Below, in pieces: positions 1 through 64,000 of a stretch of DNA of 64,000 nt. Source of the stretch: Radiobacillus kanasensis (lineage in GTDB: Bacteria > Bacillota > Bacilli > Bacillales > Amphibacillaceae); the NCBI RefSeq assembly GCF_021049245.1, contig NZ_CP088020.1, positions 2,672,001 to 2,736,000 of the forward strand. The letters are read 5' to 3'. How positions within the stretch are numbered: the stretch's first letter is position 1; each line of letters opens with the position of its first letter. A program made the position numbers and the translations under genes. Below the pieces are notes generated by a model, which saw only the letters and a program-made list of their open reading frames with translations, did no database searches and had not been told where the DNA came from.

Positions 1-1338
1 GTAACGATTTTGAAAATGCGTGCACCGGGAATGAAGTTAATGAAAATGCCGATGTTTACATGGACTTCTTTTATTACATCCATCATCATCGTTGCTGCAT
101 TCCCTATTTTCACCGTAGCACTTGCATTTATGACATTAGATCGTTTATTCGGTACCCATTTCTTCACAGTCGCAGCAGGTGGAGATCCAATGCTTTGGCT
201 CAACCTATTTTGGCTTTGGGGTCATCCTGAGGTTTATATTGTTGTTTTACCTGCTTTTGGTATGTTTTCCGAAGTTATTGCTACATTCGCAAGAAAGAAT
301 CTTTATGGGTATAAATCCATGGTACTCTCCATTGTAGGAATTGCCTTTTTAAGTATGCTCGTGTGGGTTCACCACTTCTACACAATGGGATCTGGACCTG
401 CCGTTAACTCTGTTTTCTCGATAACGACCATGATGATTGCCATTCCTACTGGAGTCAAGATCTTCAACTGGTTGTTCACGATGAGAAAAGGACGCATTAA
501 GTTTACCAATGCGATGCTTTGGTCATTAGCATTCATTCCTTGCTTTACGATTGGTGGGGTAACAGGTGTTATGCTAGCAATGGCCGCAGCCGATTACCAA
601 TATCATAATACAATGTTTCTAGTGGCACACTTCCACTACGTATTAATTCCTGGTGTGGTATTCGCCGTATTTGCTGGCCTTTACTACTGGTGGCCAAAAA
701 TGTTTGGCTTCTGCCTAAATGAAAAAATAGGGAAATGGCATTTCTGGCTATTCGTTATTGGATTTAACATGACATTCATGCCGATGTTCTTTGTTGGACT
801 AAAAGGAATGTCCCGCCGTATGTACACATACTCAGAGGGACTAGGTTGGGAAGGTCTACTAGGCTTCTCGGCAGTAGGATCTCTAGTATTAGCAGCAGGT
901 TTTGCTGCACTATGCTACAACATCTATTGGAGCTTCCGATATGCACCAAGAAATGTCGGAAACGACCCATGGGATGCTCGTACTCTAGAATGGGCAACCG
1001 CATCTCCTGCACCACATTATAACTTTGCGAAAACACCAGAAGTATCATCTCTTGATGAGTACTGGGTGATGAAAAAAGAAGGCAGAACAGATTTGAAGAA
1101 AGAAGAAATTACAGATATTCATATGCCTAGTAATGCGTGGTCACCATTCTTTATGTGTGTCGCATTTGGAGTCGTTGGCTTCTTCTTAGTATTTGAATGG
1201 TTTACACTTGCCGCAATCTCAGCTGTCGCCATTGTTATCGGGCTTATTGCCAATTCATTTGATTATGATGAAGGCTATCATGTTTCCGCGGAAGAAGTAG
1301 AAGAAGCGGAACGTAAATGGAGAGGTGAACTGAAATGA
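1..1338 (+). CDS. qoxB: Cytochrome aa3 quinol oxidase subunit I, 5' end cut off by the window
   Basis: Catalytic subunit of the proton-pumping menaquinol oxidase in the cytoplasmic membrane. The reading frame is open from the first base, so roughly the first 200 of about 650 residues lie outside the window. Numbering from the TTG at position 10, HPEVY (72-76) holds the CuB histidine and its cross-linked tyrosine, HH (121-122) the other CuB ligands, TGVK (147-150) the K-channel lysine, and AHFH (206-209) the haem a3 and haem a ligands. Many membrane segments follow. The quinol rather than cytochrome c assignment rests on the following qoxC and qoxD, which resemble Bacillus Qox rather than Cta subunits. 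It overlaps qoxC by ATGA. Confidence 0.95.
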   Translation, partial: VTILKMRAPGMKLMKMPMFTWTSFITSIIIVAAFPIFTVALAFMTLDRLFGTHFFTVAAGGDPMLWLNLFWLWGHPEVYIVVLPAFGMFSEVIATFARKNLYGYKSMVLSIVGIAFLSMLVWVHHFYTMGSGPAVNSVFSITTMMIAIPTGVKIFNWLFTMRKGRIKFTNAMLWSLAFIPCFTIGGVTGVMLAMAAADYQYHNTMFLVAHFHYVLIPGVVFAVFAGLYYWWPKMFGFCLNEKIGKWHFWLFVIGFNMTFMPMFFVGLKGMSRRMYTYSEGLGWEGLLGFSAVGSLVLAAGFAALCYNIYWSFRYAPRNVGNDPWDARTLEWATASPAPHYNFAKTPEVSSLDEYWVMKKEGRTDLKKEEITDIHMPSNAWSPFFMCVAFGVVGFFLVFEWFTLAAISAVAIVIGLIANSFDYDEGYHVSAEEVEEAERKWRGELK

Positions 1339-1940
1339 GTACACATACTCAATCAACCGGACCATTAGAATATCGTGGATTACAAAATCAAATGAATATA
1401 TTAGGGTTTTGGATTTTTCTTGGAGCAGAGATCGTTCTCTTCTCCACCCTATTCGCTTCTTATTTTGTTTTAGAAATGAATACAGCAGGCGGACCGACTC
1501 AAGCAGAATTATTCAAAATCAAAGATGTTATGATCGAAACTATGCTTCTTTTAACTAGTAGCTTCACATCCGGTTTGGCTATTCACCAAATGCGTGAAGG
1601 CAAACTTAAAGGATTAATTAGTTGGATGATTGTTACGTTACTACTTGGTCTTGGCTTTGTTTATATGGAGGTTACTGAATTTATCCATTATGTCCATGAA
1701 GGAGCAACGATTCAAACAAGTGCATTTCTATCTGCATTCTTTACTTTACTTGGAACACATGGATTGCACGTATCTCTAGGAATTGGTTGGATTACACTTA
1801 TTCTTATTCAACTAGCTCGCAGAGGACTAACACCTGTAACAGCAAGAAAGACGTTTATTGCTAGTCTTTATTGGCACTTCTTAGATGTTGTTTGGATTTT
1901 CATCTTTACATTCGTCTATCTGAAAGGGATGGTGATGTAA
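1335..1940 (+). CDS. qoxC: Cytochrome aa3 quinol oxidase subunit III
   Basis: Membrane subunit III of the haem-copper quinol oxidase; five membrane segments, 201 residues against about 204 in Bacillus subtilis. NILGFWIFLGAEIVLFSTLF near the N-terminus and SLYWHFLDVVWIFIFT near the C-terminus are hallmarks of the family. The ATG overlaps the qoxB stop by four bases (ATGA), so translation is probably coupled. Confidence 0.95.
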   Translation: MSTHTQSTGPLEYRGLQNQMNILGFWIFLGAEIVLFSTLFASYFVLEMNTAGGPTQAELFKIKDVMIETMLLLTSSFTSGLAIHQMREGKLKGLISWMIVTLLLGLGFVYMEVTEFIHYVHEGATIQTSAFLSAFFTLLGTHGLHVSLGIGWITLILIQLARRGLTPVTARKTFIASLYWHFLDVVWIFIFTFVYLKGMVM

Positions 1941-1941
1941 G

Positions 1942-2241
1942 ATGGCGAAAGAGCATAAAAATTCATTCTGGAATCATGTAGTAGGGTTTGTGTTATCCAT
2001 TGTCTTAACGTTTGTTGCAGCTGGTGTTGCACTTAAAACAGACTTTTCCTATACAGTTATCATGTGGATTATAGGAGCCCTCGCTATTTTACAAGCAGGA
2101 ATTCAGTTATTTATGTTCATGCACATCACGGAGAAATCCGGAACGATTAACATTATTAATATTGTTTATAGTGTATTTCTTGCTTTGGTCATCGTGTTTG
2201 GATCTATTTGGATCCTTACATCTGGTCACGCAGCACATTAA
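1942..2241 (+). CDS. qoxD: Cytochrome aa3 quinol oxidase subunit IV
   Basis: Small three-helix subunit that stabilises the oxidase. 99 residues, shorter than the about 124 of Bacillus subtilis QoxD. The motif QLFMFMHI in the middle helix is typical of subunit IV. It starts one base after the qoxC stop and is the last gene of the operon, followed directly by a terminator. Confidence 0.92.
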   Translation: MAKEHKNSFWNHVVGFVLSIVLTFVAAGVALKTDFSYTVIMWIIGALAILQAGIQLFMFMHITEKSGTINIINIVYSVFLALVIVFGSIWILTSGHAAH

Positions 2242-2248
2242 AAATAAA

Positions 2249-2279
2249 AGCATGGGATCCTAGAATCCCATGCTTTTTC
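2249..2279. terminator. Bidirectional terminator between qoxD and the symporter gene
   Basis: A perfect 10-bp stem (2249-2258 with 2265-2274) with a six-base loop, followed by TTTTTCT on the plus strand and by a T-rich run on the minus strand, so it can end both converging operons. Confidence 0.85.
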
Positions 2280-2285
2280 TATTCC

Positions 2286-3950
2286 TTATCCTTCGGTTCC
2301 ATCCTTTATCCAAACTTCTCCATCTTTATACGTCATTTCTTCTGGATAGCGTAAGTCGATGACTTCATCCTGAACCTTTTGCGTCGGTTCTTTAGTTAAT
2401 AAAGAGACTACAATATTAGCAATAATCGCTGCAGTTGCACCAAATACACCGGCACCTGTATCTACAATCCCTAATATCGTAAAGCCACCATATTTAGCGG
2501 CAAAGATATAGGCTAACGAAACGGAAAGTCCCGTTACCATCCCTGCAATAACCCCAGGACCATTGGAGCGTTTCCACCAGACCCCTAACAGTAAGGCTGG
2601 GAAGAAGGTTCCAGATGCTAGTGCAAATGCCCACGCTACAATTTGTGTGATTGCTCCAGGTGGATTTAAGGCAACTAGACCTGCTACCACCGTTGCAATG
2701 ACAATCGACCAACGTCCAACTGCCAAACGTCTTGCTTCACTTGCATTCGGGTTTATCGAGCGATAGTAAATATCATGAGACAGTGCTGCTGAAATCGAAA
2801 TCATAAGTCCACCAGCTGTTGATAAAGCTGCGGCCATTGCACCGGCTGCCATTAAACCGATTACAAATATTCCTAAATTGGCGATTTCTGGCGTCGCCAT
2901 AACTACAATATCTTTACTTATGACAATCTCTGCCCATTGCAAAACTCCATCTCCATTTTGATCAGCAACCGATAATTGTCCTGTATCTACCCATGCTGTG
3001 GTCCATGCAGGAAGATTGTTTATTGCAGAACCTGCTACTTGGTCCATTAAAATAAAACGAGAAAAAGCAGCATATGCAGGAGCGGACAAATACAGTAGAC
3101 CGATGAAAAGCAATGCCCAAGCTCCACTCCATCTTGCAGCTTTCATCGTTGCGACTGTATAAAAACGAACAATAACGTGCGGCAGACCTGCTGTACCTGC
3201 CATTAACGTAAACATGAGTGCTAGGAATTGCCATTTTGTCGCCTCCGTAAACGGTACGACATATTCTGTTATACCAAGCTGTTGATCCAGCTCCTGTAGC
3301 TCCCCTACAATTTGACCGTAAGATAACCATGGCATCGGGTTACTCGTTAACTGTAAAGACATAAAGATAACAGGAATTAGGTACGCAATGATAAGAACGA
3401 GATATTGAGCGACCTGAGTCCAAGTAATCCCCTTCATACCACCCAGAGCTGAATAGAAGGCAATAAGTACAACACCAACCATAGTACCAATCGCAACATC
3501 TACTTCTAATAAACGTCCGATTACAACCCCTGACCCTGATAATTGGCCAATGGAGTAGGTGAAGCTAATGATGATGGTAGCGACAGCAGCAATTAATCGG
3601 GCTGCATTGCTTTGATAACGATCCCCAATAAATTCAGGAACTGTATAACGACCATACTTACGTAGCTGAGGAGCAAGCAAGAACGTAAGGAGTAAATAAC
3701 CACCTGTCCATCCCATAATATAGGCTAATCCGTCATAGCCCATGATCATAATCGTTCCGGCCATCCCTATAAAGGAAGCAGCACTCATCCAGTCAGCTCC
3801 AATCGCCATTCCGTTGAAGACAGCTGGTACACTTCTTCCTGCTACGTAAAAATCAGATGTTTGCTTGGCTTTATTAAATAAGGCTATACCTATGTATAGA
3901 CCAAATGTTGCTAATATTAGTCCGAAAGACACTAAAAACTGTGAATCCAT
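2286..3950 (-). CDS. Sodium:solute symporter large subunit (VC_2705-type, acetate-permease-like)
   Basis: A 554-residue transporter of the SSS family with about 13 membrane segments. The N-terminal DFYVAGRSVPAVFNGMAIG, ADWMSAASFIG (52-62) and the GLPHVIVRFYT segment (255-265) are typical of the acetate/monocarboxylate branch. It is preceded 18 bases upstream by a DUF4212-type small subunit, which defines the two-component VC_2705/VC_2704 arrangement (TIGR03648/TIGR03647). Substrate is not proven; acetate or another short monocarboxylate fits the family and the cre site. An extramembrane loop at about residues 330-341 reads as an EF-hand loop (DQNGDGVLQWAE). Tail of the operon, ending at a shared terminator. 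Confidence 0.85.
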   Translation of the reverse strand: MDSQFLVSFGLILATFGLYIGIALFNKAKQTSDFYVAGRSVPAVFNGMAIGADWMSAASFIGMAGTIMIMGYDGLAYIMGWTGGYLLLTFLLAPQLRKYGRYTVPEFIGDRYQSNAARLIAAVATIIISFTYSIGQLSGSGVVIGRLLEVDVAIGTMVGVVLIAFYSALGGMKGITWTQVAQYLVLIIAYLIPVIFMSLQLTSNPMPWLSYGQIVGELQELDQQLGITEYVVPFTEATKWQFLALMFTLMAGTAGLPHVIVRFYTVATMKAARWSGAWALLFIGLLYLSAPAYAAFSRFILMDQVAGSAINNLPAWTTAWVDTGQLSVADQNGDGVLQWAEIVISKDIVVMATPEIANLGIFVIGLMAAGAMAAALSTAGGLMISISAALSHDIYYRSINPNASEARRLAVGRWSIVIATVVAGLVALNPPGAITQIVAWAFALASGTFFPALLLGVWWKRSNGPGVIAGMVTGLSVSLAYIFAAKYGGFTILGIVDTGAGVFGATAAIIANIVVSLLTKEPTQKVQDEVIDLRYPEEMTYKDGEVWIKDGTEG

Positions 3951-3968
3951 TAAGTACTCCTCCTCACC

Positions 3969-4271
3969 CTATTGATCTAAAGTTTTCCCACTTGATATAC
4001 TCGTTTTCTCTTCGGTTCTAATGCCAAATTTCTGATCGATTTTATCACTAACGAAAGCGTTTACAAAAAGAAGAATGATAAATGTCAGTACCGCTCCTTG
4101 GGCTCCCATGTAGTAATGCAGTGGGAAACCGTTAAACGTAATAGAAGATAAGTCCCTTGCAAAAAACACAACCAAATAAGACACACAAACACCTACTGCT
4201 AAATAAATAATGATTAATGTCGTTCTCAGTTTAAAGTAATCATCTGCAACTTTTTTCTCTACTTTTTTCAT
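3969..4271 (-). CDS. Sodium:solute symporter small subunit (DUF4212)
   Basis: Two membrane segments and the family pattern FPLHYYMGAQGAVLTFIILL identify the small partner subunit of VC_2705-type symporters (TIGR03647). I place the start at the ATG at 4271 (100 residues) because AAAGGAGG lies eight bases upstream. The longer frame would use a GTG at 4310 with a weak site and would overlap the upstream gene. The role is inferred from pairing with the large subunit: assembly or activity of the symporter. Confidence 0.8.
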   Translation of the reverse strand: MKKVEKKVADDYFKLRTTLIIIYLAVGVCVSYLVVFFARDLSSITFNGFPLHYYMGAQGAVLTFIILLFVNAFVSDKIDQKFGIRTEEKTSISSGKTLDQ

Positions 4272-4306
4272 GTTTTTAACTCCTCCTTTATCCCTTACTT
4301 TCTTTC

Positions 4307-4492
4307 TCACCCTCGAATATCAAAGATAAATCGAACGGTTTCCATAAAAGGCAATGGTACCATCATAATTTTGATGAGCATAAACAATAGAATGGAACCA
4401 AATGGCACAAAGAAATAAAGAACTTTTTTCCTTTTAATCCCGAAGAACACGGATAAAACCGTTATAAAGCCCATCAATATGACCCATATCAT
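4307..4492 (-). CDS. Small hydrophobic membrane protein, first gene of the symporter operon
   Basis: 61 residues with two membrane segments separated by a basic IKRKK turn. I do not recognise a family. It has a very good ribosome site (GGGAGGTG, seven bases before the ATG). It is the first gene after a promoter and a perfect cre site, and only 35 bases separate its stop from the small-subunit start. It is therefore probably a real, co-expressed accessory protein of the transporter. Confidence 0.65.
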   Translation of the reverse strand: MIWVILMGFITVLSVFFGIKRKKVLYFFVPFGSILLFMLIKIMMVPLPFMETVRFIFDIRG

Positions 4493-4507
4493 TCATTCAC
4501 CTCCCTT

Positions 4508-4523
4508 TTGAAAGCGTTATCAC
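4508..4523 (-). promoter_or_regulatory. CcpA catabolite-response element (cre) for the symporter operon
   Basis: Positions 4509-4522 read TGAAAGCGTTATCA, matching TGWAANCGNTNWCA at all 14 positions. It lies between the promoter and the ribosome site of the first gene, where CcpA acts as a roadblock or repressor. This predicts repression of the symporter during growth on preferred sugars. Confidence 0.8.
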
Positions 4524-4537
4524 AGAAGAACTTTAAA

Positions 4538-4557
4538 CACTCCCTATAAAGGGAGTG
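4538..4557. promoter_or_regulatory. Palindrome between promoter and cre site, possible operator
   Basis: CACTCCCT and AGGGAGTG form a perfect 8-bp inverted repeat around a four-base AT centre, about 28 bases after the -10. There is no T run, so a terminator is unlikely. It may bind a second, substrate-responsive regulator or form a 5' hairpin in the transcript. Confidence 0.35.
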
Positions 4558-4584
4558 AATTAAAAGAATATATGCAATTTTTAG

Positions 4585-4612
4585 ATTATTATACAACCAG
4601 TGGTAATGTCAA
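4585..4612 (-). promoter_or_regulatory. Sigma-A-type promoter of the symporter operon
   Basis: On the minus strand TTGACA (4612-4607), 16 bases, then AATAAT (4590-4585). The -35 is perfect and the -10 matches 5 of 6. An 8-bp-arm palindrome and the cre site lie just downstream. Confidence 0.6.
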
Positions 4613-4793
4613 CCTTATATGTGAGTAATAGGTAAAATGTCTCAAATTGAAGATAAAATTCAAATCCCCTACAAAATGGTATGTTAGCCTATAAGACTTG
4701 ATTCCGTTTTTTAGAAAATACTGTAACTCACCTCCCTCATCCATTATGATGGATATAAGACAAGCGTAATAAGAATCACGAGAGGTGAATAGA

Positions 4794-5357
4794 TTGAGAA
4801 CTTTACTGATTGATATGGACTCTGTCATTTGCGACCTCATGACAGAATGGCATAAGCGATATAACGAGGATTATAAAGATAACCTCCATGTTGGAAAATT
4901 AACCTCGTGGAAATCTGAGCAGTTTGTAAAGCCAGAGTGTGGAAAGAAGATTTACGATTACCTAAAAGAACCTGGGCTTTTTCTTCGTTTAAAGCCTCTT
5001 CCTAACGCGATAGAAGTAATCGATCGGCTTCACAAGCAATTCGATATATTAATCGTTACGAGCAGTGTTTCCACTGCTTTTCAAGAGAAAGAGCAATGGA
5101 TTGAGGAATACCTCCCTTTTATCGGAAAGCACAATATTATTTTTTCTCATCGGAAAAATATGGTCGTTGGAGATTTATTATTCGATGATGCCCCACATAA
5201 CTTAGAGGGTTTCCTTTCCAAAGGTCGACTAGCTGTCGCCATGGATTATCCTTACAACCAAAACATTAGTGTTCCACGGGTACAAAACTGGTTGGATTTT
5301 GAACAATTCGTCCTGAGTTTGGATTGGGAAAAGGAGAACGTCTATGAAACATGCTGA
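4794..5357 (+). CDS. HAD-superfamily 5'(3')-deoxyribonucleotidase-like protein (NT5C type)
   Basis: 187 residues. The N-terminal LLIDMDSVICDL carries the nucleophile and acid-base aspartates of the HAD fold, VTSS (about residues 89-92) is motif II, and LLFDDAPHNL near 125 is the acidic motif III. This matches the NT5C family, like YqfW of Bacillus subtilis. Such enzymes dephosphorylate (deoxy)nucleoside monophosphates. I chose the TTG at 4794 because AGAGGTG sits six bases upstream; a GTG at 4785 overlaps that site. Its last 14 bases overlap the flavoprotein gene, so the two are translationally coupled. Confidence 0.8.
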   Translation: MRTLLIDMDSVICDLMTEWHKRYNEDYKDNLHVGKLTSWKSEQFVKPECGKKIYDYLKEPGLFLRLKPLPNAIEVIDRLHKQFDILIVTSSVSTAFQEKEQWIEEYLPFIGKHNIIFSHRKNMVVGDLLFDDAPHNLEGFLSKGRLAVAMDYPYNQNISVPRVQNWLDFEQFVLSLDWEKENVYETC

Positions 5358-6273
5358 TGTCATTATTTTAGGTGGTGGACCAGCTGGTATATCAGCGGCC
5401 ATCTGGTGTGATCGACTCGGACTTGATTACCTTTTAATGGAGCAAGCCGCAGAGCTTGGAGGACAATTACGTCATATAGAAAACGCCTTTATTGATTATC
5501 CCGGAATTCTTACTAAGAATGGAAAGGAACTTCAGCAACATTTTATGAATCATTTAAAAAAGGCAAACATCGACTACTCTTTAAACTCAGAGTTAATCCA
5601 GATTGATCCAGTTCAAAGAATAATCTTTTTTAAAAATAATGGTGGCATTCAGAATTTGTCCTACCGTTACCTAATCGTGGCAACAGGTTCTGGTCAAAGA
5701 AAATTAGGTATCCCAGGTGAGCAAGCTATGTTAGATCGTGGAGAATCTTATTCCGCAACAAAGGACAGTCCGAAATTCAAGAATAAGCAAGTTGCGGTTA
5801 TCGGCGGTGGAGATCGGGCTATGGAAGGAGCCCTTCTATTGGCGGAGGCTGGCGCTCATGTCCATGTTATTCACCGTTCCGAATACTTCCGTGCAAGGGA
5901 TCAATACCTAAAGGAAGCCCAAAACCATGAGCGTATTCAGATTTATACGAATACATATGCCTCGAAAATTAACGGCGAGCAACAAGTGAACTCGCTTGAG
6001 TTAAACAATGTGGAAGAGAAACCTTTTATACTTTCTGTGGAAGCAGTATTTATTAGAATTGGCGTGGAACCTAATAGTCACTTTTTAGACGGGATGGTAG
6101 ATGTTGATGCTGTTGGTTACATTCAGACCGATTCCATAGGGTTAACGAGTGATTCATCCATTCTCGCTATTGGGGATGTCTGTACAGAACCTTTATTTTC
6201 AAGTGTTTCTACAGCCGTTGGCCACGGGGCAGTGGTAGCCAAGTACGTATCTAGTAAACTAAAGTCAAAATAA
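5344..6273 (+). CDS. Thioredoxin-reductase-like flavoprotein lacking the CxxC
   Basis: 309 residues. GGGPAG near residue 10 binds FAD, GGGDRAMEGALLLAEAG near 150 binds NAD(P)H, and AIGD near 272 closes the FAD site, as in the thioredoxin reductase fold. At the place where thioredoxin reductase has CATC, this protein reads SATK (about residues 138-141), so the redox-active disulfide is absent. It cannot act as a normal thioredoxin reductase. A ferredoxin/flavodoxin-NADP reductase or another thiol-independent NAD(P)H oxidoreductase is more likely. Middle gene of a three-gene operon. Confidence 0.8.
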   Translation: MKHADVIILGGGPAGISAAIWCDRLGLDYLLMEQAAELGGQLRHIENAFIDYPGILTKNGKELQQHFMNHLKKANIDYSLNSELIQIDPVQRIIFFKNNGGIQNLSYRYLIVATGSGQRKLGIPGEQAMLDRGESYSATKDSPKFKNKQVAVIGGGDRAMEGALLLAEAGAHVHVIHRSEYFRARDQYLKEAQNHERIQIYTNTYASKINGEQQVNSLELNNVEEKPFILSVEAVFIRIGVEPNSHFLDGMVDVDAVGYIQTDSIGLTSDSSILAIGDVCTEPLFSSVSTAVGHGAVVAKYVSSKLKSK

Positions 6274-6287
6274 TGGGAGGAATATTC

Positions 6288-6653
6288 GTGGAGTTCCAAA
6301 AGATATTTAATTCACTTAAACCAATTTTAGAGAAATACGAACCTTATATGAATGTTGTTCACAATACAGACTCCCATTATTACTTGGACACCTCTTTCAT
6401 ACAGAAGCATAACAAGAAACCTGTCTTTTTTGCTGCGGTTCAGATAAAGAAAAATTACGTGAGCTTCTACTTGATGCCTGTATATGTAAAACCCGAACTT
6501 TTGCAGGACATCTCCCCCGAGTTAAAAAAAAGAATGCAAGGAAAGTCCTGCTTTCATTTTAAGAAAGAAGACATAGCATTATTTGAGGAGTTAGCAAATC
6601 TTACGGAAAAAGGGTTCACAGCTTTTCAAGAAACAGGGTTCATCCAAGCTTAA
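6288..6653 (+). CDS. Small conserved protein, possibly DUF1801-like
   Basis: 121 residues, soluble, no signal peptide. The central KPVFFAAVQIKKNYVSFYLM and the C-terminal CFHFKKEDIALFEELANL resemble the iron-chaperone/DUF1801 fold of YdhG-type proteins; this is a resemblance, not a secure call. Start set at the GTG at 6288, seven bases after GGGAGGA. It is the third gene of the nucleotidase-flavoprotein operon and its stop overlaps the stop of the converging esterase by four bases. Confidence 0.6.
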   Translation: MEFQKIFNSLKPILEKYEPYMNVVHNTDSHYYLDTSFIQKHNKKPVFFAAVQIKKNYVSFYLMPVYVKPELLQDISPELKKRMQGKSCFHFKKEDIALFEELANLTEKGFTAFQETGFIQA

Positions 6654-7381
6654 GCTTGATTTCTAAATAACCATGCCACTGCCTCAGGGAAAACGGCTTG
6701 AAAGAAAGCAACTTCATGCTTTCGACCAGGTACTTTCTTGTATGTGTATTCCTTTAACCCGTTTTCCCTCATAATCGCTATGGCCTCTTCCGTGTTAGAC
6801 ACCATGTCCTTTTGTACATTTGTTTTATTTTCCCCTTCGCTTTCTCCAACAGACAGGAACATACGTTGATTTTTCATATTTAGATGTTGGCTACGCATAA
6901 ACGAAAGGAATCCTTCATACCAGAGCGAAGTCGACAATAAGCCAAATCGAGTAAACACATCCGAATATTTGTAGCAAGCATAAAGAGAAATCAACCCTCC
7001 TAACGACGCTCCGATAATCCCGGTATTTTCCTTTTCTGGCCTCGTCCGATACTGCTTATCGATAAAAGGCTTGATTTCCTCAACAACTAGATCTATATAT
7101 TCCTTTCCCTTCCCTCCATAATCCGGAAAATCATCCCTTAAAGCAGGGGCATGCCATGGGGTATATTCATCAATCCGATTAATCGGTTCTATTCCGACTA
7201 AAATAACTTGTTGCCCCTTATTCATTTTTTCTTCCACTTGTTCAATCTGGTCTTTGAATAAGGCTGCCCCATCCTGAACGTAAAGCACTGGAAAGCGCTT
7301 GTTTGTTTCCTTGTAATCCTGTGGCAAATAGATGAATAAGGAATGATCATTAACCTTTTCTTCTCTCCAAAAACCTTTCAT
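6650..7381 (-). CDS. Esterase D-family alpha/beta hydrolase (YbbA/BesA-like)
   Basis: 243 residues, cytoplasmic. GASLGG near residue 124 is the nucleophile elbow, preceded by FPVLYVQDGAALF, and GRKHEVAFF near the end carries the likely catalytic histidine. The family (PF00756) includes BesA, which opens the bacillibactin trilactone, and Bacillus subtilis YbbA. Siderophore ester hydrolysis is therefore possible, but no siderophore gene is adjacent. The gene stands alone, convergent with the upstream operon. Confidence 0.75.
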   Translation of the reverse strand: MKGFWREEKVNDHSLFIYLPQDYKETNKRFPVLYVQDGAALFKDQIEQVEEKMNKGQQVILVGIEPINRIDEYTPWHAPALRDDFPDYGGKGKEYIDLVVEEIKPFIDKQYRTRPEKENTGIIGASLGGLISLYACYKYSDVFTRFGLLSTSLWYEGFLSFMRSQHLNMKNQRMFLSVGESEGENKTNVQKDMVSNTEEAIAIMRENGLKEYTYKKVPGRKHEVAFFQAVFPEAVAWLFRNQA

Positions 7382-7578
7382 GCTTACCCCTCCATATGTA
7401 GTTTTCCCCTTATTATACCATTTGCAAAAACGTTCACGATCCTACAATTAAATACCTGTTACGCATTTCTTTAATAGGTGATAAGATAAAAGGTATCGTT
7501 CGTTAGAATTCTAGATATATAGTTTCGGGCAGGACAGCTTCTTTTTTTCTAAGAATCTTTAAAATTAACAAATAATGG

Positions 7579-7607
7579 TTGACATTAGAGCAGATACATG
7601 ATTAAGT
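7579..7607 (+). promoter_or_regulatory. Probable promoter of the thiamine salvage operon
   Basis: TTGACA at 7579-7584, 17 bases, then TTAAGT at 7602-7607. The -35 is perfect and the -10 weak. The TPP aptamer begins about 25 bases after the -10, the usual spacing. Confidence 0.5.
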
Positions 7608-7631
7608 GAAGGGGAAACTACATATAGGAAG

Positions 7632-7723
7632 TCCACTAGGGGCGCCATAAAATGGCTGAGATAAGGTGTTAATCCTTGGTCCCTTTGAACCTGAACTGGT
7701 TAGTACCAGCGTAGGAAAGTGGA
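7632..7723 (+). promoter_or_regulatory. TPP (THI-box) riboswitch
   Basis: Helix P1 is TCCACT (7632-7637) with AGTGGA (7718-7723). Between them lie the conserved GGCTGAGA element (7654-7661) and CCCTTTGAACCTGA (7681-7694) that contact pyrimidine and pyrophosphate. With the terminator at 7811-7844 this is a transcription-attenuation switch that lowers tenA-thiD-thiM-thiE expression when thiamine pyrophosphate is plentiful. Confidence 0.95.
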
Positions 7724-7810
7724 GTCGGGACATCATGGGATTACGTACCATGGTTGTTTAGGTGAAGAACAATTTACTTTATTCTGTACCTAGTATCAAT
7801 TTCGTTTGAT

Positions 7811-7844
7811 AAAACCGCTCCATTTTTATGGAGCGGTTTTTTTG
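7811..7844 (+). terminator. Riboswitch-controlled terminator
   Basis: A 13-bp stem (AAAACCGCTCCAT with its complement) and a run of Ts, 60 bases before the tenA start. Part of the TPP expression platform. Confidence 0.9.
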
Positions 7845-7904
7845 TATAGCGAAGTTACCCGATCTGCTCGGACTTTCTTTCATATTAAAAAGGAGGAGTT
7901 CAGT

Positions 7905-8585
7905 ATGTTGTTTTCAGAAAAGCTTAGAGAAGAAGCGGACGAAATATTTCAAGGGATTTTTCAGCACCCTTTCGTCGAAGGAATCGGGCAAGGAGATTTA
8001 AATCGAGAGGCCATCGTTCATTATGTAAAAGCTGATTTTGAGTATTTAAACGCCTTTATCAACATCTACGGCTTAGCCATAGCCAAGTCTTCACACAGAG
8101 AGGATATGGCTTACTTCCATGACCAAATTGCTTTTGTATTAAATGGAGAAATTCATCCACACCACAATCTATGCAACGTTGCAGGAGTATCCTATGATGA
8201 CTTAAAGGGATTCCCTCTCCCCCCTACCGCGGATCACTATGTCAGTCACATGAAAAGTACCGCTATGCAAGGAAGCATGGGTGAAATATTAGCAGCTCTA
8301 TTACCTTGCCCATGGACATACTTAGAGATTGGCGAATATTTGATGGAAAAGGTTCAGCCAAAGCAGGAGCATCCTTTTTACGAATGGATCACCTTTTATG
8401 CGGATAAAGAAATTGGCCACTTAACCGGAGAGTTGTGTCGCCGCTTGGACAATTGGGCGAATGGTGTAGGTCCTGATGAGCTTAACAAAGCGAGGTCTGC
8501 CTTTATGAAGAGCTGCCAGTTAGAATACCGGTTCTGGGAAATGGCGATGACACTGGAGAATTGGCCCTTCCCAATCAAGCAATGA
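7905..8585 (+). CDS. tenA: Aminopyrimidine aminohydrolase / thiaminase II
   Basis: Hydrolyses aminomethyl- or formylaminomethyl-pyrimidines from degraded thiamine to HMP for reuse. 226 residues, usual length. LLPCPWTY near residue 130 contains the catalytic cysteine, and HHNLCNVAG and the C-terminal LEYRFWEMA match the family. The start is the ATG at 7905, preceded by AAGGAGGAG; a longer frame reaches back into the terminator hairpin and is not credible. First gene of the salvage operon. Confidence 0.92.
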   Translation: MLFSEKLREEADEIFQGIFQHPFVEGIGQGDLNREAIVHYVKADFEYLNAFINIYGLAIAKSSHREDMAYFHDQIAFVLNGEIHPHHNLCNVAGVSYDDLKGFPLPPTADHYVSHMKSTAMQGSMGEILAALLPCPWTYLEIGEYLMEKVQPKQEHPFYEWITFYADKEIGHLTGELCRRLDNWANGVGPDELNKARSAFMKSCQLEYRFWEMAMTLENWPFPIKQ

Positions 8586-9415
8586 ATCATACCATTCCCC
8601 TCGCCTTATCCATTGCAGGTACCGACCCAACCGGTGGAGCAGGTATTCAAGCTGACTTAAAGACTTTCCAAGAACGAGAAGTATATGGAATGAGTGTGAT
8701 TACTTCCGTTGTTGCTCAAAATACGATAGGGGTTCAGGACGTTCATCATATTCCTTTAGACTTTATCGAGAGTCAATTGAAGTCTGTCTTAAGTGATTTG
8801 CCTCCACATTCTGTTAAAACAGGTATGATCGCAACACCAGAGATGATGGAAATGATCGCAGCTTACCTTAGGAATCAATCTATCCCTTACGTTTTAGATC
8901 CCGTGATGGTTGCCAAAAGTGGGCATGCTTTAATGGATCCAGCCTCACAGGATATTGTACGGGAAGCATTAGTTCCCTTAGCCACTATCGTAACGCCAAA
9001 TATTCCTGAAGCAGAGATCCTAGTAGATTTCCAGATTCAAGACTTATATGATGCGCAACGAGCCGCTAAAGTACTTGTAGAGGAGCTTGGAGCAGAAGCA
9101 GCTGTCGTCAAAGGGGGACATTTAAAAGGAGAGGCCGTTGATATTTTATATGTCAATAATAGGTTCTATACATTCCCATCCATACGAACAAATACAAAGC
9201 ATACCCATGGGACAGGATGTACCTTTTCCGCCGTCCTCGCAGCCGAACTAGCCAAGCAAAAATCGATTGTCGAGGCCGTATCCATTGCCAAGAAATTTAT
9301 TACAGATGCCATTCGATATACTCTTAACATCGGGAACGGAAACGGCCCAACCAATCATTGGGGATATCGTTTAAAAAACATTCCAACCGTTAAAGGAGAG
9401 AATCATCATGTCTAA
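8582..9415 (+). CDS. thiD: Hydroxymethylpyrimidine / phosphomethylpyrimidine kinase
   Basis: Phosphorylates HMP to HMP-P and HMP-PP for thiamine synthesis. Ribokinase fold: SIAGTDPTGGAGIQADLKTF at the N-terminus, VLDPVMVAKSGHALM near 110, and GTGCTFSAVLAAELA with the catalytic aspartate region near 205. The ATG at 8582 overlaps the tenA stop as ATGA. There is no strong ribosome site, so coupling to tenA is likely. Confidence 0.93.
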   Translation: MNHTIPLALSIAGTDPTGGAGIQADLKTFQEREVYGMSVITSVVAQNTIGVQDVHHIPLDFIESQLKSVLSDLPPHSVKTGMIATPEMMEMIAAYLRNQSIPYVLDPVMVAKSGHALMDPASQDIVREALVPLATIVTPNIPEAEILVDFQIQDLYDAQRAAKVLVEELGAEAAVVKGGHLKGEAVDILYVNNRFYTFPSIRTNTKHTHGTGCTFSAVLAAELAKQKSIVEAVSIAKKFITDAIRYTLNIGNGNGPTNHWGYRLKNIPTVKGENHHV

Positions 9416-10220
9416 TCTACCCACTTATATAAATCGTGTACGCGCAAAACAGCCGCTCGTTCATAATATTACGAATCAAGTGGTCATTAATTTTACGGCA
9501 AATGGATTGTATGCCATTGGTGCTGCGCCAGTTATGACGAATGCAATCGAAGAAACGGCAGATATGGCAGGAAACGCAGATGCTCTTTTATTAAATATTG
9601 GAACTCTATCATCTTCCCAAGTTGAGGCCATGATGCTAGCTGGAAAGGCGGCTAACAAGAAAGGAATTCCTGTTGTATTGGATCCTGTTGGAGCTGGAGC
9701 TACCCCATTTCGAACCAATGCTGCCCGGAAGATATTAGATGAGGTAGACGTTTCTATTATTCGAGGAAATGCTGGTGAAATCGGTTCCCTTGCTGGTTTA
9801 GATCTTCAAGTACGAGGGGTAGATTCAGAGGCGAGCAATAATGTGGATGAACTTGCCATTCATGCCGCTAAACAATTACAGGTTCCTGTTGCTGTTACCG
9901 GTCCAAGTGATATCGTTACAGATGGAGTAACAAAGTTTGTCTTAGAGAATGGTCATCCTCTTTTAACGAAAGTGACCGGGACTGGTTGTCTATTAAGCTC
10001 TGTCATTGCCGCTTTTCTTGCTTGTGGAGACGATGTACTAGAATCTGCTGCTGCAGCCATCGGTTTTTATGGGGTTACAGCCGAAGTGGCTGCCGTGCAT
10101 AACATCGGACCAGGAAGCTTTCAAGTTGCCTTCCTAGATGCTCTTCATCAAGTCGGAGAGGATACTGTAAAAGAAAAAATTAAGTATGAAGTCCGTTCTA
10201 TACGAGAAGAAATAAAATGA
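9408..10220 (+). CDS. thiM: Hydroxyethylthiazole kinase
   Basis: Phosphorylates the thiazole alcohol THZ to THZ-P for salvage. 270 residues. PLVHNITNQVVINFTANG and VVLDPVGAGATPFR are signature segments, and TGTGCLLSSVIAAF near 195 holds the catalytic cysteine/anion hole region. AAAGGAG precedes the ATG by eight bases. It overlaps thiD by eight and thiE by four bases. Confidence 0.94.
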   Translation: MSNLPTYINRVRAKQPLVHNITNQVVINFTANGLYAIGAAPVMTNAIEETADMAGNADALLLNIGTLSSSQVEAMMLAGKAANKKGIPVVLDPVGAGATPFRTNAARKILDEVDVSIIRGNAGEIGSLAGLDLQVRGVDSEASNNVDELAIHAAKQLQVPVAVTGPSDIVTDGVTKFVLENGHPLLTKVTGTGCLLSSVIAAFLACGDDVLESAAAAIGFYGVTAEVAAVHNIGPGSFQVAFLDALHQVGEDTVKEKIKYEVRSIREEIK

Positions 10221-10852
10221 TACGCTCTCTTCTACAACTCTATTTCATAATGGGGAGTAATACTTGCAGGAATAATCCACTTGAAGTTTTAGATAAAGCT
10301 TTACAAGCTGGGATTACGTTATTCCAATTCCGAGAAAAAGGCTTAGGAGCAAAAGAAGGCACAGAAAAAAAGCAGCTTGCACTTGAGATGAAGGCACTTT
10401 GTCGCGCGTATAAGGTTCCTTTTATCGTCAATGATGATGTACCGCTTGCACTTGAAATAGAAGCGGACGGAATTCATGTCGGACAGGAAGATGAAAACAT
10501 GATATCTATTCGTCAGAAATGTCCACCTGACTGGATAATTGGGGTATCTGCTACAAATGTACGGGAAGCGAAACAAGCTAAAACGGACGGTGCAGATTAC
10601 TTGGGAGTCGGTCCCATTTACTCTACATCAACTAAGCATGATGCAAAAAAGCCAATGGGACTATCAGGCCTTACAGAAGTTCGCCATATAGTAGGAGATA
10701 CCCTTCCAATCGTCGCTATTGGAGGGATTCAGAAAAATCATATTCCTGATATCTTAAAAGCTGGTGGGGATGGAGTAGCCGTAATTTCTGCGATCAGTCA
10801 GGCGGATTCTCCATTCGTGGCGGCAGCTGAAATGAAAGAAGAAACCCAGTAG
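10217..10852 (+). CDS. thiE: Thiamine-phosphate synthase
   Basis: Joins HMP-PP and THZ-P to thiamine phosphate, the end point of the two salvage branches encoded just upstream. 211 residues, TIM barrel. QFREK, VNDDVPLALE, DGIHVGQED, LGVGPIYSTSTK and AIGGI are all present. ATGA overlap with thiM. The operon encodes salvage only; no thiC, thiG or thiO lies nearby. Confidence 0.94.
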   Translation: MIRSLLQLYFIMGSNTCRNNPLEVLDKALQAGITLFQFREKGLGAKEGTEKKQLALEMKALCRAYKVPFIVNDDVPLALEIEADGIHVGQEDENMISIRQKCPPDWIIGVSATNVREAKQAKTDGADYLGVGPIYSTSTKHDAKKPMGLSGLTEVRHIVGDTLPIVAIGGIQKNHIPDILKAGGDGVAVISAISQADSPFVAAAEMKEETQ

Positions 10853-10880
10853 TACATTATCTCCCCATAACTTTTCCTTG

Positions 10881-10916
10881 AAAAACAGTTAGTTTTAAAC
10901 TAGCTGTTTTTTTTAA
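10881..10916 (+). terminator. Terminator of the thiamine operon
   Basis: A 14-bp stem with one G-U pair around a single-base loop, followed by eight Ts, 28 bases after the thiE stop. Confidence 0.85.
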
Positions 10917-11045
10917 AATAGCTAAAAAGAGATAACTTCCTTTTTTCGATGCGACCATTTTGGTGAAAAATCTGCTGTTTTATTAATATTTCCAAAATTA
11001 CCTGGTTAAATACTTTCACCCTTTTCACCCTTTTATTATGGAGAA

Positions 11046-11081
11046 AATGCTTTAACAAATAATTTACCTAGTTAAAGCATT
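11046..11081. repeat. Inverted repeat in the thiE-moaC gap
   Basis: AATGCTTTAAC and GTTAAAGCATT are perfect 11-bp arms separated by 14 bases, without a T run. It lies just beyond the broken 3' side of the mobB remnant. The rest of 10917-11167 shows no gene. Confidence 0.4.
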
Positions 11082-11167
11082 CCCTCCATTTCAGAACGTC
11101 AGTCATAATGTAGAGAACGTCAATGAGTAGAACAGTATACCACTCGGCCTTCTATTTTATCATTCCA

Positions 11168-11251
11168 CTATTCACTTGCTATATTTATAAATTCTTCCAT
11201 TAACGTAGTCTTCCCACTGTTTTTATAACCTACAACTTGTAGCTTAATCAC
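11168..11251 (-). pseudogene. mobB: N-terminal remnant of mobB (molybdopterin-guanine dinucleotide biosynthesis)
   Basis: From the GTG at 11251, which has AGGTGAT four bases upstream, the frame reads about 27 residues starting [20 protein letters not shown], the P-loop start of MobB GTPases. It then stops at TAG. Intact MobB is about 160-175 residues, with a conserved KHHGH segment soon after. Nothing resembling that follows in any frame before 11000. The rest of the gene has been deleted. It is divergent from moaC, consistent with an ancestral moaC/mobB neighbourhood. Confidence 0.75.
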
Positions 11252-11335
11252 GGAGATCACCTCTACTTCCGGATAAACGTTTATATCCGCTTCATTTATC
11301 TTTATAATATACCTATAGTTTACAGGAAAGGTAGG

Positions 11336-11836
11336 ATGAAACAAAACATGAGTGAATTCACACATTTTGACCAGCACGGAAGAGCCAAAATGGTCGATAT
11401 TTCAGATAAAACGGACACAACACGAGTAGCCATCGCCCAATCAAGCATAGAGGTGAACCAAGAAATTTATGAGGCTATCGTTGAAGGTACGAATAAAAAA
11501 GGAGATGTCCTTTCTGTTGCCCAAATTGCTGGGATTATGGGAGCTAAACAGACAGCGAATGTTATTCCGATGTGTCATCCTCTTTCACTTTCAGGTGTTC
11601 AAGTTTCTTTTGATTGGGAAAAAGGCAACGATAGCTATGTTCTTCTTATAAAAGCTGAAGTCAAAACAAAAGGAAGTACTGGTGTAGAAATAGAAGCACT
11701 GACGGCCGCTTCCATCACCGCCCTTACCGTTTATGATATGTGCAAAGCCGTTGATAAAGGCATGATCATTGGTCCTACTTTTCTGTTAGAAAAGACAGGT
11801 GGAAAAAGTGGAGATTTTAAACGAAAGAACACTTAG
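11336..11836 (+). CDS. moaC: Cyclic pyranopterin monophosphate synthase
   Basis: Second step of molybdenum cofactor synthesis, after MoaA. 166 residues. RAKMVDIS near the start, [11 protein letters not shown] near 80 and [20 protein letters not shown] near 120 are diagnostic. The first ATG (11336) has GAAAGG six bases before it; the ATG at 11348 gives the more usual N-terminus MSEFTHF, so the true start is uncertain by four codons. It stands alone, apart from moaA, and divergent from the mobB remnant. Confidence 0.93.
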
Positions 11837-11871
11837 ATAACAAAAGCTCGGTGCGTACGAACTGGACCATC

Positions 11872-11910
11872 AGAAAAAAGCATGTGAATGATACGGTGAT
11901 TTCACATGCT
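11872..11910 (-). terminator. Minus-strand terminator with no gene upstream of it
   Basis: AGCATGTGAA and TTCACATGCT form a perfect 10-bp stem. Read on the minus strand it is followed by TTTTTTC, a good intrinsic terminator; on the plus strand no T run follows. No intact minus-strand gene lies between here and modB at 12982, so it may serve modB read-through or a deleted gene. Confidence 0.6.
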
Positions 11911-12024
11911 CCTAAATTAGGGAAGTTTGAGCTCTGTACAATATCAAATTTAACCTAAAGCTTCATGGTTACTCACCAACTGCTGATTTATTATTACTTT
12001 TCAGATTTTTTTAATTCAGTTATC

Positions 12025-12051
12025 ATTAACGGGTGCTAGAATGGAACAAGG
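12025..12051 (+). repeat. Dispersed intergenic repeat, copy 1
   Basis: Reads ATTAACGGGTGC, eight variable bases, then AACAAGG. The same layout recurs at 12338 and 12737. Probably a degenerate copy of a small palindromic repeat found in intergenic DNA. Confidence 0.45.
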
Positions 12052-12122
12052 AGTTGTTTATTTGTCAGCTCCTATTTCTTATTGAAGTAAAGAGCGGGAA
12101 TGTTTAATAAAGGTTGAAAGTA

Positions 12123-12218
12123 GTGGGGGTGCTATTATCGGGTTTTTTAGACATAATTGGTCCAGTAATTGTGTTTTACATTTTAGATATTATCTTGATT
12201 CCGATTATAAAGTTGTAA
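12123..12218 (+). CDS. Possible 31-residue hydrophobic peptide
   Basis: From GTG at 12123 (AAAGG nine bases upstream) the frame encodes a mostly hydrophobic 31-residue peptide ending PIIKL. A second hydrophobic stretch in another frame (12244-12300) suggests either a frameshifted two-helix membrane protein or chance. Apart from this and the repeats, 11911-12443 shows nothing I can call a gene. Confidence 0.25.
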   Translation: MGVLLSGFLDIIGPVIVFYILDIILIPIIKL

Positions 12219-12337
12219 AGAACAAAATTGCTCGGATATTGTTATAACGTTTGTAATTCTTTTTGTTTTACAGTGGTTTATCGGTTTTATTTTCCACTAA
12301 TAAACCAATACCATTTAATTATTCTTCTTGTGCTAAA

Positions 12338-12356
12338 GGGTGCTTATCTTGAACAA
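12338..12356 (+). repeat. Dispersed intergenic repeat, copy 2
   Basis: GGGTGC, eight bases, AACAA; a shorter match to the copies at 12025 and 12737. Confidence 0.35.
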
Positions 12357-12443
12357 TTAATTTATCAATTTCTATCTGTGATTAGATAATATCTACTTAA
12401 TCCTATGATATAATATAAAATGATTATTTGAAGAGGTGATTTA

Positions 12444-12686
12444 ATGGATAATGACCAGTTGCTTAGAATCATCTTAGAACGATTTGATAAGATGGACTTG
12501 CAGTTCAAAGAAGTATTAAACAGACTTGATAGTATAGAGAAAAGTCAGCAGGATGATGTTAAAGGAACATTACATTTAATATCTAAGAAGGTTGACAATA
12601 TCTTGTATGATGTTGATTATTTAAGTGAGAAAACAGGTAAACATGATACGAAAATAAATAATCTTGAGAAAAGAGTCCAGTCTTAA
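12444..12686 (+). CDS. Small coiled-coil protein of unknown function
   Basis: 80 residues, charged, with a heptad pattern over most of its length (RFDKMDLQFKEVLNRLDSIE and later NNLEKRV). It resembles the small helical-bundle proteins common in Bacillus genomes and phages; no specific family recognised. AGAGGTGA lies six bases before the ATG and a TATAAT element (12408-12413) precedes it, so it is likely expressed. It stands alone in a repeat-rich gap. Confidence 0.6.
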   Translation: MDNDQLLRIILERFDKMDLQFKEVLNRLDSIEKSQQDDVKGTLHLISKKVDNILYDVDYLSEKTGKHDTKINNLEKRVQS

Positions 12687-12736
12687 TGGAAAGAATGGAT
12701 TCTCTTATAATGCAGTTTGTGAAGAGGTACACTTAA

Positions 12737-12772
12737 ATTAACGGGTGCGATGCTTTAACAAGGCATCGCACC
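12737..12772 (+). repeat. Dispersed intergenic repeat, copy 3, with complete hairpin
   Basis: ATTAACGGGTGC, eight bases, AACAAGG as in copy 1. Here GGTGCGATGC (12744-12753) pairs perfectly with GCATCGCACC (12763-12772). No T run, so it is a structural repeat rather than a terminator. Confidence 0.5.
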
Positions 12773-12981
12773 ATTAGTAGAACAAGACAATATAAATGAA
12801 AACAATTTACCTATTAAGACAAGTGTTAAAATGGTTGTTAAATACACTGCGAAAACAAATGTATTTGTTATGGATTTAATGTTTTCTCCACGGTAAGTGA
12901 ACTACTTATTGCATTCCAAGCCCCTTTTTAATAGGATTGTATTATTTCCCTAAATATTCTCATTTAATTAAATCTCAGTCC

Positions 12982-13641
12982 TTATTCTTTTGGACCTAGA
13001 CGGTGAATGATAGTTAAAAACAACAACGCTAATCCAACATTGAACAAGACATATATCCAGGCCAGTTTTACATCTCCTGACTCAATAGCTGTATAGATAG
13101 CTGTGGGTATGGTCTGTGTTTTACCTGGAATGTTTCCAGCAACCATCAAGGTTGCACCAAACTCTCCTAGTGCCCGTGTATAGGTCAGAATGAGACCTGT
13201 GATAAGGGAGCGGTAAGCCAAAGGTAAGCAGACAAAGAAGAAGATAGCCCTGTTAGAGCCTCCGTCTATTTTCGCGGCCCCGACAATATCACGATCGACA
13301 CCCGAAAAACCTGCCTTAGCTGATTGCAGCATAAGTGGAAAAGCTACGACACTAGCTGCTAGAATGGCAGCTAGTGGTGTAAACAATATAGTCTCCGCAT
13401 CAAACTTTTCCATGATACTTCCAATTGGTCCGTTGTTTCCAAACAAAACGATAAGAAAGAAGCCTACGACAGACGGTGGTAAAACCAGTGGTAATAGAAA
13501 AAGGGTATCCAAAAAAACATGGCTTTGTTTATTCTGATAACTGGCTCTGAATGCAATTGGTACAGCAATAATAAATGTAAGAACCGCAGCCACCCCTGAC
13601 ACTAAAAGGGACAGTTGGACTGGGAACCAAGAGAATGTCAT
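12982..13641 (-). CDS. modB: Molybdate ABC transporter permease
   Basis: 219 residues with five or six membrane segments. LPLVLPPSVVGFFLIVLFG near 55 and RALGEFGATLMVAGNIPG near 155, the loop that docks the ATPase, are classic ModB features. Six bases separate it from modA upstream. No modC ATPase follows: the next 1.1 kb on this strand has no gene, as in Bacillus subtilis, where modA-modB also lack an adjacent modC. The permease must borrow an ATPase encoded elsewhere. Confidence 0.9.
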   Translation of the reverse strand: MTFSWFPVQLSLLVSGVAAVLTFIIAVPIAFRASYQNKQSHVFLDTLFLLPLVLPPSVVGFFLIVLFGNNGPIGSIMEKFDAETILFTPLAAILAASVVAFPLMLQSAKAGFSGVDRDIVGAAKIDGGSNRAIFFFVCLPLAYRSLITGLILTYTRALGEFGATLMVAGNIPGKTQTIPTAIYTAIESGDVKLAWIYVLFNVGLALLFLTIIHRLGPKE

Positions 13642-13646
13642 GATGG

Positions 13647-14396
13647 TTACCCCCCTACTTCGGAAAACCCATCTTCTTCAAAGATTTGTTGACTGCTTTC
13701 GTTTTGAATAAATTCATAAAATAACTTCGCTTCATCTTTATGTTCTGACTCCTTCAAAATAGAAACAGAGTACAAAATCGGGGAGTGCTTTTCCGGATCG
13801 ATACGGTGTATCACATTTACCTTTTTGGATTGAACCGCATCACTATCATAAACGAATCCACCATCTACTCCACTATTTTCTACAAGTGTCAAAGCTGCTC
13901 GTACATCTTTAGTTGGAACAAGCGAAGACTCTACCTTTTGCCAAAGACCAAGCTGTTCTAGTGCTTCTTTTGCATACATGCCTGCTGGCACAAATGAAGG
14001 TGTACCGATCGCCAGTTTTTTCCCATCCCGAAGTAAGTCTTCAAATTGAGTGAAGCTACTATTTGAAGGGACTATCACAACAATTTGATTAGATAAAAAA
14101 TTAATAGATTCCTCTACTAATTTCTTATTTATAAGTATATTCGTGTCTTTTTCACTTGCAGATACAAAAAGATCTACTGGAGCTCCTTGTTCAACTTGCT
14201 TTCTTAGCGTTCCTGTTCCTCCAAAGTTGTACGTAATATCAATGTCGGGATATTCGTCTTCAAATAGCCCTTCTATCTCCCTAAAGCTTTCTTCCATACT
14301 CGATGCAGTAGATACAGTCAATGTAATTTCCCTTTTATCAGATTGACAGCCTGCTATCAATAGTAGCGCAAGGAAAGCTAATAAACGGTTTTGCAA
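13647..14396 (-). CDS. modA: Molybdate-binding lipoprotein
   Basis: Extracellular lipid-anchored substrate-binding protein. 249 residues with signal peptide and lipobox LIAGC (cysteine 17). STASSMEESFREIEGLFE and FNFGGTGTLRKQVEQGAPVD-type segments match periplasmic ModA. The start is TTG at 14396 with GGAGTG seven bases upstream. It sits between moaB and modB in one transcription unit, linking molybdate uptake to cofactor synthesis. Confidence 0.9.
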   Translation of the reverse strand: MQNRLLAFLALLLIAGCQSDKREITLTVSTASSMEESFREIEGLFEDEYPDIDITYNFGGTGTLRKQVEQGAPVDLFVSASEKDTNILINKKLVEESINFLSNQIVVIVPSNSSFTQFEDLLRDGKKLAIGTPSFVPAGMYAKEALEQLGLWQKVESSLVPTKDVRAALTLVENSGVDGGFVYDSDAVQSKKVNVIHRIDPEKHSPILYSVSILKESEHKDEAKLFYEFIQNESSQQIFEEDGFSEVGG

Positions 14397-14411
14397 ATCT
14401 TTTCACTCCAA

Positions 14412-14921
14412 TTATCTATCCTTCTTCAATTCAAATACCATATGAGCCAATTCTGGTACAATTAATTTTTTCATCGCCAGTTCAACAGCTTTCGAAGAAC
14501 CAGGCATGGCAAAAAGGACGGTACTACGAATCGTTCCTGCGGTCGCTCGAGACAGCATAGCAGCAGGTCCAATGTCATACTTGTAGCTTAAATAACGAAA
14601 CAACTCCCCAAACCCAGGGATTTCTTTATCAAATAACGGTTGAACAGATTCTATCGTCACATCTCGATTAGCAATACCTGTCCCTCCATTGATTATTATT
14701 GCATCCATATGTGCATCGTTTACACCATCTTTAATCGCTTGTTGAATATCTTCCTTTTCATCCACTACGATTTCAAATTTTCCAAGGGTAAACCCTTCTT
14801 CTTCTAGAGTCGTATGAATCAATTGCCCACTTTTATCCGTAGCTTTCGTTCTCGTATCACTTACGGTAATAATCATGTAGGTTATATCCTTATCTGCCTT
14901 CTGTTTATGGTCTTCTAGCAT
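14412..14921 (-). CDS. moaB: Molybdenum cofactor biosynthesis protein B (molybdopterin adenylyltransferase family)
   Basis: Adenylylates molybdopterin before metal insertion. 169 residues, trimeric MPT-binding fold. INGGTGIANRDVTIE near 78 and FAMPGSSKAVELAM near 137 are the conserved binding loops. GAAGGGGGAT precedes the ATG. First gene of moaB-modA-modB, with an Fnr-like box 55 bases upstream of its start. Confidence 0.93.
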   Translation of the reverse strand: MLEDHKQKADKDITYMIITVSDTRTKATDKSGQLIHTTLEEEGFTLGKFEIVVDEKEDIQQAIKDGVNDAHMDAIIINGGTGIANRDVTIESVQPLFDKEIPGFGELFRYLSYKYDIGPAAMLSRATAGTIRSTVLFAMPGSSKAVELAMKKLIVPELAHMVFELKKDR

Positions 14922-14975
14922 GGATAATCCCCCTTCCGTTTATTGTTCTATATTATCATGTTTGAGTTTATTTCA

Positions 14976-14991
14976 CGTGACATTTGTAACA
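14976..14991 (-). promoter_or_regulatory. Fnr/CRP-family box upstream of moaB
   Basis: The plus strand reads CGTGACATTTGTAACA. GTGACATTTGTAACA recurs exactly, in the opposite orientation, upstream of moaA. It fits TGTGA-N6-TCACA with few mismatches. Its centre lies about 28 bases before a TAATAT -10 on the minus strand, i.e. near -40/-41, the class II activator position. The remaining gap up to 15304 shows no convincing gene. Confidence 0.6.
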
Positions 14992-15304
14992 CCATCGATT
15001 TCAGAAATGAAAGGATAAAACATATTTAACTACTGTATTTATATATATGTATGAATTTGAATAGATTTAAAGATTTGTGACCCGGTAAAAGAAATGGAAA
15101 ATTTCGGTTCTTAGGAAGGGGGAAATGGTGATATGAATGCTGCCTTCTCTACTATAATAAAACAAAAAGACTTCTCACCTATCCTTATAAAGTAAACAAG
15201 ATGAAGGTGTATTAAATAAGCGAAAAGAGAATATAAACCCGAATAAGAGTCTTTTTTGTTCGTCTTGACTTGGCACAAGCCTATAGGCGCTACCGCCATG
15301 TTGG

Positions 15305-15538
15305 TTAACCACCACTTACATGTGGAATGAGTGCAACCGTATCTCCATTTTTAATTTGATCTTGATTGCTAGCATATTCTTCATTAATAGCAACCATAAC
15401 TCGATCTAGATCAGGTAATCCAAAGTCATGAACTAACTTATCTTTCAGCTGCTCAACCGTCAAAGATTCCGTATTGATTTCTAACTTTGCCGTTCCTACT
15501 CCATCTCGTAAATGGGCAAATAACAACACTTCAATCAT
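15305..15538 (-). CDS. moaD: Molybdopterin synthase small subunit, sulfur carrier
   Basis: 77 residues, ubiquitin-like fold, ending VSGG. The C-terminal Gly-Gly is adenylylated by MoeB and then thiocarboxylated. It lies three bases after moaE, and together they form molybdopterin synthase. It is the last gene of the moaA operon; no clear terminator follows. Confidence 0.92.
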   Translation of the reverse strand: MIEVLLFAHLRDGVGTAKLEINTESLTVEQLKDKLVHDFGLPDLDRVMVAINEEYASNQDQIKNGDTVALIPHVSGG

Positions 15539-15541
15539 GTC

Positions 15542-16000
15542 TTATTTCTCTCCCTCCGGTCTTCCGGTCGGGTAAGAAGTGTTCTCTCTCTGATCCCCGA
15601 TCCAGGATTCTCCGTTATCCCAATTTTCTTTCTTCCAAATTGGAACCATCTCTTTTATTCGTTCAATAGCATATTCATTTGCCTCATAAGCCGCTTTACG
15701 ATGCGGTGATGAGACCGCAATGACTACTGCGATATCTGAAATGTCTAAATGTCCAATACGATGACTAATAGCTACCTTCGCTTTGTCCCATTTCTCTTCA
15801 ATTTCCGTTCCTATCTGTGCGAGCTTTTTTTCGGCCATTGGCACATAAGCCTGGTACTCCAAATAAACGGTTCGCTTTCCCTTCGTCCATTCTCTTACCG
15901 TACCGATAAACGTCGTTATAGCTCCCGCTTCTCTACTAGATACCTTGTCAATTACTTGTTGGACATCGATAGGAGCTTCCACAATTTCAAATCGTTTCAT
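15542..16000 (-). CDS. moaE: Molybdopterin synthase catalytic subunit
   Basis: Transfers sulfur from MoaD thiocarboxylate to precursor Z. 152 residues from the ATG at 16000, which has GGAAGGG upstream; the frame extends further 5' but only inside moeA. GAITTFIGTVR, ISHRIGHLDISDIAV, VSSPHRKAA and IWKKENWDNGESWIG (with the active-site lysines) are conserved. Confidence 0.93.
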   Translation of the reverse strand: MKRFEIVEAPIDVQQVIDKVSSREAGAITTFIGTVREWTKGKRTVYLEYQAYVPMAEKKLAQIGTEIEEKWDKAKVAISHRIGHLDISDIAVVIAVSSPHRKAAYEANEYAIERIKEMVPIWKKENWDNGESWIGDQRENTSYPTGRPEGEK

Positions 16001-16013
16001 TTTTCTACCCTTC

Positions 16014-17258
16014 CTAACTATTTTGCAACCTAATAATCTGAATACTATCGCCTTTTTGGAAGCCTCTCGTTCCACCTGGAAGCTCGATAAGACAATTCGT
16101 GCGGGCAAGCGAAATCACAGCACTCGATTTATCCAGCCCAAGTGGGGTTGCAATCCATTGTCCATTTTCCAAAAAGCATTCCGCCCGAATATAACGATTG
16201 AATGGATTGGGCTTAGGGAAATCATTCCCTAATATCGCTGGTGTTTGATCGGATGTTATCTCATTCTTTTGCAAAAATGTGTGTATAGCTGGCTTAGTAA
16301 ATAATTCAAACCCTACGAAACATGCTGAAGGATTTCCTGAAAGTCCGAATAAGAGCTTGTCTTCGTATTCGGCAACAGTAGTCACACTCCCTGGTCGCAT
16401 CGCTACTTTATTGAACAGAACACGAGCCCCAAGTTTATTGTAGATTTCCGGCATGTGATCATAATCCCCAACAGAAACACCGCCTGTCGTGATTAAGATA
16501 TCCACTTGTTCCAATGATTCCTTTACTTTTTTAAAACACTGTTCCAAATCATCTTCTAACTGTCCTAAATAGAGAGGAATGGCTCCTGAGCTTTTTACCT
16601 GTCCCATTAGCATGTATGCATTGCTGTTTCGAATTTTCCCTGCTTGGAGCGGTTCATGCACTTCAACAAGCTCACTTCCTGTTGCCAAAATTCCAACCTT
16701 TGGCTGTCTAGTAACGGGTACCTTCTGATATCCAAAGGTGGCTAAAATAGCCATCGTTCCTGGCGTAATTTGTTCCCCTTTCTTTAATAACGGAGTTCCC
16801 TTTTTTGTATCTTCTCCTTGGTAAGAGATATTCGTACCAGATTTAAATTCTCTATTAAGATGGATAAAGGAATCTCCATTCTCTTCAGATTCCTTTACAA
16901 GTTCTAGCATGACAATCGCGTCACTTCCTGCTGGAAGCTGCGCACCTGTCATGATTCGTACTGCTTGTCCATGCTGTAGTGTTTTGGAATAAAGGCTTCC
17001 AGCACCTATATGGCCAACGACTTGTAGCTTAGTTGGAATTTCACGAGAGGCACCTTCTGTATCCTTTGCGATAATAGCGAAACCATCATAAGGAGATCGA
17101 TCAAACAATGGAACATCGTGTGTTGCAACTATATCATCCCCTAACGTTCTGTTCAGGGACATGTCTAAAGATACTTGTTCTATCTCTCCAGGGGCTGCGA
17201 CCTGCAAAACACGATCTAATGCATCTGTAACGGGTATAGGCTTCCTTCTATCTAACAT
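16014..17258 (-). CDS. moeA: Molybdopterin molybdotransferase
   Basis: Inserts molybdate into adenylylated molybdopterin. 414 residues. RSPYDGFAI near 54, IMTGAQLPAGSDAIVMLE near 100, TTGGVSVGDYDHMPEI near 252 and LSGNPSACFVGFE near 310 mark the active site and MoaB-like domain. It lies 15 bases after moeB and 13 before moaE. In many Bacillus genomes mobB occupies the next slot, where it is missing here. Confidence 0.95.
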   Translation of the reverse strand: MLDRRKPIPVTDALDRVLQVAAPGEIEQVSLDMSLNRTLGDDIVATHDVPLFDRSPYDGFAIIAKDTEGASREIPTKLQVVGHIGAGSLYSKTLQHGQAVRIMTGAQLPAGSDAIVMLELVKESEENGDSFIHLNREFKSGTNISYQGEDTKKGTPLLKKGEQITPGTMAILATFGYQKVPVTRQPKVGILATGSELVEVHEPLQAGKIRNSNAYMLMGQVKSSGAIPLYLGQLEDDLEQCFKKVKESLEQVDILITTGGVSVGDYDHMPEIYNKLGARVLFNKVAMRPGSVTTVAEYEDKLLFGLSGNPSACFVGFELFTKPAIHTFLQKNEITSDQTPAILGNDFPKPNPFNRYIRAECFLENGQWIATPLGLDKSSAVISLARTNCLIELPGGTRGFQKGDSIQIIRLQNS

Positions 17259-17273
17259 AATGACTCCTCCTTC

Positions 17274-18287
17274 CTATCCAATCAATTGGTGATAAACCGA
17301 CTTAGCCATTTCCACCTGATTGGTTCCGTGTACCAAGGTTCGTCCATCTGCAAAAAAAACAAATCGAAAATCCTTATATTCAACAGAAACGAGAAAAGGA
17401 TTTTGATGAACAGGGCCTATTTCCTCCAGTTTCCTCGCTAATAGTGGTAGATTCGTTGTTTTTGTAGAGGTTCTAAGCTGAACTGCATTTCGACCACACA
17501 AAGACTCCGTTTTTAAGGATGCATCATAGGAAAGAAACGGATAGTCCGGGTGATTGCCACATGTACGACAATTTTTCTTTTTTGCTTTCTCTACTTTTAT
17601 TGCTTGGTTCATATTGGACCATAAATCAAACAATATCAGCTTTTGGCGAAGGGAATCTCGATCACCGACTAGCCATTTTAAAATTTCTGTCGTTTGATGA
17701 GCTGCAATCATCTGCACGGCAGGGGAAATAATACCTCCTGTATCACAGGTTGCTCCCACTATAGGAGTCGAAGAAACAAGGCATTGCAGACAAGGAGTCT
17801 CCCCCGGTAAAATGGTATAACTCATCCCCGTACTCGCGACACACGCCCCAAAAATAAAAGGCTTCTTATGCTTGTGGGCCAAATCATTAAGAATAAAGCG
17901 AATATCAAAATTATCCGTTGCATCTAAAATCATGTCTGCTTTCTGACAAAAAATATCAAGGTTTTCAGCATTTCCATCAGTTACGACCGCTTCAATCGAT
18001 ACATCTGAGTTAACCTGCTCTAACCGGTTTTTGGCGGCAATTGCTTTAGGAAGCTTTTCTCGCACATCCTCTTCACTATACAGTTGTTGTCGTTGAAGGT
18101 TACTTTCTTCTACATAGTCACGATCCACAATCGTTAGTCTGCCAATTCCCGCTCTTGCTAGCATTTCTGCATTCGCAGATCCTAGTGCACCCGCTCCTAG
18201 GATCAATACATGACTTCGTAGTATGCTCAATTGGCCCGCTTCCCCAATCGGACGAAACAATTCCTGTCGGGAGTATCGTTCATTCAT
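17274..18287 (-). CDS. moeB: MoaD-activating adenylyltransferase (MoeB/ThiF family)
   Basis: Adenylylates the C-terminal glycine of MoaD, and possibly ThiS. 337 residues from the ATG at 18287, with AAAGGAAG upstream; the frame runs nine codons further. GAGALGS near 33 binds ATP, SNLQRQQLY carries the conserved arginine, DATDNFDIRF is the acidic loop, and PCLQC plus CRTC are the zinc cysteine pairs. The last 75 residues form a short rhodanese-like tail region without an evident catalytic cysteine. Confidence 0.9.
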   Translation of the reverse strand: MNERYSRQELFRPIGEAGQLSILRSHVLILGAGALGSANAEMLARAGIGRLTIVDRDYVEESNLQRQQLYSEEDVREKLPKAIAAKNRLEQVNSDVSIEAVVTDGNAENLDIFCQKADMILDATDNFDIRFILNDLAHKHKKPFIFGACVASTGMSYTILPGETPCLQCLVSSTPIVGATCDTGGIISPAVQMIAAHQTTEILKWLVGDRDSLRQKLILFDLWSNMNQAIKVEKAKKKNCRTCGNHPDYPFLSYDASLKTESLCGRNAVQLRTSTKTTNLPLLARKLEEIGPVHQNPFLVSVEYKDFRFVFFADGRTLVHGTNQVEMAKSVYHQLIG

Positions 18288-18306
18288 AGCTTTCTTCCTT
18301 TCTACC

Positions 18307-19329
18307 CTATCCACCTATATAAGACATCTCAATCCTTTTACGGTTTTTGGCCGTCTCTTCTGTGCGGATATCTGAGTATCGATCATCTCTCCCTGTCCAG
18401 ATAGCTCTAACCTTTTCCTCCAATTGGATATCTGTTAAATCGGAACGAACAAGTTCTCTTAAGTCAAAGCCCGTATTCGCAAATAAACACGTATAGAATT
18501 TACCATCTGCGGCAATTCTTGCCCGAGTGCAGCTAGAACAGAACGATTCTGACACAGACGTAATGTAGCCAACCTCTGTTTCCGTTCCTTTATAACGGTA
18601 CCTTTTAGCAACCTCTCCAACATAGCTTGGATCAACGGGTTCTAATTCAAAGTGCCTACTTAACAATTGATGAATCTCTTTTTTCGTAACCACCTGTTCA
18701 TAATTCCAACCATTGGTAGAACCAACATCCATAAACTCTATGAATCGAAGCGTTATTCCTAGTTCTTTAAAGTATTTGGCCATTGGTAAGATTTCCTGGT
18801 CGTTCATTCCTTTACGAACAACCATATTTACTTTCACTTCCATTCCAAGGTCCTTCGCTTTTTTCATTCCCTTTATAATAAAGCTAGGTGGGACACCACT
18901 ATCATTAATCGATTTGAAAAGCTCCTCATCTAATGCATCTAAACTCACATTTACTCGTCGTAAGCCTGCTTTCAATAAAGGTTCTGCAAATTTATTTAAA
19001 TGAACACCATTTGTCGTTAAACCGATATCCTTTAGTCCATCAATAGCATGAAGTCTTCTGATTAAATCTACTACGTTCGTTCTTAACAACGGCTCTCCGC
19101 CTGTAATTCTTATCTTTTTTACTCCCATTTTCACAAATAGATAAGCGAGTCTCTCTATCTCTTCAAAAGAGAGGAGCTGCTCTTTTGGCATAAAGTTATA
19201 ATCTCTTCCGAAGATCTCCTTCGGCATACAGTAGCTGCACCGAAAATTGCATCGATCGGTTACGGAAATACGAAGATCCTGCAATTGTCTTGAAAACTGA
19301 TCCAATATCATTCGATCCTTCACCATCAT
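18307..19329 (-). CDS. moaA: GTP 3',8-cyclase, radical SAM
   Basis: First enzyme of molybdenum cofactor synthesis. 340 residues. C27-x3-C31-x2-C34 binds the radical-SAM cluster, C264-x2-C267-x13-C281 the second cluster, and the protein ends in Gly-Gly as family members do. ITGGEPLLR contacts SAM. Three starts compete (ATG 19329, ATG 19326, GTG 19323) behind TAGGAGAG; the GTG has the best spacing. First gene of moaA-moeB-moeA-moaE-moaD. Confidence 0.95.
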
Positions 19330-19361
19330 CTCTCCTAACCTTCTTATTCGGTGTACCTTTC

Positions 19362-19403
19362 ATTATAAAGAGCTAGATTTTACATGCTGTTACAAATGTC
19401 ACA
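19362..19403 (-). promoter_or_regulatory. Fnr/CRP-type box and -10 element of the moaA operon
   Basis: TGTGACATTTGTAACA (minus strand, 19403-19388) is followed after 20 bases by a perfect TATAAT (19367-19362). The box centre is about 40 bases before the expected start, the class II position used by Fnr. There is no good -35, as expected for an activated promoter. This predicts induction under oxygen limitation, when nitrate reductase needs cofactor. Confidence 0.65.
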
Positions 19404-19533
19404 GCGTCCGTTTTCCTTGTTCTCTATTATATCGTTATACGCGATTTATGTAAGGGGATGGAGATGTATTCATGATATAGTTCTACTTCCAGTTGGTTAG
19501 TTTTTATAAAAAAATGTATGTTCCAAATAAAAG

Positions 19534-19592
19534 ACCCTTTAAGTATCACATTTGAACTAAAAGACATAGTTCTTACATGAGGCTTAAAGGGT
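19534..19592 (-). terminator. Terminator downstream of motB
   Basis: ACCCTTTAAG and CTTAAAGGGT form a 10-bp outer stem enclosing a second hairpin (GAACTA/TAGTTC). On the minus strand TCTTTTATTT follows. Confidence 0.6.
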
Positions 19593-19618
19593 ACGTTATC
19601 TTTTTTTAAATTCTTATC

Positions 19619-20395
19619 TTAGTTTCTCGGCAGTATCAATATTTCAACTCTACGGTTTCTACTTCTTCCCTCATCAGAGTCATTAGAAGCAATTGGTTCA
19701 AACTCTCCAAACCCTTTAGCACTAAACCATTGTGGATCTAACTGATCATTTTCTAAGAGGATTTTCATAAAGTTAACAGCACGCATTACACTAAGTTCCC
19801 AGTTTGAAGAAAACTCCGAATTACGTATTGGAACGTTGTCCGTATGTCCACTTATGATAATATTTCTAGGTGGATTGATCACAAGAAGCTGTGATATTTC
19901 TTCGGCAATTTGTAAATCTTGCTCTCTAACATCTGCCTTTCCAGAAGCAAAAAGAACGTTGTCTCGAATCGTTACCAATAGTCCTTCATCCGTTAAAGAA
20001 GTTTCTAACTGTGCAGTTAAATCTTTCCCTTTGATGTAGGCATTAATTTTGGCTTGTAATTCCTTTAGCTCCTGCTTGTCCCTTTCTTTCATCTGCTCTT
20101 CTAGTGACTTCTCATCTTTTTCTTTACTTGTCTCTTCCTTTTTTTCTTCAGGTTCTTCTAGAGACTTCGCATCAGGTTCGGGCACAGGACTTGGATTTTC
20201 CATTATTCCTGTACCGCTCGTGAACTCTTCATTGAATACTTCCGATAATGCTTCAAATTTTTTGGCATCTACTTCACTCATCGCATATAGGACAATAAAT
20301 AACGCAACTAAAAGGGTTAGAAGGTCCGAATAAGGAAGAAGCCAGGACTCATCCACATGATCTTCATGTTTATGTTTTTTGCCCCTCTTACTCAT
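19619..20395 (-). CDS. motB: Flagellar motor stator protein MotB
   Basis: Peptidoglycan-anchored stator subunit. 258 residues: one N-terminal membrane helix with the ion-binding aspartate D24 in PYSDLLTLLVALFIVLYAMS, a charged Glu/Lys-rich linker (about 65-110), then an OmpA-like domain with SGHTDNVPIRNSEFSSNWEL and GRSRNRRVEI. Proton or sodium coupling cannot be decided from sequence alone. It overlaps motA by eight bases. Confidence 0.93.
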   Translation of the reverse strand: MSKRGKKHKHEDHVDESWLLPYSDLLTLLVALFIVLYAMSEVDAKKFEALSEVFNEEFTSGTGIMENPSPVPEPDAKSLEEPEEKKEETSKEKDEKSLEEQMKERDKQELKELQAKINAYIKGKDLTAQLETSLTDEGLLVTIRDNVLFASGKADVREQDLQIAEEISQLLVINPPRNIIISGHTDNVPIRNSEFSSNWELSVMRAVNFMKILLENDQLDPQWFSAKGFGEFEPIASNDSDEGRSRNRRVEILILPRN

Positions 20396-21182
20396 CCGGA
20401 GTCACTCCACTTCCCTCGGAAATTTTCTTACGTTCACCAGTCGGTAAATAAGATGCAAGCTTCTGTTCGATAACTTTAGGAGACTCTCCTTCCATAATGG
20501 ACAGAACTCCTTCAATCATCATATATTTCAGCTGAGCTTCTTGCTTCGATTTACGCTTTAACTTATTTGCAAATGGGTGCCATAATACATATCCTGTAAA
20601 GATACCGAGTAAAGTAGCAACAAACGCAGCACTAATAGCGTGACCAAGCCCTTCCTGATCATCCATATGACCTAAAGCTGCAATCAGACCGATAACGGCT
20701 CCTAAAACCCCAAGCGTCGGTGCGTATGTTCCGGCTTGTGTAAAGATAGCAGCACCTGCCTGGTGTCTTTCTTCCATTGCATCTATTTCTTCTGATAATA
20801 CATCACGAATATAATCGGCATTTTGTCCATCTATAGCCAATGTTAATCCGTTCTTTAAAAACTCATCATCTACTTCAGCGGTTTTCGCCTCAAGTGCTAG
20901 TAACCCTTCTTTTCGTGAGAGCTGCGCCCATTCCGAAAATTGTTGAATAAGAACAATAGGGTCTGAAAGTTTCTGATTCTTAAAAAGGATACCTAATAAC
21001 TTTGGTACTCTTTTTAACTCACTCATCGGAAAGGCAATCATAACGGAAGCTATCGTTCCCAAAATAATGATTAAAAGGGCTGCCGGATTGATAAGAACCT
21101 CTGGTGATACTCCCTTAAAGACCATCCCCACTCCAACAGCAATTAACCCTAGTAATAAACCAATTAATGAAGCTAAATCCAT
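20388..21182 (-). CDS. motA: Flagellar motor stator protein MotA
   Basis: Membrane stator subunit with four helices. 264 residues. AGTYAPTLGVLGAVIGLIAA (150-169) contains the conserved proline P155 of the ion channel, and the cytoplasmic loop has the charged residues that contact FliG. Start ATG at 21182 after GGTGAAAC. A sigma-D-type promoter lies about 90 bases upstream, as for Bacillus subtilis motAB. Confidence 0.94.
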   Translation of the reverse strand: MDLASLIGLLLGLIAVGVGMVFKGVSPEVLINPAALLIIILGTIASVMIAFPMSELKRVPKLLGILFKNQKLSDPIVLIQQFSEWAQLSRKEGLLALEAKTAEVDDEFLKNGLTLAIDGQNADYIRDVLSEEIDAMEERHQAGAAIFTQAGTYAPTLGVLGAVIGLIAALGHMDDQEGLGHAISAAFVATLLGIFTGYVLWHPFANKLKRKSKQEAQLKYMMIEGVLSIMEGESPKVIEQKLASYLPTGERKKISEGSGVTPDE

Positions 21183-21271
21183 GTCGTTTCACCTATTTTC
21201 TATAAACTAAATTACCTTTAGTTTTAAAGTTGATACTATTTATTTCGTCATAATTTCTATATTTTCAATAG

Positions 21272-21298
21272 AAATCGGCAAATTTTTCACAGAATCTA
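21272..21298 (-). promoter_or_regulatory. Sigma-D-type promoter of motAB
   Basis: On the minus strand TAGA (21298-21295), 15 bases, GCCGATTT (21279-21272), against the consensus TAAA-N15-GCCGATAT. Two mismatches in total and exact spacing. Confidence 0.65.
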
Positions 21299-21438
21299 TT
21301 ATCCATTAATTTCATTCAGATAGATTAGTAGAACCAAACAAGAGGAAAAGCTTTAGAATTTAGATTCCAATACTAAATTCTCTTGCTGAGCGGAACATTT
21401 TTAGATTTCATTCGTACATATAAACGAGGAGGAATTAT

Positions 21439-22152
21439 ATGGGAAGGCTTTTAACATTATTTGTCGTAGGTACTATCGGACTTTTACTTCGTTTCCTAAT
21501 CAAGGGAGAGTTTGAACTTGATCAACTTCTTCTATTGTTCCTGTTTCCGGTCGCTTCCGTCGTGATTCTGTTGATAAAAAACAATCAAATTAAAAAGGAT
21601 GCACAGTTTCAACCAAATGGAGACGCCTATGATATACAAACGAGGATGGCGGAACGTTTTAGCACCTCGAAAAAGGTTGCTACAAAAGGAGATACTATTC
21701 TTGGAAACTATCATCGTTTTCACAAAAAGGGATGGCACAAACTGTTAACAAATATCATGGATAGCCCAGGGAAGTTTTACATAAATTTCGAATTCAACTT
21801 CCCATCAAGATTTAAGTTTGTTGAAGTAAAAGAACATGCCATTATAGGGAATTCCAAATGGGAAGTATATGAAGATGACAGGTTGACTGGAACTATTGAA
21901 ACGGACTATAGTGTGAAAAATGCAACTAATTTAAAAGAAAAGCTGATACTACAGTACGGAGAAGATACATATATCTTTCATTCCTTTGGAGTAGGATCCG
22001 AAACAAAAGTGGAGCATGATCAACTAGAGGTAGCAAGGGGAACACGAAAAAAAGGAGCTGTCTATGGACTTACTGTAACAGAAGCTTATAAAGATCATGA
22101 GAGTCTCTTATTCGCCGTATTTATCCTTTTCAATTATGTATTCGAACAATAG
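21439..22152 (+). CDS. Membrane protein with possible tubby-like C-terminal domain
   Basis: 237 residues. Two N-terminal membrane helices (about 4-20 and 28-46) are followed by a mostly beta cytoplasmic domain. The pattern of strands around RFKFVEVKEHAIIGNSKW and the C-terminal AVFILFNYVFEQ resembles the tubby/LURP-one-like proteins of Bacillus, but this is tentative. AGGAGGAAT precedes the ATG. Monocistronic, divergent from motAB; function unknown. Confidence 0.6.
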   Translation: MGRLLTLFVVGTIGLLLRFLIKGEFELDQLLLLFLFPVASVVILLIKNNQIKKDAQFQPNGDAYDIQTRMAERFSTSKKVATKGDTILGNYHRFHKKGWHKLLTNIMDSPGKFYINFEFNFPSRFKFVEVKEHAIIGNSKWEVYEDDRLTGTIETDYSVKNATNLKEKLILQYGEDTYIFHSFGVGSETKVEHDQLEVARGTRKKGAVYGLTVTEAYKDHESLLFAVFILFNYVFEQ

Positions 22153-22156
22153 GAAA

Positions 22157-22178
22157 AGGCCTATCAAAAGATAGGCCT
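22157..22178. terminator. Bidirectional terminator
   Basis: AGGCCTATC and GATAGGCCT form a perfect 9-bp stem around AAAA. T-rich on the minus side, weak on the plus side. Shared by converging genes. Confidence 0.55.
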
Positions 22179-22186
22179 CTAATCTA

Positions 22187-23377
22187 TTAATTTAATACTC
22201 TTCTTACAACACCGCTGAAATGATTAGCCCAGTACCCACTAGACATATTTGCAATAGCTACACCAGTGGAGCTTTGAGAACCGATAAACCTTCCTCCACC
22301 AACGTAAATTCCAACATGTCCATTTGTTTTATACGTATTGAAGAATACCATATCTCCTGGTTTCATAGCGCTTGGAGAAACAGCACGTCCAACTCCAACT
22401 AGAGATGAAGTACTTGCTGGTACACTGATTCCTGCTTGAGAGAATGCGTATGATACAAACCCTGAACAATCGAATCGACCGTTAGCAATATCGCTAGCAG
22501 TTCTTCCTCCACCGAAGTCGTAGACAGAATTACCAATATACTTTCTACCTGCATTGATTACAGTAGCAGCTGATCCGCTCGCAGAAACATTAGAAAAATT
22601 TGCTGATGTACTATATGCCTTAACAAGTGGAGATTTACTTGCTTGGAATGACTCCAATTCACTTGCTAAATTCGCATCTTTACGCTCAAGAGCTGCTTTC
22701 AACGCTTCATTTTTCTCTTGTTGATCAAGAAGGTCTTGTTTCAATGCTTCATTTTGTTCTTTTTGCTCTAGAATTTGAGCCTGCATTCCTTCTAACTCCG
22801 TCATCATGCTATTCAAATCTTCTAGTTTCTTCTTAACAGAATCTTGTTTTTCTTTCACAGCAGCTTTATCTTCTTCTAGATCATTTAACAAGTCTTCATC
22901 CGCTTGAACGATGGTGTTTACAGCGAATACACGATTTACAAAATCATTGAAGCTTTTCGATCCAAAGATTACTTCTAAGTAGCTGATTTCGCCACCACTT
23001 TGTTGAAAAGATTGTGCACGCTCTTTCAAAATATCAAGACGTTTTTCAATGCTTTTTTCTAAAGCAACAATCTCTTCCTCTAATTTCGCAATTTCTGCTT
23101 TTGTCGTTTCTATTTTCTTTTTTGTATCCTCAATTTTTTGTTGGTTATCTTTGATAGCTTGGTCGACACGTTCCACTTGCTCGTTTAGCTCTTTTAGTTC
23201 TTTATCCGCTTCTGCAATAACTTTTTCCGCTTCAGAAATCTTCGCTTGAATCTGAGAACGTTCTTGTTGTATTTGAGTTTCTCTGCTCGTCTCTGCTTGT
23301 ACATTTGGGATAGCGATCGTACTTGCTAATCCAACTGCAATACTTAAGTTAAGAATAATAAGCTTTTTCTTTAGCAC
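22187..23377 (-). CDS. cwlO: Secreted D,L-endopeptidase, NlpC/P60 with coiled-coil domain (CwlO-like)
   Basis: Cleaves peptide stems in the wall during elongation. 396 residues: signal peptide (cleavage near QA-ET at 29), long coiled coil (about 30-250) as in CwlO/PcsB where it meets FtsEX, a Ser-rich linker, and a C-terminal NlpC/P60 domain with RFDCSGF (catalytic C304) and NGHVGIY (H354). Like CwlO it should need FtsEX for activation. Monocistronic, with a long 5' region that lacks a recognisable c-di-AMP riboswitch. Confidence 0.88.
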   Translation of the reverse strand: MLKKKLIILNLSIAVGLASTIAIPNVQAETSRETQIQQERSQIQAKISEAEKVIAEADKELKELNEQVERVDQAIKDNQQKIEDTKKKIETTKAEIAKLEEEIVALEKSIEKRLDILKERAQSFQQSGGEISYLEVIFGSKSFNDFVNRVFAVNTIVQADEDLLNDLEEDKAAVKEKQDSVKKKLEDLNSMMTELEGMQAQILEQKEQNEALKQDLLDQQEKNEALKAALERKDANLASELESFQASKSPLVKAYSTSANFSNVSASGSAATVINAGRKYIGNSVYDFGGGRTASDIANGRFDCSGFVSYAFSQAGISVPASTSSLVGVGRAVSPSAMKPGDMVFFNTYKTNGHVGIYVGGGRFIGSQSSTGVAIANMSSGYWANHFSGVVRRVLN

Positions 23378-23509
23378 TCGATTCCCCTACCTTCCAAAAC
23401 TATCGTTTATCTCGTATTTATGTAAACTATTAAATTTTCTATCATTTATCCTATTAATCTCTCTATCTTGATAGGCACTTCGTAGTATAACATCAAAAAA
23501 TGACAGGAA

Positions 23510-23527
23510 TGTAATACGAATATTACA
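23510..23527. promoter_or_regulatory. Palindrome upstream of cwlO, possible operator
   Basis: TGTAATA and TATTACA are perfect 7-bp arms around CGAA, about 135 bases before the cwlO start. It overlaps a weak TTGTAA-N17-TAATAT promoter on the minus strand. WalR sites are direct repeats of TGTAAT-like hexamers, so this is not a clean match. Nothing else is evident in 23378-23716. Confidence 0.35.
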
Positions 23528-23716
23528 ATTCTGTTTCATTCGTTACAAAATTCCTCTTTTATACAAATTTTTTCATACTAAGAACCCTTATAAGCACTGA
23601 TATGATAGGGTTTTCAATTCAGAAAGGGAAGTAAGAAACAAACGGGGATATTCGATGGATTTTTTGTCATTTTTACTAATTTAGGGTTGCATTATATGAC
23701 AAATTGGTTACAAAAG

Positions 23717-23746
23717 CGAAAAAATGCCCCCAATATTGGGAGCATT
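23717..23746 (-). terminator. Terminator of zupT
   Basis: AATGCTCCC and GGGGGCATT (minus strand) pair over nine positions around AATATT and are followed by TTTTTCG. Confidence 0.75.
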
Positions 23747-23776
23747 TAGCAATATATACTGAAAATCCTCGATTCC

Positions 23777-24580
23777 TTAAATGAACAAGAGAAGACTTAA
23801 AGCCATCACTATCATTCCAGCGATGAGTCCATAAATGGATGTATGTGCTTCGTCATACTTTTTGGCCGCTGGTAACAACTCATCTAATGAAATGAATACC
23901 ATGATGCCAGCCACTGCAGCAAATATTAACCCAAACATAATATCATTTAAAAACGGCATCAGAATCAAATAAGCTGCGATTGCACCAATCGGTTCTGACA
24001 ATCCTGATAAGAAAGAGAGCTTAAATGCTTTCTTTTTATCGCCTGTAGCGAAATAAACAGGAACCGAAACTGCAATCCCTTCTGGAATATTATGAATCGC
24101 GATGGCAACAGCGATCGCAATGCCTAAGCTAGGATCCTGAAGTGCGGAAGTGAAGGTTGCAATCCCTTCCGGAAAATTGTGAATGGCAATGGCTAATGCT
24201 GTAAATGTTCCCATTTTTAAAAGATTGGGATCATTGACCTTTTCCGTTTTCATTTCCTCTACTCTCTTCACTTCGTGAGGATTTCCTGATTTCGGAATGA
24301 ATTTATCGATCAAGGCGATAAGTAACATACCACCAAAAAAGCCTATAACAGTTAACCAATTTCCTAATTCAACACCTAAATCCCCGACGAGAGCATCCTT
24401 CGCCTTCACAAAGATTTCAATCATGGATACGTAAATCATAACACCCGCTGAAAAACCTAGTGCTAGCGATAAAAATTTCGTATTTGTCGATGAAGTGAAA
24501 AATGCTAGTACACTCCCGACACCGGTAGCAAGACCCGCCATAAGGGTTAAACCAAATGCCAATAAAAGCCCTTCTCCCAT
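23777..24580 (-). CDS. zupT: ZIP-family metal transporter ZupT
   Basis: Imports zinc and other divalent metals. 267 residues, eight membrane helices. The two metal-site motifs HNFPEG and HNIPEG lie in helices 4 and 5, with a charged cytoplasmic loop before them. Start set at the ATG at 24580, 10 bases after AAAGGGG; the 52 codons upstream in frame do not look like protein. Monocistronic. Confidence 0.9.
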   Translation of the reverse strand: MGEGLLLAFGLTLMAGLATGVGSVLAFFTSSTNTKFLSLALGFSAGVMIYVSMIEIFVKAKDALVGDLGVELGNWLTVIGFFGGMLLIALIDKFIPKSGNPHEVKRVEEMKTEKVNDPNLLKMGTFTALAIAIHNFPEGIATFTSALQDPSLGIAIAVAIAIHNIPEGIAVSVPVYFATGDKKKAFKLSFLSGLSEPIGAIAAYLILMPFLNDIMFGLIFAAVAGIMVFISLDELLPAAKKYDEAHTSIYGLIAGMIVMALSLLLFI

Positions 24581-24713
24581 TGTGATACCCCTTTCTCTGT
24601 TCTTTTCTGAACTATTTTTCACATTATATGCAGTACCGACCAAAAAGTTTCCCTTATGCAAGATTTTATTGCTAGTACAATTTTTAGTCAATTGAAATAT
24701 TTTATGATGGCAT

Positions 24714-24750
24714 GAAAAAGCTAGGCATTCAACCAAGAATCCCTAGCTTT
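24714..24750 (-). terminator. Terminator of the sigma factor-clpP unit
   Basis: AAAGCTAGG and CCTAGCTTT form a perfect 9-bp stem, followed on the minus strand by TTC. Confidence 0.7.
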
Positions 24751-24758
24751 GGCCTTAA

Positions 24759-25346
24759 CTATTTATTTTTTGGACTAATTACTTCATCAATAATACCGTA
24801 TTCCTTCGCTTCAACAGCACTCATAAAGTAATCCCGATCCGTATCCTTTTCGACCTCTTCTTTTGCCTTGCCAGTGCGTTCGGCAATAATATCGTTAATA
24901 TGGTCCTTTAGCTTCAGGATTCGTTTAGCTGAAATTTCGATATCTGTAGCTTGGCCTCTTGCACCACCTAATGGCTGATGAATCATAATTTCGCTGTTAG
25001 GGAGTGCGCAACGTTTCCCTTCCGCTCCGGCTAATAAGAGTAAAGCGCCAAATGAAGCCGCCATTCCCGTACAAATCGTCCGAACATTAGGCTGAATATA
25101 CTGCATCGTGTCGTAGATGGCAAACCCGGCAGTCGTAGATCCACCTGGACAATTAATATATAACGAAATATCTTTTTCCGGGTCATCAGCTGCAAGAAAC
25201 AGTAATTGGGCGACAATCGTATTTGCAACATGGTCGTTAATCTCATCACCTAAAATAATAATGCGATCCTTTAAAAGCCTTGAATAAATATCATAGGAAC
25301 GTTCCCCTCGACTAGATTGTTCAATGACATATGGAATCGTCGTCAT
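24759..25346 (-). CDS. clpP: ATP-dependent Clp protease proteolytic subunit, ClpP2-like paralogue
   Basis: 195 residues with the full catalytic triad S98 (GMAASFG), H123 (MIHQPLGG) and D172 (DTDRDYF). It forms tetradecameric chambers used with ClpX/Clp[20 protein letters not shown] is closer in my recollection to the second ClpP of the Bacillus cereus group than to housekeeping ClpP. The context (21 bases behind a sigma factor gene, no CtsR-like repeat seen) also suggests a paralogue. A main clpP probably exists elsewhere. Confidence 0.88.
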
Positions 25347-25367
25347 GTTTATAACCCCCTTGGCATA

Positions 25368-26066
25368 TTAAGCTGCTAAAGAGAGTGTGTGAGTGGATGA
25401 GTAGTGTAAAGCATGTATGGTTGGAAGCTTACAAGTCGGATTTTGATTTTTCTTCAGACTATCTATAGAAGGAAGTGCTTGAATTAACACCGTCGGTTCT
25501 TGATTCTGAATAGTTAAAGTGACAAGTTCGCTTAGTTCCTCCTCCTCTTCCCAAAAGGATAAGAAATCTCCACTATCTTCTTCCTTTTCTAAACGTCTTT
25601 TCGCTCTTAAATAGCTGGCTTTCACAGCCATTTCCGTTGTCTCCAAAAGTTCCGCTATTTCCTTCAAACGAAAAGCGAATGCCTCTCTTAATAGAAAGAT
25701 TACGGCTTGCTTTGGAGTAAAGCGTTGCTTAAGAATTTCCACTATTTGAGATGCAGAAGTTCCATCATGTTGGCCCGCTTCCTCTGAAAGAGTCGTTGCT
25801 TGTAGCTCTTCTCTCTTTCTCTTGCGAACTGTATCTATCCAATTGTTGTAGGCAATTTTCTTTAATAACGCTGGAGAAATCTGTCTGGCTCCAATGCCAT
25901 AATGCTCGATAGCCTTGACAAGAGACTCTTGGGCGACCTCCTCACTATCCCATTTGTTTCTTGTAATAAACCGACAATAATGCAATAGACTTTTGTAATG
26001 TTCTTCCCATCGTGTTCCTTCTAATTCGTCTAAAGACCCACCGACGAAATTTAACTTCTCATACAC
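25368..26066 (-). CDS. ECF-like RNA polymerase sigma factor with C-terminal extension
   Basis: 232 residues. Region 2 (about 25-85) includes NKWDSEEVAQESLVKAIEHY. Region 4 (about 110-165) includes LKEIAELLETTEMAVKASYL, a helix-turn-helix. About 65 further residues with an acidic stretch (FWEEEEELSELV) and a Pro/His-rich end have no sigma homology I recognise; such tails can act as built-in regulators. No anti-sigma gene is adjacent. It heads a two-gene unit with clpP. AAAGGAG lies about 11 bases before the ATG. Confidence 0.78.
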   Translation of the reverse strand: MYEKLNFVGGSLDELEGTRWEEHYKSLLHYCRFITRNKWDSEEVAQESLVKAIEHYGIGARQISPALLKKIAYNNWIDTVRKRKREELQATTLSEEAGQHDGTSASQIVEILKQRFTPKQAVIFLLREAFAFRLKEIAELLETTEMAVKASYLRAKRRLEKEEDSGDFLSFWEEEEELSELVTLTIQNQEPTVLIQALPSIDSLKKNQNPTCKLPTIHALHYSSTHTLSLAA

Positions 26067-26144
26067 GTTTACTCACTCCTTTACACACTTCTCATGACTT
26101 AAACGATTTTCCAGATAAAAAAGATACGGGGGTAAAATATTTTT

Positions 26145-26888
26145 TCATTTTGTTGCTAAATGTAACGCTAATTCCTTGATTCGTCGGTCTGTTTCTTCTT
26201 CCATTTGATCCCGTTCTTCATCTTCATGATAAAACGTATCTCCCTTGATTAAGTGATCCGACAAATTCAATATAGCGATTGCCTTCTTACCGAAATAAGA
26301 GGCAACGGATAATGTTGTGGCCGTTTCCATATCAACAGCCACATGTCCTTTTTCCGCCCAATCATTCACCATCGATTGTGTTTCTACCATAATAGCACCA
26401 GTTGTCAAAATGGTTCCTTTCTTATAATTATATCCATTCTCTTCACAAAAGCGAACGGCAGCATTTACGAGTTGTTCATCCGAATATACGATTTGCTGAT
26501 TAGGAAGATACCAATCGGAAACACCATCCTTCATTTCCGCAGCCGTGACGATCAATATATCCCCATAGTCCACCTCGTGAGATAAACCACCAAAATAGCC
26601 CGTTTGGATCCATTTGCTTGTCCCCATCACTGAAAAACGATGGACAACAGTCGCTGCCATTGGACCACCATACACATTTGCAAACCCTATTTGATTTCCT
26701 TCATAGCTCCCGACAATGCTGTTCCAGCTCGGCAACCATTGTATAGGCTTCAAAATTCCCGTCCATTCCTTTATATTGTGGTCATGCTCGTGCTCGCCAT
26801 GGATAACAAATGCACCTGGAATTTGTTCTTCTCTGATATCTAGTGCTTTAAGCCAATCTCTTTTTGTAAAATCCCCATATAACTTCAT
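26145..26888 (-). CDS. Nucleoside phosphorylase-family protein
   Basis: 247 residues. IVGSYEGNQIGFANVYGGP and GHVAVDMETATTLSVASYFG match the PNP/uridine phosphorylase superfamily (PF01048), whose members cleave nucleosides with phosphate or water. MVETQSM with VDMETA marks the base/ribose site. Exact substrate not determinable. The ATG at 26888 has GGAG upstream; the in-frame TTG six bases earlier lacks one. Confidence 0.75.
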   Translation of the reverse strand: MKLYGDFTKRDWLKALDIREEQIPGAFVIHGEHEHDHNIKEWTGILKPIQWLPSWNSIVGSYEGNQIGFANVYGGPMAATVVHRFSVMGTSKWIQTGYFGGLSHEVDYGDILIVTAAEMKDGVSDWYLPNQQIVYSDEQLVNAAVRFCEENGYNYKKGTILTTGAIMVETQSMVNDWAEKGHVAVDMETATTLSVASYFGKKAIAILNLSDHLIKGDTFYHEDEERDQMEEETDRRIKELALHLATK

Positions 26889-26913
26889 TACCAATTCTCC
26901 TCATTATGTAGTC

Positions 26914-27309
26914 TTACTTTTTTCGTTTGTTTTCTGGCTGCTTCAACCAGTGTCTAAGTCCTTTTCCAGCATAAGGTTCATCGTTATACCTCGGAATGAC
27001 ATGAAAGTGACTGTGTAAGATCGTTTGATTAGATGCTTCACCGACATTCCATCCTAATGTAAAGCCATCTGGCTTATGCCTATCTGATAAGTAGGCTCTT
27101 GCTTTTTGAAGCAGATCGTATGTGTCCATCCACTCCTGTTTTGTGAGATCAAAAGTAGTTATTCGATGTGCTTTTGGAACAATTACTCCACTTCCTTCTA
27201 AAACATCTTGTTGTTTATCGTGCTGTAAAAAATAACAGGATTCGTTTTCGAATATGATATTTTGGTGTGAGTCTTTCTTTGGATTGCAGAAAATACATTC
27301 TTTTGTCAT
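26914..27309 (-). CDS. HIT-family nucleotide hydrolase/transferase
   Basis: 131 residues. The histidine triad is HSHFHVIPRY near 98, and CIFCNP at the N-terminus is half of the zinc site seen in Hit proteins. Substrates are usually adenosine phosphoramidates or dinucleoside polyphosphates. It lies 25 bases upstream of the phosphorylase gene and may be co-transcribed. Divergent from the TerC gene. Confidence 0.88.
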   Translation of the reverse strand: MTKECIFCNPKKDSHQNIIFENESCYFLQHDKQQDVLEGSGVIVPKAHRITTFDLTKQEWMDTYDLLQKARAYLSDRHKPDGFTLGWNVGEASNQTILHSHFHVIPRYNDEPYAGKGLRHWLKQPENKRKK

Positions 27310-27338
27310 TTCATTTATCCTTCCTTATGCGAATTCGT

Positions 27339-27380
27339 GATACTATTTTCGCGAATGTGTTACTATAATAAAATAGTATC
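27339..27380. promoter_or_regulatory. Inverted repeat around the promoter of the TerC gene
   Basis: GATACTATTTT (27339-27349) and AAAATAGTATC (27370-27380) are perfect 11-bp arms. The 20-base spacer holds a TATAAT (27364-27369), 52 bases before the TerC ATG. No good -35 is visible, which suggests a regulated promoter. No yybP-ykoY manganese riboswitch is present. Confidence 0.45.
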
Positions 27381-27420
27381 GTAAATCCGCATTATACGTA
27401 ACCTAGGAGGAACAAAACAA

Positions 27421-28122
27421 ATGGATTTCTTGCTCACAACACTTGGACTAGCTATCTCATCTGGTGCCATTATTGCTTTATTAAAAATCATCGCAATAGA
27501 TATCATCTTGTCCGGAGACAACGCAATTGTCATAGCCATGGCAACGAAAAATCTTCCTAAGGAGCAACAAAATAGAGCCATTTTCTGGGGAACAGCTGGG
27601 GCCGTTATTCTTAGAATATTATTTGCTGCTATCATCGTGTATTTACTCGAGATTCCTTATGTCCACCTCATAGGAGGACTGCTTTTACTTTGGATTGCTT
27701 ATAAAGTGCTCGTAGAAGAGGAAGAGGAATCGCATATTCAATCCCATACCGGAATGCGCAAAGCGGTTATGACAATCATCATTGCTGACGCCGCCATGAG
27801 TTTAGACAATGTCGTGGCCGTTGCTGGAGCAGCGCACGGTCATATCGGAATGATCGCGCTGGGAGTTCTCATAAGCATTCCTATCATGATTTTCGGTTCG
27901 AAGTTAATTGTGAAAGTACTGGAAAAATATCGTTGGATTGCTTATATTGGGTCTGGGATACTGGCTTGGACAGCAAGTGAAATGATTACAGAGGATGAAA
28001 AAGTACTAGAACTTCTTCATTTGTCACACGGGACTATAACTTACATCATTTCCGGAATTATAACAGTAGCAGTATTATTGATGGGTTATGTTGCGAACCA
28101 ACAAAAGATTAGAAAAGCGTAA
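27421..28122 (+). CDS. TerC-family membrane protein (YjbE/YceF type)
   Basis: 233 residues, about seven membrane helices. IIAIDIILSGDNAIVIAMAT and IIIADAAMSLDNVVAVAGAA are the two TerC signature helices with intramembrane acidic residues. Bacillus homologues are implicated in manganese export and metal loading of secreted enzymes; earlier annotation as tellurium resistance is historical. AGGAGG precedes the ATG. Monocistronic. Confidence 0.88.
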   Translation: MDFLLTTLGLAISSGAIIALLKIIAIDIILSGDNAIVIAMATKNLPKEQQNRAIFWGTAGAVILRILFAAIIVYLLEIPYVHLIGGLLLLWIAYKVLVEEEEESHIQSHTGMRKAVMTIIIADAAMSLDNVVAVAGAAHGHIGMIALGVLISIPIMIFGSKLIVKVLEKYRWIAYIGSGILAWTASEMITEDEKVLELLHLSHGTITYIISGIITVAVLLMGYVANQQKIRKA

Positions 28123-28128
28123 ATTACA

Positions 28129-28161
28129 AATGCCCACTACTTCTTAAAGTCAGTGGGCATT
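28129..28161. terminator. Bidirectional stem-loop between converging genes
   Basis: AATGCCCACT and AGTGGGCATT form a perfect 10-bp stem; flanking T runs are weak on both sides. Confidence 0.55.
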
Positions 28162-28744
28162 ACTTATATAATCGTTCCATATAAGATGATAAGATGGATT
28201 TAACTTTTTCTTGAGGAATTCGAGTAGGATCGAACAAGGCGTGAATCGCTAGCCCGTCCACCAAACTATACAAAGCTTCTGCTTCCAGGTCCAAATCAAT
28301 TCCATCTTTTAGCATGTTGTTCTCTTGTAGGGTATGCATGAGAATCTGAATACCAGCATATACTCCATCTGTATCTATTTTCCTTTGCTCTTTCTTATGG
28401 CGAATATGGATGAGAAAGGAGAACCAAATTTCCATCTCTGCCCGAGTTTCTTTACTTGTTGGAACCATCTCCATTAATGCTTGGATTACCTTTACTTTCA
28501 ATGGTATATCTTGCGAAACAATTTGCTGAATTCTCTCGGTTGCCCGCTCCTTCACTAAATCCATGGCATAAGCTAGAAGCTGGTCCTGGCTGGAAAAATA
28601 ATACCGCAACGCTCCTAATGACAAGTTCGCCTCCTTTGCGATATTTCGAACAGACGCATGCTCTATCCCTTTTTCTAAAATGACCCTCCACGTTGCTTCT
28701 GCAATTTGTCTTTTCCTTTTAAGATGATCTACTTTTTTTGGCAT
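28160..28744 (-). CDS. TetR-family repressor (PksA/BetI-like)
   Basis: 194 residues. An N-terminal helix-turn-helix (about 30-50: RNIAKEANLSLGALRYYFSS) is followed by a BetI-type ligand domain. The start MPKKVDHLKRKRQIAEATWR closely recalls Bacillus subtilis PksA. In B. subtilis, pksA is next to ymcC, and the facing gene here is YmcC-like, so synteny supports the call. Two copies of TTAATACA-NN-TGTRTTA lie in the shared intergenic region, its likely operators. Confidence 0.85.
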   Translation of the reverse strand: MPKKVDHLKRKRQIAEATWRVILEKGIEHASVRNIAKEANLSLGALRYYFSSQDQLLAYAMDLVKERATERIQQIVSQDIPLKVKVIQALMEMVPTSKETRAEMEIWFSFLIHIRHKKEQRKIDTDGVYAGIQILMHTLQENNMLKDGIDLDLEAEALYSLVDGLAIHALFDPTRIPQEKVKSILSSYMERLYK

Positions 28745-28783
28745 AGTACTATTTTATCAAGTAACCAACTTTGAATCAATTTT

Positions 28784-28842
28784 TTAATACAGTTGTATTA
28801 TTAAAAAGCACTTGATATAATTTATTTAATACATATGTGTTA
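28784..28842. promoter_or_regulatory. Twin TetR operators flanking the ymcC promoter
   Basis: TTAATACAGTTGTATTA (28784-28800) and TTAATACATATGTGTTA (28826-28842) share one palindromic layout. Between and overlapping them is TTGTAT (28794-28799), 16 bases, TATAAT (28816-28821) reading toward the membrane-protein gene. Binding would cover -35 and the start site, a standard repressor design. Confidence 0.7.
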
Positions 28843-28859
28843 AAAAGGGGTGCTTTTGA

Positions 28860-29411
28860 ATGATTACTGCGATGATTATTACATGTGAAATCCTGTTTTG
28901 GGTTGTCATTTTACTCGGTCTCATATCCAGATATATGTTGCGTAAAGAAAAGTTAGGTCTTTTCCTACTCGCTTTGAGTCCCGCGATTGATCTAATTTTA
29001 CTCGTCGTGACAGGATTTGATTTATATAGAGGTGCTGTCGCAACTACTGCTCATGCTATTGCTGCTGTATATATCGGTGTCTCCATTGCTTTTGGAAAGA
29101 GTATGATCGCTTGGGCAGATGAACGGTTTCAATATTATTTGTTGAAGCAAGGGCAAAAGCCTAGGAAACGCTATGGATATGACTACGCTAAGCATTACTT
29201 TAAAGGTTGGATTCGGCATGCACTCTCCTATCTAATTGGAGCTGCTTTACTGATTGGAACCATAGTCTGGATTGATGATCCTAGTAGAACAGAAGCACTC
29301 CGTGGGGTTCTAAAAATATGGTTGCTTGTTGTGGGAATTGACCTTTTAATTTCCGTTAGCTATTTTGTTTCGCCTCGTAAAGCACCACAAAGTAAAAGCA
29401 ACTCCTTTTAG
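28860..29411 (+). CDS. ymcC: Integral membrane protein, YmcC-like
   Basis: 183 residues with five or six predicted membrane helices and a conserved YGYDYAKHYFKGWIRH segment in a cytoplasmic loop. It resembles Bacillus subtilis YmcC, whose function is not known to me. AAAGGGG lies eight bases before the ATG. It faces a TetR repressor and two operators, so it is probably inducible by a small ligand. Confidence 0.7.
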   Translation: MITAMIITCEILFWVVILLGLISRYMLRKEKLGLFLLALSPAIDLILLVVTGFDLYRGAVATTAHAIAAVYIGVSIAFGKSMIAWADERFQYYLLKQGQKPRKRYGYDYAKHYFKGWIRHALSYLIGAALLIGTIVWIDDPSRTEALRGVLKIWLLVVGIDLLISVSYFVSPRKAPQSKSNSF

Positions 29412-29437
29412 AGTGCCAGGCACCACCCGGTTTTTGT
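29411..29437. repeat. Candidate dispersed repeat (GTGCCAGGCACC type)
   Basis: AGTGCCAGGCACCACCCGG followed by TTTTTGTC directly after the ymcC stop. The core TGCC-AGGCA is a short palindrome. I recall very similar sequences between genes in many Bacillaceae, but cannot verify copy number here. Confidence 0.35.
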
Positions 29438-29453
29438 CAAAAAAAGTCGAATG

Positions 29454-29483
29454 AAAAAGCTTGGATTGCCTCCAAGCTTTTTT
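29454..29483. terminator. Bidirectional terminator
   Basis: AAAAAGCTTGGA and TCCAAGCTTTTT form a 12-bp stem around TTGCC, with A and T tails on both sides. Confidence 0.85.
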
Positions 29484-29498
29484 CTATATGTATATATT

Positions 29499-29963
29499 TT
29501 ATTTAGGTTGCAACTTTTTCGTCATAAACATACTATTGGGGTCCTTTGTATAATCTCCGAACGGTTCACAGTATTCGAACCCGAAGCTCTCATATAGTTT
29601 TCTGGCAGGTTGAAATGCTTTCATAGAACCCGTTTCCAAGCTTAGCCGCTCATACCCGCGTTTTTTACTTTCATCTATGATATGTTGAAGTAATTTCCTT
29701 GCCACTCCCTTTCTAAGATGCGAAGGGGAAGTTCTCATCGATTTTATTTCTCCATGCTGAGGGTTTAATTCTTTTATTGCTCCGCACCCCATTAAATCTT
29801 TCCCGTCCCAAGCACTCCAAAACGTAATTTCTGGTTTTCTTAGTTCGCCTAAATCTAATGCATGAATACTTTCGGGTGGCGAATGTTCGGTCATATTTTG
29901 AAGATGGTCAAAGATTAATTGTGCGACCTCAGGTCCTTTTAAATCATCTACTACGATTTCCAT
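29499..29963 (-). CDS. GNAT-family N-acetyltransferase (YsnE-like)
   Basis: 154 residues. HGEIKSMRTSPSHLRKGVAR (residues about 85-104) contains the acetyl-CoA pyrophosphate loop and GYERLSLETGSMKAFQPARK the following strand-helix. The N-terminal ESIHALDL and C-terminal DPNSMFM are typical of YsnE proteins. Substrate unknown. Likely monocistronic. Confidence 0.85.
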   Translation of the reverse strand: MEIVVDDLKGPEVAQLIFDHLQNMTEHSPPESIHALDLGELRKPEITFWSAWDGKDLMGCGAIKELNPQHGEIKSMRTSPSHLRKGVARKLLQHIIDESKKRGYERLSLETGSMKAFQPARKLYESFGFEYCEPFGDYTKDPNSMFMTKKLQPK

Positions 29964-30026
29964 GATCTCTCTCCTCTTTGAAATGATTAAAGTAACGCTC
30001 TATAGAAACGCTTAATTCTATTCCTT

Positions 30027-30533
30027 TCACAACCTAATTCGACACTCAACCGTAGATGATTCATCTTCTTCTATCACTTCTACCACTACTTCCGTCACAG
30101 CCGTTTGAAAGGTAAGATTTTCTTCACTTACTACTTGAAAAGCTTCCTCACACGCATGGTCAGAGACAAACCTTCCTATTGTTAAGTGAGGTTTAAAAGG
30201 CAAATCTTTTCGTAGGAACTGTTTAAGGATGCCCGTATAAAGTCGATTATGTAACTGGACGATCGTATCATAGCCCCTCTCTACATCAATAAAAAGAAAC
30301 GAATCATTCTCCACCGAGAAACCGCTAAATTCCAACTCAAACGGTTTTATTTCTTTTAAAGCATTAGAAACATGTGACCCTATCATCTTTGAGGATAGCT
30401 CACTCTCGAAGGGAAACACAAGGGTTACATGTGGAGCTATCTTCCCATAAAGAGGGTCGTACTTTTCCCTCCACAGTTCCAACTTGTCTATATTTTCGAA
30501 GAATGGAAAAATACAAATAGATCTTTTTATCAA
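30027..30533 (-). CDS. 2'-5' RNA ligase/phosphodiesterase-family protein
   Basis: 168 residues with the two HxT motifs of the 2H superfamily, PHVTLV near 34 and PHLTIG near 114. Members act on 2',3'-cyclic or 2'-5' phosphodiester ends; the substrate here is unknown. Its ATG overlaps the stop of the upstream dehydratase gene by four bases, so the pair is co-translated. Confidence 0.82.
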   Translation of the reverse strand: MIKRSICIFPFFENIDKLELWREKYDPLYGKIAPHVTLVFPFESELSSKMIGSHVSNALKEIKPFELEFSGFSVENDSFLFIDVERGYDTIVQLHNRLYTGILKQFLRKDLPFKPHLTIGRFVSDHACEEAFQVVSEENLTFQTAVTEVVVEVIEEDESSTVECRIRL

Positions 30534-31519
30534 TATACATCACCATCTAATTCTAAAATTAGCTCCTTTTCTTTCTCTGGATCCATCCCAGCTTCCGATA
30601 TTTGTTGTTTGGATTCCTTTAGCCAAGCCCCTGTATCACGAATGGTCTCCCATAACGGTCTAGTTTTTAAACCTTGTTTCTTTACTTTTTCAACATTTAT
30701 TTGGAAAATACCCTTTTCTCCCCATGCTTTTGGCACCCAGAATGGAAGCTCTAAAAAAGGTTGTACCTTTCCCTCTAATTGATGATCATCTGCCCAATAT
30801 AGAGTAGCGTCCGAGTTTAAAATACGTTTACATTCTTCTAATACATCTTCGAACGTGTATTGATTAGGCTCACTCGTTACATTAAACGTCCCGACCAATT
30901 GGTTCTCGATTGCGTCCATCAACCACTCTGCTAAATCTCTAGCATCAATGAATTGTAAATACTCTTCACGATTTCCGGGTGCTAGCACCTTGTCCCCTTT
31001 AGCCATTCGGTCTACCCAATATGTAAATCGATCACTATAATCATACGGTCCAACGATAAATCCAGGTCTCACGATAAGATGATGATCAAACCCATTGCGT
31101 ACCTTGTCCTCACAAAGAACTTTCAGTGGTCCATACGTTTCTGGTGTTTTTTCTTCCACTGTTGTATCTTCGATAGTCGCCAGCTCTGCCTCTTCAGTCT
31201 TATTCGGCTCTAGAAAATCTTTATAAACCGATACAGTCGATATAAACGTATAGTGTTTAACATGGTCCTTTAAAAGTTGGACAGACCTATCAACAACACG
31301 AGGAAAGAAACCGCAAGTATCAATGACCGAATCCCATTCTCGGTTCAACAGTAATGCGACATCCTTGTCTCGATCCCCTTCGATTTTTTCAATAGACGGA
31401 AATAGCCCTGGATTACTTTTGCCACGGTTAAACATGGTTACAGTGTGGCCACGTTCAACTGCTTGTTCCACGATGTGTCTTCCGACAAAATTTGATCCAC
31501 CGATAATTAGTACTTTCAT
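30530..31519 (-). CDS. NAD-dependent epimerase/dehydratase family protein
   Basis: 329 residues, extended SDR fold. GGSNFVGRH near 8 is the NAD-binding loop, STVSVY near 94 supplies the catalytic serine/threonine, and YGPLK near 129 is the Y-x3-K pair. An FNRG motif after strand 2 suggests NADP preference. Substrate not determinable. First of two overlapping genes. Confidence 0.82.
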   Translation of the reverse strand: MKVLIIGGSNFVGRHIVEQAVERGHTVTMFNRGKSNPGLFPSIEKIEGDRDKDVALLLNREWDSVIDTCGFFPRVVDRSVQLLKDHVKHYTFISTVSVYKDFLEPNKTEEAELATIEDTTVEEKTPETYGPLKVLCEDKVRNGFDHHLIVRPGFIVGPYDYSDRFTYWVDRMAKGDKVLAPGNREEYLQFIDARDLAEWLMDAIENQLVGTFNVTSEPNQYTFEDVLEECKRILNSDATLYWADDHQLEGKVQPFLELPFWVPKAWGEKGIFQINVEKVKKQGLKTRPLWETIRDTGAWLKESKQQISEAGMDPEKEKELILELDGDVY

Positions 31520-31693
31520 TTCATCCCCTCCTTACTTTTCAACACGGATTCCCGTTACATATTCATCAATTATCACATAAATATATCCATCCCAACTACA
31601 AATCTAGCAGAAAAGTAGCTCAATAAAGAAGTACAATAATTTCGCACTTCAAAACTGAACTACTTTTTTTAAAAATAACTCTTCTGATGTTGA

Positions 31694-32113
31694 TTATCCT
31701 TCAGTAGAGACTTGCCACGATACCCCAAACTTGTCCGTCACCTGACCATAGGAAGGACTCCAAAACGTTTCCTGTAGCTCCATTCCTACTTGTCCGCCCT
31801 CTTTCAGCTTTGTAAAAATTTCTTTCGTTTCTTCTGCATCGTTAGTCACAAGTGCAATGGTTACTTGATCCCCCACTTCATAAGGCTGGCCAGGGAATGT
31901 ATCTGAAAGCATAAGATTAATTCCCCCAACTTTTAATTGAGCATTTAGTACTCGATCCTTTGCTTCTGGCGGGACTGAATTTTTCGGATCATCGGGCATA
32001 TCTGCAAAAGTTTGAATACTTAGTACCTCCGCACCCAAGGCGGCCTCGTAAAAATGAACAGCCTCTTTTCCATTCCCATTCATTACTAAATACGGATACA
32101 TCTCTTTAATCAT
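31694..32113 (-). CDS. VOC-superfamily protein, PhnB/YjdN type
   Basis: 139 residues. Two beta-alpha-beta-beta-beta modules. PYLVMNGNGKEAVHFYEAAL, MLSDTFPG and GVSWQVS are typical of the PhnB (3-demethylubiquinone methyltransferase-like) branch. Enzymatic role unknown. Preceded by AGGAGAGGTG. Confidence 0.85.
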   Translation of the reverse strand: MIKEMYPYLVMNGNGKEAVHFYEAALGAEVLSIQTFADMPDDPKNSVPPEAKDRVLNAQLKVGGINLMLSDTFPGQPYEVGDQVTIALVTNDAEETKEIFTKLKEGGQVGMELQETFWSPSYGQVTDKFGVSWQVSTEG

Positions 32114-32131
32114 GTTACACCTCTCCTTCTA

Positions 32132-32458
32132 TTAATCGTTTAAAGATTGAAAGCTATGGATACGCTCCATTCCCGCGATGATTGGTTTTGCCTTACGAAT
32201 TAAGTCTTGTGTTACGTCTAGTGTAAGGGAAGCTTGATGTGCCTGCTCATTTTTCCAGACCTCATAGACGTACACGTTATCTGCCTCTTCCTTCATTATG
32301 CTCACTGAATATATATCACATTCCTCTAGTTGTCTCATTTTCTGACTTGCTCTCACCAATATCTCTGACAACTCATCCCTTTTCCCCTCTACTGCCGTAA
32401 AGTAACCGTATAACCCGAATCTCCCCAAGCCCATCATCCTTTCGAATCTATTATTCAT
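32132..32458 (-). CDS. Antibiotic-biosynthesis-monooxygenase-domain (ABM) protein
   Basis: 108 residues, dimeric ferredoxin-like fold. YGYFTAVEGKRDELSEILVR and NVYVYEVWKNEQAHQASL match the ABM family (YgiN/PbsX-like quinol monooxygenases). Start uncertain: the ATG at 32458 has little ribosome site, while AAAGG lies close to ATGs at 32437 and 32434. Eighteen bases upstream of the VOC gene, probably one transcript. Confidence 0.75.
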   Translation of the reverse strand: MNNRFERMMGLGRFGLYGYFTAVEGKRDELSEILVRASQKMRQLEECDIYSVSIMKEEADNVYVYEVWKNEQAHQASLTLDVTQDLIRKAKPIIAGMERIHSFQSLND

Positions 32459-32583
32459 TAACTATCTCATTTATAATTCGGTAAAAAATGATTTTCCCCT
32501 TTTTCTTGTCGGATACTCCAATATTTCCTCGGAAATATTCGGATGTCCTCTAATAATGATTCGCCTAAACTCTTATTATGCAT

Positions 32584-32613
32584 AAAAAAACGGTACAAAC
32601 GCACCGTCTTTTT
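32584..32613. terminator. Terminator between ecfT and the ABM gene
   Basis: ACGGT and ACCGT with flanking A and T runs (GACGGT stem on the minus strand followed by TTTTTTT). Confidence 0.7.
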
Positions 32614-32686
32614 ATGCTTGTGACATTATATGGTTTTGACATGTTTATCATCTAAATTCCTGTTTACAAATACCATTTCATTTTGA

Positions 32687-33514
32687 TTAAAAAGGATTAT
32701 AGAATCGACTTCCATCGTAAAATGTAACGACTAAAGACACGGCAAATAATAGAAAAAATAGTCCCAGAGCTACAAAATCTGCTTTCACAAATGGACGGCT
32801 TCGATACCAAGTTCTCTTCTTGCTTTTGCCGAAACCCCTGAGCTCCATTCCATTACTAACCACTTCGATTCGGTCTAAGCTCGAAAAAATGAGAGGTATA
32901 ACAATGGCAACCGCATTTTTTATTCGGGAAGGTAACTTTTCTTTTCTAGATAAATCAATCCCACGGGCTTGTTGCGCTAGGGCAATAGTTCGATAATCTC
33001 TTTGGATATCTGGAATGTACCTTAAGGCGATTGCAATCGCATAGGCAATACGATAACTCACCCCAATTCGGTTCAAAGAAGAAGCAAATTCACTTGGGTT
33101 GGTTGTAACAATAAATAAGAGAGCGGCTGGAATCACAACAAAATACTTAAGTGTAATATTAAGTTGATAGAATAGCTGTTCCACTGTTAGATCATAATGA
33201 CCCGGAAGTTCCCACCACACATGTAGGCTATCATAGATGTCTACCCCTTGTTGTGGAGCAAACACATAGATTGCTATATTATTAATCAAAAGAAAAAGAA
33301 GAATCAGAACTAAAATAAACGAAACTTCTTTAAATCGAATCTTTGATATTGTAAAAATTACAATGCTTAACACGAACATCAAGCTTAGTACTCTCGTATC
33401 GTAAGTAAGCATCGCAGCAAACGACCAGAGAATAAAACATATTAATTTGGTTGCTCCGGAAAGAGAATGAATAGGAGATTTTCGATCTATATATGATAAC
33501 ATCTCAGCCGCCAT
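32687..33514 (-). CDS. ecfT: ECF transporter transmembrane (T) component
   Basis: 275 residues, five or six membrane helices. QQARGIDLSRK near 182 and ELRGFGKSKKR near 224 are the two Ala/Leu-Arg-Gly coupling motifs that dock in the ATPase grooves. It overlaps the ATPase gene by one base (TAATG). Last gene of the T-box operon, serving the S component encoded upstream. Confidence 0.9.
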   Translation of the reverse strand: MAAEMLSYIDRKSPIHSLSGATKLICFILWSFAAMLTYDTRVLSLMFVLSIVIFTISKIRFKEVSFILVLILLFLLINNIAIYVFAPQQGVDIYDSLHVWWELPGHYDLTVEQLFYQLNITLKYFVVIPAALLFIVTTNPSEFASSLNRIGVSYRIAYAIAIALRYIPDIQRDYRTIALAQQARGIDLSRKEKLPSRIKNAVAIVIPLIFSSLDRIEVVSNGMELRGFGKSKKRTWYRSRPFVKADFVALGLFFLLFAVSLVVTFYDGSRFYNPF

Positions 33515-35214
33515 TATCGTTCCTCCCTATCCACATCGATGAAATGTTGGACAAATTCTTTAGGATTGGCTATGTCCATTTTGAGAGCTAATTCAAACAG
33601 AGAGGTTTCCTTTAAATGAGCTAACTCTATTATTCTTTGATCCATTAATATGTTTACAGCTGTATCATCCGCCAACTTCTTTCCATCAGATATCACGATT
33701 GCTCTAGGCGTATATTCAAGCATGAGATGCATGTCATGAGTAATCATCAAAATAGTAACACCTAGCTGACTTAACTCCCTTAAAAATTCCATCATCTCCG
33801 TGTAGTGTCGATAATCCTGTCCAGCTGTTGGTTCATCTAAAATAAGTACTTCAGGCTCCATCACAAGAATGGAGGCTATAGTCACTCTTTTTTTCTGACC
33901 GAAGCTTAAAGCAGAAATTGGCCAATTGCGAAAAGGAAACAATCCACAAAGCTTTAATGTTCCCTCCACTCTTTCTTTTATTTCAGTATCAGGAACTCCC
34001 CGCGCTTTCAACCCCATCGCTACTTCATCCATAATCATGTGCTTTGAAATCATATGATTGGGATTTTGTAAGACCATTCCAATCCGTTCTGAGCGTTCTT
34101 TCACCGTATCATTTGTAATGTCTTGTCCATTCAGCAAAATTCTGCCTTGTGACGGTTTCTCAAACCCACCAATAATCTTAGATAGGGTAGATTTTCCAGC
34201 ACCATTTTTACCGACAATACTCACCATTTCTCCCTTGCCAATCTGCACAGAAACCTGTTCAATGGTAACCTTATCTTTTGAGTAACCAAATGAGATATCT
34301 TTAAGTTCTAGACTCGGTTCAGAAATGGTTTCCTCTATCCTTTTTTGTCCCGAAGAAAACCATAGTTCAAAGTCCTCTTTACAGGAATCTATAGGAAGCG
34401 TATCGAGATGTTCCGGATGCATATCCGGAGTAACATCACAACCCGCATACTTTAGAGCCTTCAAGTATAGCGGTTCTCTTATATCATTTTCCAACAAAAC
34501 AGATGAAGAAAGAACTTCCGCAGGAGTTCCATCCATGACAATGCTTCCGTGATTCATCACAATAATGCGATCCACTTTTTCATGCAACACATCTTCCAAC
34601 CGGTGCTCGATGATGATAACCGTCTTATTCATTTCTTGCTGGATAGAATCAATTAAAGTAATCGCTTGTTTCCCAGCAGCAGGATCCAGGTTGGCTAGTG
34701 GTTCGTCAAATAAAAGAATGTCAACGTCATCTACTAACACTCCACCCAAAGCAACGCGTTGCCTTTGTCCCCCAGACAATTCATGAACAGATGCATCCAA
34801 ATAAGCATCCATGTCAACTAGCTTTGCAACTTCTTCCACACGACTTTTCATCTCCGATTGGTTCCATTCATCGTTTTCCAACGCAAAAGCGATGTCTTCT
34901 CCAACGGTTAGTCCAATAAATTGGCTGTCTGGATCTTGAAGAACCGTTCCGATCAGCTTCGAACGGTCAAAAATCCCTTGTTTATTAACATCTTTTTGAT
35001 TGATTTTCAATGAGCCCGTGATGTCCCCTTTGTAGGAAAAAGGAGCCAACCCATTCAAGCAATGAGCAAGTGTACTTTTCCCAGAACCAGAAGGTCCAAC
35101 AATGACTACTTTTTCACCTTGGTTAATGATTAGATTAATGTCATGTAAAGTTGGTTTCGTTTGGCTTCGATATTTAAACCCAAAATCCACGAATTCTATC
35201 ATTGGTTTTCCCAT
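33514..35214 (-). CDS. ECF transporter ATPase with two fused ABC domains
   Basis: 566 residues, both EcfA-type domains in one chain. Domain 1: Walker A GPSGSGKST (40-48), signature LSGGQRQRV (146-154), Walker B LLFDEP. Domain 2: Walker A GKNGAGKST (335-343), signature reading LSFGQKKRV, Walker B LILDEP. The second signature has F for the usual G. It energises transport with EcfT. A dedicated single-chain ATPase suggests a group I-like, substrate-specific ECF system rather than the shared housekeeping module. Confidence 0.92.
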   Translation of the reverse strand: MGKPMIEFVDFGFKYRSQTKPTLHDINLIINQGEKVVIVGPSGSGKSTLAHCLNGLAPFSYKGDITGSLKINQKDVNKQGIFDRSKLIGTVLQDPDSQFIGLTVGEDIAFALENDEWNQSEMKSRVEEVAKLVDMDAYLDASVHELSGGQRQRVALGGVLVDDVDILLFDEPLANLDPAAGKQAITLIDSIQQEMNKTVIIIEHRLEDVLHEKVDRIIVMNHGSIVMDGTPAEVLSSSVLLENDIREPLYLKALKYAGCDVTPDMHPEHLDTLPIDSCKEDFELWFSSGQKRIEETISEPSLELKDISFGYSKDKVTIEQVSVQIGKGEMVSIVGKNGAGKSTLSKIIGGFEKPSQGRILLNGQDITNDTVKERSERIGMVLQNPNHMISKHMIMDEVAMGLKARGVPDTEIKERVEGTLKLCGLFPFRNWPISALSFGQKKRVTIASILVMEPEVLILDEPTAGQDYRHYTEMMEFLRELSQLGVTILMITHDMHLMLEYTPRAIVISDGKKLADDTAVNILMDQRIIELAHLKETSLFELALKMDIANPKEFVQHFIDVDREER

Positions 35215-35265
35215 TTATGTATTTCCCCTGCCGAATGTTTTTCTCTTATTCTACCATTATAATAG

Positions 35266-35304
35266 AAAGTGAAAAGCCGAGATTTACTCTCGACTTTTCA
35301 CTTT
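35266..35304 (-). terminator. Strong hairpin between S-component and ATPase genes
   Basis: AAAGTGAAAAG and CTTTTCACTTT (11 bp) plus inner CGAGA/TCTCG. On the minus strand TTTCTATT follows, so it could attenuate read-through and set the ratio of S component to ATPase/EcfT, or end the first transcript. Confidence 0.55.
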
Positions 35305-35310
35305 AAGTGC

Positions 35311-35384
35311 GGTTCAAAAAGGAGGATGAAAAGCGCAAAGAAGTTCAAAGCGATATTCACCGGACTTTTTGAACATCCTCTTTA
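35311..35384. repeat. Intergenic element with permuted inverted arms
   Basis: GGTTCAAAAAGGAGGATG (35311-35328) and, inverted, CTTTTTGAACATCCTC (35365-35380). The two sub-blocks TTCAAAAAG and GAGGATG occur in opposite order in the arms. It lies between two genes of one operon. It resembles short palindromic elements I recall from related genomes. Confidence 0.4.
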
Positions 35385-35936
35385 AGCATCTAGCTCTAAA
35401 CTATTACTCTTACTACGTGTTTTGGCATAGGCAGTCAAAAGTATGGTTCCGAGCACTCCAGCAGTAAGGATGTTAAACCCTCCAGCAACTAATCCTTGTA
35501 CGAATACTTTGTTCGCCGGTTCCGCATATATAAGAATATCTAATAATGGCGCGAGTACAAACCAACCTATTCCATTTGCTACAATTTGGGCGATATTAAA
35601 GGTAACGATTTGTTTCAATCCAAAGTTTCCTTCTTCAACTTGAATTCGTTTCGAAAATAACCCAACCGTTAACCCTACAAAACCAGAAACGATCACCCAG
35701 CTCCACCAAACGGAGCCCCAAACAATAGCATCAGTTAGGGCGTGACCGATGAACCCGATTAAAAAACCTGCTACAGGACCAAAAAGAATCGCCATAAGTG
35801 CTAAAAAGGCATAAGAGGTTTGAAAGTTCGTGTTAGGCACACCTGTTGGAATGGCGGCAAAACGGTTTAAGATAACGAATACTGCAGTTCCGATTCCAAT
35901 TGCTACAATAGTTTTTGTTGCTAATCCTTTACTCAA
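35382..35936 (-). CDS. ECF transporter substrate-binding (S) component, UPF0397 family
   Basis: 184 residues, six membrane helices. [20 protein letters not shown] and [20 protein letters not shown] are family signatures (PF07155). UPF0397 S components have been predicted to carry methionine-related compounds in some Firmicutes; the substrate is not proven. Start is TTG at 35936, ten bases after AAGGAG. It follows the SAM hydrolase gene by 14 bases. Confidence 0.85.
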
Positions 35937-35950
35937 TCCACTTCAACTCC

Positions 35951-36808
35951 TTAATTATAAATAATTTTTGGTGCTTTTCTTATCGAAATTCGCCAACTTG
36001 ATCCTGTCCCAATGTTGTATGCTTTTGCAAAGGAGCCTTGATTAATGGCCACCGCTAAGTTGTCTAAAGAATTTACATACACCAATGGTTCCCCGACACA
36101 AATATCTGCGAATGAACGACCATAGGTCATCAAGTTTTTATAAATCTTTCTAGAATCTTGAAGAATAGTTACTTCTAACGTGTCCCCATATTGGACATCA
36201 AAGGATAAAAACAGTTCTCGGCTGATATTGGTCCATAGATTACCAAATCGAACATCCAAAATATCGATAATTCCAGTGATCTGATCCTGATGTTTCTCTG
36301 CTTCAATAAAAGGAAGAGTGACAACAGAAGAAAGCGGTAACTCTGGTCCAACCTCCTCAAAACTTATCACACCAGATGCTAAACGTGCTCCTGTATAAGC
36401 GTAAACATCTCGGCCATGGAATGTATGTGAAGCTCCTGACTGCGGTAATCTATTTACTTCTTCATCAATGATTCTTACTGCTTTTATTCCAATTTTTTGT
36501 TGGATATGCGTGAGCGTGCCATTATCGGGAGTCACAATATACTGATTGGAATTTGTTTTTACAACAACACTTTTTCGATCTGATCCTACTCCCGGATCAA
36601 CAACAGATACAAATACCGTTTCTTCTGGCCAGTAGGTAACCGTTTGTAATAGTCGATAGGAGCCCGCCCAAATATCGTAGGGGGGTATATCGTGGGTTAA
36701 ATTGAATATTGGAATATTCACATCCACGGAAAACGCTACCCCGTTCATTGCATTAACCGCCCCATCACTTAATCCAAAATCTGTTTGTAATACCAATGCT
36801 TGACTCAT
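35951..36808 (-). CDS. S-adenosyl-L-methionine hydrolase (adenosine-forming), DUF62
   Basis: 285 residues. LQTDFGLSDG at the N-terminus, NLTHDIPPYDI, VDPGVGSDRKSVVVKT, TPDNGTLT and FHGRDVYAY are the conserved SAM-site segments of PF01887, the hydroxide adenosyltransferase/fluorinase family. The reaction splits SAM to methionine and adenosine using water. First gene after the T-box leader, with AAAGGGG eight bases before the ATG, and in one operon with the ECF transporter. Confidence 0.9.
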   Translation of the reverse strand: MSQALVLQTDFGLSDGAVNAMNGVAFSVDVNIPIFNLTHDIPPYDIWAGSYRLLQTVTYWPEETVFVSVVDPGVGSDRKSVVVKTNSNQYIVTPDNGTLTHIQQKIGIKAVRIIDEEVNRLPQSGASHTFHGRDVYAYTGARLASGVISFEEVGPELPLSSVVTLPFIEAEKHQDQITGIIDILDVRFGNLWTNISRELFLSFDVQYGDTLEVTILQDSRKIYKNLMTYGRSFADICVGEPLVYVNSLDNLAVAINQGSFAKAYNIGTGSSWRISIRKAPKIIYN

Positions 36809-36971
36809 ATATATATCCCCTTTCTCTGTGTTTTATATCTAGACTACGTTTAGAATGAGTCTTTCATAATCACTGTTTTGTAAAGTTTCCGTCTCTATGA
36901 AGCTTTGTTAATCCCTCCTCATCTCCATTGGAGAATCCTTGTTGTGCCCTCATGGAAGTTTTTCTCCATAT

Positions 36972-37264
36972 AAAAAACCACGCCCTTATCTCGTAACAGA
37001 TAAGGACGTGGTTTGATTCACGTGGTACCACCTTAATTTGCTATTTGCTCACGCAAGATAGCCTCAACAAGTACAGAACATCCTAAGTTCATATACCGTG
37101 GTTTTGATAACGAGTACCAATTCTCGGCGAAACCTACTCATATCCTTGGATACGTTCAGCCCGCGGCTCAGAGTCCATTGTTCAAATCCGTATTTTTGCT
37201 TCTTCTCAGCTACCGAAGCTCTCTTTGAAAAATAACTAGATTTTACTTTCTCTCTTCATTGCCT
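36972..37264 (-). promoter_or_regulatory. T-box leader controlling the SAM hydrolase-ECF operon
   Basis: On the minus strand: stem I begins near 37264 (GAAGAGAG, AAAGTA loop-E half), the specifier loop is near 37186-37170, the T-box core GGTGGTACCACG is at 37032-37021, and the terminator stem with T run at 37013-36972. The specifier strand reads GAACAATGGACTCTGAG. ATG (Met, 37178-37176), followed by the expected purine, is the choice that fits the genes; TGG (Trp) or CAA (Gln) cannot be excluded by eye. A TATAAT lies about 30 bases upstream. Confidence 0.9.
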
Positions 37265-37417
37265 TTTATTATTGAGGATAATATTATACGAAAAAGAAAA
37301 TTTATGCAATACTTTTTTTGAAATTTTTTGAATGCTCAAAACTTTGCTTTTTTAAGAATGGAATGTCACGATTCCATCCCCTGCATATGATATTCAAGTG
37401 ATTATTGACGTTAGGGA

Positions 37418-38083
37418 GTGATTGCCATCTCCTACTTATCTTTGCTCATATTAGCATTGGCTGTCAGTCTTGATGGCTTTGGGGTTGGATTAAGCTACGG
37501 ATTAAGAAAAATAAAAATTCCATTCATCTCCATTTTCATCATCACACTATGTACAGGAATTGTTGTATTACTTTCCATGACCTTTGGGGAACTCATCACA
37601 TCTTTTACAGGATTACATGCGGAACATCATATTGGAGCATGGATATTAATAATAGTCGGGGTTTGGGCTACGATTAATTACTTCAAAAATGACGAAAGAA
37701 GCCGCAAACCATCCTCACCCGATAAAGGGAAGGGACAACCAACACGTGTGATTCGAATAAACTTGAAGTCACTCGGATTTGTCATCGAAATCTTAAAGGT
37801 TCCTTCTAAAGCTGATTTGGACAATTCCGGTACCATAAAAGGCTGGGAGGCTGTACTATTAGGAACAGCGCTTTCGCTTGACTCGTTCGGTGCTGGGATT
37901 GGGGCTTCATTCATGGGATTTTCACCCGTATTAACAGCTTTAACAGTAGCCTTTCTAAGCTGCCTCATGATCTTTTCTGGAACAAAAATTGGTCTCACAT
38001 TTGCCAATGTAAAATGGTTGAATTATGTATCATTCCTGCCTGGAATTATATTAATAGGCATTGGAATATCTAAATTATTGTAA
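37418..38083 (+). CDS. ytaF: Membrane protein YtaF (MntP/YtaF family)
   Basis: About 220 residues, six membrane helices in two repeats: LALAVSLDGFGVGLSYGLRK and GTALSLDSFGAGIGASFMGF, each with an intramembrane aspartate as in MntP manganese exporters. A cytoplasmic loop contains DLDNSGTIKGWE, a good EF-hand loop, typical of YtaF. The start is odd: TTAGGGAG abuts the GTG at 37418, so ATC at 37427 (eight bases from that site) may be used. Function in Bacillus subtilis is linked to sporulation only loosely. Confidence 0.82.
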   Translation: MIAISYLSLLILALAVSLDGFGVGLSYGLRKIKIPFISIFIITLCTGIVVLLSMTFGELITSFTGLHAEHHIGAWILIIVGVWATINYFKNDERSRKPSSPDKGKGQPTRVIRINLKSLGFVIEILKVPSKADLDNSGTIKGWEAVLLGTALSLDSFGAGIGASFMGFSPVLTALTVAFLSCLMIFSGTKIGLTFANVKWLNYVSFLPGIILIGIGISKLL

Positions 38084-38087
38084 CGGT

Positions 38088-38128
38088 AACACCCCATAAA
38101 AGGATGATCTCCTTCTATGGGGGTGTTT
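38088..38128. terminator. Stem-loop between ytaF and the DUF3147 gene
   Basis: AACACCCCATA pairs with TATGGGGGTGTT with one bulged G; only short T runs follow. Confidence 0.5.
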
Positions 38129-38484
38129 CATGATTGGAATAACAACAGCTTTAATTGTTTCAATGCTACCTCTTGAATAGTAAGAAACACAAACCAGCCA
38201 GCTACTCCAAATCCTAAAGATATAAATAATGGAAAGGAATGCCTCAATGATAGAAACACAATGATTAATAATATTGCCGTAGCTGGAAATCCCCACAGAA
38301 CACCGAGTGCAAAGCGACTTAACGTTTGGTTTTGTTCGCCTTGAACATACAACCATATAATACTTAGAATACTAACAAGCGGCAAAGCAGCTACAATGCC
38401 TCCATATGTCGGGAATCTCCTTGCAATCTCTGTCACGATGCCAATAACGGCAGCAGATACTATCACCTTAAGGATTACGAACAT
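38128..38484 (-). CDS. DUF3147-family membrane protein
   Basis: 118 residues with four membrane helices. FPTYGGIVAALPLVSILSII near 24 is the family's hallmark segment. Start set at the ATG at 38484, six bases after AAGGTG. It overlaps the 3' end of the MarR gene by 17 bases, so it is translationally coupled and probably a target of that regulator's control. Confidence 0.72.
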   Translation of the reverse strand: MFVILKVIVSAAVIGIVTEIARRFPTYGGIVAALPLVSILSIIWLYVQGEQNQTLSRFALGVLWGFPATAILLIIVFLSLRHSFPLFISLGFGVAGWFVFLTIQEVALKQLKLLLFQS

Positions 38485-38890
38485 GTTTGACACCTTCACT
38501 CAATAATTGGAGCCCTTCCATGATTTTCTTTCTTTCTTCTTCTCCTAGCTGCTCCATGATGAGTTGAAGCTTGGTTTCATCTAGGCTCGTGTTACGGTAC
38601 AAAACATCCTCCCCATCCTCTGTTAGTGCCAAAATAACCTTTCTTTCATCCTTTGAATCTCTTTCCTTCGATACATATTCTTTTTTTATTAATCTTTTAA
38701 TATGCTCAGAAGCTGTGTTTTGGGAAACATTCATTTGCTCGGCCAGTTCATTAATTCCAATTGCTTTGTTTTTCTCAACGTGTTGCATGATCCGAATGGC
38801 TTGGTGAGTTAGCTTTTCTTCATGCTGATAATGTAAATGGTAGTAGATATCAGTCCAGTATTGGTTGAGTACCTTGTAATAATTAGTCAT
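38468..38890 (-). CDS. MarR-family transcriptional regulator
   Basis: 140 residues, winged helix. INELAEQMNVSQNTASEHIKR is the recognition helix-turn-helix and KDERKVILALTEDG the wing. GGAGGGTGAC precedes the ATG. A TCGTATTATACGA palindrome 35 bases upstream is the likely autoregulatory operator. Co-expressed with a DUF3147 membrane protein, possibly an efflux or stress role. Confidence 0.83.
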   Translation of the reverse strand: MTNYYKVLNQYWTDIYYHLHYQHEEKLTHQAIRIMQHVEKNKAIGINELAEQMNVSQNTASEHIKRLIKKEYVSKERDSKDERKVILALTEDGEDVLYRNTSLDETKLQLIMEQLGEEERKKIMEGLQLLSEGVKHVRNP

Positions 38891-38924
38891 GTCACCCTCC
38901 TTTATATCATACTTCCAGATTAAC

Positions 38925-38937
38925 TCGTATTATACGA
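38925..38937. promoter_or_regulatory. Palindromic operator candidate for the MarR gene
   Basis: TCGTAT-T-ATACGA, perfect 6-bp arms, followed by further TATTATAC sequence that could hold the -10. 38938-39116 shows no gene. Confidence 0.5.
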
Positions 38938-39116
38938 TATATTATACAGAAAGAAAACTTATAAAGGAAATAAAACGTATTATGATTTAAATCTTTTGGT
39001 GTTTCATTCTTTTTAATCTTCTTTAATCCAATAAACGGATCTTATTGTCTTTGTTCCCTTTTTCTTCTATTCTACCATTGTATCTAAACAAATTTATGCA
39101 CGATCAGTGAAAAAAA

Positions 39117-39356
39117 TTACCTGTTTCGTAACCGGTACCTCCCCCTAGAAACTCTCTCTAGTTTTCTAAAAGGCCCCGGTACATTCGAGGTTCCATTTCC
39201 TCCGTTCTCACGGGAAACCATATCCGCCATTGTCGTTCCAATAGCTTTCCATTTCGGTCCATAATGTTCAACAATACAATCCTCAATTTCCTAAATGGAC
39301 CTTGTCTCACCTAGATTTTTGAAAGCTTCTATCACAGCTTCCCAATGATTCACCAT
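39117..39356 (-). pseudogene. Small basic winged-helix-like protein gene killed by an in-frame TAG
   Basis: From ATG at 39356 (GGGAGG seven bases upstream) the frame encodes 79 residues ending in an Arg-rich tail (RVSRGRYRLRNR), interrupted only by TAG at codon 22 (39293-39291), one base from CAG. HWEAVIEAFKNLGETRSI and DCIVEHYGPKWKAIGTTMAD suggest a DNA-binding helical domain of the kind found in restriction-associated DUF proteins. Everything else is intact, so the stop is recent or is read through. 39357-39649 shows no gene. Confidence 0.65.
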
Positions 39357-39649
39357 TATTTCCCTCCCTTAGAGCCTTTGCCCTTCATCGCTCATTTTTC
39401 ACAAAAATATTCTACATATAATATAACTTAATGGATATGTTTGTTACCATATAATTGTTACGACTTCCACCAAAACATAACGATGGTTTTTCAGGTATTC
39501 GACTGAGTAAAGATAGACCACATGTTTTCACTCAGATATCCATTTACGAAGATCAATGCCATTATTTAAGAATTCATTTTTGTTAAGTTGTTACAAGAAG
39601 TAGCCTATACCGTTTCACGTTAACATTCTCACTTAAGAAAGGAGATAAA

Positions 39650-40267
39650 ATGAAAAAAGCCGTTCTTTCCATACTCATATTAATCTTTCTCCTTGCCGCT
39701 TGTAAGGGGGGAAATGAATTCGAAACCATTCAAGAGGGTACAGAAAATAAGGAAACTCAGGAGGTAAATACAGGACCTGAAAGCGAAGAAATTTATAGTG
39801 GTCCGGCACTGCGAATCGGGGTCATTGGTGAGAAACCGAAAAAAAACTTTCCCAATGTGACTTTTACTTCCGTTGAATCAAACTCCTTAAAAGATCCCTC
39901 ATACGATGCCTACTTTATCACCAACCAATACTTTGAGGAGCTTTCTACAGATGATTGGGTGCCGGTATTTTCCACCATTCAAACACCTGTTTTCTTTGTC
40001 AACCTTAATGCCAAGTCCTTTATTTATAAGGTAGAAGGAATGACCTATGACCCAACAAATCCTCAACCTGAATCCAATTCTCACACGGAAGGATTTGTTC
40101 ATACTGGAGATCAATCGAAAAGGTTTGGGTATGGAGACCCTACTTCTTCCACCAACGTTGAAGACACACCAGACTTAATCTTTTACAAAATATTTAAGGA
40201 TATAGGTCAATACGTTAAGGATACGAAAGCGCAATCCACTAAGAAAAAGAAGAGTAATCCCATCTAA
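39650..40267 (+). CDS. Putative lipoprotein of unknown function
   Basis: 205 residues. Signal peptide with lipobox LLAAC (cysteine 18), an acidic linker (about 22-48), then a globular part with alternating strands (LRIGVIGEKPKKNFPNVTFT, YDAYFITNQYFEEL) that looks like a small Rossmann-like domain, and a Lys-rich C-terminus. AAAGGAGAT precedes the ATG. Alone, followed by a terminator. No family recognised. Confidence 0.7.
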   Translation: MKKAVLSILILIFLLAACKGGNEFETIQEGTENKETQEVNTGPESEEIYSGPALRIGVIGEKPKKNFPNVTFTSVESNSLKDPSYDAYFITNQYFEELSTDDWVPVFSTIQTPVFFVNLNAKSFIYKVEGMTYDPTNPQPESNSHTEGFVHTGDQSKRFGYGDPTSSTNVEDTPDLIFYKIFKDIGQYVKDTKAQSTKKKKSNPI

Positions 40268-40340
40268 GGTAAGTTGTTCACTTACCATGGAGAAAACATC
40301 AAATCACATAACAACCAATTAACCTTTGTCATAACTAGCA

Positions 40341-40373
40341 AAAAACGCCTTGGATATGCGTTTTCTTTTTTTA
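40341..40373 (+). terminator. Terminator of the lipoprotein gene
   Basis: AAAACGC and GCGTTTT, 7-bp stem, followed by CTTTTTTT. Confidence 0.65.
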
Positions 40374-40439
40374 TTTATATTGTCTTGTTCAACTAAGGCT
40401 TACTTTAGTTGAACAACATCTCATTAATTTTCGTTGTAA

Positions 40440-40734
40440 TTAATTCTGAAAGAGAATCATAACCTTCTCTCCAAAATGGAGACCATCATTTCTTAATCCT
40501 TTTAATGTTTTCGGATAATTTTCTAATGAAATCATTTCATTATGTGCCAAAGTAAGATCCCTTTTAGTATCTTGAACTTCATTTGAATCTGTTAATAGCC
40601 ACATACATTATGATTCTTTACAAATTTCCAATTGTAAAAACTGGGATTGAAAAACCTTAATCAAGGGCTTCCCAAATTTCCATCAAATTTTCAACATTAA
40701 AGTTTACAGAGCCTAAAATAATAGAAATGGTCAT
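40440..40734 (-). pseudogene. Degenerate reading frames of a small protein
   Basis: Minus-strand ATG at 40734 opens 25 codons and stops. A second frame from ATG at 40604 encodes 54 residues including ENYPKTLKGLRNDGLHFGEK and ends at 40440. The two are in different frames, and both look like real protein. Most likely one gene broken by a stop and a frameshift; family not recognised. Confidence 0.4.
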
Positions 40735-40771
40735 CTAATTGCTAATGGTTTGTGTATAAACGAAGACTGTA

Positions 40772-40800
40772 CAAAAAAGAAACCGAAACCATTCCGGTTT
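40772..40800 (-). terminator. Terminator of the sigma/anti-sigma operon
   Basis: AAACCG and CGGTTT around an eight-base loop, followed on the minus strand by CTTTTTTG. Confidence 0.75.
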
Positions 40801-40806
40801 TATAAA

Positions 40807-41691
40807 TTATAGCTTGGTTAGCGTTATTGACAAATCTGTTTCATTATCAGACCAATTTAGGATTTTAAGTAATTGGCCATTTTCTATGGAAATCGTATAA
40901 GAATCTGGATCTCTCAGATCAACACTTTGAATCGTTTGAGTTCCCGACTGGTTATAAACCCCTACATAGACAGAAAAAGGTCTATCTTGTTTATTGGCAA
41001 CTTTTACTTCGTAAGTTCCCGGAGGAATTTCGTTACCAACTTGATAGATGACGGACTTGTTTGTAAGTATCCACTCCTTCGATTCTGCTTGAACTTTTTC
41101 AAACTTTGCAGGAGTGAACTTTGCCGTTCCATCTCCCTTTACGGATATTAAATTGTTACTGTAGAAGGCTGCGCCCAAGTACTTATCTCCTTTTTCTAAA
41201 CGAACATTCTCCACTCTTATGTTTCCTTCAATGACTTCAATATCATAATATCCAGGCATAAATTCTTCGTTATCCACTTGATTTGATTTCCAGAATGAAG
41301 AATCGATTACAACTGGTTTAGCTGAGTTCGTAGCTTTATTTCTTTTATCCTCAATTGAAATGGTTGTAACCCTATTTAAGACTGTATTATTGGAATAAAC
41401 GATGAATGCTCCGAGAAAAAATCCCAATAGCGAGCATATAGTGATAAGATAAGTAGAAGTTTTCCTTTTTTTCTTTCTTATCCTTTTGATAAGCTTTGCT
41501 TCACCATCCTCTGGAGACCCTTCTTTATGAGGGAGTAATGATTCTGTATCTAAATCCATTTCCTCATATATTAACTTACAAGATGCGCATTCACCTAAAT
41601 GCTCCTTAACTAGTTTGTTACTCTCATCGCTGGTGACGTTATCTTTAAATAAAGGTAGTAAATCTTGAATCGCCCCACAAGGCATTCTCAA
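40807..41691 (-). CDS. Membrane anti-sigma factor with zinc-finger (zf-HC2-like) domain
   Basis: 294 residues. The cytoplasmic N-terminus holds CGAIQDLLPLF and EHLGECASC (H-x3-C-x2-C zinc anti-sigma motif, about 30-38). One membrane helix (about 80-100) follows, then an extracellular beta-rich domain of about 190 residues with GYYDIEV and PPGTYEVKV repeats, probably the sensor. Start is TTG at 41691, or ATG two codons on. Only one base separates it from the sigma stop. Confidence 0.82.
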   Translation of the reverse strand: MRMPCGAIQDLLPLFKDNVTSDESNKLVKEHLGECASCKLIYEEMDLDTESLLPHKEGSPEDGEAKLIKRIRKKKRKTSTYLITICSLLGFFLGAFIVYSNNTVLNRVTTISIEDKRNKATNSAKPVVIDSSFWKSNQVDNEEFMPGYYDIEVIEGNIRVENVRLEKGDKYLGAAFYSNNLISVKGDGTAKFTPAKFEKVQAESKEWILTNKSVIYQVGNEIPPGTYEVKVANKQDRPFSVYVGVYNQSGTQTIQSVDLRDPDSYTISIENGQLLKILNWSDNETDLSITLTKL

Positions 41692-41692
41692 T

Positions 41693-42184
41693 CTAAATCC
41701 CCCCCTCTAGTATTTCACGGAGCATCTTTTTTGCTCGATAAAAAGTTACTCTGGCCCAATTCTCACTTTTTTGCATGGAAGCTCCGATGTCTCTAAAATT
41801 TAAATCTTGGAAACTACGAAGAATGATTACTTCTCTATAAGGGTCCTTTAAACGAAATACAGCCTGATGAATGGACTGATTAAATTCCTTTCTTTCTGCC
41901 ATTAGCTCCGCACTTGAAGCGACCTCTTTTGCCTTGTTTAGGTTTTCATACCCTACGTACGTTTCTTTGTTTGAACGTCGATCTTTGGCATACACATTTT
42001 TAGCTATCTGATACAACCAAGTTCGAACTGTTGAATTCCCCTTGAATCGATGGATAGAGATGTATGCTTGATAGAATGTTTCTTGCACTAACTCTTCTGC
42101 GAGGGTACGGTTGTTAGATAAACGATAGAGGTAATAAAACAGTTCCCTTGCATAAAGACGATAAAGCTCTTGAAAATCCTCCAA
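41693..42184 (-). CDS. ECF-type RNA polymerase sigma factor
   Basis: 163 residues. Region 2: YLYRLSNNRTLAEELVQETF and TWLYQIAKNVYAKDRRS. Region 4: VIILRSFQDLNFRDIGASMQ with its helix-turn-helix. Adjacent anti-sigma downstream completes the pair; related in organisation to Bacillus subtilis YlaC-YlaD or SigV/SigX systems, not assignable more finely. TTG start with GGGAGGGA upstream. A TATAAT at about 42245 is visible; no clear autoregulatory ECF promoter could be fixed. Confidence 0.85.
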   Translation of the reverse strand: MEDFQELYRLYARELFYYLYRLSNNRTLAEELVQETFYQAYISIHRFKGNSTVRTWLYQIAKNVYAKDRRSNKETYVGYENLNKAKEVASSAELMAERKEFNQSIHQAVFRLKDPYREVIILRSFQDLNFRDIGASMQKSENWARVTFYRAKKMLREILEGGI

Positions 42185-42352
42185 TTGTTCCCTCCCCCTC
42201 GTATAGTTAGTACCATTTCATACAATTTCGTTACATACATTTTTCATTATACTGTATGCCTATTGGGGAAAATCCCATCTCTGAAACAAAATTGGTCTTC
42301 CAATTATGATAAGAAATAAGAATCCTTTTAAACATTATAGGAGTAGATTACA

Positions 42353-42659
42353 ATGTTCTTCATAAAGAAAAGAATTTCCTACTTTCTACTTGTCCTATTA
42401 GGATTTGGATTCCTTTTGATAGGTTGCCAACAAGAAGAGAAAGTCTTTAATGAAGCCGTTACGATAGACAATTTGATGCCATTGTTCTTGGAGATCCAGA
42501 TAGTGGTGAAGGTGGGAATACGTACAAAGAAGTACTGAGTCTATTCGAGAGAAGAAGCTTAGTAAGTATTTAGAACAGAAAGAGGAGGGTAAGACCTTTA
42601 TTGAAGCAGATTGGACTTACGATGTATTAGAAAAGAAATTCATCTCCATTACCTTCTAG
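42353..42659 (+). pseudogene. Lipoprotein gene with two frameshifts
   Basis: Starts well: TAGGAG eight bases before ATG, signal peptide and lipobox LLIGC (cysteine 25). After about codon 40 the coherent sequence continues in the next frame (AIVLGDPDSGEGGNTYKEVL) and then in a third (KLSKYLEQKEEGKTFIEADW), ending at TAG 42657-42659. Restoring both shifts gives a lipoprotein of about 100 residues. Confidence 0.65.
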
Positions 42660-42720
42660 TTAATCGGACTCGGACGATTTCTCATGAATCTAGGGGGGTT
42701 ATAAGTAAAATACGTACCGA

Positions 42721-42908
42721 ATGGCAGCTTTTATATTATTTGGTGCTTTTCTCTCGCAGCGTAAGTGGGATTATGTGAGTATATGGAATACTCTCTTTTT
42801 ATTGGGGGTGCTTCTCGATTGGTATTTCAGATCATTGCATCCATCTTGGCTATTAGGTTAGAGAGGGAAAAGAGTAAGATATCAAAGTCTTATAAGGCTA
42901 AACGATAA
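42721..42908 (+). pseudogene. Small membrane protein gene with a frameshift
   Basis: ATG at 42721 opens MAAFILFGAFLSQRKWDYVS and a second hydrophobic segment. The sensible C-terminus (FQIIASILAIRLEREKSKIS) is in another frame, ending at 42908. One indel near 42815 would join them into a protein of about 62 residues. No strong ribosome site. Confidence 0.5.
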
Positions 42909-42983
42909 GCACGGCCATCTGGTCAGGCATATTTAATGGCCATTAAGGCAAAATAGACCTTAGAAAAAGAAAGGTGGATGGTG

Positions 42984-43385
42984 ATGAAAAGCAAATGCTT
43001 GTTCCCCGCAATAATGGCAGGATTCTTACTATTTCTCTTTTGTGAACATTTGGTTGTTAATGCAGCGCAAAATAATAAAGAAGAACTAATGGAAGAGGTA
43101 TTACTTAAACACTACTCTACTTCCTTTACGAAAATCACAGAAGGAAAAGCTTATTATTGCGAGCGGATTAATCATATGGAAAGGCTTAACGGGGACAGTA
43201 CGATTCATAAGGTAGAGACACAGTTGATTACGTACGAAGGGGCACACAATCCTCCATACGATTTATACAAAATTATGCTGAAGGATGGACCACCTGGCCA
43301 GGGGTTGGAACCTGAAATCACTATATTAGATGTCGATATGGAGCAGGATATATCTGCTGAACAAGCTAAAGGGATATGCAATTAA
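42984..43385 (+). CDS. DUF3888-family secreted protein
   Basis: 133 residues. Signal peptide cleaved near NAA-QN, then the DUF3888 core with LLKHYS, a single YYCERI region, and TYEGAHNPPYDLYKIML, which is the family's most conserved stretch. AAAGGTGG lies seven bases before the ATG at 42984. Role unknown; DUF3888 genes are common in spore formers. Confidence 0.8.
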   Translation: MKSKCLFPAIMAGFLLFLFCEHLVVNAAQNNKEELMEEVLLKHYSTSFTKITEGKAYYCERINHMERLNGDSTIHKVETQLITYEGAHNPPYDLYKIMLKDGPPGQGLEPEITILDVDMEQDISAEQAKGICN

Positions 43386-43436
43386 TCCATATATTGAACA
43401 AGCCTTTAACTAATTAAAACTTTGATGCAAAATTAG

Positions 43437-43466
43437 AAAGACCTGCTTATCCCAGGTCTTTTTTCA
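43437..43466 (+). terminator. Terminator of the DUF3888 gene
   Basis: AAGACCTG and CAGGTCTT form a perfect 8-bp stem followed by TTTTC. Confidence 0.8.
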
Positions 43467-43547
43467 TATTTAAAAAAATTGGCATCATAAGATTTCGCTA
43501 GCCGACATTTTAAGGATAAATTCACAAAAGCCTACTAAAATGTATTA

Positions 43548-43640
43548 TGGCGGAGAAGGTGGGATTCGAACCCACGCGACAGTTGCCCGTCCTAATGCAT
43601 TTCGAGTGCATCCCCTTCAGCCGGACTTGGGTACTTCTCC
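43548..43640 (-). tRNA. tRNA-Ser (anticodon CGA)
   Basis: 93-base tRNA with a long variable arm. Acceptor GGAGAAG pairs with CTTCTCC, CCA is encoded, the T-loop is GTTCGAATC, and the anticodon loop CTCGAAA has CGA at 43604-43602, reading UCG. The minus-strand promoter is immediately upstream. It is a single tRNA, not part of an rRNA cluster. Confidence 0.96.
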
Positions 43641-43668
43641 ATAAAGGAAATGAAAAATCACATCCTTT

Positions 43669-43697
43669 ATTCTAGTAAAAATAGATTGATATATCAA
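43669..43697 (-). promoter_or_regulatory. Promoter of tRNA-Ser
   Basis: TTGATA (43697-43692), exactly 17 bases, TAGAAT (43674-43669), about 29 bases before the mature 5' end. Confidence 0.65.
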
Positions 43698-43729
43698 CTT
43701 GAATCCTTTTAAAAACACCATAACTTCCC

Positions 43730-44083
43730 TTATTGCTCATCAAACTCAACGATTTCAATTTGATTCCCAAACGGGTCTTCTATAACAAAAAAGTGACCAG
43801 GAGGGCAAGGCTGAGGAGAGTCTAATAAGACACGGATTCCTCGCTCCTTCATTGCTTGAAAGTCTTCTTGAATATCATTGGATAGTAGTCCTAATACGAC
43901 ATTATTTCCACTTTTTATGTCAGATGACTCCTCTAGAATAAGTGGTACACCATCATGTTCTAACTGAACAATACTTTCTCCATACCTCTCTGAAACCTGA
44001 AAATTAAGCTTTTCCGTGTAAAATGAAACAGCTTCTTGTACATTAGTTACTCTAATCGTAATAACACAAATTTGATTCATCAT
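43730..44083 (-). CDS. VOC-superfamily (glyoxalase-like) protein
   Basis: 117 residues. ITIRVTNVQEAVSFYTEKLN at the start and FFVIEDPFGNQIEIVEF at the end (with the metal-ligand glutamate) mark the fold. Start placed at the ATG at 44083, seven bases after GGAG; a further ATG follows at once. It is the last of three or four co-oriented genes. Confidence 0.82.
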   Translation of the reverse strand: MMNQICVITIRVTNVQEAVSFYTEKLNFQVSERYGESIVQLEHDGVPLILEESSDIKSGNNVVLGLLSNDIQEDFQAMKERGIRVLLDSPQPCPPGHFFVIEDPFGNQIEIVEFDEQ

Positions 44084-44104
44084 AATTTTTCTCCATTCCA
44101 TATT

Positions 44105-45136
44105 TCACTCTACAGCCGCTTCTATTATCGAAAAAGTCTTAGATGTACAATCTAGTTCCGCCATTGCTCCATAAGGCAGAATAAACTTTGGCTCCGTATG
44201 CCCAAAATTCAAGTTATACAAAATAGGAAGATCCGTTAAATGGTATTCCTTCATAACTTGTAAAATTTCTTCTTTATACTCTCCATAGTACTTTTCATCC
44301 TTTGGCTTACCGAAAACAATACCGTTCGTAGCTTGAAGGATTCCTTGTGCTGCATAATTCCTCAACCAATATCGGATGTAATCTGGTTCTGTATGATCTT
44401 CTGACGTTTCGAAAAACAGTATGCTGTTGTTCCAATATTCACGTTCCGGCCATAGTACCGTACTTTTAGCAAATTCTAATACTTCAATACAGCCACCAAT
44501 TAACCGTCCTTGTACCTTTCCTGTACCTTGAAGTAGCTCGTATCCATGATTTTTCGTCATGGTACGTCTTTTGTTTTTGTTCTCCTCTATCCATTCCAAC
44601 CTTTCACTAGTCCAAGCTTCTGCTGGTTCAATGACACCTATTGGTTCATTGGAGAAGAGAGTCTTTTCCACCCATTTTCTTGTGTAATCGTCCATTTCAA
44701 TATTTTCCGCAAAATCTGTTAGGATGGCTGGTCCGTAGAAAGATGATACCCCAGCCTTATGACAAAACAAATGGGAAATGGTAACATCCGAATACCCCAT
44801 AAAAATCTTCGGATTCTCCCTTATCACATTAAAATCAATGTAAGGCAGCAGTCGAATACTATCCTCTCCACCAATATTGCAGAAAATTGCTTTAATATTC
44901 TTGTCTCGAAAAGCCTCCATTAAATCCTCTGCTCTCGCTTGAGGATTCTCATAGGTAAAAGCAGTTCCTTTCAGGCTATTTGGCATTGCCACCACTTCAA
45001 GCCCAAACACTTCTTCTAATCTCTTCACCCCTTGTTCATATCTCCAGCGCAATTCTGGATCTCCTGCACCACCCCAGGAAGGACTTACCGTAGCCACACG
45101 ATCTCCCTTTTGAAGCTTTCTTGGTTTTTGCAACAT
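44105..45136 (-). CDS. S66-family peptidase (LD-carboxypeptidase/MccF-like)
   Basis: 343 residues. The catalytic triad Ser-Glu-His is visible: GYSDVT near 114 (serine), FFETSED near 245 (glutamate) and NFGHTEP near 315 (histidine). IGGCIEVLEF and the long insertion place it nearer the MccF branch, which cleaves acyl-sulfamoyl or acyl-phosphoramidate bonds of microcin C-like toxins, than muropeptide LD-carboxypeptidases. Either role is possible. No signal peptide. Confidence 0.85.
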   Translation of the reverse strand: MLQKPRKLQKGDRVATVSPSWGGAGDPELRWRYEQGVKRLEEVFGLEVVAMPNSLKGTAFTYENPQARAEDLMEAFRDKNIKAIFCNIGGEDSIRLLPYIDFNVIRENPKIFMGYSDVTISHLFCHKAGVSSFYGPAILTDFAENIEMDDYTRKWVEKTLFSNEPIGVIEPAEAWTSERLEWIEENKNKRRTMTKNHGYELLQGTGKVQGRLIGGCIEVLEFAKSTVLWPEREYWNNSILFFETSEDHTEPDYIRYWLRNYAAQGILQATNGIVFGKPKDEKYYGEYKEEILQVMKEYHLTDLPILYNLNFGHTEPKFILPYGAMAELDCTSKTFSIIEAAVE

Positions 45137-45154
45137 GTTAACATCCTTCCCTTC

Positions 45155-45574
45155 CTAGTTCAGTCTCTTCTGTAAGAAATACTGGCTATGCCCCTTCGGA
45201 TGATCTTCCACCACACCAACTACATCAAATCCTAATTTTTGATAAAAGTCAGGAGCTTGAAAGCTAAAGGTATCTAACAAAAGGAGACGACAGTTATTCT
45301 CTTTTGCAAAAAATTCTATATGCTCTATTAACTCAGAGCCATACCCTTTTCCCCGAACCTCATCAGACACCCATAAAAAATCAATATGTAGATGATGCCA
45401 AAACATCGTTCCCGTGATACCACCTACCGTTTCACTCTTTTCGTTCTTTATAACAAAGCTTACCTTCTCGAGCGGAGTTTTCACTTCATCTGTTAATTTC
45501 TCCATGTTGTATTCAATCAGTTTTTTTCTTATATATACACTTTCTTCTTCATTTCCGCGCTGAATGTTTCCCAT
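45155..45574 (-). CDS. GNAT-family N-acetyltransferase
   Basis: 139 residues. VSDEVRGKGYGSELIEHIEF is the acetyl-CoA loop and helix, followed by LLLLDTFSFQAPDFYQKLGF. Substrate unknown. Eighteen bases before the S66 peptidase gene; in MccF-type immunity, acetyltransferases sometimes act with the peptidase, but that link is only suggestive here. Confidence 0.83.
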   Translation of the reverse strand: MGNIQRGNEEESVYIRKKLIEYNMEKLTDEVKTPLEKVSFVIKNEKSETVGGITGTMFWHHLHIDFLWVSDEVRGKGYGSELIEHIEFFAKENNCRLLLLDTFSFQAPDFYQKLGFDVVGVVEDHPKGHSQYFLQKRLN

Positions 45575-45589
45575 TGTCTCCCCTGCTTT

Positions 45590-45754
45590 CTACTTATGCT
45601 TCTGAAGCTCTTGAAATTTTTTCTCCAATTCGGTGACGCGACTTTCTAGCTCTTCTTTTCCTGCCTTGGTTCTTGTTCTCAAAGCCCCCCATAGAACAAC
45701 ACATGTGAAAATTAATACAATAACTCCGAGCGCCGCCCATAATAAAAGATCCAT
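45590..45754 (-). CDS. Small membrane protein with C-terminal coiled coil (54 residues)
   Basis: ATG at 45754 with AAGGGGTG seven bases upstream. One membrane helix (WAALGVIVLIFTCVVLWGAL), then a basic turn and an amphipathic coiled coil (ESRVTELEKKFQELQKHK). It lies 15 bases upstream of the GNAT gene. Too short for most gene finders but well formed. Possibly a scaffold; function unknown. Confidence 0.7.
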   Translation of the reverse strand: MDLLLWAALGVIVLIFTCVVLWGALRTRTKAGKEELESRVTELEKKFQELQKHK

Positions 45755-45966
45755 CCGTCACACCCCTTCACTTACTAAAAAAGTATATGTTTAGATCTCT
45801 TGTTTATAAATCCATATATAATCTATCCTTAATCTTATCACAAAAAATAGGGCATTTATCCCAAAACTGTCTACCCTTTAATAATTTTGACCCACATACA
45901 AATATTTCAAATTAAATAGGCACACACTACTAGCAACCAGGATTCTCTATAGAGGAGGTTGATCAC

Positions 45967-46974
45967 ATTAAAACACATAACATTAAATTGACTTCTGCTG
46001 AGATTGGTGTATTGTGGGCCACTTATATGGCAGAAAGTGCGACTAGTCCAGTTTTAAAGTACTTTATCGAGAAAGTAGAAGATCAAGAAATTAAACAGGT
46101 TATTCAGCTCGCTCTTCATTATTCAATCGAACATATCGAAACCATTACAAAGATCTTTCAACAAGAGGAATATCCTGTACCTATTGGCTTTTCGGATCAA
46201 GATGTAAATATCCATGCACCACGACTGTATTCTGACACGTATATGTTAACGTTTATCCGGAACTTAGGGAAAGCAGGGACTGCAGCAGATGGAATGGCTT
46301 TTTCTATGTCTGCGCGAAAAGATATTCGAGATCTTTATTATAACTGCCTGAAACATGCAGCCAAAACGGAAGATGCAGCAAAAGAAGTCATGCTTTCAAA
46401 AGGAGTTTTTGTTCGTCCACCCTATATTGCAACACCAGACAAACCAACCTATGTAGAAAAGCAAAGCTTTTTGCGAGGATGGTTTGGTGAACGTAGGACG
46501 TTGACCGCTGACGAAATATCACATATTTATTTAAATCATTCCAATAATGCTTATGGGAAAGCACTTCTAATAGGTTTCTCTCAAACAGCAAGGTCGGAGG
46601 AATTAAGAAGTTATTTTACTAGGGGAATGGAAATATCACGCTCCTTTATCGACACGTTCCATAAATTATTTGAGGAAAGTACACTCCCTGCTCCTATGAC
46701 TTGGGATACCGAGGTAACGGAGTCTACGGAGCCTCCGTTTTCTGACAAATTAATGCTCTTTCAGTCTAATGCACTAAGTTCGATTGGAATAGGGAACATG
46801 GGAGGCTCTCTCGCTTTAAGCATGCGACGTGACATTACGGCAAAATACTTAAAGATGATGAAAGATATTGGGTTATTTGCAGAAGATGGATTAAATATCA
46901 TGATCAAAAACAAATGGTTTGAAAGACCACCTCAAGCAATAGACCGAGAAAACCTAGCAAAAGGAAAAGGATAA
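45967..46974 (+). CDS. DUF3231-family protein, apparent ATT start
   Basis: 335 residues, a tandem of two four-helix ferritin-like modules (each opening with LTSAEIG/LTADEIS and containing SMSARKDIRDLY or SMRRDITAKYLK). The conserved N-terminal (T)HNIKLTSAEIG begins before the first TTG at 45988. A perfect AGAGGAGG (45951-45958) is placed eight bases before ATT at 45967, and no ATG, GTG or TTG lies in frame between. Translation thus appears to start at ATT. Family members are found in spore formers; function unknown. Confidence 0.78.
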   Translation: MKTHNIKLTSAEIGVLWATYMAESATSPVLKYFIEKVEDQEIKQVIQLALHYSIEHIETITKIFQQEEYPVPIGFSDQDVNIHAPRLYSDTYMLTFIRNLGKAGTAADGMAFSMSARKDIRDLYYNCLKHAAKTEDAAKEVMLSKGVFVRPPYIATPDKPTYVEKQSFLRGWFGERRTLTADEISHIYLNHSNNAYGKALLIGFSQTARSEELRSYFTRGMEISRSFIDTFHKLFEESTLPAPMTWDTEVTESTEPPFSDKLMLFQSNALSSIGIGNMGGSLALSMRRDITAKYLKMMKDIGLFAEDGLNIMIKNKWFERPPQAIDRENLAKGKG

Positions 46975-46999
46975 TAAAAGGTTTTGCCTTTTATTATCC
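46969..46999. terminator. Perfect hairpin after the DUF3231 gene
   Basis: A 13-bp stem (GGATAATAAAAGG with its complement) around TTTTG, overlapping the stop codon; weak T runs on both sides. Confidence 0.55.
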
Positions 47000-47036
47000 T
47001 CTATAGATGCGTATTTTTCCGAACACTTACTGTGCT

Positions 47037-47447
47037 CTACTGCGCCTTTGCTTTGTTGTATTTCCACATCATATACCGATAGCGAATCGCACACCCGATA
47101 CAATAACCAGCTAACGCTAATCCAGCTGCAGCAACAACCATTGTGCTAAAAATATATCCAATCACCTGATAATCAAGTGTAAACGCTACTAAAGCAATTC
47201 CTAAACAAGTAGTAGCAATCCACTGATTAAACAATTGCTGATCCTGATCTTCCTGGTTGTATTCGTTAGAGGGCTTTTTTAAAAATCTTTTCCCCATTAG
47301 AATGACCGGATTTTTCTTTGTGATTAAGGTAATTAGCCCTAATACGAATGGGATAGCTAATATCCATATGTGAAAGACAAATGCCAATAATACAGTAATA
47401 ACGAGAAAAGATTGATTTAATTGCACAAGTGGCTTTGGAATACTCAT
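47037..47447 (-). CDS. DUF4395-family membrane protein
   Basis: 136 residues with four membrane helices. IPKPLVQLNQSFLVI at the N-terminus and GYCIGCAIRYRY near the end (with the family Cys-x-x-Cys pair in modified form) are typical. Members often accompany thiol or sulfur metabolism genes, but none is adjacent. Start at the ATG at 47447. Confidence 0.8.
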   Translation of the reverse strand: MSIPKPLVQLNQSFLVITVLLAFVFHIWILAIPFVLGLITLITKKNPVILMGKRFLKKPSNEYNQEDQDQQLFNQWIATTCLGIALVAFTLDYQVIGYIFSTMVVAAAGLALAGYCIGCAIRYRYMMWKYNKAKAQ

Positions 47448-47535
47448 TAGTATCACATCTCCTATAATTCCAATTATACCTAGTTATATACTTGGAATAA
47501 AGAAAATAATTTATAAGTTCTAGGTCAAACGTGAA

Positions 47536-47563
47536 ACAAAAACCCCATTCTATTCGTATTATA
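47536..47563 (+). promoter_or_regulatory. Sigma-K-like promoter of the 63-residue protein gene
   Basis: AC (47536-47537), 17 bases, CGTATTATA (47555-47563), against the mother-cell consensus AC-N17-CATANNNTA; one mismatch. Confidence 0.4.
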
Positions 47564-47586
47564 TGTAAAAGGAAAGGAGTTTTTAT

Positions 47587-47778
47587 ATGCTAGATAAGTT
47601 CCTAAAAAAGGTATTGAAGTATAGTGCAAGTAGTAGTAGACGAAAACACCGTTCTTATCGCTATAGCTCTAGTGACCGAAAATATCGTCACTATAGTAGC
47701 AGCGGACACCATAGACACTCCCCTTACCATGGGAGTCACCGATATAAGAAAAAAGGTTTCTTCGGTAGTAGTAGTTAG
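47587..47778 (+). CDS. Tiny Ser/His/Tyr/Arg/Lys-rich protein, candidate spore-coat protein
   Basis: 63 residues of extreme composition: after MLDKFLKKVLKYS come runs such as SSSRRKHRSYRYSSSDRK and SSSGHHRHSPYHGSHRYKKK. No hydrophobic segment. GGAAAGGAG lies five bases before the ATG. The make-up resembles CotG/CotB-type coat proteins, which are multiply phosphorylated on serines. Its stop overlaps the stop of a PrkD kinase gene by four bases (TTAG). Function is inference. Confidence 0.6.
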   Translation: MLDKFLKKVLKYSASSSRRKHRSYRYSSSDRKYRHYSSSGHHRHSPYHGSHRYKKKGFFGSSS

Positions 47779-48536
47779 TCCAAACTGACAAGCGTTTGAT
47801 CCAACTCTGCTAATACTTCTTTTGTCTCTATGAAAGGTTCTCGAATTCCCAAAAGCTTTTCTAGAAAAATGCGAGTATTTGGATGAAGGATTAATTCTTC
47901 TGTCCATGCTCGCCCTTTTTTTGTCTTGCCCTCATATTGAGAATAAAGAAGAAAGAGACAAAAATCGCCTAAATCATAATAATCCTCTTGTACTTTAGAA
48001 TCCTTCACTCGTTCAGCTAAACCAAAATCGATTAAATAAGGTCGATTATCATGAAGGATGACATTAGGTATTCTAACATCTCCATGGATGATTCCCTTAG
48101 AATGTACATGTTCTAAAATAACTACTATCTCTTTCATAAGTTGGAGAGTCTCCCGCTCCGTAAACTTCTGCTTATCTTCAAATAAAACATCTTCTAGGTT
48201 TCGTCCAGGTATATATTCCATCACTAGAAAAGATAGATTCTGAAAAGTGAAAGATTCATAAAAAGTAGGGATACAGAAGTGTTCAAGCCTTTTTAATGCA
48301 TCACGTTCCTTCGCGAATTGATCCTTCATAACTTGCCTTCGTTTGCTTTTCGTCATTTGCTTTAGCACACAGTATCGTTGATTTTGGCTATCATAGCATA
48401 AATAGGAATAGCCATAGCTACCAATTCCTAGTAAAGACTGCACCTGATAGATTTCATGAATGACACTCCCCTTTTTAAAGTGAGGATCAATCATAAATCG
48501 ATAGCTTCTCTTTATTAGCTTCATAAGAAACGACAT
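47775..48536 (-). CDS. prkD: Hanks-type Ser/Thr protein kinase (YbdM/PrkD-like)
   Basis: 253 residues, no membrane helix. LLGIGSYGYSYLC is the glycine loop, VLKQM the ATP lysine, IHGDVRIPNVIL the catalytic loop (HGD instead of HRD) and LIDFGLAE the magnesium loop. The C-terminal DLGDFCLFLLYSQYEGKTKK is shared with Bacillus subtilis YbdM (PrkD). It lies four bases downstream of the beta-lactamase-like gene and could be co-transcribed with it. Confidence 0.85.
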   Translation of the reverse strand: MSFLMKLIKRSYRFMIDPHFKKGSVIHEIYQVQSLLGIGSYGYSYLCYDSQNQRYCVLKQMTKSKRRQVMKDQFAKERDALKRLEHFCIPTFYESFTFQNLSFLVMEYIPGRNLEDVLFEDKQKFTERETLQLMKEIVVILEHVHSKGIIHGDVRIPNVILHDNRPYLIDFGLAERVKDSKVQEDYYDLGDFCLFLLYSQYEGKTKKGRAWTEELILHPNTRIFLEKLLGIREPFIETKEVLAELDQTLVSLD

Positions 48537-48540
48537 GGAC

Positions 48541-49557
48541 TCACCCCAAGATATCTTTTTCCATCTCCTTCATGATGTCAAATGCGCCCGATGATTTATT
48601 GGAACAAACCACGCTCACTGTTTCCGATGAAGGGTAATAAGCAGAATGGAAGCTCACACCAGGGTCGTAGCCCATCACATGATATTTTTCCACCCCATTT
48701 TCATTTTGTTTTATCCAAACCCCATATCCATAATAGGATGTATCTTTCACTTGAACATGACTCGTTAGAAGCTTCTCCGTGAACGACTTCGACAACAGTT
48801 TATTTTGAAGTAACGCTTTCCAAAGCTTCCCCATATCTCTAGTTGTGACATAAGCTCCCCCGTCAGAGCCACCTTTTACTGGTAAAGAATATATATTTGT
48901 TTTCCATGTTCCATCTTCTTGGTCTATGTAGCCAATTGCCGTGTTGGAAGGTAATTGGTCCATTGCAAAATAACCCGAGTCATTCATCTCTGCTTTTTCA
49001 AAAATATACGTTTCTACATAATCAGAAAAGGCAAGTCCAGATACTTTTTCCACGATTAATCCTAATACGATGTAACCTCCGTTATTATAATGAAACCGTT
49101 CCCCAACTTTCCCTTTCATCGGTTGATCCTGAAAAAGGGGAAGAAAATCTTCAAGCTTTCGAATGTGATACATCGGGTACTTCACCCAAAGATCTTCAAA
49201 ATCATCCATTAGCTCTTCATCAAAATAATCTGGTATGCCGGAAGTATGGGTTAAAAGATGATGAACCGTAACATTGGAATCCCAGTTTTTTAGATCGATA
49301 GAAAGAATTTCAGATAGTTTTGCATCAAAAGTGAGTTTGCCGTCCTGTACTAACTGACAAATTGCAATTGCCGTGAAGAGCTTGCAACCAGAAGCAATGC
49401 CGAAACGGGTGTTCACCTTATTCTCCAGTTGCTCCGAGCGGTTTGCAAAACCACAAGCTCCTTCTAGCTGTTCATGTTTTTTTGTTTGCAGCAAAAAGCT
49501 ACCGGAAAATAGCTTATTTGCTTGGACGTCTTCCAATCTTTTTTTCAAATTACTCAT
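48541..49557 (-). CDS. Beta-lactamase-fold serine hydrolase (class C/PBP4*-like)
   Basis: 338 residues, cytoplasmic or unanchored, no signal peptide. S56-G-C-K59 is the SxxK active site, HYNNGG the YxN motif, and HVMGYDPG near 300 replaces the usual H/KxG. VHHLLTHTSGIPDYF is typical of family PF00144. Members are peptidases or esterases, rarely true lactamases. Start at ATG 49557 behind GGGGAGAAG. Confidence 0.83.
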   Translation of the reverse strand: MSNLKKRLEDVQANKLFSGSFLLQTKKHEQLEGACGFANRSEQLENKVNTRFGIASGCKLFTAIAICQLVQDGKLTFDAKLSEILSIDLKNWDSNVTVHHLLTHTSGIPDYFDEELMDDFEDLWVKYPMYHIRKLEDFLPLFQDQPMKGKVGERFHYNNGGYIVLGLIVEKVSGLAFSDYVETYIFEKAEMNDSGYFAMDQLPSNTAIGYIDQEDGTWKTNIYSLPVKGGSDGGAYVTTRDMGKLWKALLQNKLLSKSFTEKLLTSHVQVKDTSYYGYGVWIKQNENGVEKYHVMGYDPGVSFHSAYYPSSETVSVVCSNKSSGAFDIMKEMEKDILG

Positions 49558-49707
49558 ACACTTCTCCCCAATCCGTTCCTCATATGCTTTTATAGTACCA
49601 TACAACAAAGCAAATTAATTATTTGGAAAAACATTGACAGCCGTCTTAGAATATTGTAATTTATATATTACTATATGTCATATATATTTTGCATAGGTGG
49701 TATAATC

Positions 49708-49899
49708 ATGAACAATCGAATCAAAATAGCACGAGCTGAAAAATCACTCACCCAAGCACAACTAGCTGCAAAAATACAAGTGACCAGACAAACGATTGGG
49801 CTTATCGAAAAAGGGGAGTATAACCCTTCCTTACGATTATGCATTGCTATTGCCAAAACATTAGGAAAGACATTAGATGAATTATTTTGGGAGGACTAA
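49708..49899 (+). CDS. XRE-family small transcriptional regulator
   Basis: 63 residues, one helix-turn-helix domain: LTQAQLAAKIQVTRQTIGLI followed by EKGEYNPSLRLCIAIAKTLG. The usual short Xre type that regulates its own operon. ATG at 49708 after TAGGTGG. Four bases before a membrane protein gene. Confidence 0.88.
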   Translation: MNNRIKIARAEKSLTQAQLAAKIQVTRQTIGLIEKGEYNPSLRLCIAIAKTLGKTLDELFWED

Positions 49900-49903
49900 C
49901 TAG

Positions 49904-50368
49904 ATGAAGAAGTCATGGATATCGATATTTATGCCGAATGATGAATACAAAGAACAGAAAATGGTCTATTATTTAGCTGAGTCTGCTGTAATTCTGGCTG
50001 TATTATGCCTAATATACGCCCTTATACATTCCTATCTGAATCTTTCCTCAAGGGATCTTGCCTTACTTTTGTTTATGGTCCCGCTCGTCTATTCGACTAT
50101 TAGATATACGTTTTCCGGTATGGAGTACACAGAGGTTTCTACTCTTAAATCCTACAAAAAGGAAAGAAGAGTCATCGTTTATCGTTCCCTAACATTTTTG
50201 TTGTTTTTCATCATCATCTATTTCATTTTCTATGGAATTCCAACGGATAGTTATAGAATACATGACATGTTAGGTATCGCAGTGTTGAGCTTTATTTTTA
50301 TGCTAACTGGTAGTTTTATATCTCTAAAGCGCTCCTATACCAAGAACAAAGATTTACTTGATGATTAA
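49904..50368 (+). CDS. Four-helix membrane protein co-expressed with the XRE regulator
   Basis: 154 residues, four membr helices (about 28-46, 52-68, 92-112, 120-142) with a charged loop between the second and third. It resembles the DUF3278/DUF6773-like proteins that commonly follow short XRE regulators in Firmicutes. GGGAGGAC precedes the ATG. Function unknown. Confidence 0.65.
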   Translation: MKKSWISIFMPNDEYKEQKMVYYLAESAVILAVLCLIYALIHSYLNLSSRDLALLLFMVPLVYSTIRYTFSGMEYTEVSTLKSYKKERRVIVYRSLTFLLFFIIIYFIFYGIPTDSYRIHDMLGIAVLSFIFMLTGSFISLKRSYTKNKDLLDD

Positions 50369-50428
50369 AGGATAGGATAATGCCCATCTTGGTCTCACTT
50401 CCTAGAGCTTCTCCAGACAGTATTTTAC

Positions 50429-50477
50429 AAATAGAAAACAACCTTACTCCGAATGAATATCGTAATAAGGTTGTTTC
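50429..50477 (-). terminator. Terminator of the 6-phospho-beta-glucosidase gene
   Basis: AAACAACCTTA and TAAGGTTGTTT pair perfectly; on the minus strand TTCTATTT follows. Confidence 0.65.
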
Positions 50478-50495
50478 TAAATACAGTATTATAAA

Positions 50496-51998
<1,503 letters not shown>

Positions 51999-52101
51999 TT
52001 ATCCTTTTCCAATAAGGTAACTATAGGTCCATCGTAATTCGATTATGATCGATAGTAAATGAGTTACGGCCTTCTAGTTCCTTTTAACGTCTGTAGTTAT
52101 T

Positions 52102-52119
52102 TGTTACACAAATGTAACA
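52102..52119. promoter_or_regulatory. Palindrome between the glucosidase and RpiR genes, probable operator
   Basis: TGTTACA-CAAA-TGTAACA, perfect 7-bp arms, 83 bases before the RpiR start and 152 before the glucosidase start. The half-site resembles the Fnr-like boxes seen at moaA/moaB but the spacing differs, so I assign it to RpiR. Confidence 0.5.
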
Positions 52120-52201
52120 CCATGTATCTTTCAAGGTATTTGTGCTACAATAACAAAAATCGTCTAAATACGGAGTTACGTTAGAAAGGAAATACCCCTA
52201 C

Positions 52202-52921
52202 ATGTTTACGAACGAGGTTATTGCATCTTTTAATGAATTGGAATCTTCAATATATAACTACATCTGCCAAAACGGTGAAAAAGTCGCATATATGAGAATA
52301 CGCGAACTAGCAGATGAAACTCATGTTTCTACTGCTACGATCTTGCGTTTTTGTAGAAAAGTAAATTGTGAAGGTTTTTCAGAGTTTAAAGTGAAGTTGA
52401 AAATGCATCTAAAAGAGAATAAAAAAACAAAGATTAAAAGCTCCCAGCATTCGATTGAGGAGTTCTTTGAAAGAGCACTAAAAGGAGATCTTGAAAAAAG
52501 AATCCGAAAAGCTGCGGAACTCATCACGAAGGTTGATAATGTACTTTTTATTGGCATTGGAAGTTCAGGAATTTTAGCTGAATATGGCGCTCGTTATTTT
52601 TCCAGCTTAGGAACTTTCTCGATGTATATTAAAGATCTATCCTATCCTATACAGTCTAAAACCAATAGTGTAACGATAGCTCTTTCCGTATCAGGAGAGA
52701 ATTATTTCACCATTACTCATTTAAATAAACTTAAACAAGAAGGAAGTAAGATTATTAGTATTACGAACCACAAACTTTCTACGATGGCAAAAATCTCGGA
52801 TATAACCATTCCTTATTTCGTAACCGAAGAATTTTATGAACAATCAAATATTACGACACAAGTGCCTGTTGTTTATATCTTAGAATCGATGGCGCGTGAA
52901 ATACACAAGCTTCAACAATAG
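52202..52921 (+). CDS. RpiR-family transcriptional regulator
   Basis: 239 residues. N-terminal HTH (about 1-75: ELADETHVSTATILRFCRKV) and C-terminal SIS sugar-phosphate domain (LFIGIGSSGILAEYGARYF, SVSGENYFTITHLNKLK). It should sense a phosphosugar released by the neighbouring GH1 enzyme and control the divergent gene. GAAAGGAA precedes the ATG. Followed by a terminator. Confidence 0.9.
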   Translation: MFTNEVIASFNELESSIYNYICQNGEKVAYMRIRELADETHVSTATILRFCRKVNCEGFSEFKVKLKMHLKENKKTKIKSSQHSIEEFFERALKGDLEKRIRKAAELITKVDNVLFIGIGSSGILAEYGARYFSSLGTFSMYIKDLSYPIQSKTNSVTIALSVSGENYFTITHLNKLKQEGSKIISITNHKLSTMAKISDITIPYFVTEEFYEQSNITTQVPVVYILESMAREIHKLQQ

Positions 52922-52935
52922 TCTAAAGTTCTCTG

Positions 52936-52963
52936 GAGTGGGGGTAACCCACTCTTTTCTTTT
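52936..52963 (+). terminator. Terminator of the rpiR-type gene
   Basis: GAGTGGG and CCCACTC, 7-bp stem, followed by TTTTCTTTT. Confidence 0.8.
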
Positions 52964-53025
52964 GCAGTCACACCGAAACTTTGTTCATGTCCATAGTGTG
53001 AACAGGGTAAAGTTAGAAAGGATTT

Positions 53026-53039
53026 TGAAAACGCTTTAT
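53026..53039 (+). promoter_or_regulatory. cre-like site upstream of the MFS gene
   Basis: TGAAAACGCTTTAT matches the CcpA consensus at 12 of 14 positions; the two misses are in the last arm, so binding would be weak. Confidence 0.3.
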
Positions 53040-53080
53040 GGAATATATCGTTACTGACTTTCGATAAGGGGATGAAAACA

Positions 53081-54301
53081 ATGAAGCAATCTATTTTATT
53101 ACTTTCTGGGATCGGTATATCGAGCTTAGGGGATTTTATTTATTTGGTCGCCATAAACATTTTAGTTTTAAACTTAACCGGTTCTCCGGCGGCAGTTGCT
53201 GGTCTATGGATTATAAGCCCCATCGCAGCCTTGTTAACGAAGGTTTGGTCTGGAAGCCTCATAGACCGCGTGAATAATAGAAGGCTCATGATCATCTTAG
53301 ATATTAGTAGGGCACTGCTTGTCTTTATCCTCCCATTTCTAACATCCATTTGGTTTATTTATCTCATCCTTTTTGGTTTATCAATATGTAAAGCTTTTTT
53401 TGAGCCAGCTTCTATGAAATATATAACAAGCCTTATTCCTAAAGGAGACCGTAAAAGATTTAATTCCTTCCGCAGTATGCTTACCTCTGGTGCCTTTTTA
53501 GTTGGACCAGCTATTTCTGGTGTACTACTTTTACTATCATCAGTTCATGTAGCTATCTGGATTAATGCTGCTTCCTTTCTCGTTTCTGCCTATTTCCTAT
53601 ACTTGCTTCCTAATGTCGATTCGGCACCGACGAATTCATCTACGGTGCAGCTCGGCTTAAACATTCTGAAAAGAGATTGGTTGGATGTACTTGACTTTAG
53701 TAAAAATCACCTTTTTGTTATTACGATTTATAGTTTGTTCCAATTGTTTATGGTTGTAGCTCTTGGTATGGATACACAAGAGGTTGTGTTTACTCAAAAA
53801 GTGCTACACCTTTCGGAAACGGATTTTGGTCTACTAATAAGTATTACTGGAATAGGATCGATTTTGGGTGCTACTACGGTTTCCTTGTTTGCTCATAAGC
53901 TATCCATCCGCTCACTCATGTGGCTTGGATTTGCCTTTGTCGCGATCGGTTATCTCATCTATGCTTTCTCCTTTTCTTTTTGGTCGGTTGCCTTTGGCTT
54001 TATCATTCTTGGGTTCTTTAATTCCTTTTCCAGTACAGGTTTTATGACCTTCTATCAAAACAATATTCCCGTGTCCATTATGGGACGGGTATCAAGTATT
54101 TTTGGAATGTTTCAGAGTGTTTCGCAAATCTTCTTTATCCTTCTCATCGGTTTTACAGGTGAGGTCATTCCACTTCGGTATAGCATTATTGGAGCGTCCA
54201 TTCTTATATTGGCAATCAGCATCATGGCAATTCTACTCTTATTTAAAAATAAATACCAAGAGTTCCTGGAGGAAGAAAGAGACATTACTAAAATCAATTA
54301 A
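53081..54301 (+). CDS. Major facilitator superfamily transporter
   Basis: 406 residues, 12 membrane helices. GSLIDRVNNRRLMI near 60 is the loop 2-3 MFS motif A in variant form. Resembles the macrolide-type exporters (MefA/YfiS) of Firmicutes, with a charged C-terminal tail. Start placed at the ATG at 53081, nine bases after AAGGGG; the ATG at 53072 abuts the ribosome site. Drug efflux is a guess. Confidence 0.82.
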   Translation: MKQSILLLSGIGISSLGDFIYLVAINILVLNLTGSPAAVAGLWIISPIAALLTKVWSGSLIDRVNNRRLMIILDISRALLVFILPFLTSIWFIYLILFGLSICKAFFEPASMKYITSLIPKGDRKRFNSFRSMLTSGAFLVGPAISGVLLLLSSVHVAIWINAASFLVSAYFLYLLPNVDSAPTNSSTVQLGLNILKRDWLDVLDFSKNHLFVITIYSLFQLFMVVALGMDTQEVVFTQKVLHLSETDFGLLISITGIGSILGATTVSLFAHKLSIRSLMWLGFAFVAIGYLIYAFSFSFWSVAFGFIILGFFNSFSSTGFMTFYQNNIPVSIMGRVSSIFGMFQSVSQIFFILLIGFTGEVIPLRYSIIGASILILAISIMAILLLFKNKYQEFLEEERDITKIN

Positions 54302-54302
54302 T

Positions 54303-54419
54303 CTACTGCTTATTTGCCTTTTTATAAATCCATAAGAGACTACTGACACAGGCAATCGTTCCTATTCCTAGAATGACTATAAATAGTATGGGTATCAACT
54401 CAGTTACAGACATCACCAT
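54303..54419 (-). CDS. 38-residue single-helix membrane protein
   Basis: ATG at 54419, GAAGGGAA just upstream; a second ATG lies at 54413. One membrane helix (LIPILFIVILGIGTIACVSS) then WIYKKANKQ. It converges on the MFS gene with a one-base gap. Composition and ribosome site suggest a genuine small protein. Confidence 0.5.
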   Translation of the reverse strand: MVMSVTELIPILFIVILGIGTIACVSSLLWIYKKANKQ

Positions 54420-54457
54420 CGTTCCCTTCCGAATTAGAGTTTGATAGAATTTAAACT

Positions 54458-54486
54458 TTGACAACTTCCCTTAAATAAGGTAAAGT
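54458..54486 (+). promoter_or_regulatory. Promoter of guaC
   Basis: TTGACA (54458-54463), 17 bases, TAAAGT (54481-54486). Confidence 0.55.
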
Positions 54487-54490
54487 TCTT

Positions 54491-54534
54491 ATTGGCGAAC
54501 AATTAATTAAAAACTTTAAAAAACATTCGTGTTT
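54491..54534 (+). promoter_or_regulatory. Candidate PurR operator (paired PurBoxes) of guaC
   Basis: ATTGGCGAACAAT (54491-54503) matches the PurBox core CGAAC well; an inverted, weaker copy AACATTCGTGTTT lies at 54522-54534. Facing boxes near the start site are the Bacillus PurR arrangement, and guaC belongs to purine metabolism. Confidence 0.4.
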
Positions 54535-54547
54535 AGGAGTGTGCAGC

Positions 54548-55531
54548 ATGGAAAACGTATTTGATTATGAAGATATTCAACTAATTCCCGCAAAATGTAT
54601 AGTGAACAGTCGTTCTGAGTGTAATACAAGTGTGACTTTAGGTGGCCATACATTTAAACTTCCAGTAGTTCCTGCTAATATGCAAACCATCATTGACGAG
54701 AGAATCGCCGTTTATTTGGCAGAGCAAGGTTACTTTTATGTGATGCACCGTTTTGAACCAGAAACTCGTACTTCCTTTATTAAAAACATGCAAACTCGCG
54801 GTTTGATTGCTTCGATCAGCGTAGGGGTGAAGGAAGATGAATACCCTTTTATTGAACAATTAGCCGCAGAACAGCTTATACCTGAATTTATTACGATTGA
54901 TATTGCGCACGGCCATTCTAATGCCGTTATTAACATGATTCAGCATATAAAAAAACACTTACCACAAAGCTTCGTAATTGCTGGCAACGTTGGTACTCCA
55001 GAAGCAGTCCGAGAGCTAGAAAATGCTGGAGCCGATGCCACAAAAGTCGGAATCGGACCTGGTAAAGTTTGTATTACAAAAATTAAAACAGGATTCGGTA
55101 CTGGAGGTTGGCAGTTAGCTGCACTTCGATGGTGTGCCAAAGCAGCAAGCAAACCGATTATTGCAGATGGCGGAATTCGTACACACGGAGATATCGCTAA
55201 ATCCATTCGTTTCGGTGCAACTATGGTGATGATCGGCTCTCTCTTCGCCGGCCACGAAGAGTCTCCAGGTGTAACGATTGAAAAAGACGGTAAACTTTAT
55301 AAAGAATACTTCGGATCTGCATCCGAATATCAAAAAGGTGAAAAGAAAAACGTCGAAGGTAAAAAAATGTATGTGGAGCACAAAGGCTCTCTTGAGGATA
55401 CCCTTATCGAAATGGAGCAAGATCTTCAATCCTCTATCTCTTATGCTGGAGGAAATAAATTAGATGCCATTCGTAATGTAGATTATGTGGTTGTAAAAAA
55501 TTCCATTTTTAATGGCGACAAAGTGTATTAA
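54548..55531 (+). CDS. guaC: GMP reductase
   Basis: Reduces GMP to IMP with NADPH. 327 residues, TIM barrel. [43 protein letters not shown] (catalytic cysteine in KVCIT) and [20 protein letters not shown] are diagnostic. ATG at 54548, eight bases after TAGGAG; the three codons before it belong to the leader. Monocistronic. Confidence 0.95.
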
Positions 55532-55538
55532 GTCTTTC

Positions 55539-55571
55539 TGGTGAGCGGGTGGAAACTTGCTCACCTTTTTG
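55539..55571 (+). terminator. Terminator of guaC
   Basis: GGTGAGC and GCTCACC, 7-bp stem, then TTTTTGCTT. Confidence 0.8.
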
Positions 55572-55572
55572 C

Positions 55573-55884
55573 TTAAAGGAAATAGTAAAAGATGGTTGCA
55601 AGAGTAGCCACGATGAAGTAAATGATGGAAGCAAAAAATACAATGGTAGGTTGAAAGGCAATTTTTTCTGTTTGCTGCTTCATTCCAGTTTCCCCTTGAA
55701 TTTCTGCTGAAATAGAATTCGTGAACACTCCGCCTGACGACTGGAAGAATGCTACCATCGCTACACCTACAACAGCGACTAAGAAGAAATATTCCATAAA
55801 GGTTCCTTGTAACAGTATTGCTACAAGCCAAGTTACCAAGGTTAGTGTCACCCACGTTATGATTGGCCATATTATTTTTTTCAA
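55573..55884 (-). CDS. Three-helix membrane protein of unknown function
   Basis: 103 residues from a TTG at 55884 (AGGAGG eight bases upstream). Membrane helices at about 4-24, 29-48 and 80-100, with a polar loop containing SSGGVFTNSISAEIQGETGM. An ATG or GTG start further 5' would overlap the ribosome site. No family recognised. Converges on guaC. Confidence 0.6.
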   Translation of the reverse strand: MKKIIWPIITWVTLTLVTWLVAILLQGTFMEYFFLVAVVGVAMVAFFQSSGGVFTNSISAEIQGETGMKQQTEKIAFQPTIVFFASIIYFIVATLATIFYYFL

Positions 55885-56012
55885 TTGGTTTCCTCCTTTT
55901 TTACAAACCATGATCTCCTTTTCATACGAATTAGTCGTGATAGGGTTTCAAAATATTGGAATTTCCAATAAAATAATGGGTCAATTGCCACAGAATGAAT
56001 CCTCTGTAACAC

Positions 56013-56043
56013 AAAAAACTGGAAGCGTATGCTTCCAGTTTCT
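56013..56043 (-). terminator. Terminator of the siderophore-binding protein gene
   Basis: AAACTGGAAGC and GCTTCCAGTTT, 11-bp perfect stem, followed on the minus strand by TTTGTG. Confidence 0.85.
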
Positions 56044-56055
56044 CCTATCCGTTGT

Positions 56056-57042
56056 TTATTTTGCTAAATCTTCTAATGCATAATCAATCATTTTGCTGTT
56101 TGCTACAGGGCCTGTGTATAACCAGCTTGTCGTACCAGGATATTCGTAAATGTTTCCGTTTTTGACAGCCGGAATGTTTTGCCAAACTTTATCCTCTAGC
56201 ATCTTAGCGCCAGTACCTTGATCGCTATTTACTAAGAAAATGTGATCGGCATCTAGTTCCGCTAATTTTTCTAAAGAAATCTCAGACCAGTTTTGTTCCG
56301 TACTCTGTGAAATTTCTTTTACCACATTCGGAACACCTAATCCAAGATCGTTATATAAAACGTCTCCACTAGAGAGGTTTTCACTTACCACATAGAATGT
56401 ATTCCCAACTAACCAAATAGCAGCAACTGTTTCATCACCAATAGCTTCGTTAATTTGTTCTTTCGCATCCGCTGCTTTTTTCTCATACTCATCTAACACT
56501 TCTTGTGCTTTTTCTTCCATACCAAAGACTTTACCAATCTCTTTTAACTCGTCTCTCCATGCATTGTTTTGCTCGCTTCCAATTACATAAGTTGGGGCGA
56601 TTTTATTATATTGATCATATTTATTTCCCTCTACCATCGTAGCAGAATCCATAATAATAAGATCTGGTTCAAAGCTCGCCACCGCCTCATACGGGAGGTC
56701 ATGTGGAATAGTAGGAACATCTTTTAAAGAGTCTTGTAAATAATCTTGAATGCTTGCTCCATCTTGTACTGACCATTGGGCAACTGGTGTAATGCCAAGC
56801 GCTACTAAGTAATCTTCTAAATAAGAAGCAATAACCTTTTTCGGTTCTGCAGGAATCGTCACTTCATGTCCCATCGCATCTGTTAATGTACGATCTTCAG
56901 CTTTTTCTTCTGTTTCTGTTTGCTCCTTGTCCTTGTCGGCATCTGAAGCATTGTCATCTGTTTCATTCCCATTGCCACAAGCTACAAGGAATAAAAAGGC
57001 AAACAAACTCGCAACCATGTATATGTACTTTTTCTTTTTCAT
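56056..57042 (-). CDS. Iron(III)-siderophore-binding lipoprotein
   Basis: 328 residues. Signal peptide with lipobox LVAC (cysteine 22), an acidic Asp/Glu-rich linker (about 25-50), then the FepB/FhuD fold: TDAMGHEVTIPAEPKKVIAS, ASFEPDLIIMDS and ADHIFLVNSDQ. Captures ferric siderophore outside the membrane for the permeases encoded divergently. ATG at 57042 after AGGAGG. A Fur box overlaps its promoter region. Confidence 0.88.
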   Translation of the reverse strand: MKKKKYIYMVASLFAFLFLVACGNGNETDDNASDADKDKEQTETEEKAEDRTLTDAMGHEVTIPAEPKKVIASYLEDYLVALGITPVAQWSVQDGASIQDYLQDSLKDVPTIPHDLPYEAVASFEPDLIIMDSATMVEGNKYDQYNKIAPTYVIGSEQNNAWRDELKEIGKVFGMEEKAQEVLDEYEKKAADAKEQINEAIGDETVAAIWLVGNTFYVVSENLSSGDVLYNDLGLGVPNVVKEISQSTEQNWSEISLEKLAELDADHIFLVNSDQGTGAKMLEDKVWQNIPAVKNGNIYEYPGTTSWLYTGPVANSKMIDYALEDLAK

Positions 57043-57082
57043 GATGTGTATCCTCCTAGTTTCTTTCTCTATGATATTCAAA

Positions 57083-57097
57083 TGATAACAATTATCA
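57083..57097. promoter_or_regulatory. Fur box, binding-protein side
   Basis: TGATAACAATTATCA: 14 of 15 positions of TGATAAT-N-ATTATCA, 41 bases upstream of the binding-protein ATG. Confidence 0.85.
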
Positions 57098-57178
57098 TTA
57101 TCATTTACAAGAGATTTTTTATTTGGATTGGCAAACGTTCTCTACTATAATTGCCCCTTCTCTTCCTTTATATTATAA

Positions 57179-57193
57179 TGATAATGATTCTCA
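57179..57193. promoter_or_regulatory. Fur box, permease side
   Basis: TGATAATGATTCTCA: 14 of 15 positions of the Fur consensus, 29 bases before the first permease ATG. Confidence 0.85.
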
Positions 57194-57221
57194 TTGCAAT
57201 AATGAACAAGGAGTATTTCCT

Positions 57222-58271
57222 ATGACCATACATACATCCACAGATGACGAAACAAAAGAACGCTCTAATATCGTCTCAAGGCCTGTCGTTGCAAGCCTTA
57301 TCATATTTGGTGGACTAGGCTTATTAGTTCTCACGATGAGTTTATCCATATTATATGGTGCTGCCAATATCCATTTTTCTACGATTTGGGATAGCATCTA
57401 TGCTTTCGATCCTTCGTCTACTTCACATCAAATCATTCGAGGACTACGAATCCCAAGGGCATTAGCCGCTGCTTTGATTGGCGCAGCTTTAGCCATGTCC
57501 GGTTCTATTATGCAAGGGATGACTCGAAATCCGCTTGCCTCTCCTTCTATTATGGGGGTAACAGCTGGGGCTACGTTCATGATGGCTGTTGCTTTAGCCG
57601 TTTTCCCTCAATCCTCTCTGATCATGATGATGTTTTGGGGGTTTATGGGGGCTGGATTGGGTACAGGTATTGTTTTTGTCGTAGGCTCGATTTCTAAAAC
57701 TGGATTAACTCCAGTAAAGCTAGCACTTGCAGGTACTGCTGTTACCGCCATTTTGAGTTCCCTGTCTACGGCTATTACGATTCATTTTGATGTCGCGAAA
57801 GATATTAGCTTTTGGTATGCAGGCGGAGTCTCTAGTGTTCAATGGGTCCACGTTCAGCTATTGGCGCCTGTCGCTCTTATCGGATTTATTATTGCCATTT
57901 TCCTAGCAGGCTCCATTACCGTTCTAAACCTAGGAGATGATGTTGCCAGAGGACTTGGGCAACAAACCCTTGTTGTCAAATTGATCGGTACTCTAGTCGT
58001 CCTTCTTTTGACAGGGGCTGCTGTGTCTGTATCTGGAACGATAGGATTCATTGGATTAGTCATCCCACACATCACCCGCTTTCTTGTCGGTGTGAATTAC
58101 CGATGGATCATCCCCTGTTCCGCAATCTTAGGGGCTATCCTTTTGGTTGTCGCGGATACGATATCCAGGATGATTAACCCGCCATTTGAAACACCAGTTG
58201 GTACGGTAACCGCCATCATAGGTGTTCCCTTCTTTTTATACTTAGCACGACGTGAAGGGAGAGGCTTGTAA
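57222..58271 (+). CDS. Iron-siderophore ABC permease (FecCD family), first subunit
   Basis: 349 residues, nine or ten membrane helices. RIPRALAAALIGAALAMSGS and GFIGLVIPHITRFLVG are the FecCD signature segments; the latter contacts the ATPase. The N-terminus carries a 30-residue polar tail. Start at ATG 57222, eight bases after AAGGAG; the longer frame runs through the Fur box. Overlaps the next permease by one base. Confidence 0.9.
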   Translation: MTIHTSTDDETKERSNIVSRPVVASLIIFGGLGLLVLTMSLSILYGAANIHFSTIWDSIYAFDPSSTSHQIIRGLRIPRALAAALIGAALAMSGSIMQGMTRNPLASPSIMGVTAGATFMMAVALAVFPQSSLIMMMFWGFMGAGLGTGIVFVVGSISKTGLTPVKLALAGTAVTAILSSLSTAITIHFDVAKDISFWYAGGVSSVQWVHVQLLAPVALIGFIIAIFLAGSITVLNLGDDVARGLGQQTLVVKLIGTLVVLLLTGAAVSVSGTIGFIGLVIPHITRFLVGVNYRWIIPCSAILGAILLVVADTISRMINPPFETPVGTVTAIIGVPFFLYLARREGRGL

Positions 58272-59275
58272 TGAAAAGGCCAACAAAAACGTGGATCGTT
58301 GCAATTACTCTCATTCTTGCTATTCTAGCTACTTTATTAGTCAGCTTAAACATGGGAGTAATCCGAATTACACCCCTTCAAGTCTTGCAATCTCTGTTGG
58401 GGAATGGAAGCGAACAAGATTCCTTGGTCCTTTTCCAATTTCGTTTGCCACGGATGGTGATCGCCTTACTAATCGGAGCTGGCATGGCTATCTCTGGAGC
58501 AATCTTGCAGAGTGTCACCCATAACGAATTAGCAGACCCTGGAATTATCGGAATAAATGCTGGTGCTGGGTTCTTCGTAGTTCTGTATATTTATTACTTC
58601 CAAGACAATATGCTGGGACTAGGTGCGCTCTCTGTCTATATTTTACCCTTATTCGCCCTAGGGGGGGCACTGATTGCAGCCATTTTAATTTACGCGATCT
58701 CCTGGAAGAATGGGATAAACCCGATTCGCCTAATCTTAGTCGGGATTGGGATTAACAGTATGTTCGCTGCACTAATCATTATTTTCCAATTAAAAATGGA
58801 TCCGGATGATTTCACTCGTGCAACTGTATGGCTATCTGGAGATATTTCTGGTTCAGATTGGACCTATGTGCTTGCATTGTTGCCATGGATTTTGATTTTA
58901 CTTCCATTTTCCTTTTATAAAACAAAATCTCTAAATACGCTTTATCTCGGAGATGATGTAGCTAAAGGCTTAGGAACAAGAGTGGAAGGAGAAAGAAGAA
59001 TTCTACTTTTTATCGCAGTTGCCCTTGCCGGTGCATGTGTGTCCGTTGGAGGTGGTATTGCTTTTATCGGGCTCGTTGTTCCTCACTTATCAAGAAAATT
59101 AGTTGGATCCACTCACGAGTCTGTATTACCAATCTCCGCATTAATGGGTGCTCTGCTACTCGTATTGGCGGACACAATAGGGCGAAATATTTTAGCACCA
59201 TCGGAGATTCCCGTTGGATTAATCGTTTCGGTCATCGGTGGAAGTTATTTTGTATATTTGTTGATGAAGTCGTAA
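58271..59275 (+). CDS. Iron-siderophore ABC permease (FecCD family), second subunit
   Basis: 334 residues. RLPRMVIALLIGAGMAISGA, TVWLSGDISGSDW and GFIGLVVPHLSRKLVG-like segments identify the partner permease (FeuC/FecD type). TAATG overlap with the first permease suggests coupled synthesis in equal amounts. No ATPase gene follows: a terminator comes next. A shared ATPase such as YusV is the likely engine, as for Bacillus subtilis feuABC. Confidence 0.9.
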   Translation: MKRPTKTWIVAITLILAILATLLVSLNMGVIRITPLQVLQSLLGNGSEQDSLVLFQFRLPRMVIALLIGAGMAISGAILQSVTHNELADPGIIGINAGAGFFVVLYIYYFQDNMLGLGALSVYILPLFALGGALIAAILIYAISWKNGINPIRLILVGIGINSMFAALIIIFQLKMDPDDFTRATVWLSGDISGSDWTYVLALLPWILILLPFSFYKTKSLNTLYLGDDVAKGLGTRVEGERRILLFIAVALAGACVSVGGGIAFIGLVVPHLSRKLVGSTHESVLPISALMGALLLVLADTIGRNILAPSEIPVGLIVSVIGGSYFVYLLMKS

Positions 59276-59277
59276 AG

Positions 59278-59302
59278 AAAAGAAGGGATTCCCTTCTTTT
59301 TT
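59278..59302 (+). terminator. Terminator of the permease operon
   Basis: AAGAAGGGA and TCCCTTCTT, perfect stem with almost no loop, followed by TTTTT. Confidence 0.75.
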
Positions 59303-59305
59303 TAT

Positions 59306-59620
59306 TTACTCGTATTTTGGCACACGTTTATATTTAATAATCAACAATAAGGCTACACTAATTAAACTGAATAGGGAGACATGATTACTGGTTATACCAT
59401 ACACTACTGTATTCGTAAGACTAGTAAATAGATTCAAAAAATAGCCTGTTAGAAAACTAGCGTATAAAATGATGAATACTGTATTCGAAAAGGAACGTTT
59501 TACATTTCGATGAGATGATTTCTTTCTATCTGGAAGGGTTTGCGAAATTTATCTTAAGAGACCGATTGTTAATCCAACCTACACTATAGCTGCGATCATG
59601 TATCCTAACCAGTCAGTCAT
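59306..59620 (-). pseudogene. Membrane protein gene with two in-frame stops
   Basis: ATG at 59620 with AGGAGG six bases upstream opens a 104-codon frame that remains coherent to TAA 59308-59306, but carries TAG at codon 14 (59581-59579) and TAA at codon 24 (59551-59549). The C-terminal two thirds encodes two membrane helices (VFIILYASFLTGYFLNLF and FSLISVALLLII). No frameshift. Recently inactivated; directly downstream of the NTF2-like gene. Confidence 0.65.
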
Positions 59621-59630
59621 ATAGATCCTC

Positions 59631-60038
59631 CTAGTCGCCCAAAGGCTGCTCAATCTCTCTTACTAACTTCCACGAATTGTCTACTACCTGCCAGTTTTCC
59701 ATCGTAAACAATCTGGAAAGTATCTGCCCATCCTTCTCGATTGCCTGTTCGTAGAATACGATTGCATGCTCATTATCCTTTAATCGAATGACTCTATGAT
59801 CAAACCGTTTAGTAGCTCCTAAAAACTGTTGGACCGATTGCTTCATTCCGCTTATAGCATCATCCTTGTTAAAGAAAAACGGCTTTTCCTTTACACTTGC
59901 AAAGAAGGCTACATAGTACTCTTCATCCATAAGCTCGACAGCAGATGTGTCACCAGATACCATTGCTTCATTCCAGCTATTGATAAATTTATCGTGGAAT
60001 TTAGTAAACTCCATTAAGCTTGTTTCTGCGGAATTCAT
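59631..60038 (-). CDS. NTF2/SnoaL-like small protein
   Basis: 135 residues, alpha+beta cone fold suggested by FTKFHDKFINSWNEAMVSGD, HRVIRLKDNEHAIVFYEQ and a final ENWQVVDNSWKLVRE. Such DUF4440-like proteins may bind or isomerise small ligands; no activity is assignable. ATG at 60038 five bases after AAAGGGTGGG. Confidence 0.65.
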   Translation of the reverse strand: MNSAETSLMEFTKFHDKFINSWNEAMVSGDTSAVELMDEEYYVAFFASVKEKPFFFNKDDAISGMKQSVQQFLGATKRFDHRVIRLKDNEHAIVFYEQAIEKDGQILSRLFTMENWQVVDNSWKLVREIEQPLGD

Positions 60039-60131
60039 ATTCACCCACCCTTTCTTTTAACAAATCCTAGTCATATTGCCCTTTCATGTTTTGAAGAAAT
60101 ACTCACCCGAATAAATTACGGAAAGCTACAA

Positions 60132-60650
60132 CTACATTTTCAGTTGGGACTTCACATTCTCTATGTAATTATGAAACTCATCTTCGTCATAATCACTGAC
60201 TTCTTCGTTATTTAATCTCGACTGGATGTACTTTAAATCACTCTCTATGATCTGAATATTATCCCAAGTCTTTTGGCTAACCTCCCATTCATTTTTTAGA
60301 CTTGTAGATATTTCGTTCAGTTTGGTTACATAGCTCTTTAACAATGGACGAAGCTCTGATGTTCCAACATCCTTGTCATTTATCTCGTAAAGTCTAGTCC
60401 ATACCATGGAATTTTCTAAATCTTCCTGCGCTTTATATAAAAACTCTAAATTTTTGCTTTGGGCACCAACTTTTTTCTCTTCTTTAAATTGTTTAATGCT
60501 TTCCAAGGCAGTACCTATATTATCCATTGAAATACCTTCAAGTGCTTGATTTCTCAATTCAGATTCTTTTCTATCGTTTTTGTAATCTGTATATAATGTA
60601 AGCAACGTAAAAGCTATTATAAAAACTGCACCCGCTATTTTCTTTTTCAT
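60132..60650 (-). CDS. Membrane-anchored or secreted helical protein of unknown function
   Basis: 172 residues. An N-terminal hydrophobic segment (GAVFIIAFTLLTLY) follows MKKK and could be a signal peptide or anchor; the rest is polar and helical (ALESIKQFKEEKK, LLKSYVTKLNEISTSLKNEW). CAGGTGAT precedes the ATG. No family recognised; alone between weak intergenic regions. Confidence 0.6.
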   Translation of the reverse strand: MKKKIAGAVFIIAFTLLTLYTDYKNDRKESELRNQALEGISMDNIGTALESIKQFKEEKKVGAQSKNLEFLYKAQEDLENSMVWTRLYEINDKDVGTSELRPLLKSYVTKLNEISTSLKNEWEVSQKTWDNIQIIESDLKYIQSRLNNEEVSDYDEDEFHNYIENVKSQLKM

Positions 60651-60756
60651 GAAATATCACCTGCAATAGAATCGAAGTTTTTTAAAAGAACCCTTCTTAA
60701 ACAATTATCATAATTAACTACTCTCCTAAAACATTGAGCATTAGTGCGAATCATGT

Positions 60757-61020
60757 TTACAGGTTAATAACCTCTTCCGCTTCCTGAATACTTTCCTTTA
60801 ACCAAATTGGAGCGTTAGGATGTTTCATAATCTCCTCTGTTGTCATCCAGTAGATAGCCTCCACTTCATCCGGGCTTTTTGGATAGGGTTCCCCTGTTTC
60901 TATTTCACAAAGAAAAACGATATTAAGGACATCTAACCCATTCTCTAATTGAAAAGAACTACTTCTAACATATTGAAAACTGCAAACATGTAAAATTTCC
61001 TCTCCACAATTAATTCTCAT
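60757..61020 (-). pseudogene. C-terminal fragment of a NUDIX hydrolase
   Basis: 87 codons corresponding to the part after the NUDIX box: LHVCSFQYVRSS, then FLCEIETGEPYPKSPDEVEA and WMTTEEIMKHPNAPIWLKES. The box itself (G-x5-E-x7-REUxEExGU) and everything before it are missing; instead the frame begins inside the 3' end of the next gene. Without the box it cannot hydrolyse. A 5' deletion is the simplest reason. Confidence 0.65.
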
Positions 61021-61198
61021 TCTTAAACACTTTTCTCAACACAATACCTATAGATGACCCAATCATGCCAGCAATACTGAGATTAACAGCAAAATTCCAA
61101 TTGAAGGGCTCATTTTGCCAATTACTCATTAGAATCTCTACTAAAAAAACTCCAGTGATAAACGGAACCCATGCTTTTAATAACTCCTTACTGGCCAA
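61010..61198 (-). CDS. Small membrane protein (62 residues)
   Basis: Two membrane helices (WVPFITGVFLVEIL and AVNLSIAGMIGSSIGIVL) and a basic tail. I choose the TTG at 61198, six bases after GGAGGG; an earlier TTG would overlap the upstream gene. One of a minus-strand series of small membrane proteins. Confidence 0.55.
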   Translation of the reverse strand: MASKELLKAWVPFITGVFLVEILMSNWQNEPFNWNFAVNLSIAGMIGSSIGIVLRKVFKNEN

Positions 61199-61212
61199 AT
61201 ATGACCCTCCTA

Positions 61213-61359
61213 TCAATGTTCTTCTTGTTTGACTAGTACCTCACGCAACTTCCTAATCTCGTCGGTTTGAGCTAAAATATTATGATTCACTTTCTTCAAC
61301 GCATCAAATACAGCAAAAATTGCGAAAAAGATCATGACGCCAATCAATGTGTTCAGCAT
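61213..61359 (-). CDS. Small membrane protein with coiled coil (48 residues)
   Basis: ATG at 61359 preceded by GGGGAGAGG. One membrane helix (TLIGVMIFFAIFAVFDAL) then a helical tail ending EIRKLREVLVKQEEH. The layout repeats that of the genes at 45590 and 62471. Fifteen bases from its stop to the next start. Confidence 0.65.
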   Translation of the reverse strand: MLNTLIGVMIFFAIFAVFDALKKVNHNILAQTDEIRKLREVLVKQEEH

Positions 61360-61373
61360 TTGCCCTCTCCCCC

Positions 61374-61553
61374 CTACTCACTTCGATCCTTCTTTTTAAC
61401 ATCTAAATACTCCCATCCATAGTAAACAATCCAAAACAAGCCAATTACAATGAATGAGTACAATTTCTTATCTTGTGGCAAGAAACTATATACTATTAAA
61501 GTGAAAATCAAAAATGGAGGCATAAGTATCCAATAGCGTTTTTTATTAAACAT
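61374..61553 (-). CDS. Small membrane protein (59 residues)
   Basis: ATG at 61553, GGGAG seven bases upstream. Two membrane helices (PPFLIFTLIVYSF and FIVIGLFWIVYYGWEYL) and a charged end DVKKKDRSE. Family not recognised. Confidence 0.65.
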   Translation of the reverse strand: MFNKKRYWILMPPFLIFTLIVYSFLPQDKKLYSFIVIGLFWIVYYGWEYLDVKKKDRSE

Positions 61554-61579
61554 ATTTTTTCTCCCTTATGTTGTAAGAT

Positions 61580-61906
61580 TCAAGTATTTGTATTCTCGTA
61601 ATCTTGTAATAATTTCTTTCTTCTTAATAGAAAAATGATAACTAGAATTAATTCTCCAACAAATAAGAGCGCTATTCCTAAAGCAATACCCAAAACGTAT
61701 AGAAATTCATTCACACCCCAACTAAAAAGTGACCAACCAACAATCCCCAAAATACCAATTACTAAGTTTATCGCACCAGCTACCACAATTTGCGACCCCA
61801 GAATTCCTGTTTTCCTTATCATAAAAGCCCCATATTTATAGCTTCCAAACGTGGTGGCAATCATATAAACAACATAGACCAAAACTGCAAAATCAATCTG
61901 ATTCAT
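61580..61906 (-). CDS. Four-helix membrane protein (108 residues)
   Basis: Membrane helices cover nearly the whole chain, rich in Gly and Ile (VVAGAINLVIGILGIVGWSL, LYVLGIALGIALLFVG), with a basic C-terminus RRKKLLQDYE. No family recognised. It starts ten bases after the methyltransferase-like gene, so it is in the same unit. Confidence 0.6.
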   Translation of the reverse strand: MNQIDFAVLVYVVYMIATTFGSYKYGAFMIRKTGILGSQIVVAGAINLVIGILGIVGWSLFSWGVNEFLYVLGIALGIALLFVGELILVIIFLLRRKKLLQDYENTNT

Positions 61907-61916
61907 CCAACCATCC

Positions 61917-62465
61917 TTATCTTTTTACAGCATCCACAATAACGGATGGGAACTTAACTTGATCATGGTTTCTAGGATCTATCTTTTTCGAGCGAAAAAT
62001 GACGCCATCTTTTTCATCCCAGTCTTTGAAATGAAACACTCCTTCTTCATCACAGTACTCTAATAGTTCCACATTAAAACCGGCCGCCTCAAATAAAACC
62101 GTTAACGTATTATATGTATAAACAACCTTATGGCTTGCCGCTGGATGATCTTCTGGACCAGGACCTCCCACTTTCACTGTTTCTTGATACGTCCTATCCG
62201 GAAAATATCCGTCTGGAACCGCACAGCGAATATACCCCAATGGCTTTAAAAACTGATAACAGATCTTTGCCGCTTTCAGCCCTTCTTCAAAAGTAAGGTG
62301 CTCCCAGACGTGTTCCGCTAGTATAGCGGATATAGAACCGCGTTCAAAATCCCAAGTTTCTTCGTCTAGTAGATCCAATTCCTCTTCTTGGGTATGTATC
62401 CAACCGGGATTATTGTTATAAAGACCAGCACCAATAACTACTTTTATTTCATTTGTTACATTCAT
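61917..62465 (-). CDS. SAM-dependent methyltransferase-like protein
   Basis: 182 residues. VIGAGLYNNNPGWIHT is a shortened SAM-binding loop, AEHVWEHLTFEEGLKAAKIC the acidic post-motif helix, and LKPLGYIRCAVPDGYF the later core of COG4627-type methyltransferases. Target unknown. ATG at 62465 seven bases after AGGTG; its start lies six bases inside the 3' limit of the upstream coiled-coil gene region. Confidence 0.72.
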   Translation of the reverse strand: MNVTNEIKVVIGAGLYNNNPGWIHTQEEELDLLDEETWDFERGSISAILAEHVWEHLTFEEGLKAAKICYQFLKPLGYIRCAVPDGYFPDRTYQETVKVGGPGPEDHPAASHKVVYTYNTLTVLFEAAGFNVELLEYCDEEGVFHFKDWDEKDGVIFRSKKIDPRNHDQVKFPSVIVDAVKR

Positions 62466-62470
62466 CCGTC

Positions 62471-62710
62471 TCACCTACTACGATAATAGTCGACTACCTC
62501 ATCTATTTTAATTGTTAATTCCTCGTTCTCTTTATTTAGTTGTTCGATTTGTTTTTGCAGTTCTTTATTTTTTTCTTTGTAAACCCGGACGGTCAGCCCC
62601 AATGTAATGAAAAAGATTAGAACCATAAAGTCTCCCATATCACTAAAACCTTCAACCTTCAGAGGGGAAACTAGCAAAAAATTTACCGGAACCAAAGTTA
62701 CTAAGATCAT
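62471..62710 (-). CDS. Small membrane/coiled-coil protein (79 residues)
   Basis: Membrane helix (FMVLIFFITLGLTVRVY) followed by an almost perfect coiled coil (NKELQKQIEQLNKENEELTI). AGGGAGGG precedes the ATG. First gene of the minus-strand series. Function unknown. Confidence 0.62.
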   Translation of the reverse strand: MILVTLVPVNFLLVSPLKVEGFSDMGDFMVLIFFITLGLTVRVYKEKNKELQKQIEQLNKENEELTIKIDEVVDYYRSR

Positions 62711-62839
62711 GAAAGCCCTCCCTTTATTACTTTCATTCTCCTTTTATTCTAACATATCCTTCCAGGTGTGAGTTTTACATTCCGTAACCTCTCCGGAAGT
62801 ATATGTTAAGATGAAGAAAAAGACTATTGGGAGGTATTC

Positions 62840-63073
62840 GTGATTTATACCATACTGAGCCATATAGCTTTAGCTGTTATAACTGTATGTTTATTAAATT
62901 ATGGAAGGAATCACTACGTTTTTGGTATTTTACTTCTTATATGTCTGTGGGTGATTTATGACTACATGAAGATGTTAGAAGTAAAAGCTGGAGTAAATAA
63001 TAAAACAAAAAGACTTGGCCTTTGTAGCTTCTTTATTGCAGGGATTATTGGTATCCTAATCATTTTCTTATAA
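62840..63073 (+). CDS. Small membrane protein (77 residues)
   Basis: GTG start with GGGAGG six bases upstream. Three short membrane helices (ILSHIALAVITVCLL, VFGILLLICLWVIYDY, LCSFFIAGIIGILIIF). Family not recognised; alone, divergent from the small-protein series. Confidence 0.55.
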   Translation: MIYTILSHIALAVITVCLLNYGRNHYVFGILLLICLWVIYDYMKMLEVKAGVNNKTKRLGLCSFFIAGIIGILIIFL

Positions 63074-63102
63074 GTATTTTATAAATTGGTGTGTGATGTA
63101 CA

Positions 63103-63280
63103 TTGTTCTTTCTATCCCCTTTGTTCATTTCTGGAATTATCTTTATCCTATCTCTTTTTAAATCTATACCAGGAAGAATCAAAAGATTACAGCGCCGCTA
63201 TTCATTTTAATTTAGACTTCCATAGCAATCATCATTATAGCCTTTTGTTTAGCATTTATTCTTTTCAAACAACAAAAAAA
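63103..63280 (+). pseudogene. Broken membrane protein frames abutting the IS element
   Basis: A hydrophobic frame (LFISGIIFILSLFKSIPGRI) stops at 63208-63210. Another frame continues with IAIIIIAFCLAFILFKQQKK up to the left end of the IS. Joined by one indel they give a two-helix protein whose 3' end meets the insertion. Confidence 0.4.
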
Positions 63281-63305
63281 GAGGCTGGGACAAAACCCAG
63301 TAACT

Positions 63306-63355
63306 AAAAAGAGTGGCACCCACACCATAAACCAGTGAGTGTCACTCTTTTTTTA
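63306..63355 (+). terminator. Terminator inside the IS left end
   Basis: AAAAAGAGTG-g-CAC pairs with GTG-t-CACTCTTTTT; blocks transcription entering the transposase from outside, a known IS feature. Confidence 0.7.
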
Positions 63356-63441
63356 ATAAAATCCCAAAAAAATGTACGCAAAAAGGATACCTTCTGATAA
63401 TGTTAAAGTTACCACACCCAAACAGAATCGGAGGTATCCTT

Positions 63442-64000
63442 ATGTTTAAACAGTATAACATGAATCAAGTCATTTTGCCGCTAGATTTGGAAATCAAACT
63501 TCAGAAAAACGATATCGCCTATGCCGTCCATGATGTCGTGGAAGCTATTCCAGATGAGGCATTCACTGGATTTCTGCGTGAAACGGGATGTCCGGCTTAT
63601 CATCCGCGCATGATGATGAAAGTGGTTTTATGTGCTTATACGCAGTCGGTGTTCTCTGGCAGAAAGATCGAGGGATTACTGAAAGACAGTGTCCGGATGA
63701 TGTGGCTGGCCCAGGGGTATGAACCAAGTTACCGGACAATTAACCGTTTCCGTGTCCATCCGGAGGTAAAGGAACTATTGCGTCAGTGCTTTGTCCAATT
63801 CCGTTGTCAGCTTGTCCGAGAAAACGTCATCGAGGAAGAAGCCATTTTTATTGACGGAACGAAAATCGAAGCGAATGCCAACAAGTTTACGTTTGTCTGG
63901 CGCAAAGCGACGGAAAAGTACAGTTCCCGTTTAGTGGAAAAGTCTAACCGGATGTATGAAGAACTGTTGGAGAAAGAAATCATTCCGGAAATAGAACGGG
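63442..64000 (+). CDS. IS1182-family transposase, 3' end beyond the window
   Basis: 186 codons visible of an expected 450-550. CGGAGG precedes the ATG by seven bases. N-terminal DUF772 domain: AFTGFLRETGCPAYHPRMMM, CAYTQSVFSGRKIEGLLKDS and PSYRTINRFRVHP. The first catalytic aspartate lies in IFIDGTKIEANANKFTFVW near 137. G+C is visibly higher than the neighbours, consistent with transfer. Confidence 0.9.
   Translation, partial: MFKQYNMNQVILPLDLEIKLQKNDIAYAVHDVVEAIPDEAFTGFLRETGCPAYHPRMMMKVVLCAYTQSVFSGRKIEGLLKDSVRMMWLAQGYEPSYRTINRFRVHPEVKELLRQCFVQFRCQLVRENVIEEEAIFIDGTKIEANANKFTFVWRKATEKYSSRLVEKSNRMYEELLEKEIIPEIER

Follow-up and report, generated by a model that had tools for sequence, protein, structure and literature searches.

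A methionine-specific T-box leader precedes a predicted SAM hydrolase and a UPF0397-type ECF transporter in Radiobacillus kanasensis

In Radiobacillus kanasensis, the genes for a DUF62 protein and for the substrate-binding (S) component of an ECF transporter lie behind a T-box leader that is methionine-specific, with an AUG specifier. By prediction, a shortage of methionine activates the SAM-splitting DUF62 enzyme through this RNA switch, and the membrane importer encoded beside it probably brings in a compound related to SAM or methionine, as judged from sequence. We consider it moderately probable that the locus responds to methionine starvation by recovering methionine from SAM, combining T-box control, hydrolysis by DUF62 and ECF import of a methionine-yielding substrate. 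The annotation of the operon is not new, since the label of a methionine-regulated ECF transporter is in print, and the gene set is widespread.

The T-box leader and the layout of the locus

The window analyzed here is a 64,000-nt stretch of the forward strand (GCF_021049245.1, NZ_CP088020.1, positions 2,672,001-2,736,000), and the coordinates below are relative to it. An earlier note on this DNA had described a T-box, DUF62, a UPF0397 S component, a two-domain ATPase and EcfT as one minus-strand unit. The RF00230 and domain matches bear out all five parts, their strand and their order:

37283..37309, minus strand: possible promoter of the T-box transcript (TTGCAT, 15-nt spacing, TATAAT), read by eye
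36999..37268, minus strand: T-box leader (RF00230, 113.7 bits against a gathering score of 93, E 2.2e-24)
37176..37178, minus strand: specifier triplet AUG (Met), its position calibrated on the genome's own T-boxes
37024..37032, minus strand: T-box core GGUGGUACC, the antiterminator bulge that pairs with tRNA ACCA (RF00230 match and core count)
36975..37014, minus strand: intrinsic terminator of the T-box (17-pair stem, then a T run)
35951..36808, minus strand: DUF62, SAM hydroxide adenosyltransferase (SAM hydrolase), 285 aa (PF01887 and PF20257, PDB relatives, triad)
35382..35936, minus strand: UPF0397 ECF S component, 184 aa, TTG start (PF07155, PRK13661, AlphaFold2 model)
35300..35381, minus strand: copy of an interspersed repeat (57 genome matches, mostly partial), missing from the same gap in genome G118
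35266..35304, minus strand: 17-pair, terminator-like hairpin, then TATAAT and TAGAAT (hairpin search and fold)
33514..35214, minus strand: two-domain ECF ATPase, 566 aa (two ABC_tran stretches and DUF3744)
32687..33514, minus strand: EcfT transmembrane component, 275 aa (PF02361 CbiQ, 104.2 bits)

The core GGTGGTACC occurs once within the 64-kb window, against 0.08 occurrences expected, and the tRNAs with anticodon CAT in the R. kanasensis genome carry ACCA at the 3' end. The stretch from the core to the terminator folds with -32.1 kcal/mol (z -6.2), and none of 200 shuffles was equally stable, while the stem I stretch on its own does not stand out from its shuffles in stability (z 0.64). The promoter scan did not list the TTGCAT/TATAAT candidate, whose 15-nt spacing falls outside the range of that scan.

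The proposed specificity for tRNA-Met held when the leaders were read for a specifier other than AUG: GAA-(0-3 nt)-AUG-G is present in all 60 T-box cores detected upstream of 98 DUF62 loci of the family. The pattern itself requires ATGG, and the result is its presence upstream of every one of these cores. A loose form of the pattern also matches 3 of the 23 other T-boxes of the same genome, and position therefore matters. AAU as the specifier is excluded by GAAC-AUG-G in two leaders and by a U preceding AUG in 2 of the 60; UGG is disfavoured, the base after AUGG being C in 53, T in 5 and A in 2.

Whether the genes form one unit is uncertain at the junction between S and the ATPase, because the motor genes follow a strong hairpin. 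This gap of 167 nt holds both the repeat element and the 17-pair hairpin. A stricter terminator scan did not list the hairpin on the minus strand and reported only a 5-pair core on the plus strand, and the promoter-like matches of this stricter scan are at chance level. The motor genes (ATPase and EcfT) may be transcribed apart from DUF62 and S in the R. kanasensis lineage. Dedicated ECF transporters form group I, in which the S, ATPase and T genes likewise lie together; the R. kanasensis locus differs by its single fused two-domain ATPase and by the possibly separate transcription of the ATPase and T genes.

The hydrolase, the S component and their published relatives

The DUF62 protein matches SAM_HAT_N with 169.3 bits and SAM_HAT_C with 81.1 bits, and contains the Asp-Arg-His triad (D71-R78-H131). 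Among 153 relatives, D71 and R78 are found in all and H131 in 145. This triad has been reported as a mark of hydrolases, not of halogenases, in the accessible text of PMC10491745. The domains and the triad thus support the predicted SAM hydrolase. The protein shares its domains, PDB relatives and triad with PH0463 and StDUF62, but differs from them in sharing a T-box-led operon with an ECF transporter and in scoring below the NCBI (R)-SAM hydrolase equivalog cut-offs (NF058624, 142.6 against 350 bits; NF053629, 125.3 against 470 bits). It also lies below the curated cut-off of the fluorinase TIGR04507 (94 against 400 bits). According to the available portions of the published work, StDUF62 prefers (R,S)-SAM (PMC12120602, PMC10491745), and 150 mM NaCl or KCl costs it most of its activity, with almost none left at 300 mM (PMC12120602). 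The authors of that study question whether hydrolysis is the function of StDUF62, and the role of DUF62 is left as an open question in those parts of the report (PMC12120602); the Met T-box and the linked importer suggest that it may be to provide methionine from SAM under starvation.

The UPF0397 protein is an ECF transporter S component by family and fold. It matches PF07155 with 177 bits and PRK13661 with 251.6 bits against a cut-off of 99 bits, and its AlphaFold2 model (pLDDT 93.7) has a predicted S-component fold.

The name "methionine-regulated ECF transporter" is, we presume, a SEED/RAST label. It is already in print for MtsA/MtsC (PMC9423846, PMC5066943), where the S component is likewise annotated with a methionine link. 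The gene that precedes this S component in Streptococcus suis is named "DNA-directed RNA polymerase subunit delta" in those accounts; DUF62 relatives bear the same name in one PDB entry and in one NCBI record. The accessible parts of these papers carry the label without a substrate or a T-box, and the likeness to the R. kanasensis genes is one of description. The same holds for Listeria lmo2587, a "Met related cytosolic hypothetical", where a Met T-box is placed before an unnamed cytosolic gene in the available text of Wels et al. 2008 (PMC2494555). Among the matches listed in the openly licensed literature, we found neither a description of an ECF transporter that imports SAM or of an operon joining DUF62 to ECF genes, nor an experiment on the imported substrate of a UPF0397 ECF system.

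Linkage of DUF62, the S component and the T-box across genomes

The adjacency of DUF62 and UPF0397, for which the earlier note had proposed a survey, is well supported. In the family, 25 of the 26 strong S genes come after a DUF62 at a distance of 18-658 bp, and the remaining one (genome G029) is at a contig start; nine weak matches (E 3e-5 to 9e-4) were dropped. None of the 62 genomes without a DUF62 match has a strong S (Fisher p 8e-7, kinship ignored). The DUF62 loci of the family comprise 98 of 103 rows after removal of five fragments, and the 97 genomes with a match include some with fragments only. Across the class, a DUF62 adjoins 40 of 56 strong S genes, at 10-183 bp, and a strong S is present in 40 of 50 genomes with a full-length DUF62 (Fisher p 1.7e-32, kinship ignored), while 16 of the 56 strong-S genomes show no DUF62 match. 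Here, strong S means E < 1e-50 (56 of 75 rows; 63 rows were entered, without 12 weaker ones), and full-length DUF62 covers 51 of 54 rows, with three fragments dropped. Bacilli, Clostridia, Erysipelotrichia and one Treponemataceae bin all provide examples of the link, and Bacillus pumilus is one species with the operon. UPF0397 relatives number 3553 at E <= 1e-3, the best 120 of these 3553 being listed. A tree of 110 of 119 S proteins, the rest being identical, contains one DUF62-less clade of 11 rows; the protein of G029, labelled there as lacking DUF62, is the contig-end case.

A T-box was not detected at every DUF62 locus. Cores were found at 60 of the 98 DUF62 loci of the family, often without S: 36 of the 73 loci that lack an adjacent S have one. 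In three genomes with two DUF62 genes, S lies only at the copy with a T-box core. The cores were found by a pattern that missed one leader detected by Rfam (G148) and probably a second one (G111, with the specifier present and a variant core), and the family counts are therefore lower bounds. An Rfam scan of 20 DUF62 loci without the pattern yielded one T-box, that of G148, and one SAM-I on the strand opposite DUF62. S is near DUF62 at 35 of 80 named loci, and a T-box accompanies 16 of these, recognized in 15 cases by pattern and eye (one with its specifier unread) and in one by Rfam. Outside Bacillaceae, T-boxes were seldom found. At DUF62-S loci, one T-box, below the gathering score, appeared among the 12 loci of one screen and one among the 13 of a second. 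No T-box reached the gathering score at L248, L253, L257 and L264, and no known RNA element did so at 10 DUF62-less S loci.

The earlier notion of a self-contained device does not hold as a general rule. S was absent throughout from all 17 genomes searched that carry an S-less DUF62 locus, 14 of them with a T-box, and no replacement transporter recurs behind S-less DUF62 in the ORF clusters, as judged by eye. In five loci, DUF62 is followed by a UbiA-like gene.

The proposed mechanism and the imported substrate

In the mechanism that we favour, uncharged tRNA-Met would bind the T-box through the AUG specifier and through pairing of UGGU with A-CCA, the antiterminator would form, and the DUF62-S genes would then be transcribed; the RNA elements and the specifier are present, and the response is predicted from them. 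Its family and triad suggest that DUF62 would split SAM into methionine and adenosine, with the (R,S) epimer, which is useless to most enzymes, perhaps as its main substrate. The linkage suggests that the ECF transporter may supply DUF62 with imported SAM-type or other methionine-yielding substrate.

Gene context favours the earlier suggestion that SAM or a methionine-related compound is imported, through the DUF62-S linkage and through other loci. One of these has the order SAM-I, metK, DUF62-S-A-T. At 6 of 30 loci screened, the end of a NIL-domain ATPase gene and an ABC permease gene (metN-metI type) lie upstream of DUF62-S, with one Trep_Strep gene in between, and at another locus a SAM-I lies 45 nt before a DUF62-less S gene. 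SAM auxotrophy as the driver of import is rejected: metK is present in 50 of the 51 S-bearing genomes searched, a chosen subset of those known in which the S match is strong in 46 and weak in 5, and the need for SAM itself is therefore not what drives import. The sole genome in which metK was missed (G003) is a 96% complete draft.

A more specific version is that UPF0397-type ECF transporters are SAM importers, possibly for the (R,S) epimer, paired with the hydrolase and placed under a T-box because SAM riboswitches would misread imported SAM. We put this forward tentatively, with somewhat less than even confidence. A T-box would suit such a cell better than an S-box, because in a SAM-importing cell the 13 S-boxes would read SAM as plentiful although the methionine pool may be empty. 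If so, a large family that now carries the riboflavin-transporter name would consist of SAM transporters, and a SAM importer would exist in free-living bacteria. The SAM carriers known to us are mainly those of intracellular bacteria and yeast.

It is less probable, but worth weighing, that the two proteins share the signal alone, with the ECF transporter importing another methionine source or precursor (a methionine derivative, a thioether nucleoside or a methyl-thio compound) and DUF62 separately recovering methionine from dead-end (R,S)-SAM. The substrate preference of StDUF62 and the frequent S-less T-box-DUF62 loci agree with this. Residues of DUF62-linked and unlinked S proteins show nothing clear beyond the V19/L and G160/A shifts (64 rows, 8 unlinked); given these and the 16 of 56 class genomes that have S without DUF62, the substrate of S need not be that of DUF62. 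However, a shared regulon alone predicts S beside other Met genes equally often, which does not fit the 25 of 26 family cases and 40 of 56 class cases in which S adjoins DUF62.

That the S family carries a general substrate, such as lipoate or another vitamin, and adjoins DUF62 only through a habit of operon arrangement in some Bacillota appears improbable. The DUF62-less clade and lplA, found beside 4 of 30 loci screened (two with DUF62, two without), point this way, but the recurrence of the link as far as the Treponemataceae bin argues against it.

Returning to import of a SAM- or methionine-related compound, the competing name of riboflavin transporter, given by Pfam (PF07155, "ECF-type riboflavin transporter") and NCBI (PRK13661, "ECF-type riboflavin transporter substrate-binding protein", a name with predicted function only) and matched above cut-offs, is very unlikely to be right, because the same genome has a RibU (3p5n, E 7.7e-45) behind an FMN riboswitch elsewhere. 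If UPF0397 proteins carry SAM, the NCBI name would be corrected. The UPF0397 protein matched no chain among PDB sequences at E 1, RibU included, it stands behind a Met T-box leader, and a structure search with the predicted model placed ThiT and FolT about as close as RibU, which is uninformative on the substrate. A second FMN riboswitch of the R. kanasensis genome lies before ribD-like genes.

Gene order and transcription units

The five elements follow one another on the minus strand:

37268–36999, minus: T-box leader (RF00230, 113.7 bits)
36808–35951, minus: DUF62 gene (SAM hydroxide adenosyltransferase), with both SAM_HAT domains
35936–35382, minus: UPF0397 ECF S component (S), profile match
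35214–33514, minus: duplicated ECF ATPase (A), profile match
33514–32687, minus: EcfT (T), profile match

A 17-pair terminator closes the T-box leader. A fold energy of -32.1 kcal/mol (z -6.2 versus shuffles) is obtained for the stretch from the core GGUGGUACC, which occurs once within the window, through this terminator; the stem I stretch alone is no more stable than its shuffles (z 0.64). The closely related Radiobacillus deserti has an S protein (P0002) that is 92% identical. Elsewhere, the window holds a TPP riboswitch (7628–7734, plus strand, 82.2 bits) and a tRNA gene (43551–43640, minus strand).

The earlier note described these genes as fused by operon. The gene order on the minus strand agrees with this description, but a single transcription unit is too strong a claim, given the hairpin between S and the ATPase gene. 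This gap of 167 nt contains an 82-nt stretch of an interspersed repeat (GATGTTCAAAAAG ... CTTTTTGAAC type, 35300–35381; 57 matches in the genome, mostly partial), a 17-pair hairpin, and then TATAAT and TAGAAT. The hairpin is terminator-like under a looser rule and is unlisted on the minus strand by a stricter scan, and promoter-like matches around the gap are at chance level (13 found versus 15.1 expected). In another genome of the genus (G118), the gap of 87 nt has a terminator-like hairpin and TAGAAT without the repeat, and the gap of Aquibacillus halophilus (L068) resembles it. Terminator-like hairpins are present in 10 of 36 such gaps examined, and many of the rest are 0–60 nt long. In this lineage, DUF62 and S may thus be under T-box control, with A and T transcribed separately. 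In Bacillus chungangensis (L134), a similar-looking repeat apparently lies within the Met T-box leader, between stem I and the core, as judged by eye.

The specifier codon

We calibrated the specifier register on the T-boxes of the source genome itself (24 found, 21 above the cut-off), reading leaders and downstream genes by eye. In those of ileS, valS, serS, leuS, proS, cysE, pheS and others, the triplet lies 0–1 base after GAA and is followed by a purine, after which the lower helix starts. The window loop is GAA-CA-AUG-G-A-CUCU, while its relatives have GAAC-AUG-G-CCUC (L104, L146), GAAA-AUG-G-CCU (L068, L130) or, in many others, GAACA-AUG-G-CCUC, and these variants settle the register. AAU is incompatible with them, and with UGG as the codon the next base would be C in 53 of 60 leaders.

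Among 159 genomes of the family, a T-box core was found by pattern at 60 of 98 DUF62 loci. All 60 leaders carry AUGG upstream, 0–3 nt from GAA (two nt in 48), bearing out the AUG specifier that the tRNA-Met reading of the earlier note implied. On the acceptor side, UGGU is found in 55 of the 60 cores (variant base A in four, C in one), in agreement with the ACCA 3' end of the source genome's tRNAs with anticodon CAT. A loose specifier pattern also matches three of the source genome's 23 further T-boxes, but at different positions; by eye, AUG occupies the specifier place in none of them, L016 and L024 being not clearly readable. L016 (140475–140731 of the genome, minus strand) precedes a transporter-like protein. 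The same genome has 13 SAM-I riboswitches, read by eye as lying ahead of metK, metN, metE/metH-like and metB-like genes.

Linkage of S to DUF62

Within the family, DUF62 is matched in 97 of the 159 genomes and a strong S is present in 26; strong S is absent from every genome lacking a DUF62 match (Fisher p 8e-7, kinship not taken into account). Twenty-five of these 26 S genes sit 18–658 bp behind DUF62, and the remaining one is at a contig start. Three genomes (G028, G034, G036) have two DUF62 genes each, with S only beside the copy bearing the T-box core. In the wider class sample (398 genomes), strong S (E < 1e-50) occurs in 56, located 10–183 bp behind DUF62 in 40; the other 16 lack a DUF62 match. 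S lies within 2.5 kb of DUF62 at 35 of 80 named loci, which range over Bacillaceae, Enterococcaceae, Clostridia, Erysipelotrichia and one Treponemataceae bin. Mapped onto a tree of 110 S proteins, absence of DUF62 requires 7 changes versus 19.6 in shuffles, with the DUF62-less S forming an 11-row clade, a divergent 4-row clade and scattered rows. Seven DUF62-less S-A loci (L255, L267, L268, L270, L271, L274, L275) each follow a large protein of a similar kind; the member scanned, from L274, scores for Ig-like domains.

Relatives of Bacillaceae type often have the T-box: by pattern, its core accompanies 24 of 25 S-linked and 36 of 73 other DUF62 loci in the family, and a T-box is also found at 6 of 10 DUF62 loci of a further set and at 16 of the 35 named DUF62-S loci. 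Other relatives seldom carry it: a set of 12 DUF62-S loci gave a single T-box, scoring below gathering, and a second set of 13 loci likewise gave a single one. The T-box is therefore not a fixed part of the DUF62-S system.

In L122 (Oscillospiraceae), a SAM-I riboswitch and metK precede DUF62-S-A-T, with a metK-DUF62 gap of 262 nt that leaves room for a further promoter. Six loci out of 30 screened (L300–L305) have the end of a NIL-domain ATPase and a metN-metI-type ABC permease upstream of DUF62-S, separated from it by a Trep_Strep membrane protein gene; at L309, a SAM-I riboswitch lies 45 nt upstream of a divergent S without DUF62. Counting against a methionine/SAM context, lplA adjoins L292, L293, L294 and L296, and at 10 DUF62-less S loci no RNA element of a known family reaches the gathering score.

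The enzyme and a possible methionine supply

In the PDB, the window DUF62 has matches to PH0463, to a chlorinase and to fluorinases. Asp71 and Arg78 are kept in 153 of 153 DUF62 relatives and His131 in 145, the Asp-Arg-His triad being described as exclusive to DUF62 proteins and missing from halogenases (PMC10491745). The characterized StDUF62 uses (R,S)-SAM (PMC10491745); a second report confirmed this epimer preference, found a loss of activity at 150–300 mM salt, and suggested a different physiological role (PMC12120602). The window protein scores below the cut-off of the NCBI (R)-SAM hydrolase equivalogs, and its stereospecificity is thus not readable from the score.

The sequence data show the T-box with its AUG specifier, the order of the genes, the triad and the linkage. 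In the likeliest mode of action, uncharged tRNA-Met would switch on DUF62-S, the transporter would import a methionine source, whether a SAM-type sulfonium or another compound, and DUF62 would release methionine and adenosine. T-box control would suit a SAM-fed route, since S-boxes would sense imported SAM as plenty. Because metK was found in 50 of the 51 searched genomes that bear S, the importer is no substitute for SAM synthesis. The existence of T-box-DUF62 loci without S suggests that DUF62 also acts on internally made SAM, perhaps the (R,S) epimer; none of 17 searched genomes with a DUF62 locus lacking S had S anywhere.

The window operon belongs to an already known, uncharacterized kind. 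MtsA and MtsC have been labeled a 'methionine-regulated ECF transporter' (PMC9423846, PMC5066943), and lmo2587, possibly a DUF62 gene, was listed as a Met T-box gene, 'Met related cytosolic hypothetical' (Wels et al. 2008, PMC2494555). Searches of an open-licence library yielded no further paper naming lmo2587 and none giving the transporter substrate; the operon thus poses a sharp, testable substrate question.

Seven loci from Erysipelotrichia and a Eubacterium bin (L106, L110, L112, L123, L125, L129, L136) have, after the T gene, one or two extra DUF62 genes in which the triad is intact, beside a divergent S (49–67 bits). DUF62 relatives in PDB 7ccg and the NCBI record P0132 are named 'DNA-directed RNA polymerase subunit delta', and S. 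suis SSUSC84_0347, which bears this name beside MtsA, is perhaps a DUF62 protein.
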